In this document: in pieces, positions 1 to 62,819 of the stretch
Position numbering within the stretch: the first letter of the stretch is position 1
How the letters are laid out: every line of letters starts with the position of its first letter
IMG/VR virus record: IMGVR_UViG_3300038549_000020
Location: 1 to 62,819 of that record
Strand: one strand, 5' to 3'
Length of the DNA stretch: 62,819 nucleotides
Source: a virus
Made by a program: the position numbers and the translations under genes
Notes under the pieces: generated by a model
What the model was told of the DNA's origin: nothing
Seen by the model: the letters and a program-made list of their open reading frames with translations, nothing else
Database searches by the model: none

Positions 1-141
1 GAATCGGCAGTGCAGTTCGCCGTGCGGCCCGGTTTCCAGAGGCATGGCGTCGTTGGGGCAGGACGCGGGAGGTTCGCGCTGCTCGCGCAGGACCTCCTCG
101 CGCTGCTCCTGGTAGATGGAGGCAAGCTGATCCCAGGACAT
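1..141 (-). CDS. Partial small zinc-ribbon-type virion-region protein
   Basis: Open from an ATG at 141 (overlapping the stop of the LamG gene by one base) to the window edge, 47 residues. It starts MSWDQLASIYQEQREE and ends CPNDAMPLETGPHGELHCRF. The Cys-Pro-Asn-Asp followed by HC at the end looks like the first half of a small zinc-binding protein often found among actinophage head genes. The 3' part should lie at the other end of the window. Joining the ends directly gives a stop after two codons, so a few bases may be missing at the junction. Function unknown. Confidence 0.6.
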   Translation of the reverse strand, partial: MSWDQLASIYQEQREEVLREQREPPASCPNDAMPLETGPHGELHCRF

Positions 142-917
142 CAGCAGATCCCCACCATCGGGGCCATGATCGCGTGGAGTTGCAAAACATTGGCGGCCGT
201 CAGTTTCTTGCCGGTGATGAATGGCAAGGCGATCCGGCCATGGAACTCGTTGACCGGTACGGCGGTGACCCCGGAGCAGCCAATCGTCAGGGGTGCGGCG
301 GTGTCCTCCAGGCCAACGTACGCGCCGGTCTCCACGGTGGATCCGTCGTTGACAGCGGCGGCGTCGACATACAGGTACAGCTCGGGAGTGGCCGCCGTAC
401 CGTCGTATGTGGCCACAACAAACTGCCACTGACCTGCGGTGAGGGCCGCTGTAGACGATGCGATCTCGGTGGTGTCCGCCGACTCGTCATACAGCTCGAA
501 GGTGAGCAGTCCGGTGGCGCCGACCCAGAACCGCCACTCCCGCAGGGTGCCGGCCGAGTCGTACTTCGCCATGATCGTGTTGTTGACGATCGTGTTCGGG
601 CGAATCCACGCCCCGAACGAGCAGGCCGCATCCCCCGCGAACGAGTAGTTGGCGTGGTCCACGCCAGCCAGATGATGATCACCGGTGGGATGGAAGTGGT
701 AGGAGTACAGCCCACACGGCAGTTGCAGCGGCGCGAAGTCGTCCTCCAGCGCCTCGGCGGCACCACCGGTCTCCGCCGAGGTCAGATCCCCGGCCCCGAT
801 GCAGGTGATCAGGCTTCCAGTGGCCTCCCAGAAGGGCCACAGCGAGGCCTTGGTGGTGCCCAGGACCGTGAGGATGTCGTTGAGTAGACCCTCGGTACCT
901 CGGTTATAGAGAGCCAT
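141..917 (-). CDS. LamG/concanavalin-like virion protein
   Basis: 258 aa, ATG at 917. Residues ~70-250 form a LamG-type jelly roll: the FGAWIRPN strand, the WRFWVGATGLLTFELYD strands and GQWQFVVATYDG are the standard core of LamG_3 carbohydrate-binding domains. In phages these domains occur on decoration or adhesion proteins and bind glycans. It sits in the head gene block after the capsid, so a surface-exposed capsid or neck adhesin is likely; a tail role is less likely by position. A second LamG-like segment is present in the large minor tail protein at 53.8-56.0 kb. Confidence 0.7.
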   Translation of the reverse strand: MALYNRGTEGLLNDILTVLGTTKASLWPFWEATGSLITCIGAGDLTSAETGGAAEALEDDFAPLQLPCGLYSYHFHPTGDHHLAGVDHANYSFAGDAACSFGAWIRPNTIVNNTIMAKYDSAGTLREWRFWVGATGLLTFELYDESADTTEIASSTAALTAGQWQFVVATYDGTAATPELYLYVDAAAVNDGSTVETGAYVGLEDTAAPLTIGCSGVTAVPVNEFHGRIALPFITGKKLTAANVLQLHAIMAPMVGIC

Positions 918-949
918 CTATTTCACCAGCTTCCGCAGCCGCAGCGGGC

Positions 950-991
950 GTGACCACCCGAACGCCGAAGGCGCGGCGTTCGGGTGGTCAC
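950..991 (-). terminator. Long perfect hairpin between head genes
   Basis: Two perfect 17-base arms (950-966 and 975-991) with an 8-base loop lie between the zinc-ribbon gene and the LamG gene. There is no T-tract on the minus-strand exit side, so this is an actinobacterial-style stem terminator, processing site or attenuator rather than a classic intrinsic terminator. It probably lowers read-through into the LamG gene. Confidence 0.55.
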
Positions 992-1005
992 ATGGACGAT
1001 CGGCA

Positions 1006-1281
1006 TCAGTCGACGGCCCTCGTAATGGGGGCGCCGTTGGGCGGGGAGACGGTCGTGGAGGTGCGTGCCACGGTCGTGGACACCCGCTGAGCCCCGGCGG
1101 CGTCGGTGGCGACCTTCGTGGTCTTCCCTCCACCACTGCTGGCCTTGGCGGGCTTGCGGCGGGGCAGCGGCTCCGCTGGCGGTGGTGTCGCTGGCGACGG
1201 AGCTGCAGGCTCCCGACAGCCACAGTTGGCGCACGGCGCATCCAGCCACGGCAGTGCGCAGTCGCGACAGGTCTGCTGCAT
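1006..1281 (-). CDS. Small zinc-ribbon protein with Pro/Lys-rich tail
   Basis: 91 aa. The N-terminus has CRDC near residues 5-8 and CANCGC near 17-22, a probable zinc ribbon. It is followed by a Pro/Ala-rich linker, a Lys/Gly patch (KASSGGGKTTK) and a Thr/Val-rich C-terminus. It lies 18 bases after the beta-helix gene and is probably co-transcribed with it. No enzymatic motif is seen; function unknown. The long hairpin at 950-991 follows its stop. Confidence 0.65.
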   Translation of the reverse strand: MQQTCRDCALPWLDAPCANCGCREPAAPSPATPPPAEPLPRRKPAKASSGGGKTTKVATDAAGAQRVSTTVARTSTTVSPPNGAPITRAVD

Positions 1282-1299
1282 GGTGATCCCCTATCCAGA

Positions 1300-2238
1300 T
1301 CAGGCCGTGGAGGCGGTGCCCCAGTAGCCACCGCGCTCGCCTGCGAGATTGACGACCTGGGCATCGAACACCGCGGCCGCAGCGGCGACGGTCGACAGGT
1401 TGAAGCCGTTCGCGTCGTGGCTGGCGCCGAATGTGTACGTGTTGATGACCAACCCGGTCGTGCCTGCGTTGAGGACGACTCCGCCGTCCTGGGCGGCCGA
1501 CAGGTTGTACATGTACGCGCCCTTGATCAGCATGTTCAGGTTTGCCGCACTGGTGACGATCGATCCACCGGTGTGCGTGCCGTAGATCCATACGTCCTCG
1601 ATGTGGACGTCGGCGACGGCGGACGTGACGCTGATCGCCTGAACGGATGCGTCTCCGGCCGCACCAGCGAACTTGAAGCCCTTGATCTTGGCGCGGGTGG
1701 ATCCGGCGCCAAGGATCAGGAAGTCGACGAACTGGGCGGTCGCCCCACCCTCGCGGGCCTCAATGTTCGTGAGGGTGACATCGGCGGCCGTGACGGTGAT
1801 ACCCGCGACAACGTCAGTGACCCCGGAAACCGTGCACAAGATGTTGTCCACCGAGCAGGACGCGGCTGTGATCAGCCAGGTCGCGGCGGCGGCGGAAAAT
1901 GTGAACGTAGGCCGGATCCCACCCTGGCCGAGGCCGATGACCTTAACCCCGGCGATGTCCATGGTGATCGTCCCGGCTCCTGACACCGTCTCCGCGTGGG
2001 AGGGCATCAGGTAGACGGTGTCGCCGGAGCCCACCAGGTCAGAGGAGAACGCATAGGACAGGGTGCTGAATGGGGCCTCTGGCGAGTAGCCGTGATTGGT
2101 GGTCGCCCCCGCCCCAGTGGCGTTGGAATCGACGAACCACAGATCACCTGGGGTGCGGTCGATCCCTTCGACGGTGAACGGCCCGCCGGGCGCGTTCCGA
2201 ACGAACAGGGGCGAGAACTTCGCCTGGGTACTTGGCAT
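1300..2238 (-). CDS. Right-handed beta-helix virion protein
   Basis: 312 aa. After an N-terminal segment (LWFVDSNATGAGATTNHGYSPE) the protein is made of short repeating beta turns (VKVIGLGQGG, CSVDNILCTVSG, VTLTNIEARE, RAKIKGFKFAG, VHIEDVWIYG), typical of pectate-lyase-like right-handed beta-helices. In phages these are tail-spike or decoration folds, usually glycan-binding. An AAAAGGGAG-type ribosome site precedes the ATG at 2238. No catalytic residues can be assigned. Its place directly after the capsid genes suggests a head-surface structure. Confidence 0.65.
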   Translation of the reverse strand: MPSTQAKFSPLFVRNAPGGPFTVEGIDRTPGDLWFVDSNATGAGATTNHGYSPEAPFSTLSYAFSSDLVGSGDTVYLMPSHAETVSGAGTITMDIAGVKVIGLGQGGIRPTFTFSAAAATWLITAASCSVDNILCTVSGVTDVVAGITVTAADVTLTNIEAREGGATAQFVDFLILGAGSTRAKIKGFKFAGAAGDASVQAISVTSAVADVHIEDVWIYGTHTGGSIVTSAANLNMLIKGAYMYNLSAAQDGGVVLNAGTTGLVINTYTFGASHDANGFNLSTVAAAAAVFDAQVVNLAGERGGYWGTASTA

Positions 2239-2322
2239 CGCGCATCTCCCTTTTCGGGGTTCGAACCCTTGTTGGGCAGTGCTCCGGCGCCGATCTGCGA
2301 GCGCACGCCGGAGCTGGGTAGG

Positions 2323-2865
2323 TCAGGCGTTGGCCGCACCCGGGTTGAGCAGGTTCGGCAGGTTCGCCGGGGTCCGCTGCTGCTTGAGGTCGTGGAGGAC
2401 ATACAGGCAGCCGCACAGGCAGGCCGTACCGTTGTCGCTGGTGGCGGTCAGGGACACGTGGGTGTATCCGGCGCCCAGGGCGTGCGCGGGGACGTGGATG
2501 GCGACGAGCTTCTGCAGCAGGCCATAGGACGTTCCGATGTCGCACTCGCTGGCCTCGGACTGGGTGACCCGCGTCCACGATTCGTCGTTGTCCAGAGCCG
2601 CCTCGGACTTGACGTACCACTCGGTGACACCCGTCGAGGTGGATACGCCGGTCGAGTCCAGGTCGGCGCTGGTGCCGCCGGTGTAGGCGGTGTGCTGCTG
2701 CACATCGACGGTGAAGCCGGCCGGACCGGTGCCAGCGAACACGACAAACGTGATCGCCGACGCGTTCTCCATGCTGATGCGTTTGCCCGTGGCGCCGTTG
2801 GCGTCGTCGAGGTCGACGGGCACCCACCCGACACCCAAGTCGAACAGACGTCCGAGTCCTTGCAT
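2323..2865 (-). CDS. Capsid-adjacent structural protein, probable head decoration
   Basis: 180 aa, starting MQGLGRLFDLGVGW. The middle (SAITFVVFAGTGPAGFTVDVQQH, then VTEWYVKSEAALDN) is beta-rich, and this pattern recurs in proteins encoded just after the capsid gene in several actinophages. No transmembrane segment or enzyme motif. The C-terminus has CLCGC and a proline-rich end. A minor capsid or decoration role is inferred from gene order only. Confidence 0.55.
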   Translation of the reverse strand: MQGLGRLFDLGVGWVPVDLDDANGATGKRISMENASAITFVVFAGTGPAGFTVDVQQHTAYTGGTSADLDSTGVSTSTGVTEWYVKSEAALDNDESWTRVTQSEASECDIGTSYGLLQKLVAIHVPAHALGAGYTHVSLTATSDNGTACLCGCLYVLHDLKQQRTPANLPNLLNPGAANA

Positions 2866-2993
2866 TGATTGTCCTCTCCGCTTCCAGGGTGTTAATGCTG
2901 GTCGCTGCGGCCTACCGGGATTTCGTCCCTCGGCCTAGAGTGCTTCTCCAGGTAGCGGGTTGCTTCCAGGAGCAATACCGGATCATCACGACC

Positions 2994-3013
2994 GGGGCCG
3001 GTCACCCGGCCCC
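2994..3013 (-). terminator. Hairpin after major capsid gene
   Basis: Two perfect 8-base GC arms (2994-3001, 3006-3013) around a 4-base loop lie 15 bases after the capsid stop. No T-run follows on the minus strand. It could partly terminate transcription or protect the capsid mRNA 3' end. Confidence 0.45.
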
Positions 3014-3027
3014 TCGGCCGCGAGTGG

Positions 3028-4377
3028 CTAGGCCCGCTCGTCCAGGACGACGTAGGCGGACAAGGTGCTGGCGGAGCCGTTCTTCGGCGTGATCGCACTC
3101 AGCAGCCACGGCCGACCGTCGACCCGCTCGGAGACCATGTAGCAGGTCTTGCCGTAGGCGAATTTGTAGTGAGTGCTGGAGTCCATGAACATCTGCTGGC
3201 GGTCGCCGAGCAAGTAGAACCGACGGTCGACAAAGGCGATGTCGCACTGGTCACCGAGGGGTGCGGTCTTCTCGGTGAAGTAGACGGGCCGTCCGTAGAT
3301 CGTAACCGGAGGTGCGCCGACGATCCCGTTGTTCAGCCACACCGGAGACCCGCCCGTACCGACGTTGATAGCCATCTCAGCCAGCTGCGGGAACGTGTCA
3401 ATCGCGGCGATCCACACCGCGTTCATCAGGGACGACGGCAGCATGCGGGAGAACATCTTGTCGATGTTCTTCTTGACGATCGTGTCGGCCAGTTGACCGG
3501 CCTCTTTCGCCACGCTGACACGGCCCTTGCCCTTGAGACAGCCGAGCGGTTCACCCGTCCCGTTGCCCATGAGCATCTTGTAGTCCTCCTCGAATTTGAT
3601 CGCGGAGGGCATGGCCATGCCCAAAAACGCGGACATCGCCGGGGCGTCCTGGAGCAAGTCGTTGGGGACTTCGGCGTACGCGCAGAGACTCTGCTCGCTG
3701 GTGTCCAGGGCGACGCGGGCGAACTTCGCCGAGGTTTCGGTGACCGCGGCGGCCTCGCTCGTCCAGTAGGCGACGACGCCACCGAAGACGCTGGATGCGT
3801 GGCTGGTGACATCCACCGCCGGAAGGCTCACCTTGGCCGTGGACATGGGAATGATCGTCGCCCCGGGGCGCATGATCGCCTCTTCGAGCGACAGCGACAG
3901 GATGTCCGAGCGCATGGTCTCGGGCATGAGGAATCCGCCATCCGCCGGAGCACCCTCGCTGTAGGCGTTGCGGAGCATGGCGAGCTTGTCGGTGTACTTA
4001 GGGTTGTCCCGGTTGCCGTGGTGCACGGTCCAGAGGAGATCGGCGAAGTCGGAGAACTTGCCGTCGAGCGGTGCGCCAGCGGCGGCCTTGTTGTACAGGC
4101 CGTCGCGGCGGGCGATGGTGCTGCCGCGCTCCTGGCCGGTCAGGTTGGGCCGCTTGATCGTCGTGGCGTTGGTCTCGCGGAGGAAGTCGGCCATGGTCTT
4201 CTGGACTTCGAGGCGAACCTGTTCGCCGATGCCCGGATCGGACTTCGCGTTGGCCGCGGCGTAAGCCTTGATCAGGTCGGGGAACTGTCCCTCCTTGAGT
4301 AGAGCGGCGACCTGCTTGCCGTCATTGAGCATTTCCTCCAGCTCAGCGGGAGCGGTAGGGATTACGATCTTGGTCAC
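3028..4377 (-). CDS. Major capsid protein, HK97 fold
   Basis: 449 aa, GTG start at 4377 overlapping the protease stop (GTGA) with a GGGGAG site upstream. Residues 1-~130 are charged and helical, as expected for the delta (scaffolding) domain removed by the prohead protease. The rest matches the HK97 capsid pattern: GGFLMPETMRSDILSLS at the mature N-terminus, a spine helix region around SAFLGMAMPSAIKFEEDYKMLMGNGTGEPLG, and the late strands GRPVYFTEKTAPLGD and AFVDRRFYLLGDRQQMFM. It is encoded directly after protease and portal, the standard order. Confidence 0.92.
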   Translation of the reverse strand: MTKIVIPTAPAELEEMLNDGKQVAALLKEGQFPDLIKAYAAANAKSDPGIGEQVRLEVQKTMADFLRETNATTIKRPNLTGQERGSTIARRDGLYNKAAAGAPLDGKFSDFADLLWTVHHGNRDNPKYTDKLAMLRNAYSEGAPADGGFLMPETMRSDILSLSLEEAIMRPGATIIPMSTAKVSLPAVDVTSHASSVFGGVVAYWTSEAAAVTETSAKFARVALDTSEQSLCAYAEVPNDLLQDAPAMSAFLGMAMPSAIKFEEDYKMLMGNGTGEPLGCLKGKGRVSVAKEAGQLADTIVKKNIDKMFSRMLPSSLMNAVWIAAIDTFPQLAEMAINVGTGGSPVWLNNGIVGAPPVTIYGRPVYFTEKTAPLGDQCDIAFVDRRFYLLGDRQQMFMDSSTHYKFAYGKTCYMVSERVDGRPWLLSAITPKNGSASTLSAYVVLDERA

Positions 4378-5117
4378 GCGAATGCTCCCCTCAGAGCGTC
4401 AGTGATGGCGGCAAGGTCGATGTCGTCGTCGGTCGGGTCGTCGAGTTTCGGTGCCGGGGCGGCGGCCCGCCCCGAGTAGTTGAAGATCGACAGGTCCCAG
4501 CTGTTCTGTTTCGAGGAGGTGCCGGACACCTCGTCGACCAGGCCCGCCTCCAGAGCCTCGGCGGCGGTGAACCACGTCTCGGCGAGCATCAGCTCACGCC
4601 ACTCGCCGACCGTCCTCTTGCGACGTTTCCCGCCGCAGTTGGCGCAGCGCTCGGCGTAGATGTCGGCCAGGTTGTCGCTGGTGGCGTCCAGGCGGTCCGC
4701 CTGCTCGCGCAGTTCGGCGGCCGAGCCGATGCCCAGCGTCCGCGCCTCGTGGATCATCATCGTGGCGTTGCGGGCCATGATCCGGTGATCACCACCCTGG
4801 GCGATCACGCTCGCGATCGACGCGGCCAGGCTGTCGATATAGACGGTGACCTGGGCCTCGTGCTGGCGCAGGGCCTCGTAGATGGCGATCCCGTCATACA
4901 CTTCCCCACCAGGGGAGTTCAGATGTACGCTGATGCGATCACGGTCGATCTCTGCGAACTCGCGGACGAAATCGGCCGCAGTGATCCCGAAGTAGCCGAT
5001 CTCGTCGTAGATGTAGACCGCCGCTCCGTCGGCCTTGTTGGTCTGGATGCTGTACCAGTCGGCGCGACCCTCACGGAGTCGCGCTACCGGACGCGCGGTT
5101 TTGAGTCGGTCACGCAC
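4374..5117 (-). CDS. Prohead maturation protease, ClpP-like (S14)
   Basis: 247 aa from GTG 5117, chosen because AAGGAGG lies 7-8 bases upstream; longer readings run into the portal gene. ClpP signatures: HLNSPGGEVYDGIAIYEAL, the nucleophile segment DSLAASIASVIAQGG (second Ser of AASIAS expected active) and MMIHEA with the catalytic His. The end WFTAAEALEAGLVDEV is also typical. A CANCGGKRRKR insertion, possibly metal-binding or basic, is unusual. It overlaps the portal stop by 8 bases and the capsid start by 4. Expected to cleave the capsid delta domain during head maturation. Confidence 0.9.
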   Translation of the reverse strand: MRDRLKTARPVARLREGRADWYSIQTNKADGAAVYIYDEIGYFGITAADFVREFAEIDRDRISVHLNSPGGEVYDGIAIYEALRQHEAQVTVYIDSLAASIASVIAQGGDHRIMARNATMMIHEARTLGIGSAAELREQADRLDATSDNLADIYAERCANCGGKRRKRTVGEWRELMLAETWFTAAEALEAGLVDEVSGTSSKQNSWDLSIFNYSGRAAAPAPKLDDPTDDDIDLAAITDALRGAFA

Positions 5118-7971
5118 CGGTGTCCTCCTTCTTCTCCCAGACGGGGATGATCTGACCCCGGCATCGCACCCCGCCTGAGCAGTGCAGATAGCCCTTGACC
5201 GGGTACATGGCGCGGGCGGCCGGAAGCGTGGCGAATTCAGTCCCGTCAATCTCCGCGCACGCGGGGCAGCGATTGGTGTCATTGACCTCGCACGCCACGT
5301 AGCGGGTCGGCTGCGGCGAAGCGGCGGCCATGGTCTCCACCCGCCCGGCATGCTGGGCCTGACTGAGCGCACCGCCCAGCTGGTCACGCGGATACCGGTC
5401 CGACAGCTCCTCCAGGTGCTGGCGCACCAGCTCGGCCACCTCAGCGCCCGTGGTCAGCTCACCCGCCACCCGCAGCGCCTCCTGGCCAGCGGTCACGGCC
5501 AGGCTGGAGGCCATCAGAGCGGCGACGGTGGCGGCGGCCGCCGTCATCTCGGCTTCTGGCGGGACCTGCTCGACGACCGTCACACCCTGGGCGGCGGCCT
5601 CCTGCCTCACACTGATCGCACCCAGCAGAGCCAGGGCGATCATCGCGGCGGCGAGGGCCGCGGTCGCGTCGTCGGTGTCGGCCTCCAACTCAGACAGGCC
5701 CTCGGTGTCGCCCTTGTCCACGGCGATACGGATCTGCTCCAGGATCTGCTCGCGCTGACGTGCGCCGAGGCGCTGCCACTGATCCAGCAGGTCCTCCACG
5801 GCGGATTCCCAGTCCCGCTGGAGGCGGCGCATGGACTCCTCGACCGCCTCATCGAGATCGGCCTGCGCGTGGAGGATCGGCCCGGGATGCGGAGGGTTGT
5901 GGTGGGCACACGTGTGTGCCGGTCCGCGCTCACCCTGCGGCCCACGGGGGCCAGCCGGTCCGAGGTCGCCCTGGGGTCCGACCGGTCCGGTCTGGCCGAC
6001 GGGTCCGATCTCGCCACGTTCGCCGCGCGGGCCCTCCGCCCCGATTGGACCGGGCAGCCCACGCTCGCCGCGTTCGCCGCGCGGGCCGCGCTCACCGCGG
6101 GGTCCGGCGGGGCCGAGGTCGCCCACGGGTCCGGTGGGGCCGATCTCGCCGCGTGGTCCGCGTTCGCCGCGTTCGCCCGTGGGTCCAGCTGGTCCTGTCT
6201 CGCCGATGGGGCCGATGGGTCCTGGTTCGCCCGGGGTTCCCGGGATGCCGTCTGTGCCGCGCTCGCCCTTCGGGCCGCGTTCGCCGCGTTCTCCCTGGGG
6301 GCCGAGGTCGCCCACTGGGCCAATGGGTCCGGTCTCGCCGCGCGGGCCGCGCTCTCCCCGAGGTCCAACTGGGCCGAGCAGGCCGGGATCGCCGCGCTCA
6401 CCTGGCTCGCCGCGCTCCCCGGCTGGGCCAATAGCGCCGACGGGACCGGTCTCTCCGCGTGGTCCGCGTTCGCCGCGTTCGCCCGGCTCGCCCCGTTCAC
6501 CCACGGGGCCGATGGGTCCAAGTTCGCCGCGCGGACCACGCTCGCCCCGCTCGCCCTGGGGACCGGTCTTGCCCTCTGGTCCTGGTGCTCCGGTGGCGCC
6601 AACGGGTCCGGTCTCGCCGCGTTCGCCCACCGGCCCAGGGATGCCCCGGTCGCCGCGTTCGCCGCGCGGGCCGCGTTCGCCTCGGGGACCGACAGGCCCG
6701 GTCTCTCCGCGCAGGAGGTTTCCGTACCGCTGGTACATGGCGGTGACCAGCTGCTCGGGGGCCTCGCCGTGGTGGGGCATGGGCGGGAGTCCCACCATGG
6801 CGAGGACACCGGCCGGCTCGAAGCCCGCGGCGATCAGGCTGGTGGCTGCGGCGACCTTCGAGGCGAGGTCGGCGCGCAGTGCCTCGGCGTCGGCGGGTAC
6901 CGGGGAGTCGTAGTCCAGTTCGTACAGTTCGGCGTCGCGCTGGCCGAAGAGCGGCAGGTAGCGGGCGTTGAGGACGCCTTTCCACCGCTCCAGGCGGGGC
7001 ACGGTGAGCTGTTCGGCGAACCAGGTCTTGGATGCCTCGGCGGTGGCGCGGTTGACGTCGTCGAGGATGCCGAGGGCGAATGCCGGGATGCGGAATGCCT
7101 CCCGGATGACCTCGCGGGAGACCTCGCGGAGCTCGACGAACTGCATGTCACGCTGGGAGAGCCTGTTCTCGACCCATTCGCCCATTTCGATGATGGCGAC
7201 GCGGTGAGCGTTGGCCACGCCCTGGTGCTGCTCGCGCCAGCGCAGGCACATCTCGTCGAATTCCTCATCGGACAGTCGACGATCGACCTTGATCATTCCG
7301 CCGGGGGCCGCGCTGTTGATGAAGAAGTTCCGGTTCCACTCAGCGCTGTATTTGGCCGAGTCGATGTCGGCGAGGATGGCCTGCACCGGCCCCATGCCCC
7401 GGTACGGATCCAGCGGATTGGGCATGCGCAACTGGAGGACGTCCTCCAGGGGCAGCGGCACCGTCTCCCCGGACGGACCGGTGTACTCCCAGCCGACCAG
7501 GTAGTCAGTGGCAGAGGCGACCGGGGTCATGCGGTCGGGGCGCACCGGCCACAGCTCCAGAGGGATCGACCGCATCCGCTCATCGCGGGCGACGACAAGG
7601 AACCCCTCGCCGACCAGGTCAAGATGCTGCTGACAGGTCTCGATCAACAGCTGGCGGTTGAAGAAGGAGTTGGGCTTGTTGAGGACGTCCAGCGCCAGAT
7701 GCCTAGTGACCTCGACGCGGTCTTCCTTGCGCCCGGATGCGGCCTTGCGCCACAGTCGCCAGTTGACGGCGGCGGTGGCGTTCGAGGTGCAGTTGACGAT
7801 CGCATAGACCGTCCCGTTCGCACCCATGGCCTCCATCTGGCCGACCGCACCGGTGCGGACAAGGGAGCCGAACAGTCCGCCACGGCCGGCGTAGCGCGGC
7901 ACGTAGGGCACGGGAGCGCGGTTGACGACACGCTGAGTGAGTGCTCCGAGGGCACCCACCAGTGATCGCAT
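5110..7971 (-). CDS. Portal / collagen-like / MuF-like fusion protein
   Basis: 953 aa, about twice a normal portal. Residues 1-~415 are an HK97-family portal (PNSFFNRQLLIETCQQHLDLVGEGFLVV, LQLRMPNPLDPYRGMGPVQAIL, EVSREVIREAFRIPAFALGI). Residues ~421-684 are an almost uninterrupted collagen-like Gly-X-Y run of about 88 triplets (GERGPRGE, GETGPVG). Residues ~700-953 are helical and end in a MuF-type motif: NRCPACAEIDGTEF, then YLHCSGGVRCRG. The MuF part normally is a separate minor head protein. A leaderless-type promoter lies directly upstream. The frame is intact and both flanking domains are conserved, so this looks like one functional protein. Confidence 0.88.
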   Translation of the reverse strand: MRSLVGALGALTQRVVNRAPVPYVPRYAGRGGLFGSLVRTGAVGQMEAMGANGTVYAIVNCTSNATAAVNWRLWRKAASGRKEDRVEVTRHLALDVLNKPNSFFNRQLLIETCQQHLDLVGEGFLVVARDERMRSIPLELWPVRPDRMTPVASATDYLVGWEYTGPSGETVPLPLEDVLQLRMPNPLDPYRGMGPVQAILADIDSAKYSAEWNRNFFINSAAPGGMIKVDRRLSDEEFDEMCLRWREQHQGVANAHRVAIIEMGEWVENRLSQRDMQFVELREVSREVIREAFRIPAFALGILDDVNRATAEASKTWFAEQLTVPRLERWKGVLNARYLPLFGQRDAELYELDYDSPVPADAEALRADLASKVAAATSLIAAGFEPAGVLAMVGLPPMPHHGEAPEQLVTAMYQRYGNLLRGETGPVGPRGERGPRGERGDRGIPGPVGERGETGPVGATGAPGPEGKTGPQGERGERGPRGELGPIGPVGERGEPGERGERGPRGETGPVGAIGPAGERGEPGERGDPGLLGPVGPRGERGPRGETGPIGPVGDLGPQGERGERGPKGERGTDGIPGTPGEPGPIGPIGETGPAGPTGERGERGPRGEIGPTGPVGDLGPAGPRGERGPRGERGERGLPGPIGAEGPRGERGEIGPVGQTGPVGPQGDLGPAGPRGPQGERGPAHTCAHHNPPHPGPILHAQADLDEAVEESMRRLQRDWESAVEDLLDQWQRLGARQREQILEQIRIAVDKGDTEGLSELEADTDDATAALAAAMIALALLGAISVRQEAAAQGVTVVEQVPPEAEMTAAAATVAALMASSLAVTAGQEALRVAGELTTGAEVAELVRQHLEELSDRYPRDQLGGALSQAQHAGRVETMAAASPQPTRYVACEVNDTNRCPACAEIDGTEFATLPAARAMYPVKGYLHCSGGVRCRGQIIPVWEKKEDTGA

Positions 7972-7977
7972 GGCGGC

Positions 7978-8005
7978 ATTGTCACGGCTGGATTGGTGCT
8001 GTCAG
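7978..8005 (-). promoter_or_regulatory. Leaderless-type promoter of the portal gene
   Basis: On the minus strand CTGACA (8005-8000), 16 bases, GACAAT (7983-7978), then six bases and the portal ATG. No ribosome-binding site precedes the portal start, fitting a leaderless mRNA. The same -10/six bases/start layout recurs elsewhere in this genome. Confidence 0.5.
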
Positions 8006-8114
8006 CTGGCCAAACGCCCACCGTCCAGACTGACATGTCCAAATCGGATCATCATGATCATGGCAATGATCGCCGTCACCATCGGTGAGATCAGCATGAT
8101 GTCAGACTGTGCGC

Positions 8115-8549
8115 ATGGCGGCATATGGGATCCCGATCGGGCCGGCTGGCACGACCCTGCGCATCAACCTCCTCCACATCCGCACCAGCAGACACCTCAG
8201 CCGCCCCGGACTGGCCGGAGCGGTCCGCGAGGAGACCGGGCGGGCACTGCCGGAGATCGCGATCCGACGCATCGAGGAGGGCAACCGACGCGTCGACGTC
8301 GACGACCTCATCGCCCTGGCCGTCGCACTCGACATCACCCCCGTCGACCTGCTGATCCCCGGGTCGGCCGACGACGACACCACCTATCGGGCCGCCCCAA
8401 GATTGGAGATGACAGCCGGCGTAGCGCGGGCGTGGCTGGGTGGTCAGATACTCCGGCGTCCTCAGACGGCGCTGGAGTTGGCCGAGGCCATCCGGTGGAT
8501 GCCGCAGCAGAGGGCGCGGGAGACAGCCCGGATGTGGAGCGGCGACTAG
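8115..8549 (+). CDS. HTH (XRE-like) regulator inside the structural block
   Basis: 144 aa, on the strand opposite the virion genes. Residues ~20-75 form a Cro/C1-type HTH (HIRTSRHLSRPGLAGAVREETGRALPEIAIRRIEEGNRRVDVDDLIALAVALDITPVDLLI). The C-terminal ~60 residues are helical with no known domain. ATG 8115 is preferred; GTG 8109 is possible. CAGACT lies six bases before 8115, fitting the leaderless pattern. The 137 bases shared with the portal start hold ATCATGATCAT-type dyads. It converges with the next minus gene with a 4-base overlap. May control the portal promoter; that is inference. Confidence 0.75.
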   Translation: MAAYGIPIGPAGTTLRINLLHIRTSRHLSRPGLAGAVREETGRALPEIAIRRIEEGNRRVDVDDLIALAVALDITPVDLLIPGSADDDTTYRAAPRLEMTAGVARAWLGGQILRRPQTALELAEAIRWMPQQRARETARMWSGD

Positions 8550-8740
8550 CGGCGGCCCGGCCGCTGATCGGCGTCCTGATCAGACGGCTGGTCCGGTCGG
8601 ATCATCCACGCCAGCACCAGGCAGGCCCCGGCGGAGGCCAGCGTCCCCGTGCGCCAGCCCCAGCCCCAGGCCGCGGTGACGACCCCGGCGAGGGCGACCA
8701 GCTCCAGGACGGTAGTAAGGGCGGAGCGGAGGCGGGACAC
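8546..8740 (-). CDS. Small membrane protein
   Basis: 64 aa with a hydrophobic stretch from about residue 10 to 46 (LELVALAGVVTAAWGWGW, then LASAGACLVLAWMI), long enough for two membrane helices with a short Arg turn, then a charged Asp/Gln/Arg tail. It is encoded between terminase and portal. Function unknown; the lysis cassette is elsewhere, so a membrane role in packaging or exclusion is only a guess. Confidence 0.55.
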   Translation of the reverse strand: MSRLRSALTTVLELVALAGVVTAAWGWGWRTGTLASAGACLVLAWMIRPDQPSDQDADQRPGRR

Positions 8741-8741
8741 G

Positions 8742-8978
8742 CTATGCTCCGGCGTTCTCTGCTGGATCCGGCGTCGGATCGGGTCTCACGGCAGCCATAC
8801 ACGACACACCGTTGACGACCACGACCTTGATTCCCATCGCCTCCATCGGGGCGAATCCCTGGACCAATGCGTCCATCCACTCGTCGCTCACCATCGGATT
8901 ATTGATGCCGATGACCAGCACGTCACCGGGTCGGACAATGGCGGCCAGGTGGGATGTGGGTACGGCCTGGGTGTTCAC
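8742..8978 (-). CDS. Hypothetical protein between terminase and portal
   Basis: 78 aa, starting MNTQAVPTSHLAAIVRPGDVLVIGINNPMVSDEWMDALVQGF and containing an alternating hydrophobic strand (IKVVVVNGVSCMAAV). Small alpha/beta proteins with RPGDxLVIG are common next to actinophage terminases, without known function. Its ATG overlaps the upstream stop by 4 bases, so it is translationally coupled. Confidence 0.6.
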   Translation of the reverse strand: MNTQAVPTSHLAAIVRPGDVLVIGINNPMVSDEWMDALVQGFAPMEAMGIKVVVVNGVSCMAAVRPDPTPDPAENAGA

Positions 8979-9328
8979 CAGCTCCGCCAGATCGAGTTGT
9001 CCGCATCATGTCCGTTACGGATCGCGGCACAGATGTCCCGATGCTCCTTCAGGGCTTCTGCGCGGGTGATGTTGCGCCACTGCCGTTCATGCCATGGATG
9101 ACCAGGCCGGGAGAAAGTCATCGTCTCGAACATTCCCCAGCTCGGGGAGTCGACGCCGCGAAACACGGTGGATACCTCGACGTCTCCGACCTGGTCAAGG
9201 AGGATACGGCTACGCTCCGGGTCGCTGTGCCACTGGGCCCATGCCATGATGTCCGGCTCTGGTGCTGGGTTGCCGTCGGCGTCCAGGATGTATGTGTACG
9301 CATGGTGCTTGCGATGCTGGTCGATCAT
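8975..9328 (-). CDS. Hypothetical protein following large terminase
   Basis: 117 aa, ATG at 9328 overlapping the terminase stop (ATGA). Rich in His, Trp and Asp (MAWAQWHSDPERSRILLDQVGDVEVSTVFRG, FSRPGHPWHERQWRNITRAEALKEHRDICAAI). No recognised domain; not an HNH nuclease, although HNH genes are common in this position. Likely a conserved late-operon protein of unknown function. Confidence 0.65.
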   Translation of the reverse strand: MIDQHRKHHAYTYILDADGNPAPEPDIMAWAQWHSDPERSRILLDQVGDVEVSTVFRGVDSPSWGMFETMTFSRPGHPWHERQWRNITRAEALKEHRDICAAIRNGHDADNSIWRSW

Positions 9329-10656
9329 CTAATGATCCTTATCCGTGGGCGTGGCTGGAGATCCAGCTCGGCGCAGATGTACCGGGCGGCGTCACAGCCA
9401 TGGTCGTCAATCTTGAGTGGCTGTTCCTTGATCGCCTTGCCTGCGCCAGTGTCCCAGACGTATCCGGGGATCTCCTCGGCCGTGCAGGTGGGTTTCTTCG
9501 CGTCGATCAGCTCGGGGTCCCGCTCGACCAGGGAGTCTCGCAGGATGTACAGCCGGGGTCTGCCGTCGCCAGCGGGGGCGAGGCGTCCCTGCATGACCTG
9601 GATGCCGTCGGTGACGGTCTTCTTCGCCGGTGTGGTGCCCAGGCCCAGCTCACGTTCGAGGACGGCGCGGCCCTCCGCGTCGTGGTCGCAGATGATGGCG
9701 CGCGGTCGCGGTTCGGTCCACCGACCATCCTGGTCTCTGACCTGGGTGAGGGCATGTCTGGCGTGGACGTCGACGGTCCGGCGGGTGTGGTAGATCTCGC
9801 GGTACAGGTAGAGCCTGCCGTCGGGGTCGACGGCCCACCACTGGATGACCATCGGATTGGTGTAGCCGAAGTCGACCGACCAGTACCGGGTCCAGGTCGC
9901 GGGGATGTCGAAGCGGTCGATGAGGTGGGTGGCGGGGTCGTAGGTGTCGAAGATCTGCCCTTCGGCGGAGACCCAGAGGCCGCGCCGCAACCGCTGGTAG
10001 CGGGGGCCGGTGAGGTTGTCGAGTTTGGCGATGTACGCCTGCCCGGCTTCGGTGAGCTTGCCGTCGTCGTCGTACAGAACGGGATTGTCCTCGTGGCGGC
10101 TGTCGAGGATGCGGCACACCCCCCGATCACACCGGGCTTTGAGCCAGTGGGTAGGGGTGTCGGGGTTGGTGTCGGCCATGATCTGCTGAAAGCTGATCTT
10201 GCCATTGCGTAGGCGGGTCGTGATCGCGTCCCAGTCGCCCTCGGTGAGCTCGATCGCCTCCTGCACGTAGGCGATATCGAATTCTGACGACATGATCTTT
10301 GTCGGCTTGTCCATCCCACCGACGTTGATCACACTGCCGTTGCGGTACCGGTAGCCGGGGGATTCCTGGGTCGACCCCCCGTACCATTCCACCTCACCCA
10401 CCAGCTTCGCTTCCGGGATCACGAAGCGGTTCCATGTCACGAGGGCCGTGTTGCCCAGGCTCGCGAGGGTCTTGCGGATGACGATTCCCCGCATGCCCGG
10501 ATTCAGCAGGGCGAGCAGGTGCAGGCGCTCCAGCAGCGCGCGACTCTTGCCGGTGCCGGCCGGGCCGGACAGCAGCATCTCTGGATCACGGCACTCGAAC
10601 GCCTGCCGGCAGGCACCACGGGGAATGAACTGGTGACGGAGGACGGTAGTGGTCAT
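9325..10656 (-). CDS. terL: Terminase large subunit
   Basis: 443 aa packaging motor and nuclease. Walker A is SGPAGTGKS at residues 30-38; the Walker B/catalytic carboxylate segment is FDIAYVQEA at about 126-134. The RNase-H-like nuclease domain shows its aspartates in WSVDFGYTNP (~258-268), AIICDHDAEGR (~320) and DDHGCDAARY near the C-terminus. It cuts concatemeric DNA and drives it into the prohead through the portal. Start ATG 10656 overlaps the stop of the methyltransferase gene, so terS, methyltransferase and terL form one coupled operon. Confidence 0.93.
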   Translation of the reverse strand: MTTTVLRHQFIPRGACRQAFECRDPEMLLSGPAGTGKSRALLERLHLLALLNPGMRGIVIRKTLASLGNTALVTWNRFVIPEAKLVGEVEWYGGSTQESPGYRYRNGSVINVGGMDKPTKIMSSEFDIAYVQEAIELTEGDWDAITTRLRNGKISFQQIMADTNPDTPTHWLKARCDRGVCRILDSRHEDNPVLYDDDGKLTEAGQAYIAKLDNLTGPRYQRLRRGLWVSAEGQIFDTYDPATHLIDRFDIPATWTRYWSVDFGYTNPMVIQWWAVDPDGRLYLYREIYHTRRTVDVHARHALTQVRDQDGRWTEPRPRAIICDHDAEGRAVLERELGLGTTPAKKTVTDGIQVMQGRLAPAGDGRPRLYILRDSLVERDPELIDAKKPTCTAEEIPGYVWDTGAGKAIKEQPLKIDDHGCDAARYICAELDLQPRPRIRIIR

Positions 10657-12074
10657 CAGGCGGTGAAGTCGTGTGGTTCCATGGTGCCGTCGTCAAGCAT
10701 CCTGTCCGGAATGACGCCAATGGCCTCCTGGAGGCGACGACAGATTAGGTCACAGTATGCGGGGCTGATCTCGCATCCGTAGCCGATGCGCTGCTCTTGG
10801 TGTGCCGCTAGGAGGGTTGTTCCTGAGCCTGCGAAGGGGTCGAGTACTGCATCGGTGGGGTCGGTGTACGCACGGATGAACCAGGCCGGCAGTGCGACGG
10901 GGAAGGCCGCTGAGTGTGTTCCGTCGCCCCCGGCCGGGATCTTGATCACATTGCTTGGCCTTGCCAGCCCAGCTCCGTAATTCCTGGCTCCTGCCGGTGC
11001 GTAGCCACCTTCGCGCATGTCCATGTGTGCGTCTGGGCTGTAGCGGAGCACGTCTTCGCTCACGTGCCCGTTGGCGAGCGGGTTGAACCTGATCGGCGCC
11101 GACGCGGCGAAGTGGAAAACGGGCTCCCACGCGTCCTTGAACCGGTTCGGAAAGGAGCCGGGGAACCCGTTGGAGGCGTCAACCCAGCAAAGCTCATCGA
11201 CGAACCGCCATCCCCACCTGCGTACGTGGGCGATCGTCAGGTCTTTGACGTACAGGTGCCGCTGACCGTCCTCGCAATGCTCCTTGATGTTGACGAACCA
11301 TGATCCATCGCTGGCCAGGACTGCTCTGACGTTGGCCTGAATCTCCTCGAACCAGTCGACATAGCCATCCGGCGGTATCGGAGTGAAGCCGCTCGACTCA
11401 TCGTATGTGCGCTGCGACGCGTACGGCGGGCTTGTGAAGGCGAGGTTGACCCTGACCCCATCCATCAGGCGCTCGATCACGTCGAAGTCGCGACAGTCCC
11501 CACAGATGAGCCTGTGGCGTCCGATCCTCCACAAGTCGCCCCGCTTGCTGACTGGATCCGCTGGCGGAGACGGTGGCGCCGCCGGTCCGTCGTCGAGTGC
11601 GGGCGGGAGTTCGGTCACCTCGCCTTCGCCGAGGAGTTCGGCCAGATCGTCATCGCTGAATCCGGTCAGGTGCGCCAGTTCGGCGTCAACCTCGGCGATG
11701 GAACCCACCAGGGCGGCCAGCTCCCCGGCGTCCCATCCGCCGAGTTCGGTGTATCGGTTGTCAGCGACCAGGTATGCGTCCGCCTCGGCGTCCGACCGTG
11801 ACGCCCAGCCGCAGACGACCGGGACCATCCACTCGTCGCCCTGGACCTGGATGCCGGCGGGCGGAGACTGTCCGGACTCCCGTAGCGCCGTGAGCGCCTC
11901 GAGGCGGCCATGCCCGGCGACCAGTCGTCCGGTGCGCTCGTCGAGCAGGGCTGGCTGCGTGAAGCCGAATCGGCCGATGGATCGGCGTACGCCGTCGATG
12001 TCGTGGCGCTTGGGGTTGCTGGTGGCCGAGAGGATGGCCGACAGTGGGCGGTATTCGATGCGTCGGTCGCTCAT
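10656..12074 (-). CDS. ParB-like / DNA methyltransferase fusion
   Basis: 472 aa from ATG 12074, overlapping the terS stop (ATGA). Residues 1-~150 are a ParB/Srx-like nuclease-type domain (PLSAILSATSNPKRHD, LVAGHGRLEAL). Residues ~175-460 are an amino methyltransferase: WRIGRHRLICGDCRD, motif IV TSPPY at 214-218 and AdoMet motif I DPFAGSGTTLLAAH near 425. The TSPPY form suits N4-cytosine or N6-adenine methylation. Between terS and terL it may mark packaging-site DNA or protect the genome from restriction. Confidence 0.88.
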   Translation of the reverse strand: MSDRRIEYRPLSAILSATSNPKRHDIDGVRRSIGRFGFTQPALLDERTGRLVAGHGRLEALTALRESGQSPPAGIQVQGDEWMVPVVCGWASRSDAEADAYLVADNRYTELGGWDAGELAALVGSIAEVDAELAHLTGFSDDDLAELLGEGEVTELPPALDDGPAAPPSPPADPVSKRGDLWRIGRHRLICGDCRDFDVIERLMDGVRVNLAFTSPPYASQRTYDESSGFTPIPPDGYVDWFEEIQANVRAVLASDGSWFVNIKEHCEDGQRHLYVKDLTIAHVRRWGWRFVDELCWVDASNGFPGSFPNRFKDAWEPVFHFAASAPIRFNPLANGHVSEDVLRYSPDAHMDMREGGYAPAGARNYGAGLARPSNVIKIPAGGDGTHSAAFPVALPAWFIRAYTDPTDAVLDPFAGSGTTLLAAHQEQRIGYGCEISPAYCDLICRRLQEAIGVIPDRMLDDGTMEPHDFTA

Positions 12075-12565
12075 CGCAGTTTCTCCATGTCGACGCCGTC
12101 GACGGTGTAGCGGACGGTAACGCCACCACTGATGTCGGTCTTGACGGGTTCGTTGAGGCCGAACAGGAGTGCCCGTTGCCGGCTGATGGCGGTCAGGACC
12201 TTGATGGCCGAGAGGATGGGGCCGTCGTCGACGAGTGGGACGTCTCTTCCTGCGTCGGGATCTGGGATGGTGACGATTTCTCCACTGGAGACGACGTAAT
12301 GACGGCGGGCCATGACGGCGAGGGCGACGCGTTCGAGTCGATCGAGCTTGTCTGACTCGATCATGCGTCGGAGGTCGACGGCTACGGCTGGCCGCTCCGC
12401 GTTGGCCTTCTTGAGCTGCTGGCTGACGGCGGCTTGCGTTATGCCGTAGTGCTCGGCGATCTGTTGCTGTGAGTGACCGTTGACGATCATGCGCATCATT
12501 TCGGCGCGTCGTTCGGCCATAAGCGCACGCTGCCGTGATCTTGACGTTTTGTCCTGATCTGTCAC
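12071..12565 (-). CDS. terS: Terminase small subunit
   Basis: 164 aa from GTG 12565, preferred because AGGCGGGG lies just upstream; an ATG at 12619 has no ribosome site and would read through the TATAAG repeats. Residues ~20-60 are a homeodomain-like HTH (MRMIVNGHSQQQIAEHYGITQAAVSQQLKKAN). The middle is helical (SDKLDRLERVALAVMARRHY) and suits oligomerisation; the C-terminal part may contact TerL. Function is inferred from the HTH and the position before terL. Confidence 0.75.
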   Translation of the reverse strand: MTDQDKTSRSRQRALMAERRAEMMRMIVNGHSQQQIAEHYGITQAAVSQQLKKANAERPAVAVDLRRMIESDKLDRLERVALAVMARRHYVVSSGEIVTIPDPDAGRDVPLVDDGPILSAIKVLTAISRQRALLFGLNEPVKTDISGGVTVRYTVDGVDMEKLR

Positions 12566-12579
12566 GGCACCCCGCCTTA

Positions 12580-12610
12580 TATAAGCGCCCTGTATAAGGC
12601 TGCGTATAAG
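12580..12610. repeat. Three TATAAG repeats upstream of terS
   Basis: TATAAG occurs at 12580-12585, 12593-12598 and 12605-12610 (start-to-start spacing 13 and 12 bases) in the intergenic region at the divergence between terS and the plus-strand genes. Even spacing near one helical turn suggests a protein-binding array, either TerS sites for packaging initiation or an activator site for the late operon. It also supplies AT-rich DNA in a very GC-rich setting. Confidence 0.5.
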
Positions 12611-12758
12611 GTGGATCATAGGCCGTCATGATCGCCAGACGCCACGCCGCGCGTAAGATAATGACGGTTATCCAACGCGATCGGTTACGCTCCGAAACGC
12701 CGGCGGCTACTGTCCGACGACGTGAGCAGGGCCGATCCGGGGCCGTTATGGTGACGGG

Positions 12759-13061
12759 ATGAGTGTCGACAGGTCCGCGCAGTCCAATGATCAGCAGCCC
12801 TACGCCAACGGCACGGTGACTTGGCGGGACGGTGGGCTAACGCCACTCGTGGAGCGCGACTCGACGACACTGCCGACCCTCATGACAGTCGAGCTGCTGC
12901 GAAGCAAGTTTGTGGTGGTTGCCCATGGAGACACGGTTTGCCTTGGCGTAGACAAAAGCGAGTCCCCGGTGCTCTACCGGATCACCGGATGGGATTCGGC
13001 GATGAAGGCGTTCATTCTCCACCCAGTCGCGCATGACGAGGACGAAGCCGCCAGGTTCTGA
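12759..13061 (+). CDS. Hypothetical small protein
   Basis: 100 aa. The C-terminal half (LRSKFVVVAHGDTVCLGVDKSESPVLYRITGWDSAMKAFILHPV) reads like a compact beta domain. TATGGT lies exactly six bases before the ATG, matching the leaderless pattern elsewhere. The last ~225 bases overlap, antisense, the 3' end of the minus-strand gene at 12837-13268; both readings have credible protein sequence. Function unknown. Confidence 0.5.
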   Translation: MSVDRSAQSNDQQPYANGTVTWRDGGLTPLVERDSTTLPTLMTVELLRSKFVVVAHGDTVCLGVDKSESPVLYRITGWDSAMKAFILHPVAHDEDEAARF

Positions 13062-13268
13062 TTCCGACTCGACCCGTGGCGAGCGCACGACCTCGACACA
13101 GCCAAGGCCGCCGACGACCTCCAGGATGTCCGGATCAGCGAACATCTCGACGTAGGCCATCACTGGCTGTCCACCCTGGACGTCGATGACGATCCGCCTC
13201 GTCATCTTGGGATCGACGCCGAGCTTGTCACAGATATCGCGCAATGGGGACAGGGCTTGCTTACTCAT
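12837..13268 (-). CDS. Hypothetical protein, antisense overlap at 3' end
   Basis: 143 aa. The first ~90 residues are convincing (MSKQALSPLRDICDKLGVDP, TRRIVIDVQGGQPVMAYVEMFADPDILEVVGGLGCVEVVRS) and form an alpha/beta pattern. The rest lies antisense to the plus gene at 12759 and is rich in Arg/His, so the true C-terminus is uncertain. The start overlaps the end of another possible small frame ending at 13261. No known family recognised. Confidence 0.6.
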   Translation of the reverse strand: MSKQALSPLRDICDKLGVDPKMTRRIVIDVQGGQPVMAYVEMFADPDILEVVGGLGCVEVVRSPRVESESEPGGFVLVMRDWVENERLHRRIPSGDPVEHRGLAFVYAKANRVSMGNHHKLASQQLDCHEGRQCRRVALHEWR

Positions 13269-13288
13269 CGTGCATGCCTTCCGCTAGG

Positions 13289-13456
13289 TCAAGCGTCCGT
13301 TCCATGTCCCGCACGGGCCACCGTCGCACCAACCACCGCATCCACCAGGCCGAGCGGTGCTGCCTCGGTGAGCGTCTGGTTGACGGTGATGATCCCGAGC
13401 GGTACAGCCGCGTCTCTGCTGGCGACGTCGGGCAGGCTGCACGCATCTCGATCCAT
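13289..13456 (-). CDS. Possible small protein
   Basis: 55 aa (MDRDACSLPDVASRDAAVPLGIITVNQTL, then TEAAPLGLVDAVVGATVARAG). Composition is normal for a protein and better than the other frames in this gap. No clear ribosome site. A frame ending VRDMERTLDLAEGMHDE at 13261 competes for the 3' part. Listed because it fills an otherwise empty stretch. Confidence 0.35.
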   Translation of the reverse strand: MDRDACSLPDVASRDAAVPLGIITVNQTLTEAAPLGLVDAVVGATVARAGHGTDA

Positions 13457-13560
13457 CCGGCCATGATGGCACAGCGGCGTGTGGCGCAAGCCAATCAAGC
13501 CTGACCGTTGGCGCCAGCGCGGACGATGCCAACGCGACTTGCCGCCATGATCCGCCTGTG

Positions 13561-13857
13561 TCAGGGTCGCACGCCGGGCCAATCCCTGCGGGAGAGCCTG
13601 ATCGTGCGGACGATCTTCACCGACCCGTCCGCCTCGCTAACGATCCTTATTCCGCTAGGGCCGGTGGCGTACTCGGTCACGGTTACCGTGTCGCCTGAGG
13701 GAGTGCTTTCGACCTCGACACGGCACACGCGCTTCGGGTCGACGTCGATGCCCCTGAGCCAGTCGCACCAGGAGTCCCGCCGCGAGCAGTGTGGACATGC
13801 GCCGAGTGTAGTGGTGCGGCTTGCGGCGGCATCTCCGAATGTTGGTGGCACCAACAT
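13561..13857 (-). CDS. Small CxxC protein
   Basis: About 98 aa if started at ATG 13857; the frame is open further upstream, so the start is uncertain (13857 lies inside the 21-bp palindrome). It has a zinc-like ACPHCSRRDSWCDW motif followed by a beta-rich part (RVCRVEVESTPSGDTVTVTEYATGPSGIRIVSEADGSVKIVRTIRLS). Function unknown. Confidence 0.55.
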   Translation of the reverse strand: MLVPPTFGDAAASRTTTLGACPHCSRRDSWCDWLRGIDVDPKRVCRVEVESTPSGDTVTVTEYATGPSGIRIVSEADGSVKIVRTIRLSRRDWPGVRP

Positions 13858-13858
13858 T
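13838..13858. promoter_or_regulatory. 21-bp perfect palindrome, probable operator
   Basis: Two 10-base arms (AATGTTGGTG and its complement) around a single central G. It lies between the divergent genes at 13561-13857 (minus) and 13932-14111 (plus), at the predicted start of the minus gene. Size and symmetry are those of a dimeric repressor operator. A TATACT -10-like box for the plus gene lies at 13900-13905. Confidence 0.6.
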
Positions 13859-13931
13859 GACCGCCGCACAATCATCATGCCCACCGATATAACGCGCTGT
13901 ATACTGTCCACTGACAAGGGAGGTGGAGAGG

Positions 13932-14111
13932 ATGGCGAGAGCGCGCAGGCGGCAGTACATGCCAACGCTGACCGTACGTCAGCACCCCTACACCGAGTCA
14001 GTGACGGTCGTGGGATGCTGCGCCCAATGTGGACTGCCAGAGGCCAACCGGGTACACACGGTCGTGTCGGCGTGGGATGTGGCGCAGCTTGCGGCAGGGG
14101 AAGCGGCATAG
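13932..14111 (+). CDS. Small CxxC protein
   Basis: 59 aa from ATG 13932 with GGGAGGTGGAGAGG directly upstream. The sequence has a basic start (MARARRRQYM), a beta segment (LTVRQHPYTESVTVVG) and CCAQCGLPEANRVHTVVSAWD, a zinc-knuckle-like motif. Divergent from the minus gene across the 13838-13858 operator. Function unknown. Confidence 0.65.
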   Translation: MARARRRQYMPTLTVRQHPYTESVTVVGCCAQCGLPEANRVHTVVSAWDVAQLAAGEAA

Positions 14112-14138
14112 GCTCCCAGTGTGCCGTGAAGACAATGG

Positions 14139-14384
14139 TCAGGATGACTGGCGCGTGACGGCGGCCAGGCCGACGGCGCAATCCTTGGCCTCGCGAAGTT
14201 TGCGCAGCGCCACGACCAACTCCGGGTCGTCCGGGAGTGCCTGGAGCAGACCCTCGGCGAGACGGGCGAACTCTGCCGACAGTGCCCGCACCTGCGGGTC
14301 GCGCAGATGCTCGAACTCCATGAACCGCAGGATGCCGGTAACAGACGGGTGGCGGTCGGAGAACTGGGCGAAGAACTTGGTCAC
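14139..14384 (-). CDS. Small helical protein, possible Acb2/Tad1-type hairpin
   Basis: 81 aa from GTG 14384. The core (FEHLRDPQVRALSAEFARLAE, then LLQALPDDPELVVALRKLREAKDCAV) is a helix, a Pro-Asp turn and a second helix. This HL...LP..E...AL.KL.EA.D.AV pattern belongs to a widespread small phage protein group and resembles the helical hairpin of Acb2, which binds cyclic nucleotides and blocks CBASS. The resemblance is pattern-level only. Downstream of the tRNA cluster on the same strand. Confidence 0.65.
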   Translation of the reverse strand: MTKFFAQFSDRHPSVTGILRFMEFEHLRDPQVRALSAEFARLAEGLLQALPDDPELVVALRKLREAKDCAVGLAAVTRQSS

Positions 14385-14619
14385 GATTGCAGCATATCTG
14401 TCAACAATCGGGCCGCGTGACGCCCAGGCCGCACCAGCCCGGGCGTCACGCTCGATACGGATCCGGCCGGCGTCTGCCAGACCCGCACCACCCATCGGTG
14501 GGCGACAGAGCCGGCTCGTCGGGATGCCGGATCCCGCCAGCACAAACGGCCCACACCGATAGTGGCGCCGGGTGCGGCCGGGGCTGACATCCACTCTGAG
14601 CGTCGCCCAAATTGGTATG

Positions 14620-14690
14620 TGTGTCTGGATGGATTCGAACCACCAACCTCCGGCGCGAAGACCGTCGCTCTGCCGTTGAGCTACAGACAT
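14620..14690 (-). tRNA. Irregular tRNA-like gene
   Basis: A 71-base minus-strand sequence with six of seven acceptor pairs (ATGTCTG/CAGACAC), a good D arm (GCTC/GAGC) and a good T arm with TTCGAAT. The anticodon arm does not form a normal 5-bp stem with a 7-base loop; the best fold leaves a 6-base CTTCGC loop. No anticodon can be assigned confidently. It could be a decaying tRNA, a decoy or an edited tRNA. Confidence 0.45.
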
Positions 14691-14712
14691 CGCCAGGTGA
14701 TCAGTCCTGGCG
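14691..14712. other. Inverted repeat next to tRNA-like gene
   Basis: CGCCAGG (14691-14697) and CCTGGCG (14706-14712) form a perfect 7-bp stem around TGATCAGT, immediately before the tRNA-like gene in transcript order. It may be an RNA processing hairpin between the tRNAs. Confidence 0.35.
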
Positions 14713-14754
14713 GAGCGGCTTCGCCAGCGGTGATCAGCCGCAGGTTGCCACCCG

Positions 14755-14854
14755 TGGCTCCGGCGGGATTCGAACCCGCGTCTCCCGATCCTGCTCGGGC
14801 GCCCTACCTCGGACTACCTCGTGCGGCGTGGTGCGTCCTCTGGGCTACGGTGCC
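14755..14854 (-). tRNA. Degenerate, over-long tRNA-like sequence
   Basis: On the minus strand the T arm (GCGGG TTCGAAT CCCGC) is perfect, the acceptor pairs in six of seven positions (GGCACCG/CGGAGCC), and a CCCGA/TCGGG hairpin resembles a class II variable arm. The total of 100 bases is too long, the D and anticodon arms cannot be drawn cleanly, and CGAGGTAG is repeated directly. Probably a tRNA pseudogene or a tRNA with an insertion. Confidence 0.35.
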
Positions 14855-14939
14855 AGCGATGGCCATGTGCTTGTTAGCCCGGCCACCAGGGCTATCGCGT
14901 CCCGCTCCATGCGGTGCTGGGGGCGGATCGGCCGCGTCG

Positions 14940-15013
14940 TGGCGAGGACGGGATTTGAACCCGTGACCTCTGGGTTATGGGCCCAGCGAGCTACCGAGCT
15001 GCTCTACCTCGCG
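14940..15013 (-). tRNA. tRNA-fMet (initiator type, anticodon CAT)
   Basis: 74 bases with all arms intact: acceptor CGCGAGG/CCTCGC, D arm GAGC/GCTC with loop AGCTCGGTA, anticodon stem CTGGG/CCCAG with loop CCCATAA, T arm ACGGG TTCAAAT CCCGT. Initiator hallmarks are present: an unpaired first position (C1 opposite C72; host initiators have C1-A72) and three consecutive G-C pairs (GGG/CCC) next to the anticodon loop. The 3' CCA is not encoded. Closely resembles actinobacterial initiator tRNAs. Confidence 0.88.
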
Positions 15014-15053
15014 TCGCACCGCTCAGCCCCATGTCGCTGAGCGGCGGTGGCCA

Positions 15054-15287
15054 TCATACCGGCGCGGCAGTCTCGGCGAAGAGGTCCAGCTGACCCGACA
15101 CGGTCGGCTCTGGTCGTCGGGGAGCGACAAGCGCCCCGGATCCCGCCACGACAAGCCCGGCCAGCAGGGCATGCCACCGTCCCCCGCAGGGGCATGCGCA
15201 CTGCGCCGTCTCACTGCCCGATGCGGTCAGGCAGCGGGACGAGCATCCCCCTGCGGCGAGGAGCTGGCGGACGGTCAGGTCAGGCAT
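15054..15287 (-). CDS. Small Cys-rich protein ending in a clamp-binding-like motif
   Basis: 77 aa from ATG 15287. Cysteines in GGCSSRCLTASGSETAQCACPCGGRWHALLAG suggest a zinc site. The C-terminus GQLDLFAETAAPV contains QLDLF, the consensus beta-sliding-clamp-binding pentapeptide. The DNA C5 methyltransferase at 18.8 kb also ends with QLDLF. A role at the replication fork is an inference. Confidence 0.65.
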   Translation of the reverse strand: MPDLTVRQLLAAGGCSSRCLTASGSETAQCACPCGGRWHALLAGLVVAGSGALVAPRRPEPTVSGQLDLFAETAAPV

Positions 15288-15291
15288 TCGG

Positions 15292-15504
15292 TCAGTCTCC
15301 ACCGCTTCGGTTCGTCGAGACCCCGGCCGCCGCGAGGTCGACGACGACGAATCCATAGTCGTCGTCCGGCAGTTCGACGGCGACGACGAGCATGCCGTCG
15401 TGTGATCGCACGACTTGCCCCGTGATGTGGACTGTGACCTGTGACCCTGGCGGATACTCGCGGTCGTCGGGCAGGCCGAAGACCGCGTCGAAGGGGTCAG
15501 TCAT
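15292..15504 (-). CDS. Hypothetical small beta-rich protein
   Basis: 70 aa (MTDPFDAVFGLPDDREYPPGS, then VTVHITGQVVRSHDGMLVVAVELPDDDYGFVVVDL). Alternating strands suggest a small beta-barrel. The start overlaps the stop of the upstream HTH gene by 8 bases, so the genes 15706 to 15054 are a coupled operon. Function unknown. Confidence 0.65.
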   Translation of the reverse strand: MTDPFDAVFGLPDDREYPPGSQVTVHITGQVVRSHDGMLVVAVELPDDDYGFVVVDLAAAGVSTNRSGGD

Positions 15505-15706
15505 CGGTGGATTCGGCAGAGTCCTCGCAGATGCGTCTGATCTGCTCTCTCGTCAGACCGGCCGCCTTGACGAGGTCGACCTGACGCACACCACGGAGCT
15601 TGTCCTCGCGGATGAGGTCGACCAGGTTCGCGCGGACCTCCTTGAGCTGAGTCTCCAGGCGGCCTCTGCGAGCCGCGAGTCGAGCGATCTCCGGGTTTGG
15701 TTCCAT
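15497..15706 (-). CDS. Small HTH protein
   Basis: 69 aa. Residues 1-35 are a charged coiled-coil helix (IARLAARRGRLETQLKEVRANLVDLIRE); residues 38-62 are an HTH (GVRQVDLVKAAGLTREQIRRICED). This layout is common in actinophages and probably binds DNA as a dimer. It is divergent from the plus gene at 15772 over a shared promoter with several inverted repeats. Confidence 0.7.
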   Translation of the reverse strand: MEPNPEIARLAARRGRLETQLKEVRANLVDLIREDKLRGVRQVDLVKAAGLTREQIRRICEDSAESTDD

Positions 15707-15735
15707 GCCTCATTGTTGCATACCGTCTAGGCCAC

Positions 15736-15765
15736 TTGCCAATGCCACATGACGTGGCCTACACT
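15736..15765 (+). promoter_or_regulatory. Leaderless promoter TTGCCA-N18-TACACT
   Basis: TTGCCA at 15736-15741, 18 bases, TACACT at 15760-15765, then six bases to ATG 15772, so the transcript would begin at or next to the start codon. TGCCAAT/ATTGGCA and GCCAC/GTGGC inverted repeats overlap the promoter and probably form an operator shared with the divergent HTH gene. Confidence 0.65.
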
Positions 15766-15771
15766 ATTGGC

Positions 15772-16311
15772 ATGACGCAGACGACCACAGCCCGCAAGGC
15801 CATCGCTGGCCAGGCAGACATCCGCCTGACCACCACGGTCACCGGGGTGTACGTCGTCACCATCGCCTACGCCAGCACCGGCCAGGTCGTTCACACCTGG
15901 GCGACCGACAGCGCCAGCGACGCGGAGACCGGCTTTCTCCGCCGGGTATACGCCTTCGGGCGCGGCCTGACGATCGACGCAGCGCTCGACCTCATGGGTC
16001 AGGGCGGTGTCACGCCGTCCGCGTCGACCGAGACCGCCGATGAGCCGGTCGTCATCCTCGCCCCTGCGTCGAAGGGGCAGCAGACGGCGATGTCCAGGGC
16101 TCAGGCCCACGTCATCGCCGAGGCGACCGCTGGCTACATCCGGCGGGGGCGCGGCTTCGGCGCCGCGAGCATCGCCCAGTTGAAGGCCATGGCGAAGCGT
16201 GACTTCGTCCGGCTGGACGTACGTGCTGTCGGTGGCCGCCAGTTCATCGAGGGCGGCACCGTCACCACCTGGGGTCAGCGACGCGCCGATGAGGTCATGG
16301 CCACCACCTGA
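15772..16311 (+). CDS. Hypothetical protein
   Basis: 179 aa, start MTQTTTARKAIAGQADIRL chosen by the promoter just upstream. The N-terminal part is beta-rich (VTGVYVVTIAYASTGQVVHTW); the C-terminal part (AQAHVIAEATAGYIRRGRGFGAASIAQLKAMAKRDFVRLDVR) is basic and helical and may bind nucleic acid. First gene of a plus-strand operon with 16399, 16932 and 17174. No family recognised. Confidence 0.65.
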   Translation: MTQTTTARKAIAGQADIRLTTTVTGVYVVTIAYASTGQVVHTWATDSASDAETGFLRRVYAFGRGLTIDAALDLMGQGGVTPSASTETADEPVVILAPASKGQQTAMSRAQAHVIAEATAGYIRRGRGFGAASIAQLKAMAKRDFVRLDVRAVGGRQFIEGGTVTTWGQRRADEVMATT

Positions 16312-16398
16312 CGTGCTGCGGGGCCGGCGGCGTGATCAGATCCCCGGCGGCTCCGCAGCGATCAACCCGACCGACACCATCCTTGAGGAGACGCCACG

Positions 16399-16935
16399 AT
16401 GGACCCGATCCGCATCCCGGCCACGCAGGTCCTCCCCGGTCACACCGTGTTCTTGCGGTACGGCCGTGACCTCCTGGTCGACGTCGACCAGGTGTTCGCC
16501 GAGCACACCGACACGCACCCTGTGCCGGGCGATTGCCGGGGCACGGTGATCCGGCTGGTTGGTGCGGTGCGCTACCCGCAGTGCGACACAGCGCACGACT
16601 ACACCGCCACCAGCAGACACAGGACCACCACCAGGCTCACCGTGGTGGCCGACCGGAATGAACCGATCGGCCACCGGGACGGGTGGAACGACCTCACCAG
16701 GATCGTTCGCCACTACGACCGGGACAGGCGGATGCACATGGTGTGGACCCTCGACAACGACGAGCCGATCGGCCATGGCGGCAGGTTCGTTGGCACGATC
16801 TTCCGCGTCCCGCATGACGGCGGCGCCTGGTGGTGGCATGTCGACTGTGGGCGCGGCGGGCGCCAGATCGGGAACTACATCGACGTCGAGGCCTCGCTGC
16901 TGGCTGCTGGCGTCGAGAGGGACGGCTCCCGGTGA
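16399..16935 (+). CDS. Hypothetical protein
   Basis: 178 aa (MDPIRIPATQVLPGHTVFLRYGRDLLVDVDQVFAEH). The opening resembles small beta-barrel proteins; the middle has repeated NEPIGH/DEPIGH segments (RNEPIGHRDGW and NDEPIGHGGRF), and the C-terminus is His/Trp/Gly-rich (GGAWWWHVDCGRGGRQ). Stop overlaps the next GTG start. Function unknown. Confidence 0.6.
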   Translation: MDPIRIPATQVLPGHTVFLRYGRDLLVDVDQVFAEHTDTHPVPGDCRGTVIRLVGAVRYPQCDTAHDYTATSRHRTTTRLTVVADRNEPIGHRDGWNDLTRIVRHYDRDRRMHMVWTLDNDEPIGHGGRFVGTIFRVPHDGGAWWWHVDCGRGGRQIGNYIDVEASLLAAGVERDGSR

Positions 16936-17162
16936 TCAGCAAACGGTTCAGTGGCGTTGTGGTCGGTGACTTCGTCCGGCTGCGGGGTGGACGGCTGAAC
17001 GCACACCTGACCGACCGGTGGCACCGGATCGTCACGGTCGACCGCGACGCCATCACCATGATCGACCGGCGCGGGACGACGCGCCGGATCAGCTTCGAGT
17101 TCTCGCGCGGTGTCCGGTTCCACGTATGGGAGCCGGGCGATGACCGTAACGACCAGGCATGA
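16932..17162 (+). CDS. Hypothetical small beta-barrel protein
   Basis: 76 aa from GTG 16932, overlapping the upstream stop. VVVGDFVRLRGGRLNAHLTDRWHRIVTVDRDAITMIDRRGTTRRISFEF has the strand spacing of small OB- or SH3-like barrels and echoes the opening of the gene before it. Basic, possibly nucleic-acid binding. Function unknown. Confidence 0.6.
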   Translation: MISKRFSGVVVGDFVRLRGGRLNAHLTDRWHRIVTVDRDAITMIDRRGTTRRISFEFSRGVRFHVWEPGDDRNDQA

Positions 17163-17173
17163 GAGGACAGACC

Positions 17174-17533
17174 ATGACGGAAGCATTCCTTGACCCGGCG
17201 CGCACCGTACGCGCATTCAAGATCCACCTGACCGCCGGCGGGAAGCGGGTCGGACACGTCCCGTTCGAGCGCGACGGCGCCAACCGCGCCGTCTTCGAGT
17301 GGCACACCGACACGCAGGCGCTCAACCACGCGATCAGCGCCGCGCTCAAGGCCGGACTCGGCCAGTGTCGCGAGAGGATCGACGACTACAAGATCGACGT
17401 GACGTACATGGATCCCGTCTACGACCCGGATCGCGACCTGTACGTCGATCCGGTGACCGGGGTGGAGGATTCCGGGTGCCGCGCGAAGCGGCTGGTCGAG
17501 GAGTCGAGCCCGACCGCGTTCTGGGGTGACTGA
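17174..17533 (+). CDS. Hypothetical protein
   Basis: 119 aa from ATG 17174 with AGAGGA seven bases upstream (an ATG at 17159 lacks one). FKIHLTAGGKRVGHVPFERDGANRAVFEW suggests a beta domain followed by a helix (QALNHAISAALKAGLGQ) and an acidic Tyr/Asp-rich part. Last gene before a strong hairpin. Function unknown. Confidence 0.6.
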   Translation: MTEAFLDPARTVRAFKIHLTAGGKRVGHVPFERDGANRAVFEWHTDTQALNHAISAALKAGLGQCRERIDDYKIDVTYMDPVYDPDRDLYVDPVTGVEDSGCRAKRLVEESSPTAFWGD

Positions 17534-17553
17534 CCACCCCACGTTCGGACCAG

Positions 17554-17573
17554 GGCGCTCCTTCGGGGGCGCC
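17554..17573 (+). terminator. Terminator hairpin with TTCG loop
   Basis: GGCGCTCC and GGGGCGCC form an 8-bp stem (one G-U pair) around a stable TTCG tetraloop, 21 bases after the stop at 17533. No T-run follows. Probably ends the 15.77-17.5 kb plus operon. Confidence 0.6.
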
Positions 17574-17673
17574 TTCGCCGTGTGCCGATCATCCGACCAG
17601 ACCGGCACCGATCAAGCGACCCGCTACGTGTGATATCGGTGCGCACCTCGCCACACCGTGTCACCATGCCGAC

Positions 17674-18147
17674 GTGACCTCCACGCGTCGTAACCTGATC
17701 ATCGTCATTGCCGGGCTCGTCGCCGCTGTCCTCATCGTCGGCGGAACCCTCGTAGCGGCCGATGTGGTCGGCCTCGCCATCCGTACCGCCACCGGACATC
17801 CATCCGCCACCCCATCCCAGCTCGGCGAGGTGGAGTCGATCGCCCAGTTGCGGCGGGAGCTGACCAGTCGGGGCCTGCCGGAGTGCGGCGGGTATGAGGC
17901 GATCGACTCGCCCACCGGATCGCGGGAGCGCGGGCGCTGCTGGGTTGGCACGGCAGAGATCGTGATCGGGGTGTACGTCGACCACGCGTCCGCTGCTGCC
18001 CAGTGGGACCGGAAGGCCACCCTCCTGGAGGGTGTCACCGATCTGTGCATGGCCACCGGTACCAACTGGACGGTTGACGGCGATGACTGCGGATACGTGC
18101 GCAGGGCTGCCGAGGTGACCGGAGCCCGGTACCAGCAGCAGCCCTGA
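17674..18147 (+). CDS. Single-pass membrane protein with extracytoplasmic domain
   Basis: 157 aa from GTG 17674. A basic start (MTSTRRN) is followed by one membrane helix (LIIVIAGLVAAVLIVGGTLVAADVVG), and the rest should lie outside the membrane. Four cysteines (ECGGY, GRCWVG, DLCMAT, DDCGYV) could form two disulfides. No lipobox. Could modify the host envelope or block superinfection, by analogy with other prophage-encoded anchored proteins; not proven. Confidence 0.6.
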   Translation: MTSTRRNLIIVIAGLVAAVLIVGGTLVAADVVGLAIRTATGHPSATPSQLGEVESIAQLRRELTSRGLPECGGYEAIDSPTGSRERGRCWVGTAEIVIGVYVDHASAAAQWDRKATLLEGVTDLCMATGTNWTVDGDDCGYVRRAAEVTGARYQQQP

Positions 18148-18159
18148 AACGCAGCCTGA

Positions 18160-18558
18160 TCAATCTCTCGGCTCGACGACGATCCATGCGTCGTACTCCG
18201 GATAGATCATCTCGTGGGGGTTGAAGTGCTCGTCGAAGTCGAGCTTGACCTTCACCGGAATCTCAAACTCGCCACCGCTGTCATGCCTGCCACTTCTGAT
18301 CTCAACCCCGTTGAGGTCACCGAAGATCAGGTCGCAGCCATCCGGAATCAGATCATCAACCCCGGCGCAGCAGTAGGAGCAGCCGAGTTCGACCCCATCC
18401 CATTCCTCGGCGGGCGCTTCACCACTCAGCACCCACAGATGACCACCGTGACGCTCCACGCAGGAGTGCATCTCCCCTTGGCGCCACGCCTCATCCATCT
18501 CCAACTCTTCCGCGTTGGGTTCTGAGGCTGATGGATCGATCAGATCGAAGCTGATCAC
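18160..18558 (-). CDS. Hypothetical acidic protein with Cys pairs
   Basis: 132 aa from GTG 18558, overlapping the end of the frameshifted gene upstream. Acidic N-terminus; CVERHGGH and ELGCSYCCAGVDD give a possible metal site; the C-terminus is beta-rich (GEFEIPVKVKLDF). It converges with the membrane-protein gene on the plus strand. Function unknown. Confidence 0.6.
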   Translation of the reverse strand: MISFDLIDPSASEPNAEELEMDEAWRQGEMHSCVERHGGHLWVLSGEAPAEEWDGVELGCSYCCAGVDDLIPDGCDLIFGDLNGVEIRSGRHDSGGEFEIPVKVKLDFDEHFNPHEMIYPEYDAWIVVEPRD

Positions 18559-18739
18559 AGCGATCTCCAGGCGACCGACCAGCCCGGAACATCGCCCGTG
18601 GTGACCAGTTCGGCCATGGCCCTGATCTCGCTGACGTAGTCAGGATCCACGGGGCCGGTGACATCCAACGCGCCAGCGATCAGGCCTCGGACACGCCGGT
18701 GACCAGCTCGCCATCCTCGGTGATCACGATGTACTTCAT
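18555..18739 (-). pseudogene. Small gene with an apparent -1 frameshift
   Basis: From ATG 18739 the frame reads MKYIVITEDGELVTGVSEA and stops. In the -1 frame the sequence continues without a stop as LIAGALDVTGPVDPDYVSE, then IRAMAELVTTGDVPGWSVAWRSL. Restoring one base at GAGGC/CTGATC gives one fluent protein of about 62 residues. The break is therefore a recent mutation, a sequencing error or a ribosomal frameshift; no classic slippery heptamer is visible. Confidence 0.55.
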
Positions 18740-18768
18740 GGTGTCTCTATCCAGTCCAAGGTGCTGTT

Positions 18769-19716
18769 TCACTTCGAGCTGAAGAGGTCCAGTTGCTCAT
18801 CTGCGGCCTGTGCGGCCGCTACCGCCGCTCTCGCCTTGATGGTTGGCTCCACCGGCGGAATGTCCTCATCACCACTTCGGCGTTTCCTGGTCGATCGTGT
18901 CGACCCCCGAACGCCCGCCCGACCGCCCTGGTCGGCGAGGGCGCGCCGTAGCGCCTCGTACTCCCCGTACCCGCCATCGGAGACGGCCACGGCGAACGCG
19001 TCGAGGACGGGTATCCCCTCAGGGGTAACCATCGTCTCGATGGCCGGCACATTCTCCATCACGAATGTGTGCGGCATGATCTCCGTGATCAGTCGGGCGT
19101 ACTCGAACACCAGGCTGTTGCGGGGGTCCATGACGTTCCGGCGTCCGGCCATGCTGAATCCCTGGCAGGGCGGTCCGCCGATCATCACGGCGACCTCCCC
19201 GACATCCATGCCGATGGCGTTCAGGATCTCGGCACCGGTCAGGTTGCGGATGTCGGCGAGCCAGAAGTGTTCGCAGGCATGCCGCTGAGCATCGGCGTCC
19301 ATGGTGGATATCCACCCCTCACCGACGGTCATGCCGCCGCGAATGAGCGGCCCCACCTGGCCGCGCGGTGCTGATGCCGAGGCGGCGTTGCCCTTGCGCC
19401 GCTTGAGGCCCATGTGGACCTCGCACGCCTCGGCGAACTCCTTCTCTCGCTCCGGAGTGTCGTAGTGGAAGCGGACACCCCCATAGCGGGTATGGCGGCC
19501 CAGGTTGATCGTGTATGTAAGGGCTGCGGAGACGTTCATCTCCACGGCGGCGATCATGTGGAATCCGGCCTGGTGGAAGCCCATGGAGAATCCTCCGGCA
19601 CCGGCGAAGAAGTCGATCCCGACCGGCTTGGTCCGGCGACGTCGGGGTGCTGGCGGGACGAGGAGACCGAGGGGGGATCTGGTCCACCCGTCCTGGCATG
19701 GGTCGTCGACGATCAT
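18769..19716 (-). CDS. DNA (cytosine-5) methyltransferase, TRD-less form
   Basis: 315 aa from ATG 19716 (a TTG at 19728 is possible). Motif I DFFAGAGGFSMGF near residues 35-47, motif IV GGPPCQGFSMAGRR with catalytic Cys near 185, motif VI FVMENVPA near 225. After that come a basic linker (GSTRSTRKRRSGDED) and a C-terminal QLDLF. The usual motif VIII, target recognition domain and motifs IX-X are not visible, so the protein is shorter than standard C5 enzymes. QLDLF matches the sliding-clamp-binding consensus. Methylates cytosine if a partner or the short form suffices. Confidence 0.82.
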   Translation of the reverse strand: MIVDDPCQDGWTRSPLGLLVPPAPRRRRTKPVGIDFFAGAGGFSMGFHQAGFHMIAAVEMNVSAALTYTINLGRHTRYGGVRFHYDTPEREKEFAEACEVHMGLKRRKGNAASASAPRGQVGPLIRGGMTVGEGWISTMDADAQRHACEHFWLADIRNLTGAEILNAIGMDVGEVAVMIGGPPCQGFSMAGRRNVMDPRNSLVFEYARLITEIMPHTFVMENVPAIETMVTPEGIPVLDAFAVAVSDGGYGEYEALRRALADQGGRAGVRGSTRSTRKRRSGDEDIPPVEPTIKARAAVAAAQAADEQLDLFSSK

Positions 19717-19733
19717 GTCGTTGTCCAATCCAA

Positions 19734-19763
19734 CGCGGGGGCGATATCGATATCGCCCCCGCG
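19734..19763. terminator. 30-bp perfect palindrome
   Basis: A perfect self-complementary 30 bases centred on ATCGAT with a GC-rich outer stem (CGCGGGGGC), between the gene ending at 19774 and the methyltransferase start. It could be a terminator or attenuator, or a protein site; its position just upstream of the methyltransferase would allow control of that gene. Confidence 0.5.
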
Positions 19764-19773
19764 TCCATGTCGT

Positions 19774-20379
19774 CTACTCCGTGTCCACTGGCGGCTGTGG
19801 AGCTTTCGGTGACCATCTGGCGTTGTCGCGGAGGCGGTCGCGGTAGGTGGGTGGCACGATGCCCCTGGCCCAGAGGTTTCGGGTCACGGTCACCTCCCCG
19901 GTCGGCTGTCCATCGTCATCAAGCCACTCGATGTCATGGCGGCGGCCGCCGAAGCCGTCACCACTTCCTGGTTGCGAGCTGTCCGGCGCGATGGCGTAGC
20001 AGTGGTGGTTGATCACGACGGTCTTGCGGCGCCCAGACGTACGCTCGGCTTCCAGTTCGGCGACGATCGGATCCCAGAACCACTCCGACGCGTTGTAGGT
20101 TCGCGTGAAGGTGATCTTCAGGCGTTCCGATGTCCGATGACGCCTGCCGTCAAAGGTCGCGGTGACGTGCCAGTAGTCCCACATGCCATCGCCGCGCGGC
20201 TTGCTGAAGGCACACAGGCACTTCATGCCGTCCGGCGAGTAGTAGCCGATATCGCGATTGCATCCAGAACCAACGTTCGCGGCACCCCAGTCAAGGATGG
20301 CCTTCCACAGGCCGGCCCTGATCTGTTCGGGGGTGACCGTCTTCGGGTCGATCGTCGTGAGGTCTACAGGAATTGCCAT
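19774..20379 (-). CDS. Hypothetical protein of the recombination operon
   Basis: 201 aa, ATG 20379. Contains GCNRDIGYYSPDGMKCLCAFSKPRGDGMWDYWHVTATF, Cys/Tyr/Trp-rich, and a basic middle. No nuclease or ATPase motif recognised. Co-transcribed with the Sak4-type ATPase and followed by the palindrome at 19734. Possibly a DNA-metabolism accessory protein, by neighbourhood only. Confidence 0.6.
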   Translation of the reverse strand: MAIPVDLTTIDPKTVTPEQIRAGLWKAILDWGAANVGSGCNRDIGYYSPDGMKCLCAFSKPRGDGMWDYWHVTATFDGRRHRTSERLKITFTRTYNASEWFWDPIVAELEAERTSGRRKTVVINHHCYAIAPDSSQPGSGDGFGGRRHDIEWLDDDGQPTGEVTVTRNLWARGIVPPTYRDRLRDNARWSPKAPQPPVDTE

Positions 20380-20397
20380 GGTTTCTCCCCGGGGAAA

Positions 20398-20431
20398 ATG
20401 GCCGACCTGGGGAAGCGCCTAGGTCGGCCAT
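20398..20431 (-). terminator. Hairpin between recombination genes
   Basis: ATGGCCGACCT and AGGTCGGCCAT form an 11-bp perfect stem with a 12-base loop, just after the stop at 20443 and before the next start. Possible attenuator between the Sak4 partner gene and the 201-aa gene. Confidence 0.5.
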
Positions 20432-20442
20432 GCTCGTCTCGT

Positions 20443-20982
20443 CTACTCGATCACTGCCGGCTCGCCCAGAGCGGCGGCAATGGCCTCGACGATGCTTCCT
20501 GCGGTCTGGCCGATCTCGGCCTTCGCCGCACTGTCCGCTCGCACGGTCAGCGTGCCCGGCTGACCGCCGGGGACGAACACGAGGCCGGGCACGACCTCGC
20601 CGTCGTCGGCGATGAAGACGGCCTCGCCGTCGCTGTCGAGCTGCTTCATCAGAGCTCTCAGATCCGAGTCGCGGATCCGTGTCTCAAGCGCGTGCGGACG
20701 ACGCTCGGTCGCCCACTTCACCAGGGCGCGCTCGTCCCCGATACGGATCTTCGGCTGGCTGACCGGAAGAATGATCTTGGCAACTCCCGGGATGGTCCAC
20801 GACGGAGCCGTGCCCTGCTTCGTCAGCTCATCGCGGGCGGCCTGGGCCAGTTGCTCGCGGGCCTCGGCGGCACGCTTGGTGGCGGCCGCCGCGACCTGCT
20901 CCCACAGGATGATGTCTCTGGCCAGCTCGGCGCGGGTCGGGGCTGGCGTGGTGCTGGCCTCGGTGATCGCCTGGTCTGTCAT
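20443..20982 (-). CDS. Coiled-coil partner of the recombination ATPase
   Basis: 179 aa. Residues ~15-60 form a long helix (RAELARDIILWEQVAAAATKRAAEAREQLAQ); the middle is GVAKIILPVSQPKIRIGDERALVKWATERRP, and the C-terminus is beta plus helix. Its ATG overlaps the stop of the Sak4-type gene (ATGA). Genes of this kind commonly accompany phage single-strand annealing systems; exact function unknown. Confidence 0.65.
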   Translation of the reverse strand: MTDQAITEASTTPAPTRAELARDIILWEQVAAAATKRAAEAREQLAQAARDELTKQGTAPSWTIPGVAKIILPVSQPKIRIGDERALVKWATERRPHALETRIRDSDLRALMKQLDSDGEAVFIADDGEVVPGLVFVPGGQPGTLTVRADSAAKAEIGQTAGSIVEAIAAALGEPAVIE

Positions 20983-21881
20983 GCCGCAACCTCGCGTCCG
21001 GCCGCCTCGCGACCCTTGGCCTTGATGAGCTCTCCGAGGATGGTGGGCTCTCCCGTGTCGTCCATGACGGGCGCGGCCAGCAGCCCCAGCTGCTCGACAC
21101 GCTTGTACAGGGCGAGCAGGTCGGCGCGGGTGGCGTAGCTGTCAACCGCCTTCTCGACCAGGTCGCTGACGCTCGGCCCACCGGCCACACCGTCATCCAG
21201 CCACGTCTTGATGGTTTCGGCGAAGTCGCGACCGGGCTTCGGGATGATGGCCCCGGATACGGCCGGACACCGTGACTTCGTGACATTCAGCTCGTTGTCG
21301 AGGTCGAGCGAGCCGACGATGTCGAACTCGTATTCGATGCCCTCACGCTGTTCAGCCTTCGTGCCAACTTTGATCATCTGGCGTTTGCCACGCGAGTTCT
21401 CGCCCTCGACCCAGTCGGTCTTGACGCGCATCGTGACGATGACGTGCCCGGGGTAGGCGAGCAGGGCGTCAACCATCTGGCGCTCGTAGGGGCGCATCTC
21501 CTTCCAGCCGGACATGCCGTGTCCGCCGGAGCGCTTGGCGGCGTGGTCGACCTGTTCGAGCATCCCGCCAGCCCCCATCCAGAAGTGGGAGAGGGAGTCG
21601 ACGATCACGACGTCGTAGCCCTGCGCACCAGCGGCGGCCAAGGCCTTGACCAGGACGCGGGGGTCATAGTTGGTGAGATTGAGGCGATTGAATGCGAACT
21701 GGTCGGCGTACTTGCTGGCCGATCCGTGTTCGGTGTCGATGACGGCTACCCGCTCGCCGAGCGTGGTGGCGATGACCAGCGAGGTCCAGGTCTTCCCGGA
21801 TCCGGACGGGCCATCCAGGGCGATCCGGGCCTTGGCCTGCGCCTTGGTGGCGGGCTCGAATTCGAACATCAGGTCACTCAT
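20979..21881 (-). CDS. RecA/Sak4-type AAA ATPase, single-strand annealing recombinase
   Basis: 300 aa. Walker A GPSGSGKT near residues 24-31, DTEHGSASKYAD for the second switch, Walker B DVVIVDSLSHFW near 91-102, and KTDWVEGENSRGKRQMIKVGTKAEQREGIEYEFD, a conserved Sak4 segment. Sak4 proteins anneal complementary single strands in phage recombination and recombination-dependent replication. It lies in an operon with its coiled-coil partner and a zinc protein, behind a promoter at 22.45 kb. Confidence 0.85.
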   Translation of the reverse strand: MSDLMFEFEPATKAQAKARIALDGPSGSGKTWTSLVIATTLGERVAVIDTEHGSASKYADQFAFNRLNLTNYDPRVLVKALAAAGAQGYDVVIVDSLSHFWMGAGGMLEQVDHAAKRSGGHGMSGWKEMRPYERQMVDALLAYPGHVIVTMRVKTDWVEGENSRGKRQMIKVGTKAEQREGIEYEFDIVGSLDLDNELNVTKSRCPAVSGAIIPKPGRDFAETIKTWLDDGVAGGPSVSDLVEKAVDSYATRADLLALYKRVEQLGLLAAPVMDDTGEPTILGELIKAKGREAAGREVAA

Positions 21882-22375
21882 CGCACGCCTCCCTGCTGTT
21901 TCCCTGCTGCTGCTTCTTGGTGACGTGCACGGTGGACCTACCGCCGACGACCCGGTTCACGCATGGAACGTCAGTGAATTCCAAGGCGTCAAGCAGCTGC
22001 TCGTCGTGCTCGCACGGCTCCCCGAAGGGGACGCCCGGGCAGCACCTCTCGCGGGTGTCGATCGCGATGAGCGGCACGGCGCGGACGACCGCCGGCAGGT
22101 TCCAGTCGGTTCGAGTGGTCGAGACTGCGACTTCGCATCCGCAGTCTTCGCCCTTGAGGCAGCCGCACGCCTTCGCGGCGCCGGGGATGATCACGGTGCG
22201 ACTGGCGCGATAGATCGCCTCGGCGCACGCCGCGTTGCCCACGACCATCCCGCCGTTGAGGTGGTACGGGTGCATGTCGCTGTGTGCGTCGAGACGCTGC
22301 CCGCAGTGGGCGCACGGGTCCGCCGTGTCGGCGGTGACCCGCTCACCCGCTCGGGGGAGGGTACTCTGTGTCACG
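21874..22375 (-). CDS. Cys-rich zinc-binding protein, first gene of recombination operon
   Basis: 166 aa from GTG 22375 (GGAAGG upstream). CAHCG near residue 21 followed by HSDMHPYHLNGG forms a likely zinc finger; further Cys clusters are KACGCLKGEDCGCEV and RCCPGVPFGEPCEHDEQ. Proteins starting with CxxCG...H...H are common in actinophage early operons. Overlaps the Sak4 start by 8 bases. Probably nucleic-acid binding; exact role unknown. Confidence 0.65.
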
Positions 22376-22443
22376 TTCGGTGGCCTTCCAGATAGGCGTC
22401 GGACGGTTCGGGGTGGATGGTGATGACATCCACCCCGAATGCT

Positions 22444-22481
22444 TGTGCCAACATCATACCGCCGCTTGGCACACCATGCAA
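22444..22481 (-). promoter_or_regulatory. Promoter and operator of the recombination operon
   Basis: Minus strand: TTGCAT (22481-22476), 17 bases, TATGAT (22458-22453). A perfect inverted repeat TGTGCCAA/TTGGCACA (22444-22451 and 22466-22473) covers the spacer and -10, as expected for a repressor site. TTGGCAT and GTTGGCCAAC elements continue toward the divergent plus gene. Confidence 0.65.
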
Positions 22482-22540
22482 TGCGTTTGGCATACCGACA
22501 CGCTTGTGTTGGCCAACGGTGCATGAGACCATCGCAAGCA

Positions 22541-22818
22541 TGACCGACCAGCTCACCAGGGCCGCCGAGGCGTACCGGGCGGCAGCCAACAAGGACGCCG
22601 AGGCCAGAGACGCCCTGGCGGTGGCCAGGAAGCGGCGGGCCGAAACGGCGAGGGCCGTCGAGCGGACGCGCGGGCCGCTCGCCGAAGCGATCATCGCGGC
22701 GACACGGGCCGGAGTCCGCCAGCGGGACATCCTGGCCACCATCGGCGGGGTGTACACCAGGGAGCGGATCCGGCAGATCTGCCGGGCAGCAGGAATCGAC
22801 GCCAACGAGGACCTGTGA
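22541..22818 (+). CDS. Small coiled-coil / HTH protein
   Basis: 92 aa from ATG 22541. Residues ~5-45 are a charged helix (AAEAYRAAANKDAEARDALAVARKRRAETARAVE); the C-terminus is an HTH (AGVRQRDILATIGGVYTRERIRQICRAAG). It is divergent from the recombination operon over the 22444 operator, so it may regulate it. Followed directly by a small membrane protein. Confidence 0.65.
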
Positions 22819-22819
22819 C

Positions 22820-23029
22820 ATGCCACTCTCCAGCGACAACGACGAATGGACTGGCGATCCGGAAGCCGACCTGGCTACCCTCATCGCCCGAGCACGCGCC
22901 TCCATGCCCCGAGTCCCACCCAGATCGCCAGTGAGTGCCCTGCCGTCCGGGTGGGACATGGCTATCACCGCGATCCTTCTCATGGTGATGCTTGGGATCC
23001 TCTTCGCCACGGCGGCGGGTGACGCATGA
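22820..23029 (+). CDS. Small single-pass membrane protein
   Basis: 69 aa. An acidic start (MPLSSDNDEWTGDPEADL) is followed by a Pro/Arg-rich stretch and one C-terminal membrane helix (WDMAITAILLMVMLGILFATA). Starts two bases after the HTH gene and is co-transcribed. Tail-anchored topology is likely. Function unknown. Confidence 0.55.
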   Translation: MPLSSDNDEWTGDPEADLATLIARARASMPRVPPRSPVSALPSGWDMAITAILLMVMLGILFATAAGDA

Positions 23030-23073
23030 CAGACACGCGATAGACATACGTCTCAGCTCCACGTCCGGCATGC

Positions 23074-23403
23074 CTACTCCCGCAACCTCATGACCGCGTC
23101 CCACACGAGCCGCGCCGTGGTCCTGCTCGTGTCGTACCCGGTACACGAGCAGATGCCGACGTGATGGCCGAGGACCGGTCGCAACTCGCACTCGGCGTGG
23201 ATCGGCATGGTGCCGGGGGCGACCGCGAGTCCACCAGCACCGTCGTCGGCGAGATGGTGGCGGATCCATCCACGGTCATCCTCGGCAATCGGCTCACCAC
23301 AGCCGTAGCAGATCTCGCCGACCGGGGCGGCGATCTTGATCGCGCCATCGAGCGCGGGAACTCCCCAGGGCGTGCCGAAGTAGCGCGGGGTGTGGTCAGC
23401 CAT
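23074..23403 (-). CDS. Zinc-finger protein
   Basis: 109 aa from ATG 23403, overlapping the upstream HTH gene by 8 bases. ICYGCGEPIAEDDRGWIRHHLADDG plus MPIHAECELRPVLGH gives a CxxC...H...C arrangement typical of small phage zinc fingers; the end has SCTGYDTSRTTARLVWDAV. Function unknown, last gene of the early minus operon. Confidence 0.65.
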   Translation of the reverse strand: MADHTPRYFGTPWGVPALDGAIKIAAPVGEICYGCGEPIAEDDRGWIRHHLADDGAGGLAVAPGTMPIHAECELRPVLGHHVGICSCTGYDTSRTTARLVWDAVMRLRE

Positions 23404-23725
23404 GGCTTGCCTTGTCGCGGGGCGTCTCGGCTCCGCATTCCAGGCAGGCGTAGCCAGCGGGCGGCACGCCATGACAGGCGGCGCAGGCGGACTGCTGGGT
23501 GAGCGCCCAGGGGTCGTCGATGCCGAGGGCGGCGGCGAGGGCTGCGAGGTCATCGACGGTGACGTGCGCACGTCGACCATTCTCGATTTTCGCGACGGTC
23601 TGGCGGGTCCAGGCCACGCCAGCCGCATTGATGGCGGCTGCGAACTCCTCGGCGGTCTGTCCTCGTATCTGGCGCAGTCGACGGATGTTGGCTGCGACAA
23701 CCGACGACAAGGAATGCTCAGTCAT
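23396..23725 (-). CDS. XRE-family regulator with C-terminal zinc ribbon
   Basis: 109 aa. Residues ~8-70 are a Cro/C1 HTH (VVAANIRRLRQIRGQTAEEFAAAINAAGVAWTRQTVAKIENGRRAHVTVDDLAALAAALG). The C-terminus has CAACHGVPPAGYACLECG, a zinc ribbon. Probably a DNA-binding regulator of the early genes. Coupled to genes on both sides by overlaps. Confidence 0.75.
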   Translation of the reverse strand: MTEHSLSSVVAANIRRLRQIRGQTAEEFAAAINAAGVAWTRQTVAKIENGRRAHVTVDDLAALAAALGIDDPWALTQQSACAACHGVPPAGYACLECGAETPRDKASHG

Positions 23726-24113
23726 GACCCTTCGGCCTTTCGTCTGCGGACGCCTGCTCGCCGCGCTTGATGGTTACCGGGAAATGCTTTCGCAGATCGG
23801 CCAGTATCGCGGACTCGGTACGCCCCCCGATGATCCAGATCCGCATTGGAGGGAGTCCCAGTTTCTCGGTCTCGATCACAATGGGTTCGTCGGCCATGAG
23901 TCGCGCCATGTTCTCGCCGCTCAGCCCGAGGATGAGTGCGGGCAGCCCTTCCGTGGTCTTCCCGGTCGCCTTTGGGTCGAAGTCTTGATGTCCGCAGTCG
24001 CAGGCGTATCCGGCGATGGCGTGGTGGCCACAGTGAGGGCAGCGGCGGAGCACGGCTAAGGGGTCAGGGCTGCCGCAAGCAGCGCATTCGAAGGAGAGGC
24101 ACTGGCTCACCAT
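23718..24113 (-). CDS. Zinc-ribbon protein
   Basis: 131 aa from ATG 24113. CAACGS, CPHCGHH and CDCGHQDFDP form a double zinc ribbon in the first ~45 residues. The rest (GLPALILGLSGENMARLMADEPIVIETEKLGLPPMRIWIIGGRTESAILADLRKHFPV) is a small alpha/beta domain. Overlaps both neighbours. No enzyme motif seen. Confidence 0.65.
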   Translation of the reverse strand: MVSQCLSFECAACGSPDPLAVLRRCPHCGHHAIAGYACDCGHQDFDPKATGKTTEGLPALILGLSGENMARLMADEPIVIETEKLGLPPMRIWIIGGRTESAILADLRKHFPVTIKRGEQASADERPKGHD

Positions 24114-24367
24114 CGGGGCCTCCGCCTGGTCGTTCCCCCTGGCGAGCCCCACATGATCGACAGTGCCGGATATCCGGGACGTCCGCTCAGTCTGGGAAGG
24201 CCGATGGCGACCCCGATGAGGCACCCCGGATAGGTGTTCCATGTGATCCAGCGTCGGTCGGTGGTCCGGTAGCGGACGATTCGAGGCCGACGCCACTCGA
24301 ACCGAAACCAGGCTGGTGGACCGCCGGGGATCGGTTGACGCCAACTGCCCCAGCCATGGACGATCAC
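24107..24367 (-). CDS. Hypothetical Trp/Arg-rich protein
   Basis: 86 aa (MIVHGWGSWRQPIPGGPPAWFRFEWRRPRIVRYRTTDRRWITWNTYPGCLIGVAIGLP). Very basic and rich in Trp. Overlaps both neighbours by 4-7 bases, supporting translation within the operon. No family recognised. Confidence 0.55.
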   Translation of the reverse strand: MIVHGWGSWRQPIPGGPPAWFRFEWRRPRIVRYRTTDRRWITWNTYPGCLIGVAIGLPRLSGRPGYPALSIMWGSPGGTTRRRPRW

Positions 24368-24663
24368 CTGTCCGCCTCCGCCTGATCGAGTTCGCTCGCC
24401 ATCTCCAGATCTGCCGGATCAACCCTGACCACGAAGTGCTCCCGCCGCGACCGGTCATGCTTGCGGCGGTATCGGGCGACGATCCGACCCGACTTGCGTC
24501 GTGCCCGCTCGCGACTGCCCCACGAGTACCAGGTGCCGCAGTCCATGCTCGGCCACGAGCCCACCGGTACCAGCAGCGTGATCTCCCATCGCCAGCGGCC
24601 GACCCGCTTGACGTCCGCGTATGCCCTGTTGTGCTGCATCACCTCGGGAGCCAACTCAGTCAT
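24364..24663 (-). CDS. Hypothetical protein
   Basis: 99 aa from ATG 24663 (CCAGGTGG upstream; GTG 24672 also possible). WRWEITLLVPVGSWPSMDCGTWYSWGSRERARRKSGRIVARYRRKHDRSRREHFVVRVD has a basic helix between two beta segments; possibly nucleic-acid binding. Coupled to neighbours. Confidence 0.6.
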   Translation of the reverse strand: MTELAPEVMQHNRAYADVKRVGRWRWEITLLVPVGSWPSMDCGTWYSWGSRERARRKSGRIVARYRRKHDRSRREHFVVRVDPADLEMASELDQAEADR

Positions 24664-25255
24664 GGTCACCACCTGGACACGTCATGCCGTATGGCACGGT
24701 CAGGCTCATGCCCTCGGTCGGCTCGCCGTGGATCACCGCGAGGATGATCCGCAGAGCGTCCACGATGGGCCCCTGAAGGTCGGTGAGGTCATCGTCGACA
24801 CGCGGTTTCATCCCCCTGGTCCGCGTGGCGAGCCGGAAGACCCCACCAGGCAGGGCGGCGAGCAGGATCCGCCGCTCCACGGAGCCCGGGATGTCGGCCA
24901 GGCTGCGGGGGTCGGCCTCGCGCTCCTCCGGGGTCATGGTGTCGTTGCCCCACGTCTCGACCAGGAGGGCGATCCCGAGTAGCGCCGGCTGACGGAGAAC
25001 CTCCAGGATGGCGACGGCCGACGGGTGTGGCGGATCCACGATGTTGTACGCGAGGTTGAACAGGGCGTGCGGCGGCCTCGGATGCAGGGCGCCCGAGGGC
25101 ATGCAGGGGGTTGCCCCGTACCCCTCCAGGCGGATGGTTGGCCCGAAGGAGCAGCGATGGTAGACGTCGGCGGTCTGCTGGTCCGTGGCGTCATACAGCG
25201 TGTACAGCTCGGGCTGTCCATCCCATCCGCGACGGTGGGCGTCGCGGTCAGACAT
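24656..25255 (-). CDS. Hypothetical protein
   Basis: 199 aa from ATG 25255. MSDRDAHRRGWDGQPELYTLYDATDQQTADVYHRCSFGPTIRLEGYGAT suggests a small alpha/beta domain; the C-terminal half is helical (GPIVDALRIILAVIHGEPTEG). Overlaps the LuxR-type gene by 8 bases. No family recognised. Confidence 0.6.
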   Translation of the reverse strand: MSDRDAHRRGWDGQPELYTLYDATDQQTADVYHRCSFGPTIRLEGYGATPCMPSGALHPRPPHALFNLAYNIVDPPHPSAVAILEVLRQPALLGIALLVETWGNDTMTPEEREADPRSLADIPGSVERRILLAALPGGVFRLATRTRGMKPRVDDDLTDLQGPIVDALRIILAVIHGEPTEGMSLTVPYGMTCPGGDHD

Positions 25256-25811
25256 GACCGTCTCCTCCGATGGGGATGAGGGCATACACCCTGCGGTTCG
25301 GTGACATGCGGTTGTTGCGCTCGTCAACGCCCCGCATCCGCCGGATGGCCGCTTCGGCATCCTCGGCGGTCCGGTACACGGCCTGTGATCCATCAGCGAC
25401 CACGTAGCCGACAGCGATCGACCGCTGCGGGGACCGCTGGTCGGCGGTCAGGATCCCCCGCTCGTAGGCCCTGGCGATCGCGTGAGCCCGGTCGCGGGCG
25501 TCGAGCCGGCGGTACATCCGCCGAGCGTGGGTCTTGACGGTGTCCTCCGAGATGAACAGTTCCCGGGCAATCTCCGAGTTGCTCCTGCCGGCCGCCATGC
25601 CGCGTAGGACGTTGAGCTGACACTCGGTCAGCTCCCCTGGTGGGGCGTACCGGACCTTGTCCCGGTTGGGCTCATAGACCCCGGCTTCCTTGAGGCTGTT
25701 GCGGATCGTCCGACTGGATACTCCGTGCAGGTGTGCGAGATTCGTGACGGTGACCCCGTCCTGGTAGGAGGCGATGACCTCGGGTAGTTGGTCGTCGTTG
25801 AGAGTGGCCAT
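25248..25811 (-). CDS. Double-HTH regulator (LuxR/GerE type)
   Basis: 187 aa from ATG 25811. Residues ~8-45 are a homeodomain-like HTH (EVIASYQDGVTVTNLAHLHGVSSRTIRNSLKEAG); residues ~63-120 are a LuxR HTH (LTECQLNVLRGMAAGRSNSEIARELFISEDTVKTHARRMYRRLDARDRAHAIARAY). The C-terminal ~60 residues are unique. Start overlaps the stop of a 31-aa fragment. Closely related in layout to the gene at 25896-26471. Likely a transcription regulator; target unknown. Confidence 0.78.
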   Translation of the reverse strand: MATLNDDQLPEVIASYQDGVTVTNLAHLHGVSSRTIRNSLKEAGVYEPNRDKVRYAPPGELTECQLNVLRGMAAGRSNSEIARELFISEDTVKTHARRMYRRLDARDRAHAIARAYERGILTADQRSPQRSIAVGYVVADGSQAVYRTAEDAEAAIRRMRGVDERNNRMSPNRRVYALIPIGGDGHV

Positions 25812-25874
25812 CACTCGTCGCCCCCGTTGACGGTGTCCTCCGAGATGAACAGTTCCCGGGCAATCTCCGAGTTG
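25534..25874. repeat. 48-bp direct repeat within the LuxR-type genes
   Basis: The same 48 bases occur at 25534-25581 (inside the LuxR HTH coding part) and at 25827-25874 (inside the 31-aa fragment). They encode the recognition-helix region SEIARELFISEDTV. This points to a recent partial duplication or recombination between paralogous genes. Confidence 0.75.
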
Positions 25875-25906
25875 GTCTTGCCGTCGGCCATGAGGTCACT
25901 CGCCAT
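25811..25906 (-). CDS. 31-aa truncated LuxR-HTH fragment
   Basis: ATG 25906 to stop at 25811: MASDLMADGKTNSEIARELF, then ISEDTVNGGDE. It is the start of a LuxR HTH identical in part to the downstream gene and ends abruptly. ATG overlaps the upstream stop by 11 bases and its stop overlaps the next ATG, so it may still be translated as a coupler. Best seen as a gene remnant. Confidence 0.5.
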   Translation of the reverse strand: MASDLMADGKTNSEIARELFISEDTVNGGDE

Positions 25907-26471
25907 CGTCGACTCCCGCCATGAGGACGGCGTACACGACACGTCGGGGCTGCTGACCGGTGGTGTTGACCCGCTCGGCGTCGGCTGCCGCGGCCCGCCA
26001 GGTGCGGCGGATGCTGCCGACGGGGATGGCGCACCAGCCGAACACCTTCGGTGACGGCACTCCGGGCCGCACCTCGGCGTTCGGAGTGGTATCGACATGG
26101 CGCTCCACGGTGAGGATTCCCCGCTGGTAGGCGGCGGCGATGGCGCGGGTGCGGCTGCGTCGCGCGGGGGGTATCCCCAGGATCTCGTAGATCCTCTTCA
26201 TCGCCGATTTGATCGTGTCGACCGGCATGCTGAGGTCGACCGAGATCTGGCGGTCGGTTCGCCCGTTGGCCACGAGTTCGAGCAGCGCCCGATCACGGTT
26301 AGTGATCACATACTGCCGGGGCCGCTCTTTCGGGTAGATGCCAGCCTGATGGAGATGATTACGGACCGTGCGGCGAGCCAGACCGTGATGGGCGGCGAGG
26401 TCGCTGATGGTGACCCCATCCAGCCACTCTGACACCATCTCCGCACGTAGCCCGGTGGTGACCCTGCCCAT
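25896..26471 (-). CDS. Double-HTH regulator (LuxR/GerE type), paralogue
   Basis: 191 aa. Residues ~10-45 HTH (MVSEWLDGVTISDLAAHHGLARRTVRNHLHQAGIY), residues ~60-118 LuxR-like HTH (NRDRALLELVANGRTDRQISVDLSMPVDTIKSAMKRIYEILG, then SRTRAIAAAYQRGIL). The C-terminus matches the paralogue's style (RRVVYAVLMAGVDDGE). Same two-domain plan as 25248-25811. Probable regulator of phage or host genes. Confidence 0.75.
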   Translation of the reverse strand: MGRVTTGLRAEMVSEWLDGVTISDLAAHHGLARRTVRNHLHQAGIYPKERPRQYVITNRDRALLELVANGRTDRQISVDLSMPVDTIKSAMKRIYEILGIPPARRSRTRAIAAAYQRGILTVERHVDTTPNAEVRPGVPSPKVFGWCAIPVGSIRRTWRAAAADAERVNTTGQQPRRVVYAVLMAGVDDGE

Positions 26472-26839
26472 CAGTCGTCACCCCAGTCGGACGGGTCGTC
26501 GTCGCCCTGGTCGTCGTCATCCTCGGCGGGATCGCTGTCACACCGACTGCCGGCCAGGCAGCCGGCGCAGTAGCAAGACTCGCGGCGGGTCAGCTCCTCC
26601 TGGGCCGCCACCTCCAGCATTCCGGCGGCGGTGAGGACCTGCTCCAGGATCACGCTGGCAAGGCCGGCGGCGGCGTCTTCCAGGGCGATGGCGTCACCGG
26701 TGAGGGCGGCCTGGTAGGCGGCGACCCACAGGTGCGCCGTTGGTGATGCCTGGCCGCGTCGGGCGGGGGTGGCGACGAGGCCGCTGGGTGGCGCGTCGGG
26801 GCGGACCACCTCGGTACGGGCGGGGGGGCGGTCAGCCAT
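26471..26839 (-). CDS. Hypothetical protein with Cys cluster and acidic tail
   Basis: 122 aa from ATG 26839, whose first bases overlap the stop of a 29-aa frame. Helical middle (TAHLWVAAYQAALTGDAIALEDAAAGLASVILEQVLTAAGMLEVAAQEEL), then CYCAGCLAGSRC and a highly acidic tail (DPAEDDDDQGDDDPSDWGDD). Possibly a metal-binding protein. A longer in-frame start near 26905 cannot be excluded. Confidence 0.6.
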   Translation of the reverse strand: MADRPPARTEVVRPDAPPSGLVATPARRGQASPTAHLWVAAYQAALTGDAIALEDAAAGLASVILEQVLTAAGMLEVAAQEELTRRESCYCAGCLAGSRCDSDPAEDDDDQGDDDPSDWGDD

Positions 26840-26921
26840 GGCGAACCGCCAGGTTATCCGTACGGCCGATGCCGTGCTGACCTCGCGCACTGGACGAGAT
26901 CTCATCTGTCTGGTCAATCAT
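26832..26921 (-). CDS. 29-aa coupled micro-gene
   Basis: ATG 26921 follows AGGAG by six bases, one of the better ribosome sites in the operon. It reads MIDQTDEISSSARGQHGIG, then RTDNLAVRHG, and stops inside the start of the next gene (ATGGCTGA). The strong site and the overlap suggest a leader peptide that delivers ribosomes to the downstream gene. Confidence 0.5.
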   Translation of the reverse strand: MIDQTDEISSSARGQHGIGRTDNLAVRHG

Positions 26922-26929
26922 GTGTGCTC

Positions 26930-27310
26930 CTAGATCGTTCCCGCCGCGCCGAAATCGGGCAGCACCGGCTGCCCGTCGAGCCGTCCCCACAGGTGCAGGC
27001 AGTGCTCATGGAGGTTGATGTGGGCCGAGGGTGGCGCGAACACCTGATAGGCCCAACCGTCGCCGAAGACGGCCCGGTGCATGAGCACCAGGTCGTCGTA
27101 GTCGGGGACCCGTCCGGCGCGGGACATCGACGCGTGGATCCACTCCGCGTCGTCATAAGGGGCGCAGGAGGCGATGATCCGCGCGGACCGGTCGCGGCGG
27201 TCGAAGTACCAACCGTCCTCGCCGTACCTGGACGGTGGCCACCAGTCGCGGCCAAGGATCTGGCGCACCCGGACGGCATCGATGTTGGTTGGTGGGCGGC
27301 GGTCGCTCAT
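26930..27310 (-). CDS. Conserved phage protein (DUF7694-like)
   Basis: 126 aa from ATG 27310. IHASMSRAGRVPDYDDLVLMHRAVFGDGWAYQVFAPPSAHINLHEHCLHLWGRLDG, followed by PVLPDFG, matches a conserved phage family with the YQVFPP...H.N.H..CLHLWG signature. Aromatic and His residues could bind a metal or base. Function of the family is not known to me. Confidence 0.7.
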   Translation of the reverse strand: MSDRRPPTNIDAVRVRQILGRDWWPPSRYGEDGWYFDRRDRSARIIASCAPYDDAEWIHASMSRAGRVPDYDDLVLMHRAVFGDGWAYQVFAPPSAHINLHEHCLHLWGRLDGQPVLPDFGAAGTI

Positions 27311-27516
27311 CGTCGTCCCCCTTTCTTGCGGATCTCGTAACGGATGCCGGACCCACCGGCCAGGAGCAGGTCGGACAGGGTCATGAGTGAGGCGTCGAGG
27401 GCTGCCATGATCCAGGTGCGGTACCACCGCGCGGCGACCTCGGTCGCGGGTGGCTGCGGCACCATCCACACCCGCCAGCGGCGGGTCAGGGGGTTGCGCG
27501 GGGGGCCGAGGATCAC
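27307..27516 (-). CDS. Hypothetical small basic protein
   Basis: 69 aa (MILGPPRNPLTRRWRVWMVPQPPATEVAARWYRTWIMAALDASLMTLSDLLLAGG), ending in a Lys/Arg cluster. Overlaps the next start by 4 bases. The central helix is amphipathic, not clearly transmembrane. Function unknown. Confidence 0.55.
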   Translation of the reverse strand: MILGPPRNPLTRRWRVWMVPQPPATEVAARWYRTWIMAALDASLMTLSDLLLAGGSGIRYEIRKKGGRR

Positions 27517-27558
27517 CGCGGCCTCCCAGTGGGGACGACGACGCGGTCGACCAGCTGC

Positions 27559-27972
27559 TCAGTCCCCACGCAGCCCACCCACCCCATACCTGGTCAGTGC
27601 GTACACGGCGATGGTCGCCTGGGCCCCCGAGCGCCGGGTGGCCGAATTGGCGCGGGTGGCGATGCGGGCGGCGGCGTCCGGGACGGGATGGACCTCGTCG
27701 AAGGCGATCGCCGCGTATCCGCAGGGCGCTCCTGGCCCGCCGGGAGGGGTGCCGAGGATGCCCCTGATGTGGGCGAGGTGGACGGCGTGGGGCCGCCCGT
27801 GCGCGCCGAGCTTGACCGACAGGTGGACGAGATGGCAGGCCACCGTGCCGAGGCTGAGGTGCAGCTGGGCGACGATGGCCGCCGTGGACTTCCCCTCGGC
27901 GACCAGGCGCAGGATCTCAATCTCGCGGGCGGTCAGTGGATCGCCCTGGCGGGGCTTGGACGGATTACCCAC
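27559..27972 (-). CDS. LuxR-type HTH regulator
   Basis: 137 aa from GTG 27972. An N-terminal LuxR HTH (PLTAREIEILRLVAEGKSTAAIVAQLHLSLGTVACHLVHLSVKLGAHGRPHAVHLAH) covers residues ~10-68. The C-terminal half is unique (YAAIAFDEVHPVPDAAARIATRANSATRRSGAQATIAVYAL). The domain order is reversed relative to the double-HTH genes. Overlaps the next upstream gene by 8 bases. Confidence 0.72.
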   Translation of the reverse strand: MGNPSKPRQGDPLTAREIEILRLVAEGKSTAAIVAQLHLSLGTVACHLVHLSVKLGAHGRPHAVHLAHIRGILGTPPGGPGAPCGYAAIAFDEVHPVPDAAARIATRANSATRRSGAQATIAVYALTRYGVGGLRGD

Positions 27973-28255
27973 GGATCGCCGCCAGGAGCTTGTCACGGTC
28001 GGCCGCGAGGAGAGTCCTGGGTGGCGAAGCGGGCGCGTCACAGGACGGTGGGATGGTCGCGATGTGGGTGACCGGAGTCAGGTGGGGTGTCCGGGGCGGA
28101 GCTGGCCGCACCCCGCTGCGGATTTGGGCGCGGCACAGGTGGCTGCGGACGGTGGTGATGGCGAGGCCCAGGTCCTGGGCGATCTGGGCGACACCACGTC
28201 CGGCGTCCGATAGTGCCATGATCTGCTCCTGGCGGCGGGTGAGCGGTGCTTTCAC
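27965..28255 (-). CDS. Small sigma/LuxR-type HTH protein
   Basis: 96 aa from GTG 28255. Residues 1-~45 are an HTH (PLTRRQEQIMALSDAGRGVAQIAQDLGLAITTVRSHLCRAQI) like sigma region 4 or LuxR. The rest is Pro/Thr-rich and then helical (LLAADRDKLLAAIRG). Start overlaps the stop of the membrane-protein gene (GTGA). Fourth HTH gene of this type within 3 kb. Confidence 0.68.
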   Translation of the reverse strand: MKAPLTRRQEQIMALSDAGRGVAQIAQDLGLAITTVRSHLCRAQIRSGVRPAPPRTPHLTPVTHIATIPPSCDAPASPPRTLLAADRDKLLAAIRG

Positions 28256-28494
28256 CGGGCACCCCCGCCGCGGCGGATCCTGGTCGTGGGTGCGGCGCGG
28301 TGCTGGGCCAGGGGTGGCGCTTGGGTGCGGTAGCCGTCCGGGGTGTAGCGGCGGGGCGTGGTGGGCTTGGCGGTGCGTACGGCCACCAGGAGCCATAGGG
28401 CGCCGAGGATGACGGCCAGGGCGGCGAGGACGATTCCGCCGACGATGAGCGGGTGCGACACGGGTACCTCCAGTGTGGACGGCGCGATGATCAT
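28252..28494 (-). CDS. Small single-pass membrane protein
   Basis: 80 aa from ATG 28494. One membrane helix (PLIVGGIVLAALAVILGALWLLVAV) at residues ~15-40 followed by a basic, Pro/Arg-rich cytoplasmic tail (RRYTPDGYRTQAPPLAQHRAAPTTRIRRGGGAR). Start overlaps the upstream stop. Function unknown. Confidence 0.6.
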   Translation of the reverse strand: MIIAPSTLEVPVSHPLIVGGIVLAALAVILGALWLLVAVRTAKPTTPRRYTPDGYRTQAPPLAQHRAAPTTRIRRGGGAR

Positions 28495-28808
28495 CGCTGG
28501 ACCTCCTTGACGACGTCGATGTCGTCGAGCCGCTGCATGCGGCCAAGGATCTTGGCGTCGCCGTATTCGGCGCAGTGGTGGGCCGCGAGGACATCCACCG
28601 GAAGACGCTTGACGCCAACCATGTCGATGAACACGCCGAGGCCCCGGGAGAAACCGAACGCGTCGCCAGGGCTGAGGGACGCGGGGGCGACTGGGGTGGG
28701 CTCCATGCTGCGGTAGCGGCCGTTCTGCAGAAGGCCACGGATGATCGATCTGTGGCAGTACCGGCAGGTCTCGCGCCGGATGGGAGCCTTGCGCCCGGGG
28801 GTTGGCAT
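28491..28808 (-). CDS. Hypothetical protein with CxxCH motif
   Basis: 105 aa from ATG 28808. Basic start and TCRYCHRSIIRGLL, a zinc-knuckle-like motif, then LSPGDAFGFSRGLGVFIDMVGVKRLPVDVLAAHHCAEYGDAKILGRM. Overlaps both neighbours. No known family recognised. Confidence 0.6.
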   Translation of the reverse strand: MPTPGRKAPIRRETCRYCHRSIIRGLLQNGRYRSMEPTPVAPASLSPGDAFGFSRGLGVFIDMVGVKRLPVDVLAAHHCAEYGDAKILGRMQRLDDIDVVKEVQR

Positions 28809-29032
28809 CAGCACCCACCACCCTTGAGGATTCCCTGGCAGACGTGGCAGTAGTCGACGTCGCGGTTCGGGTACGGGCAGTCGGGGTGATGGCCCCGGAT
28901 GCCGTGCCGGATCGGCGCCGAGGTGAGGGGGCGCAGTGGGATGACCTCGGCCAGGCGTCCGGGTTCGCGGACCGCCGCGGCGGGCTCCTCGCCCCAGTCC
29001 TCCGGCCAGATGCGGCGTGCGGCGAGACTCAC
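28808..29032 (-). CDS. Small zinc-finger-like protein
   Basis: 74 aa from GTG 29032, overlapping the initiator stop by 4 bases. C-terminal HHPDCPYPNRDVDYCHVCQGILKGGGC has the Cys/His spacing of a zinc finger. Translationally coupled to the replication initiator, so it may assist replication; inference only. Confidence 0.6.
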   Translation of the reverse strand: MSLAARRIWPEDWGEEPAAAVREPGRLAEVIPLRPLTSAPIRHGIRGHHPDCPYPNRDVDYCHVCQGILKGGGC

Positions 29033-30018
29033 GACTCGACCACCCTCAAGAGCGCACCGACAGGAGCGGGCTCGCAGCTTGGGGCCGGACCCTTCCCGGC
29101 GAGGAATGCCCTCAGCGCGCTCCTGGCGGCTTTGGCCTGCTCGGGGGTGACCGGTGGTGCCTGCTCGGCGCCTTCGTCCTCCTCGCGCATTTTCGCGGCG
29201 AGGAGAGCCCTGCGCTCGGTCGCCTTCGTCGCTCGCTGGCGGTCTTCGCGGACCTCGGCGAGAACCGCGGCGAGGTCGCCCTGGCGATGCATGGTCCGGA
29301 TGTAGCCGCCCGGATTGGTGGGACGGTGACGGGTCATGATCTTTTCAATGACGAAGTCTGCCTCATCATCATCAGCTCCGGTCAGAGTCGTCACGAGGCG
29401 GACGTCTCGCGCATCCGCGTGCGCGCGTTGATGATGATCCTTTCCCTGTTCCCTGATCCCTGATCCTTGATCAGGGGGGAGGATTTCGTGAGTCCTCCGG
29501 AGGATTTCCGGAGTGGTGTGGGCATATGTGTTTGCGCAGGCCAGCTGTGGTGGAGGCTGATTTTCGTGGTTGGTGGGTGGTGGAGACTCCTGCCGACCGC
29601 CGGAATCCTCTGGAGGTCTCCGGAGACTCTCCGGAGGATTTCCGGAGGACTCTGGAGGGTCGTCCTGGGGGTGTCCGTCGGGCGCGTCCGGCGGTGCCGG
29701 GATGCGGCTCTTCGACGGGTGGCTCACCTTCTGGTGCTCGGCCCATCCGGTGACCGCGAGGTAGGTTCTCCTGCCCGCCCGGTAGCGGACGATGAGACCC
29801 GCCTCGGCCAGCTCGGCGAGGTCCTCCTCAACATCGGAGGCGACCCGGTCATCCAGCGGCCAGAGGGCGGCCTTGACGAGCCGGGCGTCGTCGACACAGC
29901 GCCCGTAGTCGTCGACATGGGTCCACAGGCCCACGAACGTCAGCCGCGTCTCAATGCGCAGGCTGGCGACCGTGAGGCTCGTGAAGAACTCAGGCTTGAT
30001 CGTTCGAATGCGCGCCAT
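29029..30018 (-). CDS. Replication initiator / helicase-loader-like protein
   Basis: 329 aa from ATG 30018. Residues 1-~115 are a winged-helix domain of the type found in actinophage and DnaD-like initiators (MARIRTIKPEFFTS...ETRLTFVGLWTHVDDYGRCVDDARLVKAALWPLDD). A low-complexity Pro/Glu/Ser linker follows (~120-200) and contains the DNA repeats proposed as origin. The C-terminus (ADFVIEKIMTRHRPTNPGGYIRTMHRQGDLAAVL) resembles helicase-loader ends. No phage helicase or polymerase gene is visible, so it probably loads the host helicase, as lambda O/P or phage DnaD-type proteins do. Confidence 0.78.
   Translation of the reverse strand: MARIRTIKPEFFTSLTVASLRIETRLTFVGLWTHVDDYGRCVDDARLVKAALWPLDDRVASDVEEDLAELAEAGLIVRYRAGRRTYLAVTGWAEHQKVSHPSKSRIPAPPDAPDGHPQDDPPESSGNPPESLRRPPEDSGGRQESPPPTNHENQPPPQLACANTYAHTTPEILRRTHEILPPDQGSGIREQGKDHHQRAHADARDVRLVTTLTGADDDEADFVIEKIMTRHRPTNPGGYIRTMHRQGDLAAVLAEVREDRQRATKATERRALLAAKMREEDEGAEQAPPVTPEQAKAARSALRAFLAGKGPAPSCEPAPVGALLRVVES
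29440..29660. repeat. Iteron array, candidate replication origin
   Basis: CTCCGGAGGATTTCCGGAG occurs at 29495-29513 and 29629-29647. GGAGGATTTC occurs a third time near 29479, and TCTCCGGAGA with related CCGGAG elements fills the space. Next to them are CCTGATC repeats (29440-29475). The two 19-bp copies are read in different codon frames, so the repeat is conserved as DNA rather than as protein. Location inside the initiator gene recalls the lambda origin. Confidence 0.6.
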
Positions 30019-30230
30019 CAGACATCCCCCGCCAGGGCGATGGATGACGTGGAAACGGCACGCTCCGTACGAGCGTGCCGGCGGTCTGGCATCATGAGAG
30101 CCAGGTCCTCTCCGGTGTGGTCGGATGAGGGCATCAGGCCGGTGAAGCGCGCCAACGCTTTGCCGGCCGCCCTGTTTGTCGCCCTGATCATACCTCGTGG
30201 GCTCATATTCCCCGTGCTCACTCGGGCCAT
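30018..30230 (-). CDS. Hypothetical basic protein before the initiator
   Basis: 70 aa from ATG 30230 (GGGTGG upstream; an ATG 12 bases further out is possible). MARVSTGNMSPRGMIRATNRAAGKALARFTGLMPSSDHTG, Arg-rich, ending STSSIALAGDV. Stop overlaps the initiator ATG (ATGA). Function unknown; a small DNA-binding partner is possible. Confidence 0.55.
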   Translation of the reverse strand: MARVSTGNMSPRGMIRATNRAAGKALARFTGLMPSSDHTGEDLALMMPDRRHARTERAVSTSSIALAGDV

Positions 30231-30282
30231 GTCGCCACCCATTGATTCGAAGTGACATTCGCATTCATGTACAGCAATCCTC

Positions 30283-30316
30283 GAAAGCCTCCGACCCAAT
30301 CGAGCCGGAGGCTTTC
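30283..30316 (-). terminator. Hairpin between paralogue pair and initiator genes
   Basis: GAAAGCCTCCG and CGGAGGCTTTC form a perfect 11-bp stem with a 12-base loop, 12 bases after the stop of the 94-aa gene. The exit side on the minus strand is CTTTCGAGG, a weak T-run. Partial terminator inside the early operon. Confidence 0.55.
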
Positions 30317-30327
30317 CTCAACAGCAA

Positions 30328-30612
30328 TCAGTTCTCGTCGATCCCAGCGGCACTGAGCAGGGCTTTGAGCCTGGCAACCTCGTCCAGGATGGTCGGACAA
30401 GGAAAGACGACGTCGCTGAATTCCTGATACCGCTGCCCGGTCATCGGATTGACGTGCTCACTGAAGAGATCACCACCGAGAGTGGCATCGGAGACAATGT
30501 CCCGAGCGTCATCCTCATCGTAAAGACCAGCCTCGGCGGAATGGGGAGTAAAGCCCTGCTGATCGGGCCGCCACCACATGCCGTGCTCGTTTGACCAGAT
30601 CATGACTTTCAT
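30328..30612 (-). CDS. Hypothetical protein, paralogue A
   Basis: 94 aa (MKVMIWSNEHGMWWRPDQQGFT). It aligns along its length with the N-terminal ~75 residues of the next upstream gene: MIWSN.HG.WWRP...G.T.H..EAG.Y...A..IV..AT, then P..G.RY.E...V. Tandem duplication is evident. The aromatic, His-rich core is probably a small fold; function unknown. Confidence 0.65.
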   Translation of the reverse strand: MKVMIWSNEHGMWWRPDQQGFTPHSAEAGLYDEDDARDIVSDATLGGDLFSEHVNPMTGQRYQEFSDVVFPCPTILDEVARLKALLSAAGIDEN

Positions 30613-31031
30613 GACGCACCTCCATGATCAGAAGGCTGCTGGTGGGCCCCCATCTCCGTCAGGCAAGCAAGGGCCTCAGTCAATTGGCCGCGCACCTCGG
30701 CCAGCTCGGAGCGCATCCGGTTGTACTGCCGCTCCACGGCCCGCGCGTGTTCCCCAATCTGGCGCTGCAACCCCACCTCGCGCGCCAGATACTCGACGTC
30801 GGCCATGACCTCGGGCGCCGGAATGATCACCTCGTCGACCTCCCGGTACCTCATGCCGCTGACCGGATCGACGCGATCATGGGTGAGCTCGCCGTCGCAG
30901 GTGGCCTTCGCCACGATCCGTTGGGCTTCATTGAGCCCGTACTTCCCCGCCTCGGACAGGTGAGCGGTGTAGCCGCGCTCGTTCGGACGCCACCACTTGC
31001 CATGCTGGTTCGACCAGATCAGGACCCACAT
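30609..31031 (-). CDS. Hypothetical protein, paralogue B with coiled coil
   Basis: 140 aa. Residues 1-~78 are the paralogue of the 94-aa gene (MWVLIWSNQHGKWWRPNERGYTAH). Residues ~80-130 add a coiled coil (VEYLAREVGLQRQIGEHARAVERQYNRMRSELAEVRGQLTEALACL). Start and stop overlap the neighbours. Function unknown. Confidence 0.65.
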   Translation of the reverse strand: MWVLIWSNQHGKWWRPNERGYTAHLSEAGKYGLNEAQRIVAKATCDGELTHDRVDPVSGMRYREVDEVIIPAPEVMADVEYLAREVGLQRQIGEHARAVERQYNRMRSELAEVRGQLTEALACLTEMGAHQQPSDHGGAS

Positions 31032-31381
31032 GAGACGGCCTCCTCGTACAAGTCGGACGAGTAGACCTTGGCCCGCTCACGCCCGTCGGTGATCTTCTCC
31101 GCCCAGTAGTCCGGGTTGATCCGCGCGAGGTTCCAACCCGCGCTTGGTCGGAAGAACTCGAACATGTTCGGCAGGCGGCGGAACGTGAACCCGTCGCGAT
31201 TTCCCCCGATGTGCAGGTGACCGGGCCAGGTGATGACGTCGAAGTGGCCGATCTCCGTGTTCGGCCGCTGGCACCGCAGGTGCCGGTACAGCCCGTCGTC
31301 GTGGAGGATCGTCAGCTGGTGCTCGGCGACGTCGCGGTCGAAGGTGGTCTTCAGGTAGTCGGGATAGGTGGGCCGAGTCAT
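31019..31381 (-). CDS. Hypothetical protein
   Basis: 120 aa from ATG 31381. RPTYPDYLKTTFDRDVAEHQLTILHDDGLYRHLRCQRPNTEIGHFDVITWPGHLHIGGNRDGFTFRRLPNMFEFFR is a conserved phage-type sequence with a probable alpha/beta fold. Overlaps both neighbours. I do not know its function. Confidence 0.68.
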   Translation of the reverse strand: MTRPTYPDYLKTTFDRDVAEHQLTILHDDGLYRHLRCQRPNTEIGHFDVITWPGHLHIGGNRDGFTFRRLPNMFEFFRPSAGWNLARINPDYWAEKITDGRERAKVYSSDLYEEAVSCGS

Positions 31382-31971
31382 GCCGCCACCTCCCGCTCCG
31401 CGTCGCAGCGATGCCCTGCGACCTGGTCGCACAGCTCTGACCACTTGGTGGCTGACGGGCCGAGGATGCCGGACGTCCGGACCGCAAGAGCCTCATCAGT
31501 CTTGGCGCACGCGACAGTGACGGTTGCGCCGTACTCATCCACGCTCACCAGCACTGTCGGATCGCACACGGCCACCATCTGCGGCCAGTCGGCCCGGGCG
31601 TGCCCGTGGGCCGCTGACTCCTCCTGCTCCGGCGTGAGCGGCCTGAGCGGGTACGCCTTCGGCTTCCATCCGGCGGCCCGCAGCTGTCGCGCGTCAGCCT
31701 CGGCAAGGTCGGCGCGGCGCTCCTGGACGCGACACTGACGGATAGCCTCAGCGGCGGCCTCGTGGGCGCGGACAGCCTCCGCGCGGGCCTCGGCCACCAG
31801 TGCGGCGGAGGCCTCCCGCTCACGCTGGATCGCGGGATTGGCCATCACTGCGGCACGGGTTTCGATCAGGTGTTCTATGTTTCTGGTCGTGTCGGCCAGG
31901 TTCGCGGCGATCTCGCGTACCGCATCGAGTGGATCGACCACAGTGGTCGACTGATCTATCGATTCATTCAT
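31378..31971 (-). CDS. Coiled-coil protein
   Basis: 197 aa from ATG 31971 (GAGGA upstream). Residues ~15-105 form an extended coiled coil (REIAANLADTTRNIEHLIETRAAVMANPAIQREREASAALVAEARAEAVRAHEAAAEAIRQCRVQERRADLAEADARQL). A C-terminal domain follows (QMVAVCDPTVLVSVDEYGATVTVACAK). Possibly structural or DNA-associated; no match known. Confidence 0.6.
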   Translation of the reverse strand: MNESIDQSTTVVDPLDAVREIAANLADTTRNIEHLIETRAAVMANPAIQREREASAALVAEARAEAVRAHEAAAEAIRQCRVQERRADLAEADARQLRAAGWKPKAYPLRPLTPEQEESAAHGHARADWPQMVAVCDPTVLVSVDEYGATVTVACAKTDEALAVRTSGILGPSATKWSELCDQVAGHRCDAEREVAA

Positions 31972-31994
31972 GATCATTTCCTCAGGATTTCTGG

Positions 31995-32282
31995 TCACGA
32001 CGCACCACTGCGCCGGGACCTGCGATGGCGTGCGGCATACGGACAGGTGGCGAAATGCGACCGGTACACGGCCCGCGCACCAAACAGGTCGGCGGGATTC
32101 GACACGACCTGGGCCAGCGGCCCGGCTGGACTGGAGGTCAGCAGGACGTTGCCGCCCCCGTGGTTGACGTCCACCGGCTCGGCGTCCACCGGCATGCGCC
32201 GACCGGACGCCCGTACGGTCGCCCAGATGATCGGGGCCTGGCAGGAGGTGCACCGACTCGTCGGATAGTCGGGTTGGGTCAT
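31995..32282 (-). CDS. Small zinc-finger protein
   Basis: 95 aa. CTSCQAPIIWATVRASGRRMPVDAEP is the classic opening of small phage zinc proteins of unknown function; a His-Phe-Ala-Thr-Cys segment near the C-terminus supplies the other ligands. Part of the early minus operon. Confidence 0.7.
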   Translation of the reverse strand: MTQPDYPTSRCTSCQAPIIWATVRASGRRMPVDAEPVDVNHGGGNVLLTSSPAGPLAQVVSNPADLFGARAVYRSHFATCPYAARHRRSRRSGAS

Positions 32283-32286
32283 CGGG

Positions 32287-32520
32287 TCACCCCCGGCCCA
32301 CGAGGTTGAGAGCCTGGGTGACGGCGGCGTGCACGTCGGTGGTGGTGCGGCGAGACTCCCGCTCGGCCTTCAGTTGGCGCTCCAGGGTCGCGATCCGCTC
32401 AGCCCTAACCTCGGACCGCCGCTGAGTGACCGTGTACAGGGCGACGGCCACGGTCGCCAGGGCGCTCATGGTCGCGGCGACCAGGGCCAGGCCGATCTCG
32501 ACCGCGAGGTGGTCGCTCAT
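32287..32520 (-). CDS. Small membrane protein with coiled coil
   Basis: 77 aa from ATG 32520, overlapping the GGDEF gene stop. One membrane helix (IGLALVAATMSALATVAVALYTV) is followed by a charged coiled coil (RRSEVRAERIATLERQLKAERESRR). It is translationally coupled to the GGDEF protein and could anchor it or respond to its product; that is a guess. Confidence 0.62.
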   Translation of the reverse strand: MSDHLAVEIGLALVAATMSALATVAVALYTVTQRRSEVRAERIATLERQLKAERESRRTTTDVHAAVTQALNLVGRG

Positions 32521-33536
32521 GCCGCCACCTCCCGCCCGTACTGGCATCCGGGGCAGTCGACCCCGTCACCGAGGCATTCACACGGCGGGGCGTCCCGCAC
32601 CGTGCGCCGGATCTCCTCGGCAACCGGGGGCGGCATAACCCGGCGACCATCGGAGGGTAGGGAGGCGGGATCTCTGCGCCGCTGGGCCTTGGCGCAGTAC
32701 ATCCCGCGATCGGCCACCATCAAGGCATCACGCAGGGTGGTTGAGGGTCTGACGGGGGCAACGCCAACCGAGGCGGACACCTCCACGACCACCCCGCAGG
32801 TGAGCATGATTGGCGGCCCCAGGAGGGCATCCACGGACTTCGCCGCGACCATCGGGACGCCCTCGACCACGAGCGCGAACTCATCGCCACCGAGCCGTAC
32901 GGCGGCGAGGCACCCCTGCGTCAGGGGGAGCCTGACGGCCACGGCCCGCAGGACCTCGTCACCGGCGGCGTGACCGTATGTGTCGTTGACGACCTTGAAC
33001 CAGTCCAGGTCGACCAGGAGCAGCCCGGTCGCCTCGGCCAGCGGCCAGCGTGTCGTCAGCCACCGCCGGTTGGGGAGTCCGGTCAGATCGTCTCGATACG
33101 CCAGACGCTCGGCGTCCTGGCGCAGGAGACGCTCGATCGCGAGCGTCTCCTCGGCGGCCAGGGCGGCATGCTCTGCTGCGGCCAGCTGGGCCCGCACCAG
33201 GCGCAGGTCGTCATGTGCGGCCGTCAGGGCGTCCTCGGCCCCAACGAGAGCGACGACCAGATCCGCCCGATCGGTGGCGCCCAGCTCCGCCAGTGCGTCC
33301 CGCAGCTGCTCATCCAGCGCGGAGGCGGGAATGGCCGGGGCTGGCAGATTGGCCCATGCCAGCCCCGGCCCGTCCGGCCGTGGCGGGAGGTCGCCACCAC
33401 AGCCGGATGCACCAGCGTCACGGCGCCGGTGCGGATCCCCGGGAGGCATAGGGGAACACCCCCCCGGGGTTGGTGTGGCCCGCCGGCCGGGCCCTCCCTC
33501 CTGGCCGGCGGGAGATGTGGAGGCGTGCGCTGTCAT
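32517..33536 (-). CDS. GGDEF diguanylate-cyclase-like protein
   Basis: 339 aa from ATG 33536 (ATGA overlap). Residues ~1-70 are disordered and Pro/Gly-rich, ~98-145 form a coiled coil, ~147-300 a GGDEF domain: DDLTGLPNRRWL, the metal site LLLVDLDWFKVVNDTYGHAAGD (D176) and the intact signature GGDEF at 216-220. The inhibitory RxxD site expected upstream is not seen. The end has PPCECLGDGVDCPGCQ, a possible zinc site. All core catalytic residues are present, so synthesis of c-di-GMP or another cyclic dinucleotide is likely. Unusual in an early lytic phage operon. Confidence 0.85.
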   Translation of the reverse strand: MTAHASTSPAGQEGGPGRRATPTPGGCSPMPPGDPHRRRDAGASGCGGDLPPRPDGPGLAWANLPAPAIPASALDEQLRDALAELGATDRADLVVALVGAEDALTAAHDDLRLVRAQLAAAEHAALAAEETLAIERLLRQDAERLAYRDDLTGLPNRRWLTTRWPLAEATGLLLVDLDWFKVVNDTYGHAAGDEVLRAVAVRLPLTQGCLAAVRLGGDEFALVVEGVPMVAAKSVDALLGPPIMLTCGVVVEVSASVGVAPVRPSTTLRDALMVADRGMYCAKAQRRRDPASLPSDGRRVMPPPVAEEIRRTVRDAPPCECLGDGVDCPGCQYGREVAA

Positions 33537-34495
33537 GACGCATCGCCTGGCGTGGTGATCGGCGAGCCATCCGGCCAGCAACGCCGACAGCCGAAGGTCG
33601 CGCCGTGGTCGCGGGCGGCCTGGGCTGCGGTCATCCGGATACCTGTGCGCATGGACCGCCCACAGGCGGTCAGCGCAGCGCCAGGTCTGCCGAAGGTGGC
33701 GTCCGGATCCCGCCCGTCGGTGGGGCGGTGTGCGGCGATCCCCTTGCGGGTGGTGGCGATCCACGCTGGATCGAACCAACCCGACCCCTCCAGGCCGGAG
33801 GGGTCGGCAGTGATCGCAACCCATCCGCGCACTTCGACGACCATGTCAAGCACGTTGGAGTGTCCGGCAGCCCAGCCGGTGCGGTAGTGATCATGCGGAC
33901 TGGAGCTGCGCACCTTGCTGTATACGTGCGGCCCGATGTCGAGGGCCCGCGCCCAGTCTGCGATGTACTCCGGCCGGTCGGTCTCGACCCGGATCTTGAC
34001 CTCGTCGCTGTAGTACCCCACTTCGATCTCCATCGGTGACGACAGCCCGTCGCCGACTAGGCGGGCAATGACGCCCCAGATGCCGCGGGCGGGGCTGGCG
34101 GGAGACTGCTGATCGGCGTCCGGGGATGCGGCACCCCTGGCGGCCGCACCCCCGGACGTGGCGGACCCATCCGGGACCTGGTCCGCCCTCTCCCCGACAG
34201 GTGGGGGAGTCTGATCGGCGGACGGTGACGGGGATGTGACACCGTCCGCCGAGTCTGTGCTGGCCGGGCCGTAGGCGACGACCATGTCGCCCTCGATGAC
34301 GACCGTGGCGGCATTGATGTACTTGCTCGTCGCGAGCAGCCGCTCGACACGGTCGCGGGTGTTCTCGACCGTGTCATCGCCCAGGGTGCCAATGAGGCAC
34401 CGCTCGGCGTCCGTGACGACCCACCGAGGCGGGTCGTAGATGTCGTTGCGGATCGCCGTGGCGACGGCGCCGAGGCCGGGAGGTGGGGAGGCCAT
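33533..34495 (-). CDS. Hypothetical protein of early operon
   Basis: 320 aa from ATG 34495 (GTG 34498 also possible). Residues 1-~75: AIRNDIYDPPRWVVTDAERCLIGTLGDDTVENTRDRVERLLATSKYINAATVVI. A disordered Pro/Ser/Ala linker follows (~85-140), then MEIEVGYYSDEVKIRVETDRPEYIADWARAL and a C-terminal part with GCRRCWPDGSP. Two folded domains, no known motif. Encoded directly before the GGDEF gene. Confidence 0.6.
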   Translation of the reverse strand: MASPPPGLGAVATAIRNDIYDPPRWVVTDAERCLIGTLGDDTVENTRDRVERLLATSKYINAATVVIEGDMVVAYGPASTDSADGVTSPSPSADQTPPPVGERADQVPDGSATSGGAAARGAASPDADQQSPASPARGIWGVIARLVGDGLSSPMEIEVGYYSDEVKIRVETDRPEYIADWARALDIGPHVYSKVRSSSPHDHYRTGWAAGHSNVLDMVVEVRGWVAITADPSGLEGSGWFDPAWIATTRKGIAAHRPTDGRDPDATFGRPGAALTACGRSMRTGIRMTAAQAARDHGATFGCRRCWPDGSPITTPGDAS

Positions 34496-35322
34496 CACAT
34501 GCCCTCGATTCGTCCCGAGATGAAACCGAAGTCGGCCTTGATGTCGCCGATCGGGGCCACGGTGGAGGTGCTCCACCGGTAGGTGATGGGGTCCTGGATC
34601 TCTCGGCGCACGACCGGGCCGCCGATGAGGTCCGCGAGGCGGCGGGTGGCCGCCAGGGAGGCGTCCTCGTCGGCCTCCCAGTCGCTCTCGTCGTCGACGT
34701 ACACAGAGGTGCTGCCCCCGACCCGGACGGCCCCGACCTGCGGCGCCTCGGGCCTCTCCAGGAGATCCGCCAGGCGACGCAGGCCTGCGGCAACGCCCGC
34801 GTTGGGGTGGACGCTCGCGGCTGGGTACACGGTGACGCTGGCGTTGGTCCCATCGGAGGAGATGTCAATGACGACCTCGCCGGTCGGCGTGCCCTCACCG
34901 ACCAGCTGCGACACCAACTGGGCCGCGACCGCGTTGGTGTCGTGGATGGGGCGCTCGATGATGCCGATGCGCTGGCCGGCGGGTGCCTCGACATCCCAGG
35001 CGCCACGGGCCGGAGCCCACAGCGCGACAGCCAGCGGCGTGCCGAGGGTCCACCGGTTGAGAGCGGCCGCGATGGTGCAGGCCTGCTCCCACCGGGCCAG
35101 CAGGTCATCCTCGTCCTCGAAGTCGCCGGAAATATCGGACCAGTAGAGGAGCGTGTCCCTGGAGGGGGTCTCTCCGTAGGGGTGCTCCCCGCGCACGACG
35201 GAGATCTCGACATCGACGGTCTCGTCCACCCCGGCAGGGGTGGGGTACCCCTGCCCTGATGTGTCCGTGCAGATTGCCCGCCAGGGGCCGTGCGTGGCGT
35301 CCCTGGCTTGAGTGGGATTCAT
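34495..35322 (-). CDS. Hypothetical protein of early operon
   Basis: 275 aa from ATG 35322, which has a perfect AGGAGG seven bases upstream. Acidic; contains DVEISVVRGEHPYGETPSRDTLLYWSDISGDFEDEDDLLARWEQACTIAAALNRWT and TGEVVIDISSDGTNASVTVYPAAS. The strong ribosome site and its position after two hairpins suggest high expression when the operon is read through. No family recognised. Confidence 0.62.
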   Translation of the reverse strand: MNPTQARDATHGPWRAICTDTSGQGYPTPAGVDETVDVEISVVRGEHPYGETPSRDTLLYWSDISGDFEDEDDLLARWEQACTIAAALNRWTLGTPLAVALWAPARGAWDVEAPAGQRIGIIERPIHDTNAVAAQLVSQLVGEGTPTGEVVIDISSDGTNASVTVYPAASVHPNAGVAAGLRRLADLLERPEAPQVGAVRVGGSTSVYVDDESDWEADEDASLAATRRLADLIGGPVVRREIQDPITYRWSTSTVAPIGDIKADFGFISGRIEGM

Positions 35323-35368
35323 TCCGTATCCTCCTAGGTGCTTGTTTCGTTGTTCGGCATCTCGCCAG

Positions 35369-35447
35369 GCGCCCCCGTTGACGCGCGGGGGCGCTTTGCT
35401 GTCGGGTCCGGCCTGGGTGGATCGCTCCCATCCCAAGCCGGACCGAC
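35369..35447 (-). terminator. Tandem hairpins after the cro-like gene
   Basis: Two strong stems: GTCCGGC/GCCGGAC (extended, 35401-35447) and GCGCCCCCG/CGGGGGCGC (35369-35394). They lie between the cro-like gene and the next early gene, so early transcripts must pass them; this resembles the tR site after lambda cro and implies attenuation, antitermination or a second promoter. Confidence 0.6.
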
Positions 35448-35449
35448 GT

Positions 35450-35686
35450 CTATGCGGCGGCCGAGAGTGGCTGTGCGATGAGGTCGCGTGGGTCGACGCC
35501 CAGCTCGTGCGCGATCGCTTCGAGATCGCTCAGGCTGATTTCGGCCTTGCCATTGATGCGCACGGTCAGGTACTTGACCGTCCAGCCGAGACGCCTGGCC
35601 AGCTCGGTGGCCCTGAGCGGCGGATCCTGGCGCGCCATTTCGACCCTGATGCCGACTCTGGCCAGCTGTACCAAGGTGTGTTCCAT
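35450..35686 (-). CDS. Cro-like HTH protein
   Basis: 78 aa. A single Cro/C1 HTH (VGIRVEMARQDPPLRATELARRLGWTVKYLTVRINGKAEISLSDLEAIAHELGVDPRDLI). Closely similar in layout to the divergent repressor's HTH. It is transcribed leaderlessly from a promoter overlapping an operator and starts the lytic operon, the position of cro. Expected to turn down the repressor. Confidence 0.8.
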   Translation of the reverse strand: MEHTLVQLARVGIRVEMARQDPPLRATELARRLGWTVKYLTVRINGKAEISLSDLEAIAHELGVDPRDLIAQPLSAAA

Positions 35687-35692
35687 GCATCT

Positions 35693-35754
35693 AGTTTCTT
35701 GCCTAGCGGGGAAGACGTCAACCCGTGACAGTAAGCTCATGTCATGGCAAGAAA
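35693..35754. promoter_or_regulatory. Early promoter with inverted operator sites
   Basis: Minus strand: TTGACG (35721-35716), 17 bases, GAAACT (35698-35693), then six bases and ATG 35686. The 9-base sequence TTTCTTGCC at 35695-35703 overlaps the -10, and its complement GGCAAGAAA lies at 35746-35754, giving two candidate half-sites or operators for the repressor and Cro-like protein. Confidence 0.7.
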
Positions 35755-35810
35755 ATTTCGCACCTCATCGGGATGTGCGTCTCACGTAGGGGGTTGCGTA
35801 CAGCCCGGTC

Positions 35811-36248
35811 ATGGAAGACTCTTGCGGTATGGGCACGCAGGGAACCGCTACGGCAACCACGCTCCAGGCGAGGGTCGCCACTGAGATCCGCGTCGAGCTG
35901 GCCAGGCAGAACATCAGGGCGTCTGAGCTGGCGAGACGACTGAACGAGGCGGACAAGTGGGTGAGTATTCGCCTGCGGGGGCTGACGCCGATCACACTGA
36001 CTGACCTGGAGCGGATCGGCAAGGCTCTCAGGGTGGATCCGGCCGCCCTGCTACCCCGTGGCCGCCCAAACGGGTCGATCGAGAAATACCATGATCTCGC
36101 CAGCGAGCCAAATGGCGATGAGATCGCACCGATTGGACGACCACGGTCGGGCACCGGTCGTTACGGCGGCCCTGAAGGGGATCGCCGCCCCCGACCGATA
36201 ACACAGTCCGTGTACCCACTGTCACGAGCGGTTCCCGTAGCCGCATAG
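35811..36248 (+). CDS. Immunity repressor
   Basis: 145 aa from ATG 35811; TACAGC lies six bases upstream (leaderless). Residues ~20-78 are the HTH (LQARVATEIRVELARQNIRASELARRLNEADKWVSIRLRGLTPITLTDLERIGKALRVDPAALL). The C-terminal ~65 residues are basic and disordered, with no peptidase domain, and end SRAVPVAA; the AA end resembles a degradation tag. Immediately upstream of and in line with the integrase, divergent from cro, the arrangement of phages with integration-dependent immunity. Confidence 0.78.
   Translation: MEDSCGMGTQGTATATTLQARVATEIRVELARQNIRASELARRLNEADKWVSIRLRGLTPITLTDLERIGKALRVDPAALLPRGRPNGSIEKYHDLASEPNGDEIAPIGRPRSGTGRYGGPEGDRRPRPITQSVYPLSRAVPVAA
36144..36197. other. Dyad-rich region in the repressor 3' end, candidate attP
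   Basis: CGGTCGGG (36144-36151) and CCCGACCG (36190-36197) are inverted, with further internal dyads (GGCGG...CCGCC). It lies in the repressor coding region next to int. In phages with integration-dependent immunity attP lies at this point in the repressor gene. No tRNA-like core was recognised, so the assignment is tentative. Confidence 0.3.
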
Positions 36249-36254
36249 TCGGGC

Positions 36255-37085
36255 ATGGGACTCATCGAGGAGTATCTTGACGAACTTCGGAGCATGGGCC
36301 GCTCCGAAGAGACCATCCGTTACACCCGGACCACCCTCCACCAGGCTGACCGCGCCGACCAGTTCGAACTCGGCCTATGCCTGGCCAGTCGCAACGAAGT
36401 TCAGGCATGGCTCAGACGCCCCACACGCGGGGGGAAGCGACTCGCCCCCAATACCCTCGCGAACAACTTCGACCGGTTGCGCGGATTCTTTCGCTGGGCC
36501 CATGGCCAGGGAAAACTTGATTGGGATCCGATGGCGTCCCTCACCCCACCAGGCAGACCGAAGGGCGTGCCGCGACCGGTCACCGATGACCAACTGGCGC
36601 TGATCGTCGCCAGCGTGCGGCACGCGATCCGGATCGCCGCGCTCCTGGCCGCGTGGGAGGGCATGCGCGCCGGAGAGATCGCCCGCATCGATCGAGAGGA
36701 CATCACCCCGGGTGGGGTGATCGTCTACGGCAAGGGTGGTCGTCAGCGGGTCGTGCCCACCCATCCGCTCGTGGCGGCCGAGGTGGCATCTCTCGCCCCC
36801 GGCAATCTCATGGCCCAGCTGGGAGTGCGGCCCGCAGCTCAGGCCGTGACATCCACCAGTGGGTATGAGTTCGGCAAGCTGGGCCTGGACGTCACCTTGC
36901 ACCAGTTGCGGCACTGGTTCGCCACGACATTGATCAACGCTGGGTGGTCGACCAGGGTCGTGCAGGTCCTCCTCGGGCACGCCTCGGTGGCGACCACGGA
37001 GGTGTACACCGAGGTTGCCGGCCACAATCTCGGCCAGGCCGTGGCGGGCCTGCCCAGTCTTGGACTGGACGGACCCGCCACATGA
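36255..37085 (+). CDS. int: Tyrosine integrase
   Basis: 276 aa. N-terminal SAM-like domain (LIEEYLDELRSMGRSEETIRYTRTTL) and catalytic domain with R138 (EGMRAGEI), K160 (YGKGGRQRVV), H216xxR219 (LHQLRHWFAT), H242 (LLGHASVATTEVY) and nucleophile Y251, the full R-K-H-R-H-Y set. Starts six bases after the repressor stop, so the two are one operon. The protein is short and lacks an obvious arm-binding domain, as in compact actinophage and XerC-like integrases. Confidence 0.9.
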   Translation: MGLIEEYLDELRSMGRSEETIRYTRTTLHQADRADQFELGLCLASRNEVQAWLRRPTRGGKRLAPNTLANNFDRLRGFFRWAHGQGKLDWDPMASLTPPGRPKGVPRPVTDDQLALIVASVRHAIRIAALLAAWEGMRAGEIARIDREDITPGGVIVYGKGGRQRVVPTHPLVAAEVASLAPGNLMAQLGVRPAAQAVTSTSGYEFGKLGLDVTLHQLRHWFATTLINAGWSTRVVQVLLGHASVATTEVYTEVAGHNLGQAVAGLPSLGLDGPAT

Positions 37086-37088
37086 TGA

Positions 37089-37505
37089 TCATCTATTGGG
37101 TTGGTGTCCGGGTCGCTGGGGTCGCATCCCCAGCAGCTCGGCCGCCGCTGTCTGGTCGAGGTGGCCGGCGTGCAGGAGTCGCCGCACCATCTCGGTCAGG
37201 TGTCCGTGATGGTGCGGCCGCGCATGTTCACGCTGCCGCAGCACGTGGACCACCCCGCCGGCCGCCGTGACAGCGGCGGTCAGGGCGTCGTCGTCGAGGG
37301 CGGTGATGACCGCCTCGGCGAGGTTGTGACGGATGAGGGCGGCGGCCGCGCGTGGATCCCACGCGTAGGCCACGACCTCGGCGTCGGGGTGATGGCGCAG
37401 GACTGCCGCCGTGAGGCGGTGACGGGACTGATGATCGTCGCGGGTAGACGGTGGCATGTGGAGGATCGCTCTCATGCCGTGATCAACGACCGGATAGTTA
37501 GGCAT
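37089..37505 (-). CDS. Hypothetical protein next to integrase
   Basis: 138 aa, converging on the integrase stop. HRLTAAVLRHHPDAEVVAYAWDPRAAAALIRHNLAEAVITALDDDALTAAVTAAGGVVHVLR has the alternation of a small Rossmann-like or resolvase-N-like fold, but no catalytic Ser is present. The C-terminus is an HTH-like segment (MVRRLLHAGHLDQTAAAELLGMRP). Could be a recombination directionality factor by location; not supported by motif. Confidence 0.6.
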   Translation of the reverse strand: MPNYPVVDHGMRAILHMPPSTRDDHQSRHRLTAAVLRHHPDAEVVAYAWDPRAAAALIRHNLAEAVITALDDDALTAAVTAAGGVVHVLRQREHARPHHHGHLTEMVRRLLHAGHLDQTAAAELLGMRPQRPGHQPNR

Positions 37506-37548
37506 GCGAACATTTACGTTCGCGGTGGTACGGCCTACGGGGTCGTAC

Positions 37549-37791
37549 TCACGGGTAGCCTGCGGTCCGACACGCGGTCACCAGCGCCAACAGCTGATCC
37601 AACGAAGACAGCGACGCCGACGCCTCGGCATCGGTCATACGGGCAGCGTTCGCGTCGATCACGGCCCGCTCCAGACTCTGGCCAGCGGCGGACACGACAG
37701 GGATGGTCGACGCTGCGGCATCATCGCCGATCTTCGTCAGCGTCGCCAGCAGCCAGTCACGGTCCCCGACGACCAGCGGGATCGGGATCAA
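37549..37791 (-). CDS. Helical protein, possibly the rest of the lipoprotein
   Basis: 80 aa as read from TTG 37791, overlapping the lipoprotein frame by 35 bases. DRDWLLATLTKIGDDAAASTIPVVSAAGQSLERAVIDANAARMTDAEASASLSSLDQLLALVTACRTAGYP is mostly helical. Its frame enters at the point where the lipoprotein frame runs out; one base change would fuse them into a ~120-aa lipoprotein. Either two overlapping genes or one disrupted gene. Confidence 0.5.
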   Translation of the reverse strand: MIPIPLVVGDRDWLLATLTKIGDDAAASTIPVVSAAGQSLERAVIDANAARMTDAEASASLSSLDQLLALVTACRTAGYP

Positions 37792-37918
37792 CGGAGACGG
37801 ATGGATTGGGTGTCCACTGTGGCAGCGACGGCGCAGCGGTCGCGGACGATCCGGACGACGAACATCCGGCGACGCACAGAGCCGCCAGGGAGGCGGCGAG
37901 GAGGGAGAGTCGTGTCAT
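37757..37918 (-). CDS. Small lipoprotein (lipobox CVAGC)
   Basis: 53 aa from ATG 37918. MTRLSLLAASLAALCVAGC is a textbook lipoprotein signal with the modified Cys at residue 19, followed by a Ser/Pro-rich mature part. Adjacent to the immunity genes, so it may be made in the prophage and act in superinfection exclusion, as short phage lipoproteins do elsewhere. The short mature part and the overlapping downstream frame raise the possibility of a frameshift. Confidence 0.6.
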   Translation of the reverse strand: MTRLSLLAASLAALCVAGCSSSGSSATAAPSLPQWTPNPSVSVDPDPAGRRGP

Positions 37919-37958
37919 GCGGGCAGCGTGACCCCTCAGGGCGAGCAGGACACCACAG

Positions 37959-38231
37959 TCACCCGTCCGAGGGACGAGTACGGCGGCGCCCAGTCTGCTT
38001 GCCAGCCGCGATCTGGGCGGCGGTCTCCCGTGCCACGCCGAAAACCTCGCCGACATCGGCATGGGAGAGGCCTGCGGATCGCAGCCCCAACACAATCTCG
38101 CGTCGGAGTTTGACCGCCTCCCGGTGGGTCTCCGTGAGGTCGCGGAGGAGCTTGGCGATTGCCCGGCCGCGCTCCTCCAGGTCCGGGATGGCCTCAATCC
38201 GGGCAATGGCAGCCATCAATGCGTCCCTCAC
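37959..38231 (-). CDS. Small HTH protein
   Basis: 90 aa from GTG 38231; TACACT lies six bases upstream, a leaderless signature. Coiled-coil helix (IARIEAIPDLEERGRAIAKLLRDLTETHREAVKLRREIVLGL) and HTH (AGLSHADVGEVFGVARETAAQIAAGKQ). Probably autoregulated through the GGGATCCC sites upstream and divergent from the 38325 operon. Confidence 0.7.
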   Translation of the reverse strand: MRDALMAAIARIEAIPDLEERGRAIAKLLRDLTETHREAVKLRREIVLGLRSAGLSHADVGEVFGVARETAAQIAAGKQTGRRRTRPSDG

Positions 38232-38237
38232 AAGATC

Positions 38238-38297
38238 AGTGTATGGGATCCCGTACTCATGGGCCGGGTTGCCACATTGTGAGGGATCCCTTACAGT
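38238..38297. promoter_or_regulatory. Divergent promoters with two GGGATCCC sites
   Basis: Plus: TTGCCA (38269-38274), 17 bases, TACAGT (38292-38297). Minus: TACACT (38243-38238), six bases, GTG 38231. GGGATCCC with similar flanks occurs at 38245-38252 and 38283-38290, one copy in each promoter, suggesting one regulator for both directions. Confidence 0.65.
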
Positions 38298-38324
38298 TAG
38301 GTCAAGTGTGCGAAGGGAGACCAC

Positions 38325-38642
38325 ATGAGCGACCACGACGACGACGCATGGACCATCCGTGATCTCAAGGACCGGCTCGACCGAGACGACGTCGACGGCG
38401 ACACCGAGGCGCTCCGTGCCATCGCCACCCGAATCGAGGCCAGGATCACGACGACCACGGACCCCCGCAGTCTCCTGGTCGATCTGGGCTACACCGTCCA
38501 TTCAATCCGCGACGCAGTCGACCAGCTCGCAGCGGATCGGGAGGTGGACGACCCAGAGGTCAAGGACACCGTGAAGGAGATCTACAACATCCTCCACGTG
38601 GCGTCTGGCCATCTCGCATGGGTCAGCGACTACATCCACTGA
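38325..38642 (+). CDS. Hypothetical acidic helical protein
   Basis: 105 aa with GAAGGGAG upstream. DDAWTIRDLKDRLDRDDVDGDTEALRAIATRIEARITTTTDPRSLLVDLGYTVHSIRDAVDQLAADREVDDPEVKDTVKEIYNILHVASGHLAWVSDYIH is acidic and all-helical. First gene of the transfer-like operon. Function unknown. Confidence 0.6.
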   Translation: MSDHDDDAWTIRDLKDRLDRDDVDGDTEALRAIATRIEARITTTTDPRSLLVDLGYTVHSIRDAVDQLAADREVDDPEVKDTVKEIYNILHVASGHLAWVSDYIH

Positions 38643-38693
38643 CCAACCCGGCGGGGCGCATCCCTCAGCGCCCGCCCTGACCTGGAGGACATG

Positions 38694-40115
38694 ATGACCA
38701 CTGACACCGCCACGGCCGGCGCCGTCGATCGCCTCGCCGGTCTCGTCGGCGCCACCGAAGGCGACCGACGGGCACGCCGACGTCTCCTCGATCGCGCTTC
38801 CCGCGTCCTGGCGGCTGACGCCGAGGCGGAGCGGCGGGCACGGTTCGCGATCGCCGAGGCCGAGCAGCGGGCGAAGGCGGTCGAGGCTGACGCCGAGGCG
38901 CGCATCCGGGCCGCCGAGGCACGGCTGCATGTGCAGCAGCGTGAGCGGGAGGCCAGCCGGGCGGAGCGGGAGGCGCAGCGCGCAGCGGACGCCGCAGCAC
39001 GCGAGGACCGCGCCGAGCGCGCAGCGCTGCGCAGCGCCCGCTACGCAGCGGCGCGTGACGCGTGCGGCGCGGCGGCACCAGCAGTGCTGTCCATGCTCGT
39101 CTACGGCGCAGCGGTCGCATCCGCCGTCTTCGGACAGGTCACCGTCGCCACCGGCCGCTACGCCTGGCCGATGTGGCGCGGACTGCTGCTTGCGGCATTC
39201 ATCGAACTCATGGCCCTGGCCATGGCCCTGACCGCCAACCGGCTACGGCTGCGCGGGGAGCGCGCCTTCGCCCCCCGGGTGCTCACGTGGGTGTTCGCGA
39301 GCTTCGCAGCGGCCGTCAACGTGTGGGGGCACTGGACAGACCCGCTCATGGCGGCGGGGCTGGGAGCGGCCTCGCTCGGCGGCATCACGCTGTGGGAGAT
39401 CCGGTCGTCGGCGCGGCACCGGGATGCGCTGCGCGCAGCGGGTCAGCTGGCGGAGCCCATGCCGCGGTTGGGGTGGCGGATGTGGGTGCTGCGCCCGCGC
39501 ATTGCTGCGGGTGCGTACCGGTTGGCGGTGCGCGCTGCGGTGTCCGATGCCGCTGCGCCACTCATCGCCGAGGCCGAGGCGCAGCGGGTGCTGCGACGCT
39601 CCGCGCGGGTGCTGCGCGGCGGCAAGGGTGCTGCGGCGGCGCTTCCCGCTGCGCTCGCAGCATCAGAGGTCGCAGAGGGTGCAGCGGGTGCTGCGGACGC
39701 CGATCTGTGGGCGGAGATCGACGCCCGCGACCCGTGGGCCGCAGCGGTGCGGCGCGACGACGACAGCGTGCAGCGGAGCGTCGCAGCATCCGCAGCGCTG
39801 CACCCGCAGCAGCTCCGCGCAGCACCGCGCCGGGGAGGGCGCAGCGCGGCGACCGTCCATCCGCTGCGTCCTGTCCGCAGCGCGCAGCGCAGCACCGCGC
39901 AGCGTGGCGCGGCACTGACCGACGACCAGATCGCAGCGGCCATCCGTGACGCCGTCGCAGCGGCGCGGCGAGGCGAGGCTGAGATGCCGTCGCAGCGGGA
40001 GCTGATCCGGATCGTCGCCACGCAGCACCCGACGGCCCCGGTCGTCGGGCCGCGGCGCATCGACCGGATCGCAGCGGAGATCGCAGCACCCATGTTCGCT
40101 GGTGTGGCGTCATGA
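38694..40115 (+). CDS. DUF2637/Spd-like membrane protein with coiled coil
   Basis: 473 aa from ATG 38694 (GGAGG upstream). Residues ~20-125 are a long Ala/Arg/Glu coiled coil. Residues ~125-235 carry four membrane helices (AVLSMLVYGAAVASAVFG, GLLLAAFIELMALAMAL, VLTWVFASFAAAVNVWGHW, MAAGLGAASLGGITLW), the DUF2637 pattern. The C-terminal ~190 residues are Ala/Arg-rich. DUF2637 proteins are encoded by actinobacterial conjugative plasmids and integrative elements near traB. The gene is saturated with GCAGC/GCTGC, unlike its neighbours. Confidence 0.75.
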   Translation: MTTDTATAGAVDRLAGLVGATEGDRRARRRLLDRASRVLAADAEAERRARFAIAEAEQRAKAVEADAEARIRAAEARLHVQQREREASRAEREAQRAADAAAREDRAERAALRSARYAAARDACGAAAPAVLSMLVYGAAVASAVFGQVTVATGRYAWPMWRGLLLAAFIELMALAMALTANRLRLRGERAFAPRVLTWVFASFAAAVNVWGHWTDPLMAAGLGAASLGGITLWEIRSSARHRDALRAAGQLAEPMPRLGWRMWVLRPRIAAGAYRLAVRAAVSDAAAPLIAEAEAQRVLRRSARVLRGGKGAAAALPAALAASEVAEGAAGAADADLWAEIDARDPWAAAVRRDDDSVQRSVAASAALHPQQLRAAPRRGGRSAATVHPLRPVRSAQRSTAQRGAALTDDQIAAAIRDAVAAARRGEAEMPSQRELIRIVATQHPTAPVVGPRRIDRIAAEIAAPMFAGVAS

Positions 40116-40157
40116 GGTGTGCCGCCACCCACACCAACATGTCTTACGCAGTGTGAC

Positions 40158-40200
40158 TGTCAGGGGTGACAGGTGTCAGGGGTGACAGTCACCCCTGACA
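40158..40200. repeat. Repeat and 27-bp palindrome in transfer module
   Basis: TGTCAGGGGTGACA occurs at 40158-40171 and 40174-40187; the second copy is half of a perfect 27-bp palindrome (40174-40200). A related GTCAGGGGCGACA lies near 40267. Between the DUF2637 gene and the second membrane gene this could be a terminator or, given the FtsK/TraB-like gene, a DNA-recognition locus such as a plasmid clt site. Confidence 0.6.
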
Positions 40201-40302
40201 GCCCCGTACACCCCGTCAGACGCCACTAGAAAGCCCATCCGGACACCCCGTCACCCCCGGACACCCGTCAGGGGCGACAGCCACAGAGAGTGAGGTGAGG
40301 TC

Positions 40303-41439
40303 ATGACGGCGCCAGCACCAGAGACGCAGGATGTCAGTCAACGGCCGAAGTCGACGACCAAGCGGGCGGGCAAGTGGCGCCCCCGGTGGGAGCACGTCGC
40401 CGCGCTCGTCCTCGGGGTCGTCGTCCTGGAGCTCGGACTCGCCGCACTGCTCGGCTCCTGGCGGTGGTGGCTGATCGTGCACGGGATCCTCGCCGTCGCG
40501 ATCGTCGCCGCCATCGTCGGATGGCGGGAGATGGGCAAGCGGAGTGCCGCCGGTCGACGTCGTCCCGCAGGTAGCGGCACCCCAGGGGCGGGACGTCCGG
40601 GGGGCGGTCGCGGACTGCTGCCGTGGTCGCGTCGGCGTGGTCCCACTGGTCGCGGTCGCGCGCCATCCGGTGGTCATCCCAAGCGTGGCCTGTTTGGTCG
40701 TCCGCGTCGCGGCGGGGGCGGCGCTCCAGGCGGCGGGCGCGGGTCTGGAGGTCACCCAGGTCGCGGCGGAGGACTCTGGCCGCGTCGCCGCAATGGCCCC
40801 TCTGGCGGCGGGGGATCGCCCTGGCCGTGGAGACGGAAACCCCATAACCAGAAGGGCAAGAGCACGAAGGGTGACGCCAGCGATCACGCTCCGAAGCAGA
40901 GCGCCGCACGACGCGGGGGCAAGCCGTCGGGCCCAATGCCACCCACCAGCGATGGCAGATCCGGCGCCCAGCCACAGCGCCCGACCGGAAGAAGCGAACA
41001 ACCGAGGAGGCGGCATACATCGTCGCCGGAAGGAGAGGACACGATGAGGTACGACGAAGACGCCAGCCTGCAACGGTGGGGACGCAACCTCGCCACCGTG
41101 GCGCCAGCCCTCCAGGAACTGGCGACCAACGCACGGGTCGCCGAGGACCAGGCCGCCGCAGCGGCTCAGGCCCTCGGACGGATCGCCAGCCAGGGCGACA
41201 GCGAACTGCCCGCCGACCATCCCCTGGTCGCCGAGCTGGAGGACATCCAGCGCGAACTCGCGCAGATCAACGCCGAGCCGGTGTCGGCCAGATTCGGCGC
41301 GCTCGTGGACCGCGCCGAGGCGCTGACCCGGACATACCGCACCCGCCATGAGGTGGACGAGGAGCGGCTCGCGGGTGGGCGTGGAGGCCGCGCCCGCGAG
41401 AAGCGCGCCGACGTGACCACCGCCGAGCAAGACACCTGA
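40303..41439 (+). CDS. Membrane protein with Gly/Arg-rich linker
   Basis: 378 aa. Two membrane helices at residues ~30-72 (VAALVLGVVVLELGLAALLG and WWLIVHGILAVAIVAAIVGW), then a ~170-residue Gly/Arg/Pro disordered stretch, then a C-terminal coiled-coil domain from about residue 248. An in-frame ATG at 41044 with GGAAGGAGAGG upstream could make the C-terminal domain (131 aa) separately. Likely a partner of the FtsK-like ATPase in the membrane. Confidence 0.68.
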   Translation: MTAPAPETQDVSQRPKSTTKRAGKWRPRWEHVAALVLGVVVLELGLAALLGSWRWWLIVHGILAVAIVAAIVGWREMGKRSAAGRRRPAGSGTPGAGRPGGGRGLLPWSRRRGPTGRGRAPSGGHPKRGLFGRPRRGGGGAPGGGRGSGGHPGRGGGLWPRRRNGPSGGGGSPWPWRRKPHNQKGKSTKGDASDHAPKQSAARRGGKPSGPMPPTSDGRSGAQPQRPTGRSEQPRRRHTSSPEGEDTMRYDEDASLQRWGRNLATVAPALQELATNARVAEDQAAAAAQALGRIASQGDSELPADHPLVAELEDIQRELAQINAEPVSARFGALVDRAEALTRTYRTRHEVDEERLAGGRGGRAREKRADVTTAEQDT

Positions 41440-41449
41440 GGAGGACGTC

Positions 41450-43546
41450 ATGGATCACCGGGGTCGTATCCCAGTCATCGCGACAGTGGGCTGCCTGGCC
41501 GCACTCGGGGCGGCCTTGGTGGTCCGGACCGTGCCCGGCATCCCCTGGTGGGCGCCGGGTGCGGCTGGCGCCATCCTCGGCGCCTTTGCCGGCATCGTCT
41601 GCCTGGCCACCCTCATACCCCTGGCCACGGGCCTGCACCGGGTGGTGTGTGTGGCGGCCGTGGGCGCCTGGGCGTCCTGGGCGTCCTGGCACGGCATGAC
41701 ACCCCTGGATGTGGTGTGGCTGCTGCTGGCTGCCGCTGTGCTGGCACTCCTGGCGGTGGCGCTGCCGACCGTGGGTGAGACGGTCGGCCCCGAGGTGGCG
41801 CCCCGCGACCGGCGGCCGGATGAGGTGCGCGCCCTGGAGGACCTGCTACGGCGGCTGACCAAGCAGCCGACGATCAGCGTCAGCAGGATCGACCCGTGGG
41901 AGCGGCCAAAGGACGGACTTCGCGCCCACGTCGACCTACCCGAGGGCATGACCATCAAGGACCTGGCCGGCTACTGCGACCGGATCGCATCATCACCGGT
42001 GCTGCGGTTGCCGCAGGGCTGCGCCGTGCGGGCGCTGGACGGCGCCTACCAGTGCGAGGCGGTCCTGGACATCATGACCAGGGACTGCCTGGCTGACACG
42101 GTCGTGATCGACGAGCCGGCGACCCCGGCATCGGTCAGGGACGAATTCACTGTCGTGTGCTCACCGAGGGGTGAGCGGCTATCGATCTGCCTGCGGATCA
42201 TGTCCATGGTGGTTGGTGGCACTATCGGATCGGGCAAGACGACCTTGTTGCACCGGATCATCATGTGGCTTGCACGCTGCACGGACGCCCTGGTGTGGAT
42301 CATCGACATGAACGGTGGCGGGCTGGGTGCGCCCTGGGCGCAGCCCTACCTCGACGGCAAGACCGATCGGCCGACCGTCGACTGGATCGCAGACTGTGAG
42401 GAGGAGGCTGCGCTCATGACCGCGGTTGCCAAGGCCGTGCTCATCGACCGCAAGACTTCGCCGCAGGCCAGGGCCGCCCGGCGTGCGGCCAACACCAATG
42501 TGATGCCCGTCAGTGCCGACCTCCCGGCGATCATCATCATCGCCGACGAGGGTGGAGAGATCCGCCAGACCATCACCCTCCTCGGCCGACTCGCGGGCGA
42601 ACGGATCTCCTCGATCGCCCAGATCGGCCGGGAGACCGCCGGCCGGGTCGTGCTGTCCGTCCTCCGCGGTACGTCTGACCTGCTGGACAAGGGCTTCCGA
42701 GCGGTCGCGGGGCTCCGGTTGTGCCTGCGGATGGACGAAGAGGGGGAAGCCGACCACATCCTCGGCCGCAACCCTGGGCGTACCCCGCTGCTGCACGTCG
42801 GCTCGGCCTGGCTGTACCGATCCGGCACCGACTATCGGCCCATCCTCGGCCGAACGGTCGACATCCCTCCGGACGCCATCGAGCGGCACGCGCTGGCCAC
42901 CGCACGCCTTCGCCCCCAGTTGGACGAGCGTGGACAGCTCATCGCTTCCCAGGTCGATGCGGTCGCCGTCCTTGGTGGCATCAGGCCGGACAACATCCGG
43001 CACCTGCTCAGCCTGCCTCCGCTGGCCGATGCGGCGGCGGGCCACGCGTACAGCATGCGGTGGCGCCGGTATCGGGACCGGCTGGCGGCCCGCGACGGCA
43101 CCGGACCGGTCGAGCCGATCCGCCCAGCCGACTCACCCACGGTCGCCCCGGCGGGCAGCAGCATGGAGCGACTGCTCATGGCGACCGGGGTCACAGGTCA
43201 GGACGGGCCGGAGCCAGGAGCCACACCCGAGCAGATACAGAGGGCGGCCCTCGACGCCGTAGCGGTCGGTGACGAGTTCGCGGCGCTCACCTCAGCCGAG
43301 CATTTCGTCCGCGACGCCCAGGAGCCGCGGCCCGTCAGCGTCCCGGCCAGGGTCGAGCCCATCACAGGACGAGAGATGATCCTGGCCGTCCTGCAGGACG
43401 CCCACCCCGACGGGCTCACGGCCGGGCAGATCGAGACTCAGCTACGAGAGCGCGGCACACCATTGAGCCGTGGGCGGCTTTATGAGCTGCTGAGGGACAT
43501 GCAGTTGCCGAGGGATGGACAGCAGTACCTGTACCCTGAGCGCTGA
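41450..43546 (+). CDS. FtsK/SpoIIIE (TraB-like) DNA translocase
   Basis: 698 aa, GAGGAGG upstream. Residues 1-~110 carry about four membrane helices. The motor domain has Walker A GGTIGSGKTTLLHRI near 255-269 and Walker B AIIIIADEGGEIRQT near 360-374, plus an ISSIAQIGRET segment. The C-terminus (~615-698) ends in a winged-helix-like part (GREMILAVLQDAHPDGLTAGQIETQLRERGTPLSRGRLYELLRDM), comparable to FtsK gamma or TraB DNA-recognition domains. In actinobacterial plasmids a single protein of this type moves double-stranded DNA between cells. In a phage it might move or segregate DNA. Confidence 0.85.
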   Translation: MDHRGRIPVIATVGCLAALGAALVVRTVPGIPWWAPGAAGAILGAFAGIVCLATLIPLATGLHRVVCVAAVGAWASWASWHGMTPLDVVWLLLAAAVLALLAVALPTVGETVGPEVAPRDRRPDEVRALEDLLRRLTKQPTISVSRIDPWERPKDGLRAHVDLPEGMTIKDLAGYCDRIASSPVLRLPQGCAVRALDGAYQCEAVLDIMTRDCLADTVVIDEPATPASVRDEFTVVCSPRGERLSICLRIMSMVVGGTIGSGKTTLLHRIIMWLARCTDALVWIIDMNGGGLGAPWAQPYLDGKTDRPTVDWIADCEEEAALMTAVAKAVLIDRKTSPQARAARRAANTNVMPVSADLPAIIIIADEGGEIRQTITLLGRLAGERISSIAQIGRETAGRVVLSVLRGTSDLLDKGFRAVAGLRLCLRMDEEGEADHILGRNPGRTPLLHVGSAWLYRSGTDYRPILGRTVDIPPDAIERHALATARLRPQLDERGQLIASQVDAVAVLGGIRPDNIRHLLSLPPLADAAAGHAYSMRWRRYRDRLAARDGTGPVEPIRPADSPTVAPAGSSMERLLMATGVTGQDGPEPGATPEQIQRAALDAVAVGDEFAALTSAEHFVRDAQEPRPVSVPARVEPITGREMILAVLQDAHPDGLTAGQIETQLRERGTPLSRGRLYELLRDMQLPRDGQQYLYPER

Positions 43547-43552
43547 CACTGG

Positions 43553-43586
43553 GAGCGGCCCGCACCGATGGGGGTGCGGGCCGCTC
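43553..43586. terminator. Bidirectional terminator
   Basis: A perfect 14-bp GC stem (43553-43566 and 43573-43586) with a 6-base loop lies between the converging translocase gene and the minus gene ending at 43598. Position and strength suit termination on both strands. Confidence 0.75.
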
Positions 43587-43597
43587 GCTGTCTGGGT

Positions 43598-43852
43598 TCA
43601 GGCGGCGTGTCGGCCGCGTCCGAACCAGGCCGGCGTCTGGGGCATTGTCTGGGTGACCGGGGCCGTGGTTGGTGGAGTGGCGGGACGGCGCAGCTCGGCG
43701 AGACGAAGCCCTTCGGCGATCCCGGCCTGCACTCGCGCCATCACCTCATCCTGGCTGGCGCCGCAGGTGCCGATGGCCTCGATGACGGTGCTCTCGACCT
43801 TACCGAGCCACCGCTCCCGGTCCTCCGCGCGCTGCTCTGGTGTCATGCCCAT
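43598..43852 (-). CDS. Hypothetical helical protein
   Basis: 84 aa (MGMTPEQRAEDRERWLGKVESTVIEAIGTCGASQDEVMARVQAGIAEGLRLAELRR), helical with a Pro/Thr-rich tail. Converges on the translocase terminator. Function unknown. Confidence 0.6.
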   Translation of the reverse strand: MGMTPEQRAEDRERWLGKVESTVIEAIGTCGASQDEVMARVQAGIAEGLRLAELRRPATPPTTAPVTQTMPQTPAWFGRGRHAA

Positions 43853-44035
43853 GCCTCCAGGCTACGGCAGGGGTGCGTCATCGTGTCGGGGTCGACCCCG
43901 ACAGCATGCAACGGCGCCCGCTCCTGGTGGAGACGGGCGCCGTGGTGGAGGGGGATGATCTTCCTGCCGGCCCGAGGTGCTAACTCCATCTCGGGCCGGC
44001 GCAGGTATGGCACAGGTCAGGCCGGGTCAAGCACC
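43853..44035 (-). other. Non-coding stretch with two hairpins
   Basis: No credible gene. It holds two strong stems: CGGCGCCCG/CGGGCGCCG (about 43911-43940) and GCCGGCCCGAG/CTCGGGCCGGC (about 43966-44010). They lie after the stop at 44036 and probably terminate the 46.4-44.0 kb operon. Confidence 0.45.
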
Positions 44036-44401
44036 TCAGGTTGGGATCCTCTCCGCCAGCGTCTCATGGATGCTTACCAACTGCTGGGCGTCGTACTCCT
44101 TGTGTGTCCAACTGCGAAGAGCAACGCTCTCGATCTCATCGCGCGTGTAGCCGTACCGCGCCAGCATGGCCTTGGCATCCTCCAGGGACCAGACGGTGTA
44201 TGGCTCCTCGATTTCGATCTGGGCAAGAGCTCCGCAGGAGCCTTTCGTCCCGTCGCCGAATTCGAATCCCAGGCAGCCATCCTCTCGGGGAGTGATGCCG
44301 GTGATGGTGCCGCCACGGCATCCCTGGAGGTTGTCCAGGACGCGCATGCCGACCAGTAGGGCGGCTGCCGGGATTGTCCTGATGGCGTATCCGGTCCTCA
44401 T
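44036..44401 (-). CDS. Hypothetical small-barrel protein
   Basis: 121 aa from ATG 44401. IPAAALLVGMRVLDNLQGCRGGTITGITPREDGCLGFEFGDGTKGSCGALAQIEIEE reads as a small beta-barrel, followed by two helices (SLEDAKAMLARYGYTRDEIESVALRSWTH). The tRNA-like element at 44444 lies directly upstream. Function unknown. Confidence 0.6.
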   Translation of the reverse strand: MRTGYAIRTIPAAALLVGMRVLDNLQGCRGGTITGITPREDGCLGFEFGDGTKGSCGALAQIEIEEPYTVWSLEDAKAMLARYGYTRDEIESVALRSWTHKEYDAQQLVSIHETLAERIPT

Positions 44402-44443
44402 GATCGATTCCTTCCTTTCCTCCGCCCGGGTGGGCGGTCCGAG

Positions 44444-44510
44444 TGGGTGTGCCGGGACTCGAACCCGACCGGAAAACCGGTGCCTGGCCACGTGCACCCA
44501 GGCCACACCC
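44444..44510 (-). tRNA. Short tRNA-like element with reduced anticodon arm
   Basis: 67 bases. Acceptor GGGTGTG/CACACCC pairs perfectly, D arm CTGG/CCAG and T arm TCGGG TTCGAGT CCCGG are good. In place of an anticodon arm and variable loop there is only a 15-base segment that folds as CCGG-TTTT-CCGG. It cannot decode a codon; it may be a deleted tRNA, a tRNA mimic or decoy, or an attachment-site relic. Confidence 0.4.
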
Positions 44511-44525
44511 GCCACGGAGATCTCC

Positions 44526-45389
44526 TCAATCTCCGGATAGCCGTCCGGCCACCTGGATGGTCAGCAGTGGGACCATCTCCGTGACCTGGGGCCCGTAGGG
44601 GTATTCCCGCCACCCGTACTCAGCCAGCTCGGCCAGCTGCTCCCCGTCGTTCCACCCGCCAGCAGGGCGAGCGGCGAGGACCTTGACGGGCTCCCCGTAT
44701 CCGTACACGTTCGCCTCGGTCGCTTCCCAGCCAAGGCCGGCAAGGATGGCGGTCGCTTCGGCCACCTCGTCCGGGGTGGCGTACTCCCGGGTGACCAAAT
44801 CCCATCCCTGGTAGGAGTCCATGTCCGGGATGGCGGTTGCCCTTAGGGCGTCGTGCAGATCCGTGCGGGCACGCTCACGCGCACCCCGGATGGCCATCAG
44901 TGCATCGCGCTGGGGACGCTCAGCCACGGAAATCTCCGCAGCCTCCATGAACGCCTTGAAGTACGCGCCCTCGTACCTCTCCCCGTCGACGATGGGGAAT
45001 GACCCCGTGATGGTCCACTCGTCGCCACGCCTGCTGGCCAGGATCCGGGACCCTGACGAGGCTGAGGCGAACTCCAGGCGGCTCACGGTTTCCGCTGTGG
45101 CTACCAGCCATGCCCCATTGAAGTCCTGGTCCTTGATCCAGGGGTGGTTATGCCAGTCCCCCTCCAGGTCAAATGACCGGTCACCGACGGAGTGATCCGC
45201 GACCAGCACAACATCGTTGTCCGCAATCCACTCCAGGCCGTCCAGAACCCGGGTTGCCGGGGCCTTCCGGAGTGCGGCCAGGACTTCTTCCGGATCACAC
45301 TCGCAGGCGTTGAACCCGCCGAGAGCCGTAGTGACGTGCTTCCATGTGGCGCCCTTGATCTCCAGGGTGCTGTATTCCTTGATCTGCAT
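44526..45389 (-). CDS. Hypothetical protein under KpnI-type operator
   Basis: 287 aa with AAGGAGATAGCC before ATG 45389. ATWKHVTTALGGFNACECDPEEVLAALRKAP is followed by LEWIADNDVVLVADHSVGDRSFDLEGDWHNHPW and a helical, aromatic C-terminus. No known domain. Its promoter carries the paired palindromes at 45448-45490, shared with the HTH gene at 46.4 kb. Confidence 0.6.
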   Translation of the reverse strand: MQIKEYSTLEIKGATWKHVTTALGGFNACECDPEEVLAALRKAPATRVLDGLEWIADNDVVLVADHSVGDRSFDLEGDWHNHPWIKDQDFNGAWLVATAETVSRLEFASASSGSRILASRRGDEWTITGSFPIVDGERYEGAYFKAFMEAAEISVAERPQRDALMAIRGARERARTDLHDALRATAIPDMDSYQGWDLVTREYATPDEVAEATAILAGLGWEATEANVYGYGEPVKVLAARPAGGWNDGEQLAELAEYGWREYPYGPQVTEMVPLLTIQVAGRLSGD

Positions 45390-45447
45390 GGCTATCTCCT
45401 TGTTCGTTGCCCCGTGGGGCGTTGGGTGTGGTTCCCCCCGGCTGTAA

Positions 45448-45490
45448 TTTCCGGTACCTAAAACTCTAGCACACTTTCCGGTACCGGAAA
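45448..45490 (-). promoter_or_regulatory. Paired operator A (TTTCCGGTACCGGAAA)
   Basis: TTTCCGGTACCTAAAA at 45448-45463 and the perfect palindrome TTTCCGGTACCGGAAA at 45475-45490, 27 bases apart, flank a TGCTAGAGT extended -10 on the minus strand. The same two-site layout and spacing recurs at 46406-46448, so one regulator controls both promoters. Confidence 0.75.
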
Positions 45491-45495
45491 CCGTG

Positions 45496-46011
45496 TCACT
45501 CTTCCGTGTCAGGCGGCAGCAGCGTCACGCTGCCGGCGCAGGCGTCACAGAAATCCTCGGTGGGACCCGGCCCACCACAGACGATGCACACGCCGAGCAC
45601 CCGAGCGTGAGTCCCGATCGGCAGCACGGCCGCCGCCCGGTTGCGCCGCCCGGCACCGTCCGGGACGACCAGCACCCACACGTCCGGGTCCGAGTCGTCC
45701 AATCCCTGGGCGCGCAGCCACGCCCAGGCGGCGTCGTCGAGAGAGTGGCTACCCAGCCACTCCGCCAACTCCTCACCCTCGGCGTCCGGGGATGCACCCC
45801 GGAACACCTCCAGCGTGAGCATGGCCTGGTCTCCCGACACCTCCCAGTAGCGGCGTGCGTCATCCCGCAACCCCTGGAGGACGTAGCGGCGGATCACCTC
45901 GGAGCGGTCCACGGCCAACTGGGCCGCCCGCTCCTCCAGATCTGCCACATCCTCTAGCGGCAAGCGGGTTTTGATCTCTGGCCCAATGGGGGGCCGACCG
46001 GTCTTGGCCAT
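45496..46011 (-). CDS. Ribbon-helix-helix / zinc-ribbon protein
   Basis: 171 aa. Residues 1-~50 are a ribbon-helix-helix DNA-binding domain (KTGRPPIGPEIKTRLPLEDVADLEERAAQLAVDRSEVIRRYVLQGL); the middle is acidic and helical; the C-terminus has CIVCGGPGPTEDFCDACAG, a zinc ribbon. Its stop is six bases from operator A. A candidate regulator of the paired palindromes, with the HTH protein next to it. Confidence 0.68.
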   Translation of the reverse strand: MAKTGRPPIGPEIKTRLPLEDVADLEERAAQLAVDRSEVIRRYVLQGLRDDARRYWEVSGDQAMLTLEVFRGASPDAEGEELAEWLGSHSLDDAAWAWLRAQGLDDSDPDVWVLVVPDGAGRRNRAAAVLPIGTHARVLGVCIVCGGPGPTEDFCDACAGSVTLLPPDTEE

Positions 46012-46031
46012 GCGTCTCTACTCCTTGGATG

Positions 46032-46391
46032 TCAGACCGCGAGAGCGGCGAGGGTGGTGTACCGGGTGGTGGCTGGACGGAACAGGCCCCGGGCCCAGCG
46101 GTAGACGGTGGAGACGTGTACACCGACCGCCGCGGCGATGGCGCGGACGCTCATGCCGGCCTGGCGGAGGATGGCGATGATGCTGACCGCGTCCTGGTGG
46201 GTGGCGGCTTCTGCCGCTTCCCGCTCCGCCTGTGCCGCGTCCTGCTCGGCCTGGCGGATCTGGGTTTCCCATCCCGCCGGGTCCTTGGCGATCTGGGAGA
46301 AGGTGGCCTCTGTCAGGCCAGCGGACCATGCGCGATCCCGCAGGCTGTTGATCCGCTGGCGCTGGCTGCTGGTGATCCTCTGGTAGGCCAT
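46032..46391 (-). CDS. HTH regulator, probably autoregulated
   Basis: 119 aa from ATG 46391. Residues ~1-60 are charged and helical (FSQIAKDPAGWETQIRQAEQDAAQAEREAAE); residues ~72-105 are a resolvase-type HTH (SIIAILRQAGMSVRAIAAAVGVHVSTVYRWARGL). Operator B lies directly upstream of its start. It may bind both operator pairs. Confidence 0.68.
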   Translation of the reverse strand: MAYQRITSSQRQRINSLRDRAWSAGLTEATFSQIAKDPAGWETQIRQAEQDAAQAEREAAEAATHQDAVSIIAILRQAGMSVRAIAAAVGVHVSTVYRWARGLFRPATTRYTTLAALAV

Positions 46392-46405
46392 GTCCTCACC
46401 CCTCG

Positions 46406-46448
46406 TTTCCGGTACCTGAAATCCTAGCATGGTTTCCAGTACCGGAAA
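46406..46448 (-). promoter_or_regulatory. Paired operator B
   Basis: TTTCCGGTACCTGAAA at 46406-46421 and TTTCCAGTACCGGAAA at 46433-46448, again 27 bases apart around a minus-strand TGCTAGGAT box. Each matches the palindromes of operator A with one to three changes. Confidence 0.75.
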
Positions 46449-46566
46449 TGGAGGTCACCCGAACGGGGACGTGGCGCTGCCTATACGCCCTGAGCTGCGG
46501 CGTTTCTGTCTGCTCATGGCTCATGCCATAATGGGGCAACACCCACTACAGGAATGAGGGCAACCA

Positions 46567-46806
46567 ATGACTGATGTCCTGGTCGAGCTCGACAACCGAC
46601 GCCGAGCATCCCTCGGCAGACTCGGCAACCCCGAGCACCGCTACTACCTCGGCCATACGGAGCCGGACGGCAGGATCGTCCTGGTTCCGGCCGTGGTCAT
46701 GCCGGAGGCGGAAGCCCGACTTCGGGGCAACCCCGAACTGCTCGGGCAGATCGAGCACACCGTCGCCGAACCGGCAAGCCGGGTGCGGCGCGCGAGACGC
46801 CAGTAG
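46567..46806 (+). CDS. AbrB-like small protein
   Basis: 79 aa. VLVELDNRRRASLGRLGNPEHRYYLGHTEPDGRIVLVPAVVMPEAEARL follows the swapped-hairpin AbrB/MazE pattern (DNRRRASLGRL... DGRIVLVPA). Such proteins bind DNA as dimers and occur as regulators or antitoxins; no toxin partner is adjacent. GAGGGCAACCA precedes the ATG. Followed by a strong terminator. Confidence 0.65.
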   Translation: MTDVLVELDNRRRASLGRLGNPEHRYYLGHTEPDGRIVLVPAVVMPEAEARLRGNPELLGQIEHTVAEPASRVRRARRQ

Positions 46807-46847
46807 GAGTCCTGACGCTCGGCCTCGCCTGGCCCGATACGCCACAG

Positions 46848-46870
46848 CGCCCCCGGTCATCCCGGGGGCG
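46848..46870 (+). terminator. Terminator of AbrB-like gene
   Basis: CGCCCCCGG and CCGGGGGCG form a 9-bp GC stem around a 5-base loop, 42 bases after the stop at 46806. A second GGCCCCG-type inverted repeat follows at about 46885-46905. Confidence 0.6.
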
Positions 46871-46994
46871 ATGGTCGTTTGAGCCCGGCCCCGTGATGGG
46901 GCCGGGAAGCACCCGCCTGGCGGGCGTGGTCGTGTCGCGACGTGTCGAGGGTAGCTGGGGTGGCTTGTCGTGGGGCGACACGTTCGAGTGATGC

Positions 46995-47041
46995 TGTTTG
47001 TGATGTAGAAACAACGTGCTAGAGTTTATGCATCACAAACA
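46995..47041 (+). promoter_or_regulatory. Promoter with TGTTTGTGATG inverted repeat
   Basis: TGTTTGTGATG (46995-47005) and CATCACAAACA (47031-47041) are perfect 11-base inverted repeats flanking GTGCTAGAGTTTA, the same -10 core as in operator A. TTGTGA, 16 bases, TAGAGT is a fitting promoter for the plus gene at 47059. Likely an operator of that gene's own RHH product. Confidence 0.6.
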
Positions 47042-47058
47042 AGCGAACGGAGAGAGCG

Positions 47059-47664
47059 ATGAGCCGCAACTACACCTACACCGTCACGTTCCCCAGCGAC
47101 GAGAAGGCCGCATTCGTCGCCGACATCCTGCGTCCCTACGGAATCGAGCAGCCCAAGCGCGAGGGCGGCCAGCTCATCCTGAGCAAGGACGCCCTGGAGA
47201 TCCTCGCCGAACACGGCGAGGACAACGACGGCTGCTACATCGACGGCCAGATCTGGGTCTCCGGAGACGGATACGCCGTCACCCGCAATACCGGACGGCC
47301 CAGCGTCGGCACCAGCGGGTCAACCCGCATCACGGCAACGCTGGACGCGGATGTTCTCGCCCGGCTCGACCAGGCCGCTTACGTGTTCAGCATCGACCGC
47401 TCTGCGGCAGTCAGGCGAGCGATCGAGATGTGGCTCGGCTCCCTGTACACCGTGGAGATCCAGAGCTGGAGTGAGAGCGCGCGGGCATGGATGGCCCTTG
47501 CCCCCGCCGAGACCGTCAGCGCGGCCAGCGCGCGCGATGCCGCCGAGGACGTGGCGGATGACCAGAACATCGCCGAGGGTCCGGACTGGCGCGTCTGCGC
47601 TTGGGCCGGTGCCGACCCGGACACGGGCGGGACGCCCGACCACATCTTTGAGCCCGAGAGTTAG
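47059..47664 (+). CDS. Ribbon-helix-helix domain protein
   Basis: 201 aa. N-terminal ~75 residues: YTYTVTFPSDEKAAFVADILRPYGIEQPKREGGQLILSKDALEILAEHGED. A central ribbon-helix-helix (TRITATLDADVLARLDQAAYVFSIDRSAAVRRAIEMWL, ~92-130) is followed by an acidic C-terminus. Autoregulation through the inverted repeats upstream is plausible. Target unknown. Confidence 0.65.
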   Translation: MSRNYTYTVTFPSDEKAAFVADILRPYGIEQPKREGGQLILSKDALEILAEHGEDNDGCYIDGQIWVSGDGYAVTRNTGRPSVGTSGSTRITATLDADVLARLDQAAYVFSIDRSAAVRRAIEMWLGSLYTVEIQSWSESARAWMALAPAETVSAASARDAAEDVADDQNIAEGPDWRVCAWAGADPDTGGTPDHIFEPES

Positions 47665-47692
47665 TCGACCAGCGAACGCCTCCACGCAAGCG

Positions 47693-47722
47693 CAGCGCCC
47701 CACCTCCACGGGTGGGGCGCTG
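47693..47722. terminator. Bidirectional terminator
   Basis: CAGCGCCCCACC and GGTGGGGCGCTG form a perfect 12-bp stem around TCCACG between converging genes at 47664 and 47731. Confidence 0.75.
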
Positions 47723-47730
47723 TTGTGCCA

Positions 47731-48822
47731 TCACTGCCGGTCGCTCAGGTCCGTCCTGGCGCCCGGCTGCCGATCGCGGTGGATCCACGGCCAGATCGTT
47801 CCCGGCCACCATCCGCGTCGCCCACCCACGAACGCGTCATAGGCCGGCGCCTGCCCCCGGCTCACATACCCGACCAGGGTCGTGGCCTTGATGCCCAGGA
47901 TCCCGGCCACCTCAACCACTCCGAGAGGCACCGCGTCATCCAAGTGCCCGTCCGCTACCTCCCGCAGGTACGGAGGATCCTGCTGGCGCTTCCCCGGATC
48001 CCGGCGGGCGCCACACCGCGCCGTGCGGCCCGACACGAACCCCCCGGCGCCAGACCAACCGATCCCCAGCAGGGCCGGCACAGCGGACGCCGGCATGGGG
48101 GTCTCCCACAGCAGCCAGTCACACACCAGCTCGGACCGGTCGGCCCCGGTGCGCCGGTAGTGCCAGCCCACCGCCCCCCGGCAGGGCCGATCCTGGTCGA
48201 CGGCGCCAGCCACCTGGTGGGCGGGGACGTCGCGGGCCGGCTGGCACGGCAAGCCCATGACCGCCAACCAGTCCAACCCCGGCGAGGCGGACGAGCCGGT
48301 GTCGGACTCGCCCCGCAAGATCCACAACCCGGCGGGGTAGTCGCGAGTCAGGCCGAGACCGGGACCACAGATGGCCTGGTCGAGTAGGCCAGGATCAGCC
48401 CGCAGACATCCGACCATGGTGGTCAGCATGCCCCGGACGGTTTGCGCCGCGTGCGGCCAGACCATGGGGTGCAGCAGCCTACTGGGGGTCAGGAGGGCTG
48501 ACGCCCACATCTCGGATCCGGCCGGGGGTGGCTGGGCGGCCAGGTGGCGACCCCGGGCACCCCACCAGTCGCGGCCGGGCGGGGGGAACTCCGCAGGGCA
48601 GTCGGGGAGGACCCCGCCGTCAGGGATCCGGTCGAGAGTCAGCTCGCGGATCGCCTCGGCGGCCTCGTCGGTGGTGGATGGCCCGGCGTCGAGGATCAGC
48701 CGCCCGTCGTCGAGACTCCAGCGGACCAGGAGCTGCGGCCAGCGTTGGGCCAGGACGCGGATCGCGCCGAGAGCGGCGAGCCAGCCGTGGGGGGTTGTGC
48801 CGTCCAGGTGGAGTGTGGTCAT
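47731..48822 (-). CDS. Csx17/Cas8-like N-terminal domain fused to HTH
   Basis: 363 aa from ATG 48822 (ATGA overlap). The start HLDGTTPHGWLAALGAIRVL, then VRWSLDDGRLIL, repeats the LxG..P.GWLAALGALR signature of type I-U/I-G CRISPR Cas8/Csx17-family subunits. A second fitting segment is LDWLAVMGLPCQPARDVPAHQVAGA. Residues ~305-363 are a MerR/AlpA-like HTH (EVAGILGIKATTLVGYVSRGQAPAY, WWPGTIWPWIHRD), also seen at 49713. No CRISPR array or other Cas gene is present. A decoy or anti-CRISPR-like role, or a regulator, are possible. Confidence 0.55.
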   Translation of the reverse strand: MTTLHLDGTTPHGWLAALGAIRVLAQRWPQLLVRWSLDDGRLILDAGPSTTDEAAEAIRELTLDRIPDGGVLPDCPAEFPPPGRDWWGARGRHLAAQPPPAGSEMWASALLTPSRLLHPMVWPHAAQTVRGMLTTMVGCLRADPGLLDQAICGPGLGLTRDYPAGLWILRGESDTGSSASPGLDWLAVMGLPCQPARDVPAHQVAGAVDQDRPCRGAVGWHYRRTGADRSELVCDWLLWETPMPASAVPALLGIGWSGAGGFVSGRTARCGARRDPGKRQQDPPYLREVADGHLDDAVPLGVVEVAGILGIKATTLVGYVSRGQAPAYDAFVGGRRGWWPGTIWPWIHRDRQPGARTDLSDRQ

Positions 48823-49217
48823 GCCGTGCTGCCAGGTCGGGTGGCCGTCCAGAGTACGGCCGCGAGGAGGACGGCGACGACGGCTGTGGGGAGGATGCCG
48901 GCACCCTGCGTGATCATGGTGGCCATGCCCGCACCGGAGATGACCAGCGCGACCGGTGTGGCGTACCGGATGGCGTGCTGGCGGAGGGGGATGGGTGGGT
49001 CGGCGACCAGGTGGAGTGGCCACTGCTGGCCGTCGGAGGCGTGGATGGTGGTGGTTCCGTCGTCGGCGATGGTGATGTGGCCGTCCTCGCCGTGCTCGCG
49101 GTGGGCGATGAGCCAGGCGACCTGCTCCCGGCTGATCTGGACGATGCCGGGCTGGGTTGCCCGGATGCCGGGTCCGGTGAGCCAGGATGGGGTGCCGCTG
49201 GGGCCGAAGTCTGCGAT
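48819..49217 (-). CDS. Membrane protein without a standard start codon
   Basis: About 132 codons read fluently (ADFGPSGTPSWLTGPGIRAT, REQVAWLIAHREHGEDGHIT) with a C-terminal membrane region (TPVALVISGAGMATMITQ, then LPTAVVAVLLAAVLWTA). No ATG, GTG or TTG opens the frame; the first codon after an in-frame TAG is ATC at 49217, preceded by GGGGTG. Either a rare ATC start, or a point error removing the real start. Its stop overlaps the next ATG. Confidence 0.6.
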   Translation of the reverse strand: MADFGPSGTPSWLTGPGIRATQPGIVQISREQVAWLIAHREHGEDGHITIADDGTTTIHASDGQQWPLHLVADPPIPLRQHAIRYATPVALVISGAGMATMITQGAGILPTAVVAVLLAAVLWTATRPGSTA

Positions 49218-49263
49218 CTACACCCCATGTGTCACTGACACGATTGGGGGACTACTCACACTT

Positions 49264-49285
49264 TACAAGGCTTTCCTTGTATAGT
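49264..49285 (+). promoter_or_regulatory. Leaderless promoter with inverted repeat
   Basis: TACAAGG (49264-49270) and CCTTGTA (49275-49281) form a perfect inverted repeat overlapping TATAGT (49280-49285), which lies six bases before ATG 49292. A repressible leaderless promoter for the 49.3-51.8 kb plus operon. Confidence 0.65.
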
Positions 49286-49291
49286 GGTGGC

Positions 49292-49702
49292 ATGACACAG
49301 ACAGCGCCCATCGTCCTCAACCACCACGACGACCGCCCAGTCGTCGGCGGACCGGCCGCACTCATCAACGCATCCCTGGGCGGCGCGGCGCCGCTCACCA
49401 TCACAGGCAAGAAGGCCACTGGCGACATCGTCTGGCTCGCCCCGGTCACTGAGCGAGTGTGGCGCGACGACGCGATCACCGTCGAAGATCACGCCATCGC
49501 CTGGACGATCAGCCACCCCGTCCATGGCGAGATCGCGTACGCCTACATCGACATGTCCCGTCTCGACAGGGCTCCCCAGGTCTCCGAGCTGACTCGGGCG
49601 CTGCGGGCTGCGGACGCTGCCGCGTACAACGCCACGATGGCACAGGCCGCCAAGGCCGCACCGAGCTGCGACAACTGCGGCGACTGCCCGCAGTGCTGCT
49701 GA
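49292..49702 (+). CDS. Hypothetical protein ending in a Cys cluster
   Basis: 136 aa. PLTITGKKATGDIVWLAPVTERVWRDDAITVEDHAIAWTISHPVHGEIAYAYIDMSRLD is beta-rich; the C-terminal CDNCGDCPQCC is a dense Cys motif, probably metal-binding. First gene of the operon with the AcrVA2-like gene. Function unknown. Confidence 0.62.
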   Translation: MTQTAPIVLNHHDDRPVVGGPAALINASLGGAAPLTITGKKATGDIVWLAPVTERVWRDDAITVEDHAIAWTISHPVHGEIAYAYIDMSRLDRAPQVSELTRALRAADAAAYNATMAQAAKAAPSCDNCGDCPQCC

Positions 49703-49712
49703 GGAGGTAGGC

Positions 49713-50204
49713 ATGGCCACCAGAGACGGCTGGACACCACTCCAGATCGCGTGGGCTGACTACAGCCACGCCGATGCCGTTCACCACCAGGCCGCCAACC
49801 TCGACCTGATCGAGGCCAAGGCCGAGTACGACGAGGCCAAGCACCGCCTTGGCGAGGGCATGCTGACGCCCAAGGAATGGCAGGAGGCTCAGGACGCCTG
49901 GCAGGCGGCCGTTGACCGGATCGCCACCACCGAGCAGGCGCTCCGTCACGCGGAGCGCGCTTACTGGGCCGAGAAGTGGCTCACCCGCCGACAGGTAGCC
50001 GACCTCGTCTCCGCTCTGACCGGCCGAGGCATCAACCCGGACACCTGGTCCGGGTACGTCACCAGGGGACAAGCACCAGCACCCGATGGGCGCGACGACA
50101 CCAATCACCCGTGGTGGTCGGAGCTGACCGTCAGGGACTGGGTCGCCTCCCGCCCCGGCCAGGGTGCGCGGACGGGACGCAACAAAGGAAATAGTCCAAA
50201 ATGA
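49713..50204 (+). CDS. Coiled-coil / MerR-like HTH protein
   Basis: 163 aa. Residues ~25-85 form a coiled coil (LDLIEAKAEYDEAKHRLGEGMLTPKEWQEAQDAWQAAVDRIATTEQALRHAERAY). Residues ~90-150 are a winged-helix/MerR-type HTH (LTRRQVADLVSALTGRGINPDTWSGYVTRGQAPAPDGRD), the same type that ends the Csx17-like protein. A probable DNA-binding regulator of the accessory region. Confidence 0.65.
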   Translation: MATRDGWTPLQIAWADYSHADAVHHQAANLDLIEAKAEYDEAKHRLGEGMLTPKEWQEAQDAWQAAVDRIATTEQALRHAERAYWAEKWLTRRQVADLVSALTGRGINPDTWSGYVTRGQAPAPDGRDDTNHPWWSELTVRDWVASRPGQGARTGRNKGNSPK

Positions 50205-50986
50205 TCGATGCTGAATTTGCCGCCGCACTTGCCAGACTTCGTGGACCACTCGACTTCTCCTGGATCCCCGTCCAGGATGGCGGCGGCTGGTATCTCGCCA
50301 AAGCGTGGTCTCGGGATCCCAGCGAACTGGACCGCTACGACACAGAGGCGGAGGCACAGGCCGCCGCTGACGCGGAGAACGCCGACGCACAGACGCTGCT
50401 TGACGCGCTGATGGCGCGCGTCGAGGAACACGTCCCGGGCGACTACCGGGACGGGTACACCCGCGAGCAGTACGAAACCGCATGTTCCGTGCTCGGCGCA
50501 ACGCCAGTCAGCGACGACGACCTTCGCCGCGGTTCATCGGCGGTCATCCTCGTGCCCGAATACACACATCGGCACGTCGTGTACGCCCAGCTGTGCCACG
50601 GGCGGACCGTCGGAATCAAGGCCGAGGACCAGACCGCCGACGACCAGATCGCAGCAGCCCTCGACAGCGCCGGCCTGCTGCGAAAGCGCATGTACACCCG
50701 CGAGCAGTACGAGGCCGCCTGCCAGATTGCCGGCATCGATCCCATCGCCGACGATGAGGTCGCCACGTGGTTGAGCGTTCACTACCTGCCGCCGTTCGTT
50801 GACCGCACCCCGATGGAGCTTCGGAGGCAGACCCTGGCCGACCACCGGCTGGCGGGATTGCGTCGCGAGGCCAAGAAGGAGGGGGAGGCGTGCGACAACT
50901 GCGACCGGCCGATCGCGCCCGGCGAGGGCATGAGCGCGAACCTCGGCATGGCCTGCTCGCTCGGTTGCTACCAGGAAATGAGCTGA
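50201..50986 (+). CDS. Hypothetical protein with internal duplication and zinc finger
   Basis: 261 aa. YTREQYETACSVLGATPVSDDD near residue 85 is repeated as YTREQYEAACQIAGIDPIADDE near 165, a duplicated helical motif. The C-terminus CDNCDRPIAPGEGMSANLGMACSLGCY is a zinc ribbon. Start overlaps the upstream stop. Function unknown. Confidence 0.62.
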   Translation: MIDAEFAAALARLRGPLDFSWIPVQDGGGWYLAKAWSRDPSELDRYDTEAEAQAAADAENADAQTLLDALMARVEEHVPGDYRDGYTREQYETACSVLGATPVSDDDLRRGSSAVILVPEYTHRHVVYAQLCHGRTVGIKAEDQTADDQIAAALDSAGLLRKRMYTREQYEAACQIAGIDPIADDEVATWLSVHYLPPFVDRTPMELRRQTLADHRLAGLRREAKKEGEACDNCDRPIAPGEGMSANLGMACSLGCYQEMS

Positions 50987-50987
50987 T

Positions 50988-51791
50988 TTGAGCACTGATC
51001 TGAAGCGTGCGGCGCGGGAGGCGTTCGCCCGCGCCGACCAGCTCACCACCCAGATGGAGCGCCGCTACCCCACCGCGTGGCGGGAACTTGACGGCTTCCG
51101 CGTCAACCCGCCGCAGCCCTGGCCGGAGTGGTGCCTACTGCCCATGGCCGCATCAGCGGCCGTCTGTACCGACTTCGCCCCGATCGAACAGGTGCGACAC
51201 CCGCTGACCCCTGTCCCGATCGCCACGATGGCGGCCGTCTACGCCTGGCGGTACAGCCGGTCGGTGTACCTGTTCCACCCCGACCTCCGGCGCAGGCTGA
51301 CGGGCACGGTGCCCGATCTGCCTGACCTGGATCTCCTCGCGGGCATGCCGGACTGGTGTCTGGTGGTCCCCACGATGCATCCGGAGTGGCCTGGTGCAGG
51401 GCTGTGGGCGCACTTGGAGGCCGACGCCAACACCAGACGCCCGGAACTGCGACTCCTCGACGACGACGGCACCAACGACCCGGTGACGATCCCGGTCTAC
51501 CTGGACCGGCCCACGCTCACCGAGGCGCTCGCGGACTTCCGCGCCACCGCGCGAGCGTCCGGTGTCCGTGGTGGTCAGATCACCACCGGGCAGGATGTCC
51601 ACGGTGGAGCCCTGGACGAGTGGGCGGCGTCGATGGCTGATCGGGTCGATCAGATGATCGCCCTCGTGGCCTACCTGTGTCGCCCTGAGGCGGACATCAG
51701 GGAGATGGGGCGCACGTGGGTGCGGCCTGGACCTCGGGCACGGTCGCGGCGACGAGGGAGAACCGTGTGGTTGGTCGGGTACGGCGACTGA
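50988..51791 (+). CDS. AcrVA2-like protein, candidate anti-CRISPR
   Basis: 267 aa from TTG 50988. The core YLFHPDLRRRL (94-104), MPDWCLVV (120-127) and LWAHLEADANTRRPELRLL (139-157) follows the conserved order of the AcrVA2 family, whose founding member inhibits Cas12a. Many distant homologues exist in mobile elements and their activity is mostly untested. The rest is helical, ending in a basic tail (RPGPRARSRRRGRT). Last gene before the bidirectional terminator. Confidence 0.6.
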   Translation: MSTDLKRAAREAFARADQLTTQMERRYPTAWRELDGFRVNPPQPWPEWCLLPMAASAAVCTDFAPIEQVRHPLTPVPIATMAAVYAWRYSRSVYLFHPDLRRRLTGTVPDLPDLDLLAGMPDWCLVVPTMHPEWPGAGLWAHLEADANTRRPELRLLDDDGTNDPVTIPVYLDRPTLTEALADFRATARASGVRGGQITTGQDVHGGALDEWAASMADRVDQMIALVAYLCRPEADIREMGRTWVRPGPRARSRRRGRTVWLVGYGD

Positions 51792-51806
51792 CCACACACA
51801 GCACGA

Positions 51807-51839
51807 CGGCGCCCACCCCGCGTTGGGGTGGGCGCCGTT
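51807..51839. terminator. Bidirectional terminator
   Basis: A perfect 14-bp GC stem (51807-51820 and 51826-51839) with a 5-base loop lies between the converging plus operon and the lysis genes. Confidence 0.8.
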
Positions 51840-51861
51840 GTGATCCCATCCGTTTCCGGCC

Positions 51862-52113
51862 TCAGGTTACCGGCGGGACAACCCTCCTGGCCAGGTGTGC
51901 CACACCGGATTGCACGGCGGTCTTGAGTAGCAGCAGGCCCAGTGCACCCCACCAGGCTCCGGTCCACTGGAGATCACCCACCTGTGTCGCCAGGACCATG
52001 ATCACGGCAACGGCGACGTCGGTGAGGAGGCCCTGCACGCAGGTGCGCCAGGCGCGGCTACGGGCATCAGCGATGACGGCACGCTCACGGTCCCCCATGC
52101 CGTATGCGGTCAT
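51862..52113 (-). CDS. Holin
   Basis: 83 aa. Two membrane segments (VAVAVIMVLATQVGDLQW and AWWGALGLLLLKTAVQSGVAHLA) after a short charged N-terminus, the layout of small actinophage holins. Encoded after the peptidase gene at the end of the late operon. Expected to form holes in the inner membrane and time lysis. Confidence 0.65.
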   Translation of the reverse strand: MTAYGMGDRERAVIADARSRAWRTCVQGLLTDVAVAVIMVLATQVGDLQWTGAWWGALGLLLLKTAVQSGVAHLARRVVPPVT

Positions 52114-52166
52114 TGACGATCATCTCCTCAGATCTGGTGGCGAAACGGGAGGATGCGCAGGTCAGG

Positions 52167-52412
52167 TCACTCGCCAGGCCGAATGATCGCCACCGCCAGG
52201 GCCGCCAGCGACACCAACGCCGCCAACGCCGGTAGTGGCCACCGGCCGCGCTCCAGGTCCCGCATGCGCCCCTCGTGGTCACGTACCTCGGCGCGGGTCT
52301 CCGCGTACTGCTCGACCAGGCGCCCAACCGTGGCCTCCAGGCGCACAAGGGCGTCGTAGATCTCGCGGGCCCCGATGCGGACATCCATTGGCTGCTCGTC
52401 GCGGCGGACCAC
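52167..52412 (-). CDS. Membrane-anchored lysis protein (XhlA-like)
   Basis: 81 aa. An N-terminal coiled coil (YDALVRLEATVGRLVEQYAETRAEVRDHEGRMRDLERG) and one C-terminal membrane helix (LPALAALVSLAALAVAII), similar to XhlA-type lysis proteins. Overlaps the peptidase stop. Probably a second holin component or regulator. Confidence 0.6.
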   Translation of the reverse strand: MVRRDEQPMDVRIGAREIYDALVRLEATVGRLVEQYAETRAEVRDHEGRMRDLERGRWPLPALAALVSLAALAVAIIRPGE

Positions 52413-53290
52413 TACGCCTCACCCTTGAGTTCGGCGAGGACATCCGCCGCGCGCTGCGCCAGCTGGGCGACAATCGCCGTGGCGATCTCCTCGGCGGTCG
52501 GCATTGCCACCCTGGCTGGATCAGACGCGGTCGTCACCGGTGATGTCGCCAGGGCTGCCAGTCCGGCGCGCAGCTCGCCGAGTGCCGACAGCACCTCGGC
52601 GGCCCGTCCCTGCTCGGCGACCACGGCGGCATCAACCGTGTTGGCCAGTACCCGCACATTGGCGTAGGCCCGCTCCAGGAGATCCCCGGCTGGCATGGTC
52701 TCGGTCAGGTCCGGCAGGGCCTCACGATGCTGCGGGGGGATCTCGATCTCGGTATCCCACGACATGTCGTCCTCCTTGGTTGTGCCCACGAGTGCGGCGA
52801 GGATCGCGCGCATCGCGTCCATGTCCTCCACGTAGCGGCGGCGTATCTCCAGGTGGATGTGCCACTTGTGGTCGTCGGTGGCGGTGGACACCTTGCCGCT
52901 GACCATGTCGTAGCGGCCGGCTGAGCCCTGCCCGTCCCATCCGCACCAGGCGTTGATGTACTTCGCCGCAGGGTTGGTTGCGCGGTTGCGCCACACCACC
53001 CGAAGCCGCTCGTGGGTGGCGGCCAGATCGGCGGTGCGGGCATAGGTCATGTCGACGGCGGCCGCCGCGTCGGACGGTCCGCAGCCGGCCCGGTCATCGG
53101 CGCGGATGGTCGAGTAGTTGCCGGCGGGGTTGTCCTGACGGCTGATGTGATAGCCGCCGCTGGCACGGTGGCGGGCGTCGCCGACGATGCCGGCCTGGGT
53201 GGCTGCGTCGTCCCTACGGGTCGCGGAGTCGATGACGGCTTCCCACTGGCGCGACAGCCAGGTGAGCGCGTCGGTCGCTCTGGTGGTCAT
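52412..53290 (-). CDS. Endolysin-like M15 peptidase
   Basis: 292 aa from ATG 53290. Residues ~10-160 show M15/VanY-type metal ligands: GYHISR (His), AAAAVDMTY (Asp) and HKWHIHLEIRRRY (His), with peptidase layout. The C-terminal ~120 residues are helical with no clear cell-wall-binding repeat. Next to two holin-type genes, so a D-Ala-D-Ala or cross-bridge cutting endolysin is likely. Confidence 0.7.
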   Translation of the reverse strand: MTTRATDALTWLSRQWEAVIDSATRRDDAATQAGIVGDARHRASGGYHISRQDNPAGNYSTIRADDRAGCGPSDAAAAVDMTYARTADLAATHERLRVVWRNRATNPAAKYINAWCGWDGQGSAGRYDMVSGKVSTATDDHKWHIHLEIRRRYVEDMDAMRAILAALVGTTKEDDMSWDTEIEIPPQHREALPDLTETMPAGDLLERAYANVRVLANTVDAAVVAEQGRAAEVLSALGELRAGLAALATSPVTTASDPARVAMPTAEEIATAIVAQLAQRAADVLAELKGEA

Positions 53291-53300
53291 GCGTCCCCTC

Positions 53301-53819
53301 TCAGCTCGGGCACCACTGGGCGGTGATCCACGAGCCATTTTTGACGGTCGTCGATCCGCTATTGGCGTTCTGTCCCCACTGGAAGGTGAGGTCTCCGGCT
53401 GTGGCGCCCATGCTCACCCGGACCGCGACGTTGAGCGCCATGGTGGTGGTGGTGACGCCGTAGGCCCTGGCCGTGCTCGGAGGGGCGCCCTCGTTCCAGC
53501 CGTCGTAGTAGAACTCTGTGTCACCATCGGACATCGCGCCGGTGAGGTCCGATGTGGTGGGACCCCAGATCTTGTAGCAGATCACCGCGTCGTCGGGGTA
53601 GTCCCAGTCGTACTTGATGTCGCCACCGTCGCCGGATGCGACCACCGAGAGTAGTCCGTGGACGTCGTACACCCGGTTGGCCTTGAGGGCGACGAGGAGA
53701 TCCGGATCGTCGCTGATCGCGGTTCCCGACCGGGTGGTGTCGTCGGCCTTGTAGGCGTGGATCGGCGCCCTGTCGTTGATGTCCGACGCGTAGATGATCT
53801 GTCCTGCGTAGACGGTCAT
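53301..53819 (-). CDS. Tail/fibre-associated protein
   Basis: 172 aa from ATG 53819. MTVYAGQIIYASDINDRAPIHAYKADDTTRSGTA is typical of actinophage minor tail or fibre proteins; a beta-rich middle (VYDVHGLLSVVASGDGGDIKYDWDYPDD) ends with GSWITAQW. Between the large minor tail protein and the lysis genes. Host contact possible. Confidence 0.65.
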   Translation of the reverse strand: MTVYAGQIIYASDINDRAPIHAYKADDTTRSGTAISDDPDLLVALKANRVYDVHGLLSVVASGDGGDIKYDWDYPDDAVICYKIWGPTTSDLTGAMSDGDTEFYYDGWNEGAPPSTARAYGVTTTTMALNVAVRVSMGATAGDLTFQWGQNANSGSTTVKNGSWITAQWCPS

Positions 53820-53827
53820 GGCACCCC

Positions 53828-56038
53828 CTATCTCGCGTATCTGGCCTGGTGGAACAGTTGGATGGGTGCGCCTGCCGCATGCGCCTTGACCACGCCGTTG
53901 ACCGAACGGGTCACCGTGAACGTCTGTGGCGAGGTCGTGTCGGCGACGTCCGTCACGGTCATGCGCTCCCCGCCGATGATGATGTCGAAGGGCAGGCTCG
54001 CGGCGTCGTCGGTCGCCAGAACCCACCTCGGCCCGGTGAACGTCACGGACAATGACACATCCGCTGAGGTGATCGCGGTGGTCAGAGTCGACCCGTCGGA
54101 CTCATAGCGACCCAACGCCGACGAGTCGTACACCCCGACGTGCGTCCACGCCCCGGCCGGCGTCGCGTTATACGAGATCGTCCAGGTGTACGCGCCGATC
54201 CGCTCCGTATACCCCTGGATCATGAGGCCGGTGTCGTCGGGTGGCATCCACGACGGCGGATTGGTGAGGGTGACCACCGAGCCAATGTCCAGGGCGATCG
54301 CGGCGGCGGTGGCGACCGGATCGGCGCGCCACACCGATCGGTGCAGGCCGATCTCCGCGCGGGGGTAGCGCGTGGCGTCCCAGGTGCCCAGATGTCGCAG
54401 CCACCCGGTGACGTCGGGCAGCTGGCTGTCGTCGTCCAGGTACAGCCTCGGGGTGCTGTCGTACACCCCGACCCCGTCCGGATCGGTACGGGGATCGTTG
54501 ATGTTGAGTGGCCCCGATGTCTGGGTGGACCGCCACGATCCGCCGTCGATGCGGGTGACCGTGATGTCGTTGGCGATCGCGTCGTCGTCGTCCTCGGGCT
54601 CCAGCCGGCCGGAGAGCGCGTTGGCTGAATAGTCCCAGGTCGGACCTGTCGTGTTGTACATGCTGTCTCGGGTGCGGTAGGCCAGGCCCAGGCCTAGGCG
54701 CGGCTCGTAGAGGATCCCGCCGTCGGTGTCGGCGCAGTCGTCCATCAGGTCGATGAGGGTGCTCTCCTCCTGGCGACCCATGGCGGCGGTCGCGCTGGCC
54801 GCACCGTCGAGCTGGAGATGCACCCCATCCTCGGCACACAGTCGGATCATCCGGGCGGCGGCCAGCTCGCCCCAGTAACCCCCCATGGCCTCGTAGGTGC
54901 TGGTGGCGACCGTGTCGGCATAGACGGCGATGTGTCCACACGAGGCGGATTTCATCGACGTGTCGGGCACGTTCTGGACGGAGATCTGGACGACCGAGCC
55001 GGGCACGAAGGCATCGGTGTCGGTTCCTCCGGAAACGTCGTCCAGGAGCACCTCCATGGTCGCGTTCGCCCCGACTTGGTCCAGGGTGACGCGCAGGTGG
55101 TGCCACTCGCCGTCCAGGGGCTCCTCGCCGGAGATCACCACGGATACCGAGCCTCCGCCCGAGTCGGCCTCGGTACCGGTCACGGTGATCGTGTCGGTGA
55201 CCCCGTCCTCGAAGTCGATGACGAGCGTCCAGGTCGCCCATTCCGTCGTCCACTTGATGGGTGCGTACTGGGCGACGGCGATGTCGGTGGTGTCGCCCAG
55301 GAAGATCAAATCCAGGGTCCAGCTATCTCCTGTGGACCCCGACAGGAAAGCTGTCATGACAGGCTCGATCGCCGTGACGGCGTACACAAACTCCGGCAGG
55401 GTCGACCGCGCGCCATCCGGACCGGTGATCTTCGAGAATGCGAAGCTCCCGTACGCGGTCACCCCAGGCTGCCCGGACACCACCGATCCACCGACGCTGG
55501 TGGATGTCCCATCATCCAGCGGCCAGTAGGCCACCGGACTACGGGCGACGATGGAGCGCTCCAGGGCCGAGCGCTTGCCCCGCTGACCCTGGCCGAGACG
55601 GCGCTTGATCCCTGCGGCCTCCAGGGGCACGTAGACATCACTGCCACTGGTGTCCCAACGCTGCGGCCAGCTGGACACCTCCCCCTCGAATCGCTGGTCA
55701 GACCCGATGGTCACCCTGATCGGGGTGTTGCGGCCAATCAGCCCGTAGTAGGGGCTCGACGGGTTGCGCGGCGACATGTAGCCGTCGCGGTTGTCGAGGG
55801 TGAGCGCGAGGGTGCTCGGGCCGAGAGTGGACTGCCCATTGCTGCGTCCCCGGGTGATGGTGATCCCGTCGGACTCCCGAACCCTGCTGGTGACGTCCAC
55901 CCACCCACCGTCGACGAAGATCTCGACCCTGTGGTTGATGTGGCCGTCCGCATCGAAGGCGGACACGCCGGATCCGCCGAGGAGGGTTGGCCTGCCAGCC
56001 AGCTCCCACCCGGCCCACAGGGGGGCGAGTGACCTCAT
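53828..56038 (-). CDS. Large minor tail protein with LamG-like insert
   Basis: 736 aa from ATG 56038. The N-terminus (DVTSRVRESDGITITRGRSNGQSTLGPSTLALTLDNRDGYMSPRNPSSPYYGLI) matches the distal tail/minor tail opening with VRVT.G. Residues ~165-400 contain a LamG-like jelly roll (VAYWPLDDG, DGEWHHLRVTLDQ). The C-terminus repeats tail-hub patterns (LGTWDATRYPRAEIGLHRS, GSVVTLTNPP). Probably the tail-tip protein contacting the host surface. Confidence 0.75.
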   Translation of the reverse strand: MRSLAPLWAGWELAGRPTLLGGSGVSAFDADGHINHRVEIFVDGGWVDVTSRVRESDGITITRGRSNGQSTLGPSTLALTLDNRDGYMSPRNPSSPYYGLIGRNTPIRVTIGSDQRFEGEVSSWPQRWDTSGSDVYVPLEAAGIKRRLGQGQRGKRSALERSIVARSPVAYWPLDDGTSTSVGGSVVSGQPGVTAYGSFAFSKITGPDGARSTLPEFVYAVTAIEPVMTAFLSGSTGDSWTLDLIFLGDTTDIAVAQYAPIKWTTEWATWTLVIDFEDGVTDTITVTGTEADSGGGSVSVVISGEEPLDGEWHHLRVTLDQVGANATMEVLLDDVSGGTDTDAFVPGSVVQISVQNVPDTSMKSASCGHIAVYADTVATSTYEAMGGYWGELAAARMIRLCAEDGVHLQLDGAASATAAMGRQEESTLIDLMDDCADTDGGILYEPRLGLGLAYRTRDSMYNTTGPTWDYSANALSGRLEPEDDDDAIANDITVTRIDGGSWRSTQTSGPLNINDPRTDPDGVGVYDSTPRLYLDDDSQLPDVTGWLRHLGTWDATRYPRAEIGLHRSVWRADPVATAAAIALDIGSVVTLTNPPSWMPPDDTGLMIQGYTERIGAYTWTISYNATPAGAWTHVGVYDSSALGRYESDGSTLTTAITSADVSLSVTFTGPRWVLATDDAASLPFDIIIGGERMTVTDVADTTSPQTFTVTRSVNGVVKAHAAGAPIQLFHQARYAR

Positions 56039-56547
56039 CACTCAGCCCAGCGGATCCAACACCGCATGTCCACCCCGGACGTCGGAGTGGTCGCCCGGAC
56101 GCGGACGAACTTGCTAACCGGAATGATCGGCCGCGAGTCGGGCATCCACTGATAGGAGTAGTGCGAGGGTGATTCGCTGGTGGTCATCGACAGCGCCACC
56201 ACATCGAAGACCCGTGTCGCCGTGGTGTTGTCCTCGGCGGAGGAGGTGTAGCCGGTGGCCTCCGTGCCCAGGGTGAGCAGAGACGCGGGTGCGCCAGGGT
56301 CGGTGGGCTGCACCCCTGCGGCCACATGCGCGGTGACGGTGGCGGCCACATCGGTTTGCAGCAGCTCCACCACACCATCGGCACCTGGGATGTCGTCGAC
56401 GGTGAATCCCCATGCGATCAGGGTGATCTGCCTGGTCGACGGGGTCGCCAGCTGCAACATGGTCTTGATCGATGTCCCGGTGGTGACGGCGGCCTGGGCT
56501 GCCGTGGTCGGCATCGGTCCGTTCCAGGCCGTATAGATGTGCGGCAC
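56038..56547 (-). CDS. Tail-tip structural protein
   Basis: 169 aa. MPHIYTAWNGPMPTTAAQAAVTTGTSIKTMLQLATPSTRQITLIAWGFTVDD is a beta-sandwich-type sequence seen in actinophage tail proteins. Stop overlaps the minor tail start. Role inferred from position after the tape measure. Confidence 0.6.
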   Translation of the reverse strand: MPHIYTAWNGPMPTTAAQAAVTTGTSIKTMLQLATPSTRQITLIAWGFTVDDIPGADGVVELLQTDVAATVTAHVAAGVQPTDPGAPASLLTLGTEATGYTSSAEDNTTATRVFDVVALSMTTSESPSHYSYQWMPDSRPIIPVSKFVRVRATTPTSGVDMRCWIRWAE

Positions 56548-56555
56548 TATGCCCC

Positions 56556-58673
56556 CTACACCTTGATGTTGAGCAGGTCGGGTGACCCGCCCCGTTTCTT
56601 GATCGCGATGGCCAGGATGTTGAGTAGCAGGTCACCCAGTTGCGAGCCGTCCGAACCAATGACCAGCGTGGATCCGCCACCGCCTCCGCCGCCCCCGGAC
56701 GCGACCGAGCCGCCACCTCCACCACCGCCCATCATCTGTTTGGTCTCCTGCGCGGTGGACACCCAGCGTGGCTTGGTCTCCCAGATCAGCTCGGGGCCCT
56801 CCTCGCCGACGAGGACCGGACCGGGCTTGGTCCAACCACCCTCGGCGTTGTGTGTGTAGCCGGATCCATAGAGGGCCTGCTCCCGCGCGTCCTGCCCCTG
56901 ATAACGCACGTAGTGCCACTCATTGATCACGTAATTCATCGTCTTCGTGCCAGTGGGCAGACCGAGGATTCTGTTGATCAAGGCCTGGACCTGCTCGCGG
57001 TCATATCCCATGGCGGCGGCCTGGTCGAGGATCGCCGCGATGACAGCGTTCTGCGCTGCGGCGGCCCGATATGACGCCCCGGCAAGATCCCCTTGGGCGA
57101 CAGCCGCCGCATACTCGGCCTCACCAGCTGCGACGGCGGCCCCGACAAGATCCTGAAACATGCCAATGTTGTCGCGACCCTTGGCTGTCGAGTCGTCCAG
57201 ACTCCTGCCGTGCTCACGGGTCGACTCCGCAAGATTGTCGATGCCCTCCTCGAAGGCGAGATGCGCCTCAAAGGCGGAAGCGAACGAATCCTGGAGATCT
57301 TTCGTGGCGTCGGCGGCTTCCTTCTCCGCGTCCGCCAGGGCCTTCGCCGATTCGGCGGCCACACTCAAACCGGCTGATGCGATGGCCGTGGAGTCGCCCA
57401 AGCTGCGGAAATGCTCATCGCTGTCGACGAATCCCGTGGTGAGCATGTCCCACGCATCCATCAGGGGGCTGATGGCCTGCCCGAGCGGTCCCAGCAACGT
57501 GTCGGCGAGCCGACCCCCCGACATCTCATTGAGATCACTCAATCCGCTGTACAGCTTGGACAGGACCTCGATCGTCTCGCCCAAACCGTCGACCACATCG
57601 GCGGTTCCGTCGACCAGGTCGCCAAAGAACTTCGCGGCCCCGGGGCCAGCGGACGCGATCGAGTCGGAGAAGTCCCCGATCGCCTCCCCGAGCTGGGGAA
57701 GGTCACCCGCCACCGACTCGATGAACGGTGCCGATGCGGCGAACATCTGTCGAAGCCCAGGACCCGCCTCCCGCACCATGCCGATCAGCCCCTTGGCCAG
57801 GGGATCCACGGCCTTGGCCAGGGGAGCGAACATGCCGGAAAGATCCAGCTGGCCGATCTCACCACGCAACTCGTCCAGGGCTGTGACCACGGGTTTCTTG
57901 AATGCCGACCCGATCGAGATCAACTCCTCGCTCAGGGTGGCGCTGAACACCCCGGCGGCCTGCTTGACCTCTGGCGACTGGGCCGCCCCCGCGATGCCGG
58001 CGGCCAGACCTCCCGCTCCGGCGGCACCCAGCAGGCCGGCGGAGATGGCGGCGCCGACAGCGGGAGCCATGACTACCCCGATGGCGGCCCCGGCGGCGAC
58101 GACATACGGAGACCGGGCGGCACCGGCGATACCGTCAACCATCTGCCTGCCGAGGCTTTCCCCGGCCTCTCTGCCCGTGTTGGCGATCGTCTTCTTCAGC
58201 TTGGTTAGTTGGCTGATGACGGCCTGATCGGACTTGATGTTCGGCAGCAGATCGCGGTCACCGGTCCGGTCGAGCTGCTTGATCATCTCAAGGTGGCGCG
58301 CTTTGACCTTCTCCAGGGCCGCAGTGAGCCGATCGGAGTCCTTGCCGGCGGCCGACAGCTCATCGCCGAGTGCCTGTACAGCGGGGGCCGCTTTGCGGGC
58401 CGTGGCGGCAACACCCTCGACCCCTTCGGCCGCGGGCTTGACCTTCTTGCCCGCCGCACCCAGTTTGCCCAACTGTTCGGTCAGGCCCTCTGTGGCGTCG
58501 TCGGCCTTGCGTGCCGTCTCGGCCGCGGTCGAAAAGGCCAGGGCAAGGTTCGCGGTCGCCTTGGTCGCCTGCCGGTTGATCGCACCGAGGGAACGCTGGA
58601 TCGACGCGGCGGTCTTCCCGAAGTCGTTGTCGCCCTTGACGTGGATCTGGATGTCATTGGCCACCGTCGTCAC
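56556..58673 (-). CDS. Tape measure protein
   Basis: 705 aa. Helical N-terminal half, a hydrophobic Gly/Ala segment (~183-235, ARSPYVVAAGAAIGVVMAPAVGAAISAGLL) and the typical late motif VGEEGPELIWE; ends in Gly-rich loops. The length predicts a tail of about 105 nm at 0.15 nm per residue, so a rather short siphovirus tail. Preceded by the tail chaperones, standard order. Confidence 0.87.
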   Translation of the reverse strand: MTTVANDIQIHVKGDNDFGKTAASIQRSLGAINRQATKATANLALAFSTAAETARKADDATEGLTEQLGKLGAAGKKVKPAAEGVEGVAATARKAAPAVQALGDELSAAGKDSDRLTAALEKVKARHLEMIKQLDRTGDRDLLPNIKSDQAVISQLTKLKKTIANTGREAGESLGRQMVDGIAGAARSPYVVAAGAAIGVVMAPAVGAAISAGLLGAAGAGGLAAGIAGAAQSPEVKQAAGVFSATLSEELISIGSAFKKPVVTALDELRGEIGQLDLSGMFAPLAKAVDPLAKGLIGMVREAGPGLRQMFAASAPFIESVAGDLPQLGEAIGDFSDSIASAGPGAAKFFGDLVDGTADVVDGLGETIEVLSKLYSGLSDLNEMSGGRLADTLLGPLGQAISPLMDAWDMLTTGFVDSDEHFRSLGDSTAIASAGLSVAAESAKALADAEKEAADATKDLQDSFASAFEAHLAFEEGIDNLAESTREHGRSLDDSTAKGRDNIGMFQDLVGAAVAAGEAEYAAAVAQGDLAGASYRAAAAQNAVIAAILDQAAAMGYDREQVQALINRILGLPTGTKTMNYVINEWHYVRYQGQDAREQALYGSGYTHNAEGGWTKPGPVLVGEEGPELIWETKPRWVSTAQETKQMMGGGGGGGSVASGGGGGGGGSTLVIGSDGSQLGDLLLNILAIAIKKRGGSPDLLNIKV

Positions 58674-58929
58674 CTCCCTCAGTGGACAAGCGTTCGATCA
58701 TGAGCAGGCGGAGTAGGTCGGCGTCCTCGGCCAGCAGGGCGGATGGCAGGCAGCCGAACCGCTGGCACAGGGACAGGATCATGCGGGCGTGGGTGAGCTC
58801 TCCTGGCTCGGTGGCAGCATGTCCATCGGCATCGATTCCTCCAGGGACGGATCTCCACCGCTGGAGGCTGGCGACAAAGGGGCCTTGACACTCGCGATCG
58901 CCGAGGTGATGCCGGCGGCGATCGCCCAC
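58654..58929 (-). CDS. Tail assembly chaperone, frameshift-extended part
   Basis: The useful portion (ELTHARMILSLCQRFGCLPSALLAEDADLLRLLMIERLS) lies in the -1 frame relative to the first chaperone and overlaps its end. As in lambda G/GT, a -1 ribosomal slip near 58790-58850 would fuse it to that protein. No perfect slippery heptamer was found in the overlap. The ORF's upstream part is probably not used alone. Confidence 0.6.
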   Translation of the reverse strand: MGDRRRHHLGDRECQGPFVASLQRWRSVPGGIDADGHAATEPGELTHARMILSLCQRFGCLPSALLAEDADLLRLLMIERLSTEGGDDGGQ

Positions 58930-59228
58930 AGCAGGGCGGGATCACAGCCAGGACCCATCAGACCATCCCTGGTCAGGGGTACCGGCTGCTCGGTGACCGG
59001 ATCCTCCAGGTTCCAGTCGACCAGCAGGCCAGGTTTCTCATCCGGGTCGTCCGGATCGGGGGCCATCATCGCAACCAGGTCGGCGAGGCCGGTGGAGTCG
59101 CCCCGCTCCCGGGCGGCGGTCATCTCAATGACCATGCCCACCGTGGCGCGGCGGGCACGCACCCGCAGACCCTCCAGCTCCGGGTCGTCGAACACGAGTT
59201 CGAGGAGGGGTCGGCGGTACCCGGTCAC
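58779..59228 (-). CDS. Tail assembly chaperone
   Basis: 149 aa. LLELVFDDPELEGLRVRARRATVGMVIEMTAARERGDSTGLADLVAMMA is the standard opening of siphovirus tail chaperones (G-like); an acidic, Pro/Ser-rich C-terminus follows. Encoded between the major tail protein and the tape measure, which it helps fold with its frameshifted form. Confidence 0.8.
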   Translation of the reverse strand: MTGYRRPLLELVFDDPELEGLRVRARRATVGMVIEMTAARERGDSTGLADLVAMMAPDPDDPDEKPGLLVDWNLEDPVTEQPVPLTRDGLMGPGCDPALLWAIAAGITSAIASVKAPLSPASSGGDPSLEESMPMDMLPPSQESSPTPA

Positions 59229-59650
59229 GGAGTATCCCAGGTGGGAATCGTGCCGCTGGCCAGACTGCCCGGCACCGTCCAGGTCAGCTCACCGGAGGCC
59301 GCCCTGGTCAGGGCGTAATCGGTGAGCACAACCGTGCACACCGGGGTGGTGCCCAGACGCTGGCCGGAGACGGTCAGGGTGAACTCTCGGGCGACCGATG
59401 TGGACGGAACGGTCTTGAACACGTCGTGGCTGTAGTTGGCCGCGTCGTTGAACACCCCGTTCCAGGTCGCCGTGAAATCCGCCAGCAGCAACAGCCGCTC
59501 ATAGGCCGAGCTGTCGAGGCCGGTGGTGTCCTGCACGCCCCTCGGAGTCGCGAACTCGAAGTTCGTGATGTCATTGAGGATCGCCCTCAGGGTTCCGCCA
59601 CTGTCGTCGATGGACATCGCCGTCCAGGCGAGACCACTCTCTTTCGCCAC
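59225..59650 (-). CDS. Major tail protein-like
   Basis: 141 aa. MAKESGLAWTAMSIDDSGGTLRAILNDITNFEFATPRGVQDTTGLDSSAYERLLLLADFTATWNGVFNDAANYSHDVFKTV has the tail-tube pattern (ITNFEF..P...Q..TG.D.....L.L.DFT). Directly before the chaperones, the usual place of the tail tube gene. A second tube-like gene lies at 60103. Confidence 0.75.
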   Translation of the reverse strand: MAKESGLAWTAMSIDDSGGTLRAILNDITNFEFATPRGVQDTTGLDSSAYERLLLLADFTATWNGVFNDAANYSHDVFKTVPSTSVAREFTLTVSGQRLGTTPVCTVVLTDYALTRAASGELTWTVPGSLASGTIPTWDTP

Positions 59651-59656
59651 GATCGA

Positions 59657-60103
59657 TCACCCTCTCTGAAATCTCGTGGCCAGGCTGTCCTGGTGGAGAG
59701 CGAAGTCCTCCACCCAGTGCTCCGGCCGTTGATGCACCCGCCGCTGTCCGATCAGGCCGCGCCAGTCCCCACCCCGCACCACACACAGCGGATCCCTCTC
59801 CAGGGGTGTGAAGTGCGGCTTGAAGCAGCGCTGACCAGGGGAAAAGGTGAACACGGTCAGCCCGGAGGGGTCCGGGCGCTCCCTGAACGCCCGGCCGGCG
59901 CGGGTACGGATGTAGCCGGCCCTCCTGGCGCCGTCCTCGGTGCGCTCATCCAGGGCGGTAACCCATCCGTTGCGCCAGCGTTCGCACTCCACCTCAGCGC
60001 AGCTCGCGCGACGGTGATGCGTGGAGATAGGTGCGCTGAGCTGGTACGTCTTGTACGCCTGCACCGGCATGACGGGTGTGAGGCGGTTGACCGGGCGCGC
60101 CAT
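59657..60103 (-). CDS. Conserved tail-region protein
   Basis: 148 aa. SAPISTHHRRASCAEVECERWRNGWVT, then YIRTRAGRAFRERPDPSGLTVFTFSPGQRCF, is a conserved actinophage sequence among tail genes, basic and Cys-containing. Function unknown; possibly a tail accessory protein. Confidence 0.65.
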   Translation of the reverse strand: MARPVNRLTPVMPVQAYKTYQLSAPISTHHRRASCAEVECERWRNGWVTALDERTEDGARRAGYIRTRAGRAFRERPDPSGLTVFTFSPGQRCFKPHFTPLERDPLCVVRGGDWRGLIGQRRVHQRPEHWVEDFALHQDSLATRFQRG

Positions 60104-60855
60104 CAGAACACCGTCGCCGTCAAGTTGCGGCAGATCGCGACCGCGAACGTCATCGATGTGAATCCGGCGGCGGTGGTCGTCACGACCCGTAGGTACTGCT
60201 CGACGGCCAGGGTCGCGGAGGTGGCGATCCGCTGCACGGTCGGCGCGGCCGTGACCGCTGTGAATGATCCACCGGTCACGTTAGCCCAGGCGTCAGCTCC
60301 CCCGTTGTCGCTGGACTCCTGGATCGTGATCGTCGCATCCGTACCGACGAACGTGAATACCTGGAGGTAGGCCTGTAGTCCGAACGCCGAGGGAGCACTG
60401 TCGTTGATGGATGATCCGTTGGTGGCGCCCGTGTCGGTACGGATCCCTGCCGTGCCGAGCCTGCCCCACTCCAGGCCGTAGTCATTGGAGAGGGCCTGAA
60501 CCGAGAAGCTGAACGATCCGTCAGCACCCCGGCTGCCGTCATAGTTGGGCTGCTTGGCGATCATGCAAGCCGCCGCGTTGCCCAGTGTCGTCCCTCGGCA
60601 GTACATGAGGTGCACATCGGTACGCGGCAGGGTCTTGAGCACCGGATGGGCCTGACCGGCGGCGTCGTTGAACCAGGACGACCACTCGACCGTGCCGTTA
60701 CGCCCCCCGCCTATCCGCTCGGGTGCGTACTTGTCGATGCCGGTGACCTCCAGGGCGGCAGGCCCACCGGAGATGCCGCCCAGGGAGCCGACGTCGCCAC
60801 TGAGGTTGTACCCACCACAGTAGAAGTTGTCCCCGAGGCCGCTCTGCTTGGTCAT
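60103..60855 (-). CDS. Major tail protein-like, large form
   Basis: 250 aa from ATG 60855. MTKQSGLGDNFYCGGYNLSGDVGSLGGISGGPAALEVTGIDKYAPERIGGGRNGTVEWSSWFN shares the tube-type pattern (E.TGID.....E...G...G...W...F), and the C-terminal half adds a beta domain (AYLQVFTFVGTDATITIQESSDNGGADAWANV) similar to phage decoration modules. Could be the true tail tube with a displayed domain. Confidence 0.7.
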   Translation of the reverse strand: MTKQSGLGDNFYCGGYNLSGDVGSLGGISGGPAALEVTGIDKYAPERIGGGRNGTVEWSSWFNDAAGQAHPVLKTLPRTDVHLMYCRGTTLGNAAACMIAKQPNYDGSRGADGSFSFSVQALSNDYGLEWGRLGTAGIRTDTGATNGSSINDSAPSAFGLQAYLQVFTFVGTDATITIQESSDNGGADAWANVTGGSFTAVTAAPTVQRIATSATLAVEQYLRVVTTTAAGFTSMTFAVAICRNLTATVF

Positions 60856-61301
60856 GGCGCCTCCGTCCACGCATCGTTGATCAACAGGGGGAGGGTGATC
60901 GTGTACACCCTGTACAGCCGGTTGTCCTGGGACAGGTAGCCATCGACGGCCTCCATCGGCACCCCGTGGATGCCGCGCACATCCACCGTGCGCACCTGGG
61001 CGCCGAGGGTCAGATCACCGGCATAGGCGGCCATGAGCGTGTCGCAGGCCGCCGTCAGGTTTGGATCGATCATGTCCGCTGGCTCTTGCAGCATCGACGA
61101 GTACAGGCGCACGTTCAGCAGGAGTCGCACGCTCGTGGAAGCCAGGCCAGACGAATTGATCGGGGTGATTCGTCCACCCCAGATCGCGCAGGTCAGACCG
61201 TTGCCGGGGGCATTTTTCGGCTCGTGCTTGTTGACCCTTTCGAACAGGCCGAGGGTCATGGCGTGGCTGGCAGCCGCATCGATGATCGCGTTGGTGTCCA
61301 C
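60852..61301 (-). CDS. Head-tail connector / tail terminator-like protein
   Basis: 149 aa from GTG 61301. FERVNKHEPKNAPGNGLTCAIWGGRITPINSSGLASTSVRLLLNVRLYSSMLQEPAD and the end YRVYTITLPLLINDAWTEA fit the tail-terminator type of neck protein. Overlaps the major tail start by 4 bases. Confidence 0.68.
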   Translation of the reverse strand: MDTNAIIDAAASHAMTLGLFERVNKHEPKNAPGNGLTCAIWGGRITPINSSGLASTSVRLLLNVRLYSSMLQEPADMIDPNLTAACDTLMAAYAGDLTLGAQVRTVDVRGIHGVPMEAVDGYLSQDNRLYRVYTITLPLLINDAWTEAP

Positions 61302-61302
61302 G

Positions 61303-61689
61303 TCAGCCCTCCAGCCTAAGGAGGTGGTGCGACACAACCGGTTCGACGATCGTCGGCACCATTCCGTCAATCGCCTGTCGGGTCTGTCTCCAGTGCCGGT
61401 AGCCCTTGAATCTGCTGGTGGCGTTGCGGGAGCCGACCCCCTCCAGCCACGGCCCGTAGACGATGCCCGTGTCGTGGACGATGGCGGTCAGGTAGGCGGG
61501 GTGCGCGGTGGTGACCCGCGTCCAGTAGTAGGGCGTCGGGTCGCGGAAATAGATGTGCATGAGGTGCACGGCGTGCTCCTCGGCGACGTCGGCGACCGTG
61601 TCGACCACATCGGCCGCGAGGTCTTCGACGATGCCCTCGGCGCGGCCGTCCAACAGGGGACCGTGGGCGTCCACCGTGATCCGGATCAT
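61303..61689 (-). CDS. Neck / HK97 gp10-like protein
   Basis: 128 aa (MIRITVDAHGPLLDGRAEGIVEDLAADVVDTVADVAEEHAVHLMH, then YYWTRVTTAHPAYLTAIV). The pattern of a helix followed by a beta-rich half and its place between the connector and tail terminator suit the HK97 gp10-like group. Confidence 0.65.
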   Translation of the reverse strand: MIRITVDAHGPLLDGRAEGIVEDLAADVVDTVADVAEEHAVHLMHIYFRDPTPYYWTRVTTAHPAYLTAIVHDTGIVYGPWLEGVGSRNATSRFKGYRHWRQTRQAIDGMVPTIVEPVVSHHLLRLEG

Positions 61690-62732
61690 CAGACGGCCCT
61701 CGATCTGGCCTTGCGGCCGTAGGTCGCATACACCTGGTCGCGTTTCTCGCCCAGCTGCCGGCCCCAGTACTCGCGGGCGTTCTCGCCGCTGCCGGCAACC
61801 CGGGCGTAGCCGCTCCCCTCGTTGAGCAGCTGATTCATTGCCGACGCCACCGCGTACCCCTCCACCAGGGGCGGCACGACGTGCCGGGTGATCGCCGCGT
61901 TGATCAGATGGGTCGCGGCGGTGGTCCCCAGGGCTCCCCGCTCCACGGTGAGGGTGCGGGGGGCGTAGATGTCGGCCAGGGCGGCATGGGTGGCCAACAC
62001 GGAGCCGTCCCAGGCCCTCTTGACCGTGAGCACGCTGCCCGCGACGTCGACGACCAGCATCCGCTCGCTGTCGATGAGGATGATCTCGTCTGCGACCGGG
62101 GCCGCCGTGGTGGTCGACATGGTGATGCCGACGTCGGCGTTGGACGCGGTCAGGGAGTCAGCGGCGTGGATATTGACCCCGGTGTCGGCCATCGTCTTGC
62201 CGGTGACGATCATCCGCTCGCTGTCGACCTTGATGATGTCCCCGACTCCGATTGCTGCCGAGTCCGAGCAGCTGACGCTCGTGCCGGTGGTGTCGGCCAG
62301 GGCGGCGGTGATCGTGCCGGCCGCTGAGGTGTTCGCCGAGTGCCCCCAGATGCCGACCAGGACATTGCCACGCTGCGAGGACGACCAGGAAGCCGAGGCG
62401 TCATCGTCGAGATCGATCCACCGATACGGCGGCCCATCCTGCGGATACAGATGGTAGTCGGACGCGCTCAGCGCCGTACCGTCCACAGTGATGCTGGTGG
62501 CACTGATCAGGTCGTGTTTGTCCAGGTAGAGACGGGTACCGCACACGGGGCCGATCTTGTCGTCGAAGTATCTCGTCGCGGTCAACGGGTAGAAGAACCG
62601 GTGACACAGACCCTCGATCTCAGGCGACGCGGAGGCGATCGCCGCGTCGACCTGGGCATTGTTACGCGCGGTCTCAGCCGCATCCAGGGCGCGCTTGACC
62701 CGTTCGCGCGTGGTGTACCAGATCGTGCTCAC
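61689..62732 (-). CDS. Head-tail connector (gp6-like) with an inserted domain
   Basis: 347 aa from GTG 62732. The N-terminus (RERVKRALDAAETARNNAQVDAAIASASPEIEGLCHRFFYPLTATRYFD) is a gp6/adaptor-like helical connector. Residues ~130-270 form an inserted beta-rich region with repeated DSERM(I/L)V motifs (KVDSERMIVTGKT, LIDSERMLVVDV). The C-terminal helix is ARVAGSGENAREYWGRQL. Unusually long for a connector, which is normally ~110-180 aa. Confidence 0.75.
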   Translation of the reverse strand: MSTIWYTTRERVKRALDAAETARNNAQVDAAIASASPEIEGLCHRFFYPLTATRYFDDKIGPVCGTRLYLDKHDLISATSITVDGTALSASDYHLYPQDGPPYRWIDLDDDASASWSSSQRGNVLVGIWGHSANTSAAGTITAALADTTGTSVSCSDSAAIGVGDIIKVDSERMIVTGKTMADTGVNIHAADSLTASNADVGITMSTTTAAPVADEIILIDSERMLVVDVAGSVLTVKRAWDGSVLATHAALADIYAPRTLTVERGALGTTAATHLINAAITRHVVPPLVEGYAVASAMNQLLNEGSGYARVAGSGENAREYWGRQLGEKRDQVYATYGRKARSRAV

Positions 62733-62819
62733 CCTGTCCCTTGCTTTCTTGGCGTCGCGGCGTGCCGCGTGGGGCGATCAGTGTCTATGTGGTTGTGGCG
62801 TTGCGGCTGGTCAGGTCCC
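62733..62819 (-). other. 3' continuation of the gene cut at base 1
   Basis: No credible gene within these bases alone. In one minus frame it reads DLTSRNATTT before a stop, which would be the end of the small zinc protein starting at base 141 if a few bases are missing at the junction. The short remainder before GTG 62732 carries no other feature I can see. Confidence 0.45.

Follow-up and report, generated by a model that had tools for sequence, protein, structure and literature searches.

Does an actinophage encode a working enzyme for the synthesis of c-di-GMP, and what would the phage gain from raising this second messenger in its host? The question is raised by a gene for a GGDEF protein, the only one with such a domain in the 62.8 kb IMG/VR virus record IMGVR_UViG_3300038549_000020, whose full length of 62,819 nucleotides was analyzed and is referred to below as the window. 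The window represents a tailed, temperate actinophage, presumably infecting filamentous soil bacteria. Its terminase and the one encoded by Thermobifida phage P1312 share 63% identity, and it has matches to major-head and portal proteins. No close DNA relatives were found among phage records, and neither P1312 nor Streptomyces phage Dagobah carries a GGDEF gene. In addition, open-access papers yielded no description of a GGDEF protein in an actinobacteriophage.

The GGDEF gene and its operon

The gene product consists of a disordered N-terminus, a long helix (residues 90-147) and the GGDEF domain (residues 146-287). Pfam family GGDEF (PF00990) matches the domain over its full length (profile positions 1-159 of 161) with an E-value of 5e-23 and a score of 82 bits against a curated cut-off of 23.8. 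The AlphaFold2 monomer model is confident over both the domain and the long helix, with pLDDT values mostly between 91 and 98 for residues 101-280, and depicts the palm-like GGDEF fold preceded by a helical stalk. Foldseek searches of solved structures with this model returned SiaD in complex with its activator as the best match (7e-14), followed by PleD (1e-12) and WspR, while the best matches among viral proteins were phage G gp350 and the SP-15 diguanylate cyclase. The length, the E-value and the predicted fold exclude a chance assignment.

Table 1 Positions of the window features discussed in the text
Feature	Coordinates	Strand	Evidence or remarks
Portal-domain ORF, 953 aa	5110-7971	-	portal domain (residues about 51-423) joined to an unbroken run of 88 Gly-X-Y triplets (residues 422-685)
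Two tRNA genes	14619-14690, 14939-15013	-	one Met (CAT), the other without an anticodon call by ARAGORN
Small membrane protein, 77 aa	32287-32520	-	single hydrophobic segment, then charged coiled-coil-like helix
GGDEF protein (predicted diguanylate cyclase), 339 aa	32517-33536	-	ATG start at 33536
Protein B, 320 aa	33533-34495	-	C-terminal CGR...CRRCWPDGSP motif; start overlaps stop of A
Protein A, 275 aa	34495-35322	-	clear ribosome-binding site AGGAGGA
Cro-like HTH protein, heading the operon	35450-35740	-	HTH_3 5.9e-8; phrog_4583 2.3e-8
Repressor-like HTH protein, transcribed away from the operon	35811-36248	+	phrog_4583 transcriptional repressor 2.5e-9; HTH_26 weak
Tyrosine integrase	36255-37085	+	Pfam Phage_integrase 1.9e-19; PHROG integrase 3.8e-39
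DUF2637-like membrane protein	38691-40115	+	by inspection
FtsK/TraB-like P-loop protein	41450-43546	+	sister-phage counterpart matches FtsK_SpoIIIE (1.5e-8)

On the minus strand, the gene order runs from the cro-like gene through A, B and the GGDEF gene to that of the small TM/coiled-coil protein (Table 1), and three junctions overlap, with TGATG joining A to B and ATGA joining both B to the GGDEF gene and the GGDEF gene to its small downstream neighbor. These overlaps confirm the arrangement described in the initial annotation, which had placed the cyclase in translational coupling with a small membrane/coiled-coil protein and with two proteins of unrecognized family behind cro. Searches of Pfam and PHROG gave no family match for either A or B. 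From the gene order, we infer that the operon is expressed early in infection or induction, as part of the lytic program. A consensus search of the operon found no sigma-70 promoters, and an Rfam search, which would have reported a c-di-GMP riboswitch, gave just two tRNAs. No genes for an EAL phosphodiesterase or WhiB were found in the window, which thus does not hold a self-contained module for c-di-GMP turnover.

Several smaller features of the operon were also noted. An internal ATG may be the true start of the cro-like gene, and the C-terminal motif of protein B is zinc-binding-like. The GGDEF protein has a Cys-rich, zinc-binding-like tail at residues 319-331 (CECLGDGVDCPGC), which is absent from the GGDEF proteins of the two phages described below as the sister phage and L038.

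Active site and predicted product

In the domain, the motifs D149/L/T, N156-R157, D176-L-D178, F180-K181, N184-D185-TYGH189 and G192-D193 were identified, as were R214-L-G216-G217-D218-E219-F220, S256-x-G258, D276, Y280 and K283. Alignment with the solved diguanylate cyclases TpbB, T. maritima DGC and PleD places the metal ligands D176 and E219 and the guanine-recognition pair N184 and D193 in register, as it does K181, H189 and the GGDEF residues, and the aligned catalytic and guanine columns are almost invariant among 145 collected GGDEF domains. Together with the Pfam match, this bears out the earlier claim of an intact domain with all core residues, and the window protein is, with good confidence, predicted to be a catalytically active diguanylate cyclase. 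It has in common with the canonical enzymes PleD, WspR, SiaD and TpbB the fold, all catalytic and guanine-recognition residues and a helical stalk before the domain. Unlike them, it lacks the primary I-site, has shortened loops, and contains no sensor domain of its own, with a separate TM/coiled-coil ORF instead.

The RxxD motif upstream of GGDEF that marks I-site-regulated diguanylate cyclases is missing from the window domain, and the residues aligned with the PleD I-site are neither R nor D. The absence of this inhibitory site had been correctly noted; the accompanying claim that activity would not be product-limited went too far, as other feedback is possible and 12 of the 36 sampled chromosomal actinobacterial GGDEF domains also lack the primary I-site. 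Among actinobacterial mobile-element and phage GGDEF domains, the window included, none of 15 has the I-site, compared to 24 of 36 chromosomal domains (Fisher p=6e-6, a value inflated by related sequences). The loops of the window domain are also shorter than those of most chromosomal homologues.

The GGDEF enzymes of the Hypr type that make cGAMP carry a Ser at the position equivalent to D193 (PMC6456294). The window protein and Hypr enzymes such as GacA have the GGDEF fold in common; a Hypr cGAMP synthase, which requires Ser or Thr at this base-recognition position, was ruled out by Asp193. Because Asp193 stands where Hypr enzymes have Ser, a GTP-specific enzyme that makes c-di-GMP is predicted, and the residues point to standard 3',5'-c-di-GMP as the product rather than an immune-type nucleotide.

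Recurrence in other phages and on mobile elements

Direct protein scans reached no close viral relative, and a sister phage was found instead by way of the terminase. Only one of 44 terminase-related records, many of which are fragments, carries a GGDEF gene, and the gene is thus regarded as accessory. This record (38.4 kb; L239) has a terminase 76-77% identical to that of the window and a GGDEF protein, with the signature GGDEV rather than GGDEF, that is 43% identical in the best tblastn segment. The gene lies downstream of a cro-like gene, its start lies inside the stop of the preceding gene, and a 110-aa TM/coiled-coil protein is encoded one ORF beyond it.

A second phage (L038, 40.8 kb) is also tailed and encodes a terminase, major head and tape measure of its own; no protein-level matches were found in it to the called virion genes of the window. 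Its integrase (37%), cro-like protein (36%), protein B homologue (34-35%, E=4e-35) and GGDEF protein (44%), however, all match their window counterparts. The B homologue sits just upstream of the GGDEF gene, the stop codon of the latter lies in an overlap with the gene for a 119-aa TM/coiled-coil protein, and the cro-like homologues occupy the same place in both phages as in the window. Homology of protein A to the L038 ORF at the equivalent place was considered and rejected, as no similarity was found. Since the integrase, cro, B and GGDEF genes match and the virion genes do not, the block moves between virion types, and its presence in at least one virus with an unrelated particle suggests that it is kept for a purpose. 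The coupled gene arrangement described above is thus further backed by its recurrence in two other actinophages.

In a third actinophage (L057), the GGDEF gene comes after integrase, repressor and excisionase-like genes, with two ORFs in between. At 44-47% domain identity, the window shares 17-18 of 18 active-site residues with each of the sister phage, L038 and L057 (hypergeometric p 1e-5 to 8e-8); such conservation would be expected of a working enzyme and is by itself no proof of function in the phage. Two further records were left out as support for the block, one (L098) with its GGDEF gene in an AICE-like context and the other (L119) another phage without the block.

In a wider search, 101 phage-collection records matched the window GGDEF protein, none of which are named actinobacteriophages and 27 of which are phage contigs without a name, most of them faecal. 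Short GGDEF proteins, several of which begin with a hydrophobic segment, were found on AICE-like loci and plasmids of Streptomyces, adjoining Rep, DUF2637 or FtsK genes, and a tblastn search with one of them matched 182 Streptomyces plasmid records. Like the window protein, these proteins (e.g. those of pFRL1 and pRVR1) are short single-domain GGDEFs with no I-site on actinobacterial mobile elements; they differ in that the hydrophobic N-terminal segment, in those that have one, is part of the GGDEF protein itself, whereas in the window it lies in the next, coupled gene and in a tailed-phage context. The plasmid-borne pCdgG of S. venezuelae, already listed (PMC6205966), is a possible relative. 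In a tree, the plasmid and AICE proteins form a clade with 99/96 support, and the window protein, rather than joining it, pairs with the sister-phage protein at low support (86/45); because the branches are long, no common descent of the window and plasmid/AICE proteins is claimed. On pRVR1 (L240) and pFRL1 (L244), no more than about 2.5 kb separates the GGDEF gene from genes for WhiB and Lsr2, and dnaN is nearby, so that three kinds of host regulator stand in one stretch.

Diguanylate cyclases of mobile elements, phage ones included, are already known (PMC10672970). Those of the SXT/R391 ICEs (DgcK, DgcL) and Dgc137 of the Vibrio island VPII, which alters host physiology (PMC10672970), are likewise carried on mobile elements, but these are Gram-negative and non-phage. 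Yuavirus-type phages and Bacillus phages G and SP-15 encode GGDEF proteins as the window does, those of G and SP-15 being the fold matches given above, with hosts and gene neighbors that differ from those of the window. The Yuavirus-type proteins are about 150 aa in length and have AGDEF rather than GGDEF, as observed in phages of Bordetella and Pseudomonas (L014 3950-4408 and L018 3938-4408); in the Yuavirus-type phage CN1, the gene next to the GGDEF-like gene is annotated as an antirestriction protein. What is new here is the actinophage setting, the recurring block of cro, B, GGDEF and TM/coiled-coil genes, and the split membrane partner.

Possible roles of the cyclase

In Streptomyces, c-di-GMP loads BldD, and BldD represses development. 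In the reading that we prefer, a temperate actinophage would make an active diguanylate cyclase early, from the operon headed by the cro-like gene. The long helix before the GGDEF domain would allow dimerization of the cyclase, the co-translated TM/coiled-coil protein may anchor or activate it at the membrane, and an enzyme with no primary I-site could raise the c-di-GMP level of the host. If the host contains BldD, more c-di-GMP would keep this repressor of development loaded and the mycelium vegetative, with no aerial growth or sporulation, which would be the state best for phage spread. We put the probability of this whole explanation at roughly 0.45. The intact residues, predicted fold, operon order and recurrence of the block were observed, and the activity, timing, membrane partner, host and BldD link are the parts that we infer. 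The role itself, holding the host vegetative via BldD as the initial annotation had proposed, is plausible, and that c-di-GMP is raised for this purpose is judged to have somewhat less than an even chance.

Host development restricts phage spread in Streptomyces (PMC10117723). The S. venezuelae phage Alderaan formed larger plaques, with no regrowth, on a vegetative-locked bldN mutant and smaller plaques on a hypersporulating bldD mutant (PMC10117723), which agrees with the direction that this role requires. The GGDEF genes beside WhiB and Lsr2 on the two Streptomyces plasmids also count for a developmental role. Against the proposed hold on host development, the phenotypes of BldD loss and the effects of c-di-GMP through BldD vary from one species to another, and an S. 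ghanaensis bldD mutant was delayed in sporulation (PMC7026642). Actinophages carry the host-development transcriptional regulators WhiB and Lsr2 (PMC8612146). A broader and more tentative proposal is a swappable early "development-lock" module of actinophages, in which a cyclase and a separate membrane/coiled-coil activator would override the host BldD checkpoint as the enzymatic counterpart of these phage-borne regulators.

As related GGDEF genes occur widely on plasmids and AICE-like elements, which have no lytic phase, the function may not concern lysis. An active cyclase could instead help the element to maintain or transfer itself in a lysogenic or plasmid-like state, for example by slowing differentiation of newly entered mycelium. 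The compact GGDEF genes next to Rep, DUF2637 and FtsK in AICE-like and plasmid loci, including the 182 plasmid records, speak for this, as do the DUF2637-like and FtsK/TraB-like genes on the other strand of the window and the FtsK/SpoIIIE match in the sister phage. In all three phages, however, the GGDEF gene belongs to the operon on the cro side, which a lysogen should not express, and the tree gives the window protein no secure place in the plasmid clade; we consider this explanation rather unlikely. An effect of c-di-GMP on host surface glycans or matrix, leading to superinfection exclusion or altered release or adsorption, is improbable. In E. coli, a surface glycan that serves as a phage receptor is under c-di-GMP control (PMC8669472), and the SP-15 cyclase gene stands among glycosyltransferase genes, but no glycan genes adjoin the GGDEF gene of the window.

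The remaining alternatives concern the enzyme itself. Shortened loops and the GGDEV of the sister phage would suit a catalytically dead domain kept as a scaffold for binding GTP or c-di-GMP; with all catalytic residues conserved across four phages and the predicted fold intact, this is quite improbable. The suggestion that the phage floods or confuses cyclic-nucleotide immunity (CBASS, Panoptes or similar) would fit the palm fold that Panoptes OptS and GGDEF domains have in common and the response of such systems to changes in the nucleotide pool (PMC12657218). It found no backing in the window, where PADLOC returned no defence-family matches among ten operon-region proteins and D193, being neither Ser nor Thr, predicts plain c-di-GMP, already present in cells; a decoy of this kind is therefore very improbable.

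If the cyclase is active, a phage enzyme would make the signal at the top of the host developmental network, and whether phages steer bacterial multicellular development would become a one-gene experiment. If the development-lock proposal holds, a virus would steer this development by making the second messenger of its host. The block also provides a gene that could be used as a c-di-GMP tool and a candidate for a new partner of diguanylate cyclases.

Outside the operon, the DUF2637-like and FtsK/TraB-like genes lie across the integrase from it, as in actinobacterial conjugative elements, and the window phage may have a partly plasmid or AICE character. The window also contains two tRNA genes (Table 1). 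In the portal ORF, the Gly-X-Y stretch is collagen-like and is followed by a C-terminal part with Cys pairs. No collagen-like run was found in positions 2600-7500 of P1312, and a run of 34 triplets lies beside the terminase of the sister phage (L159).
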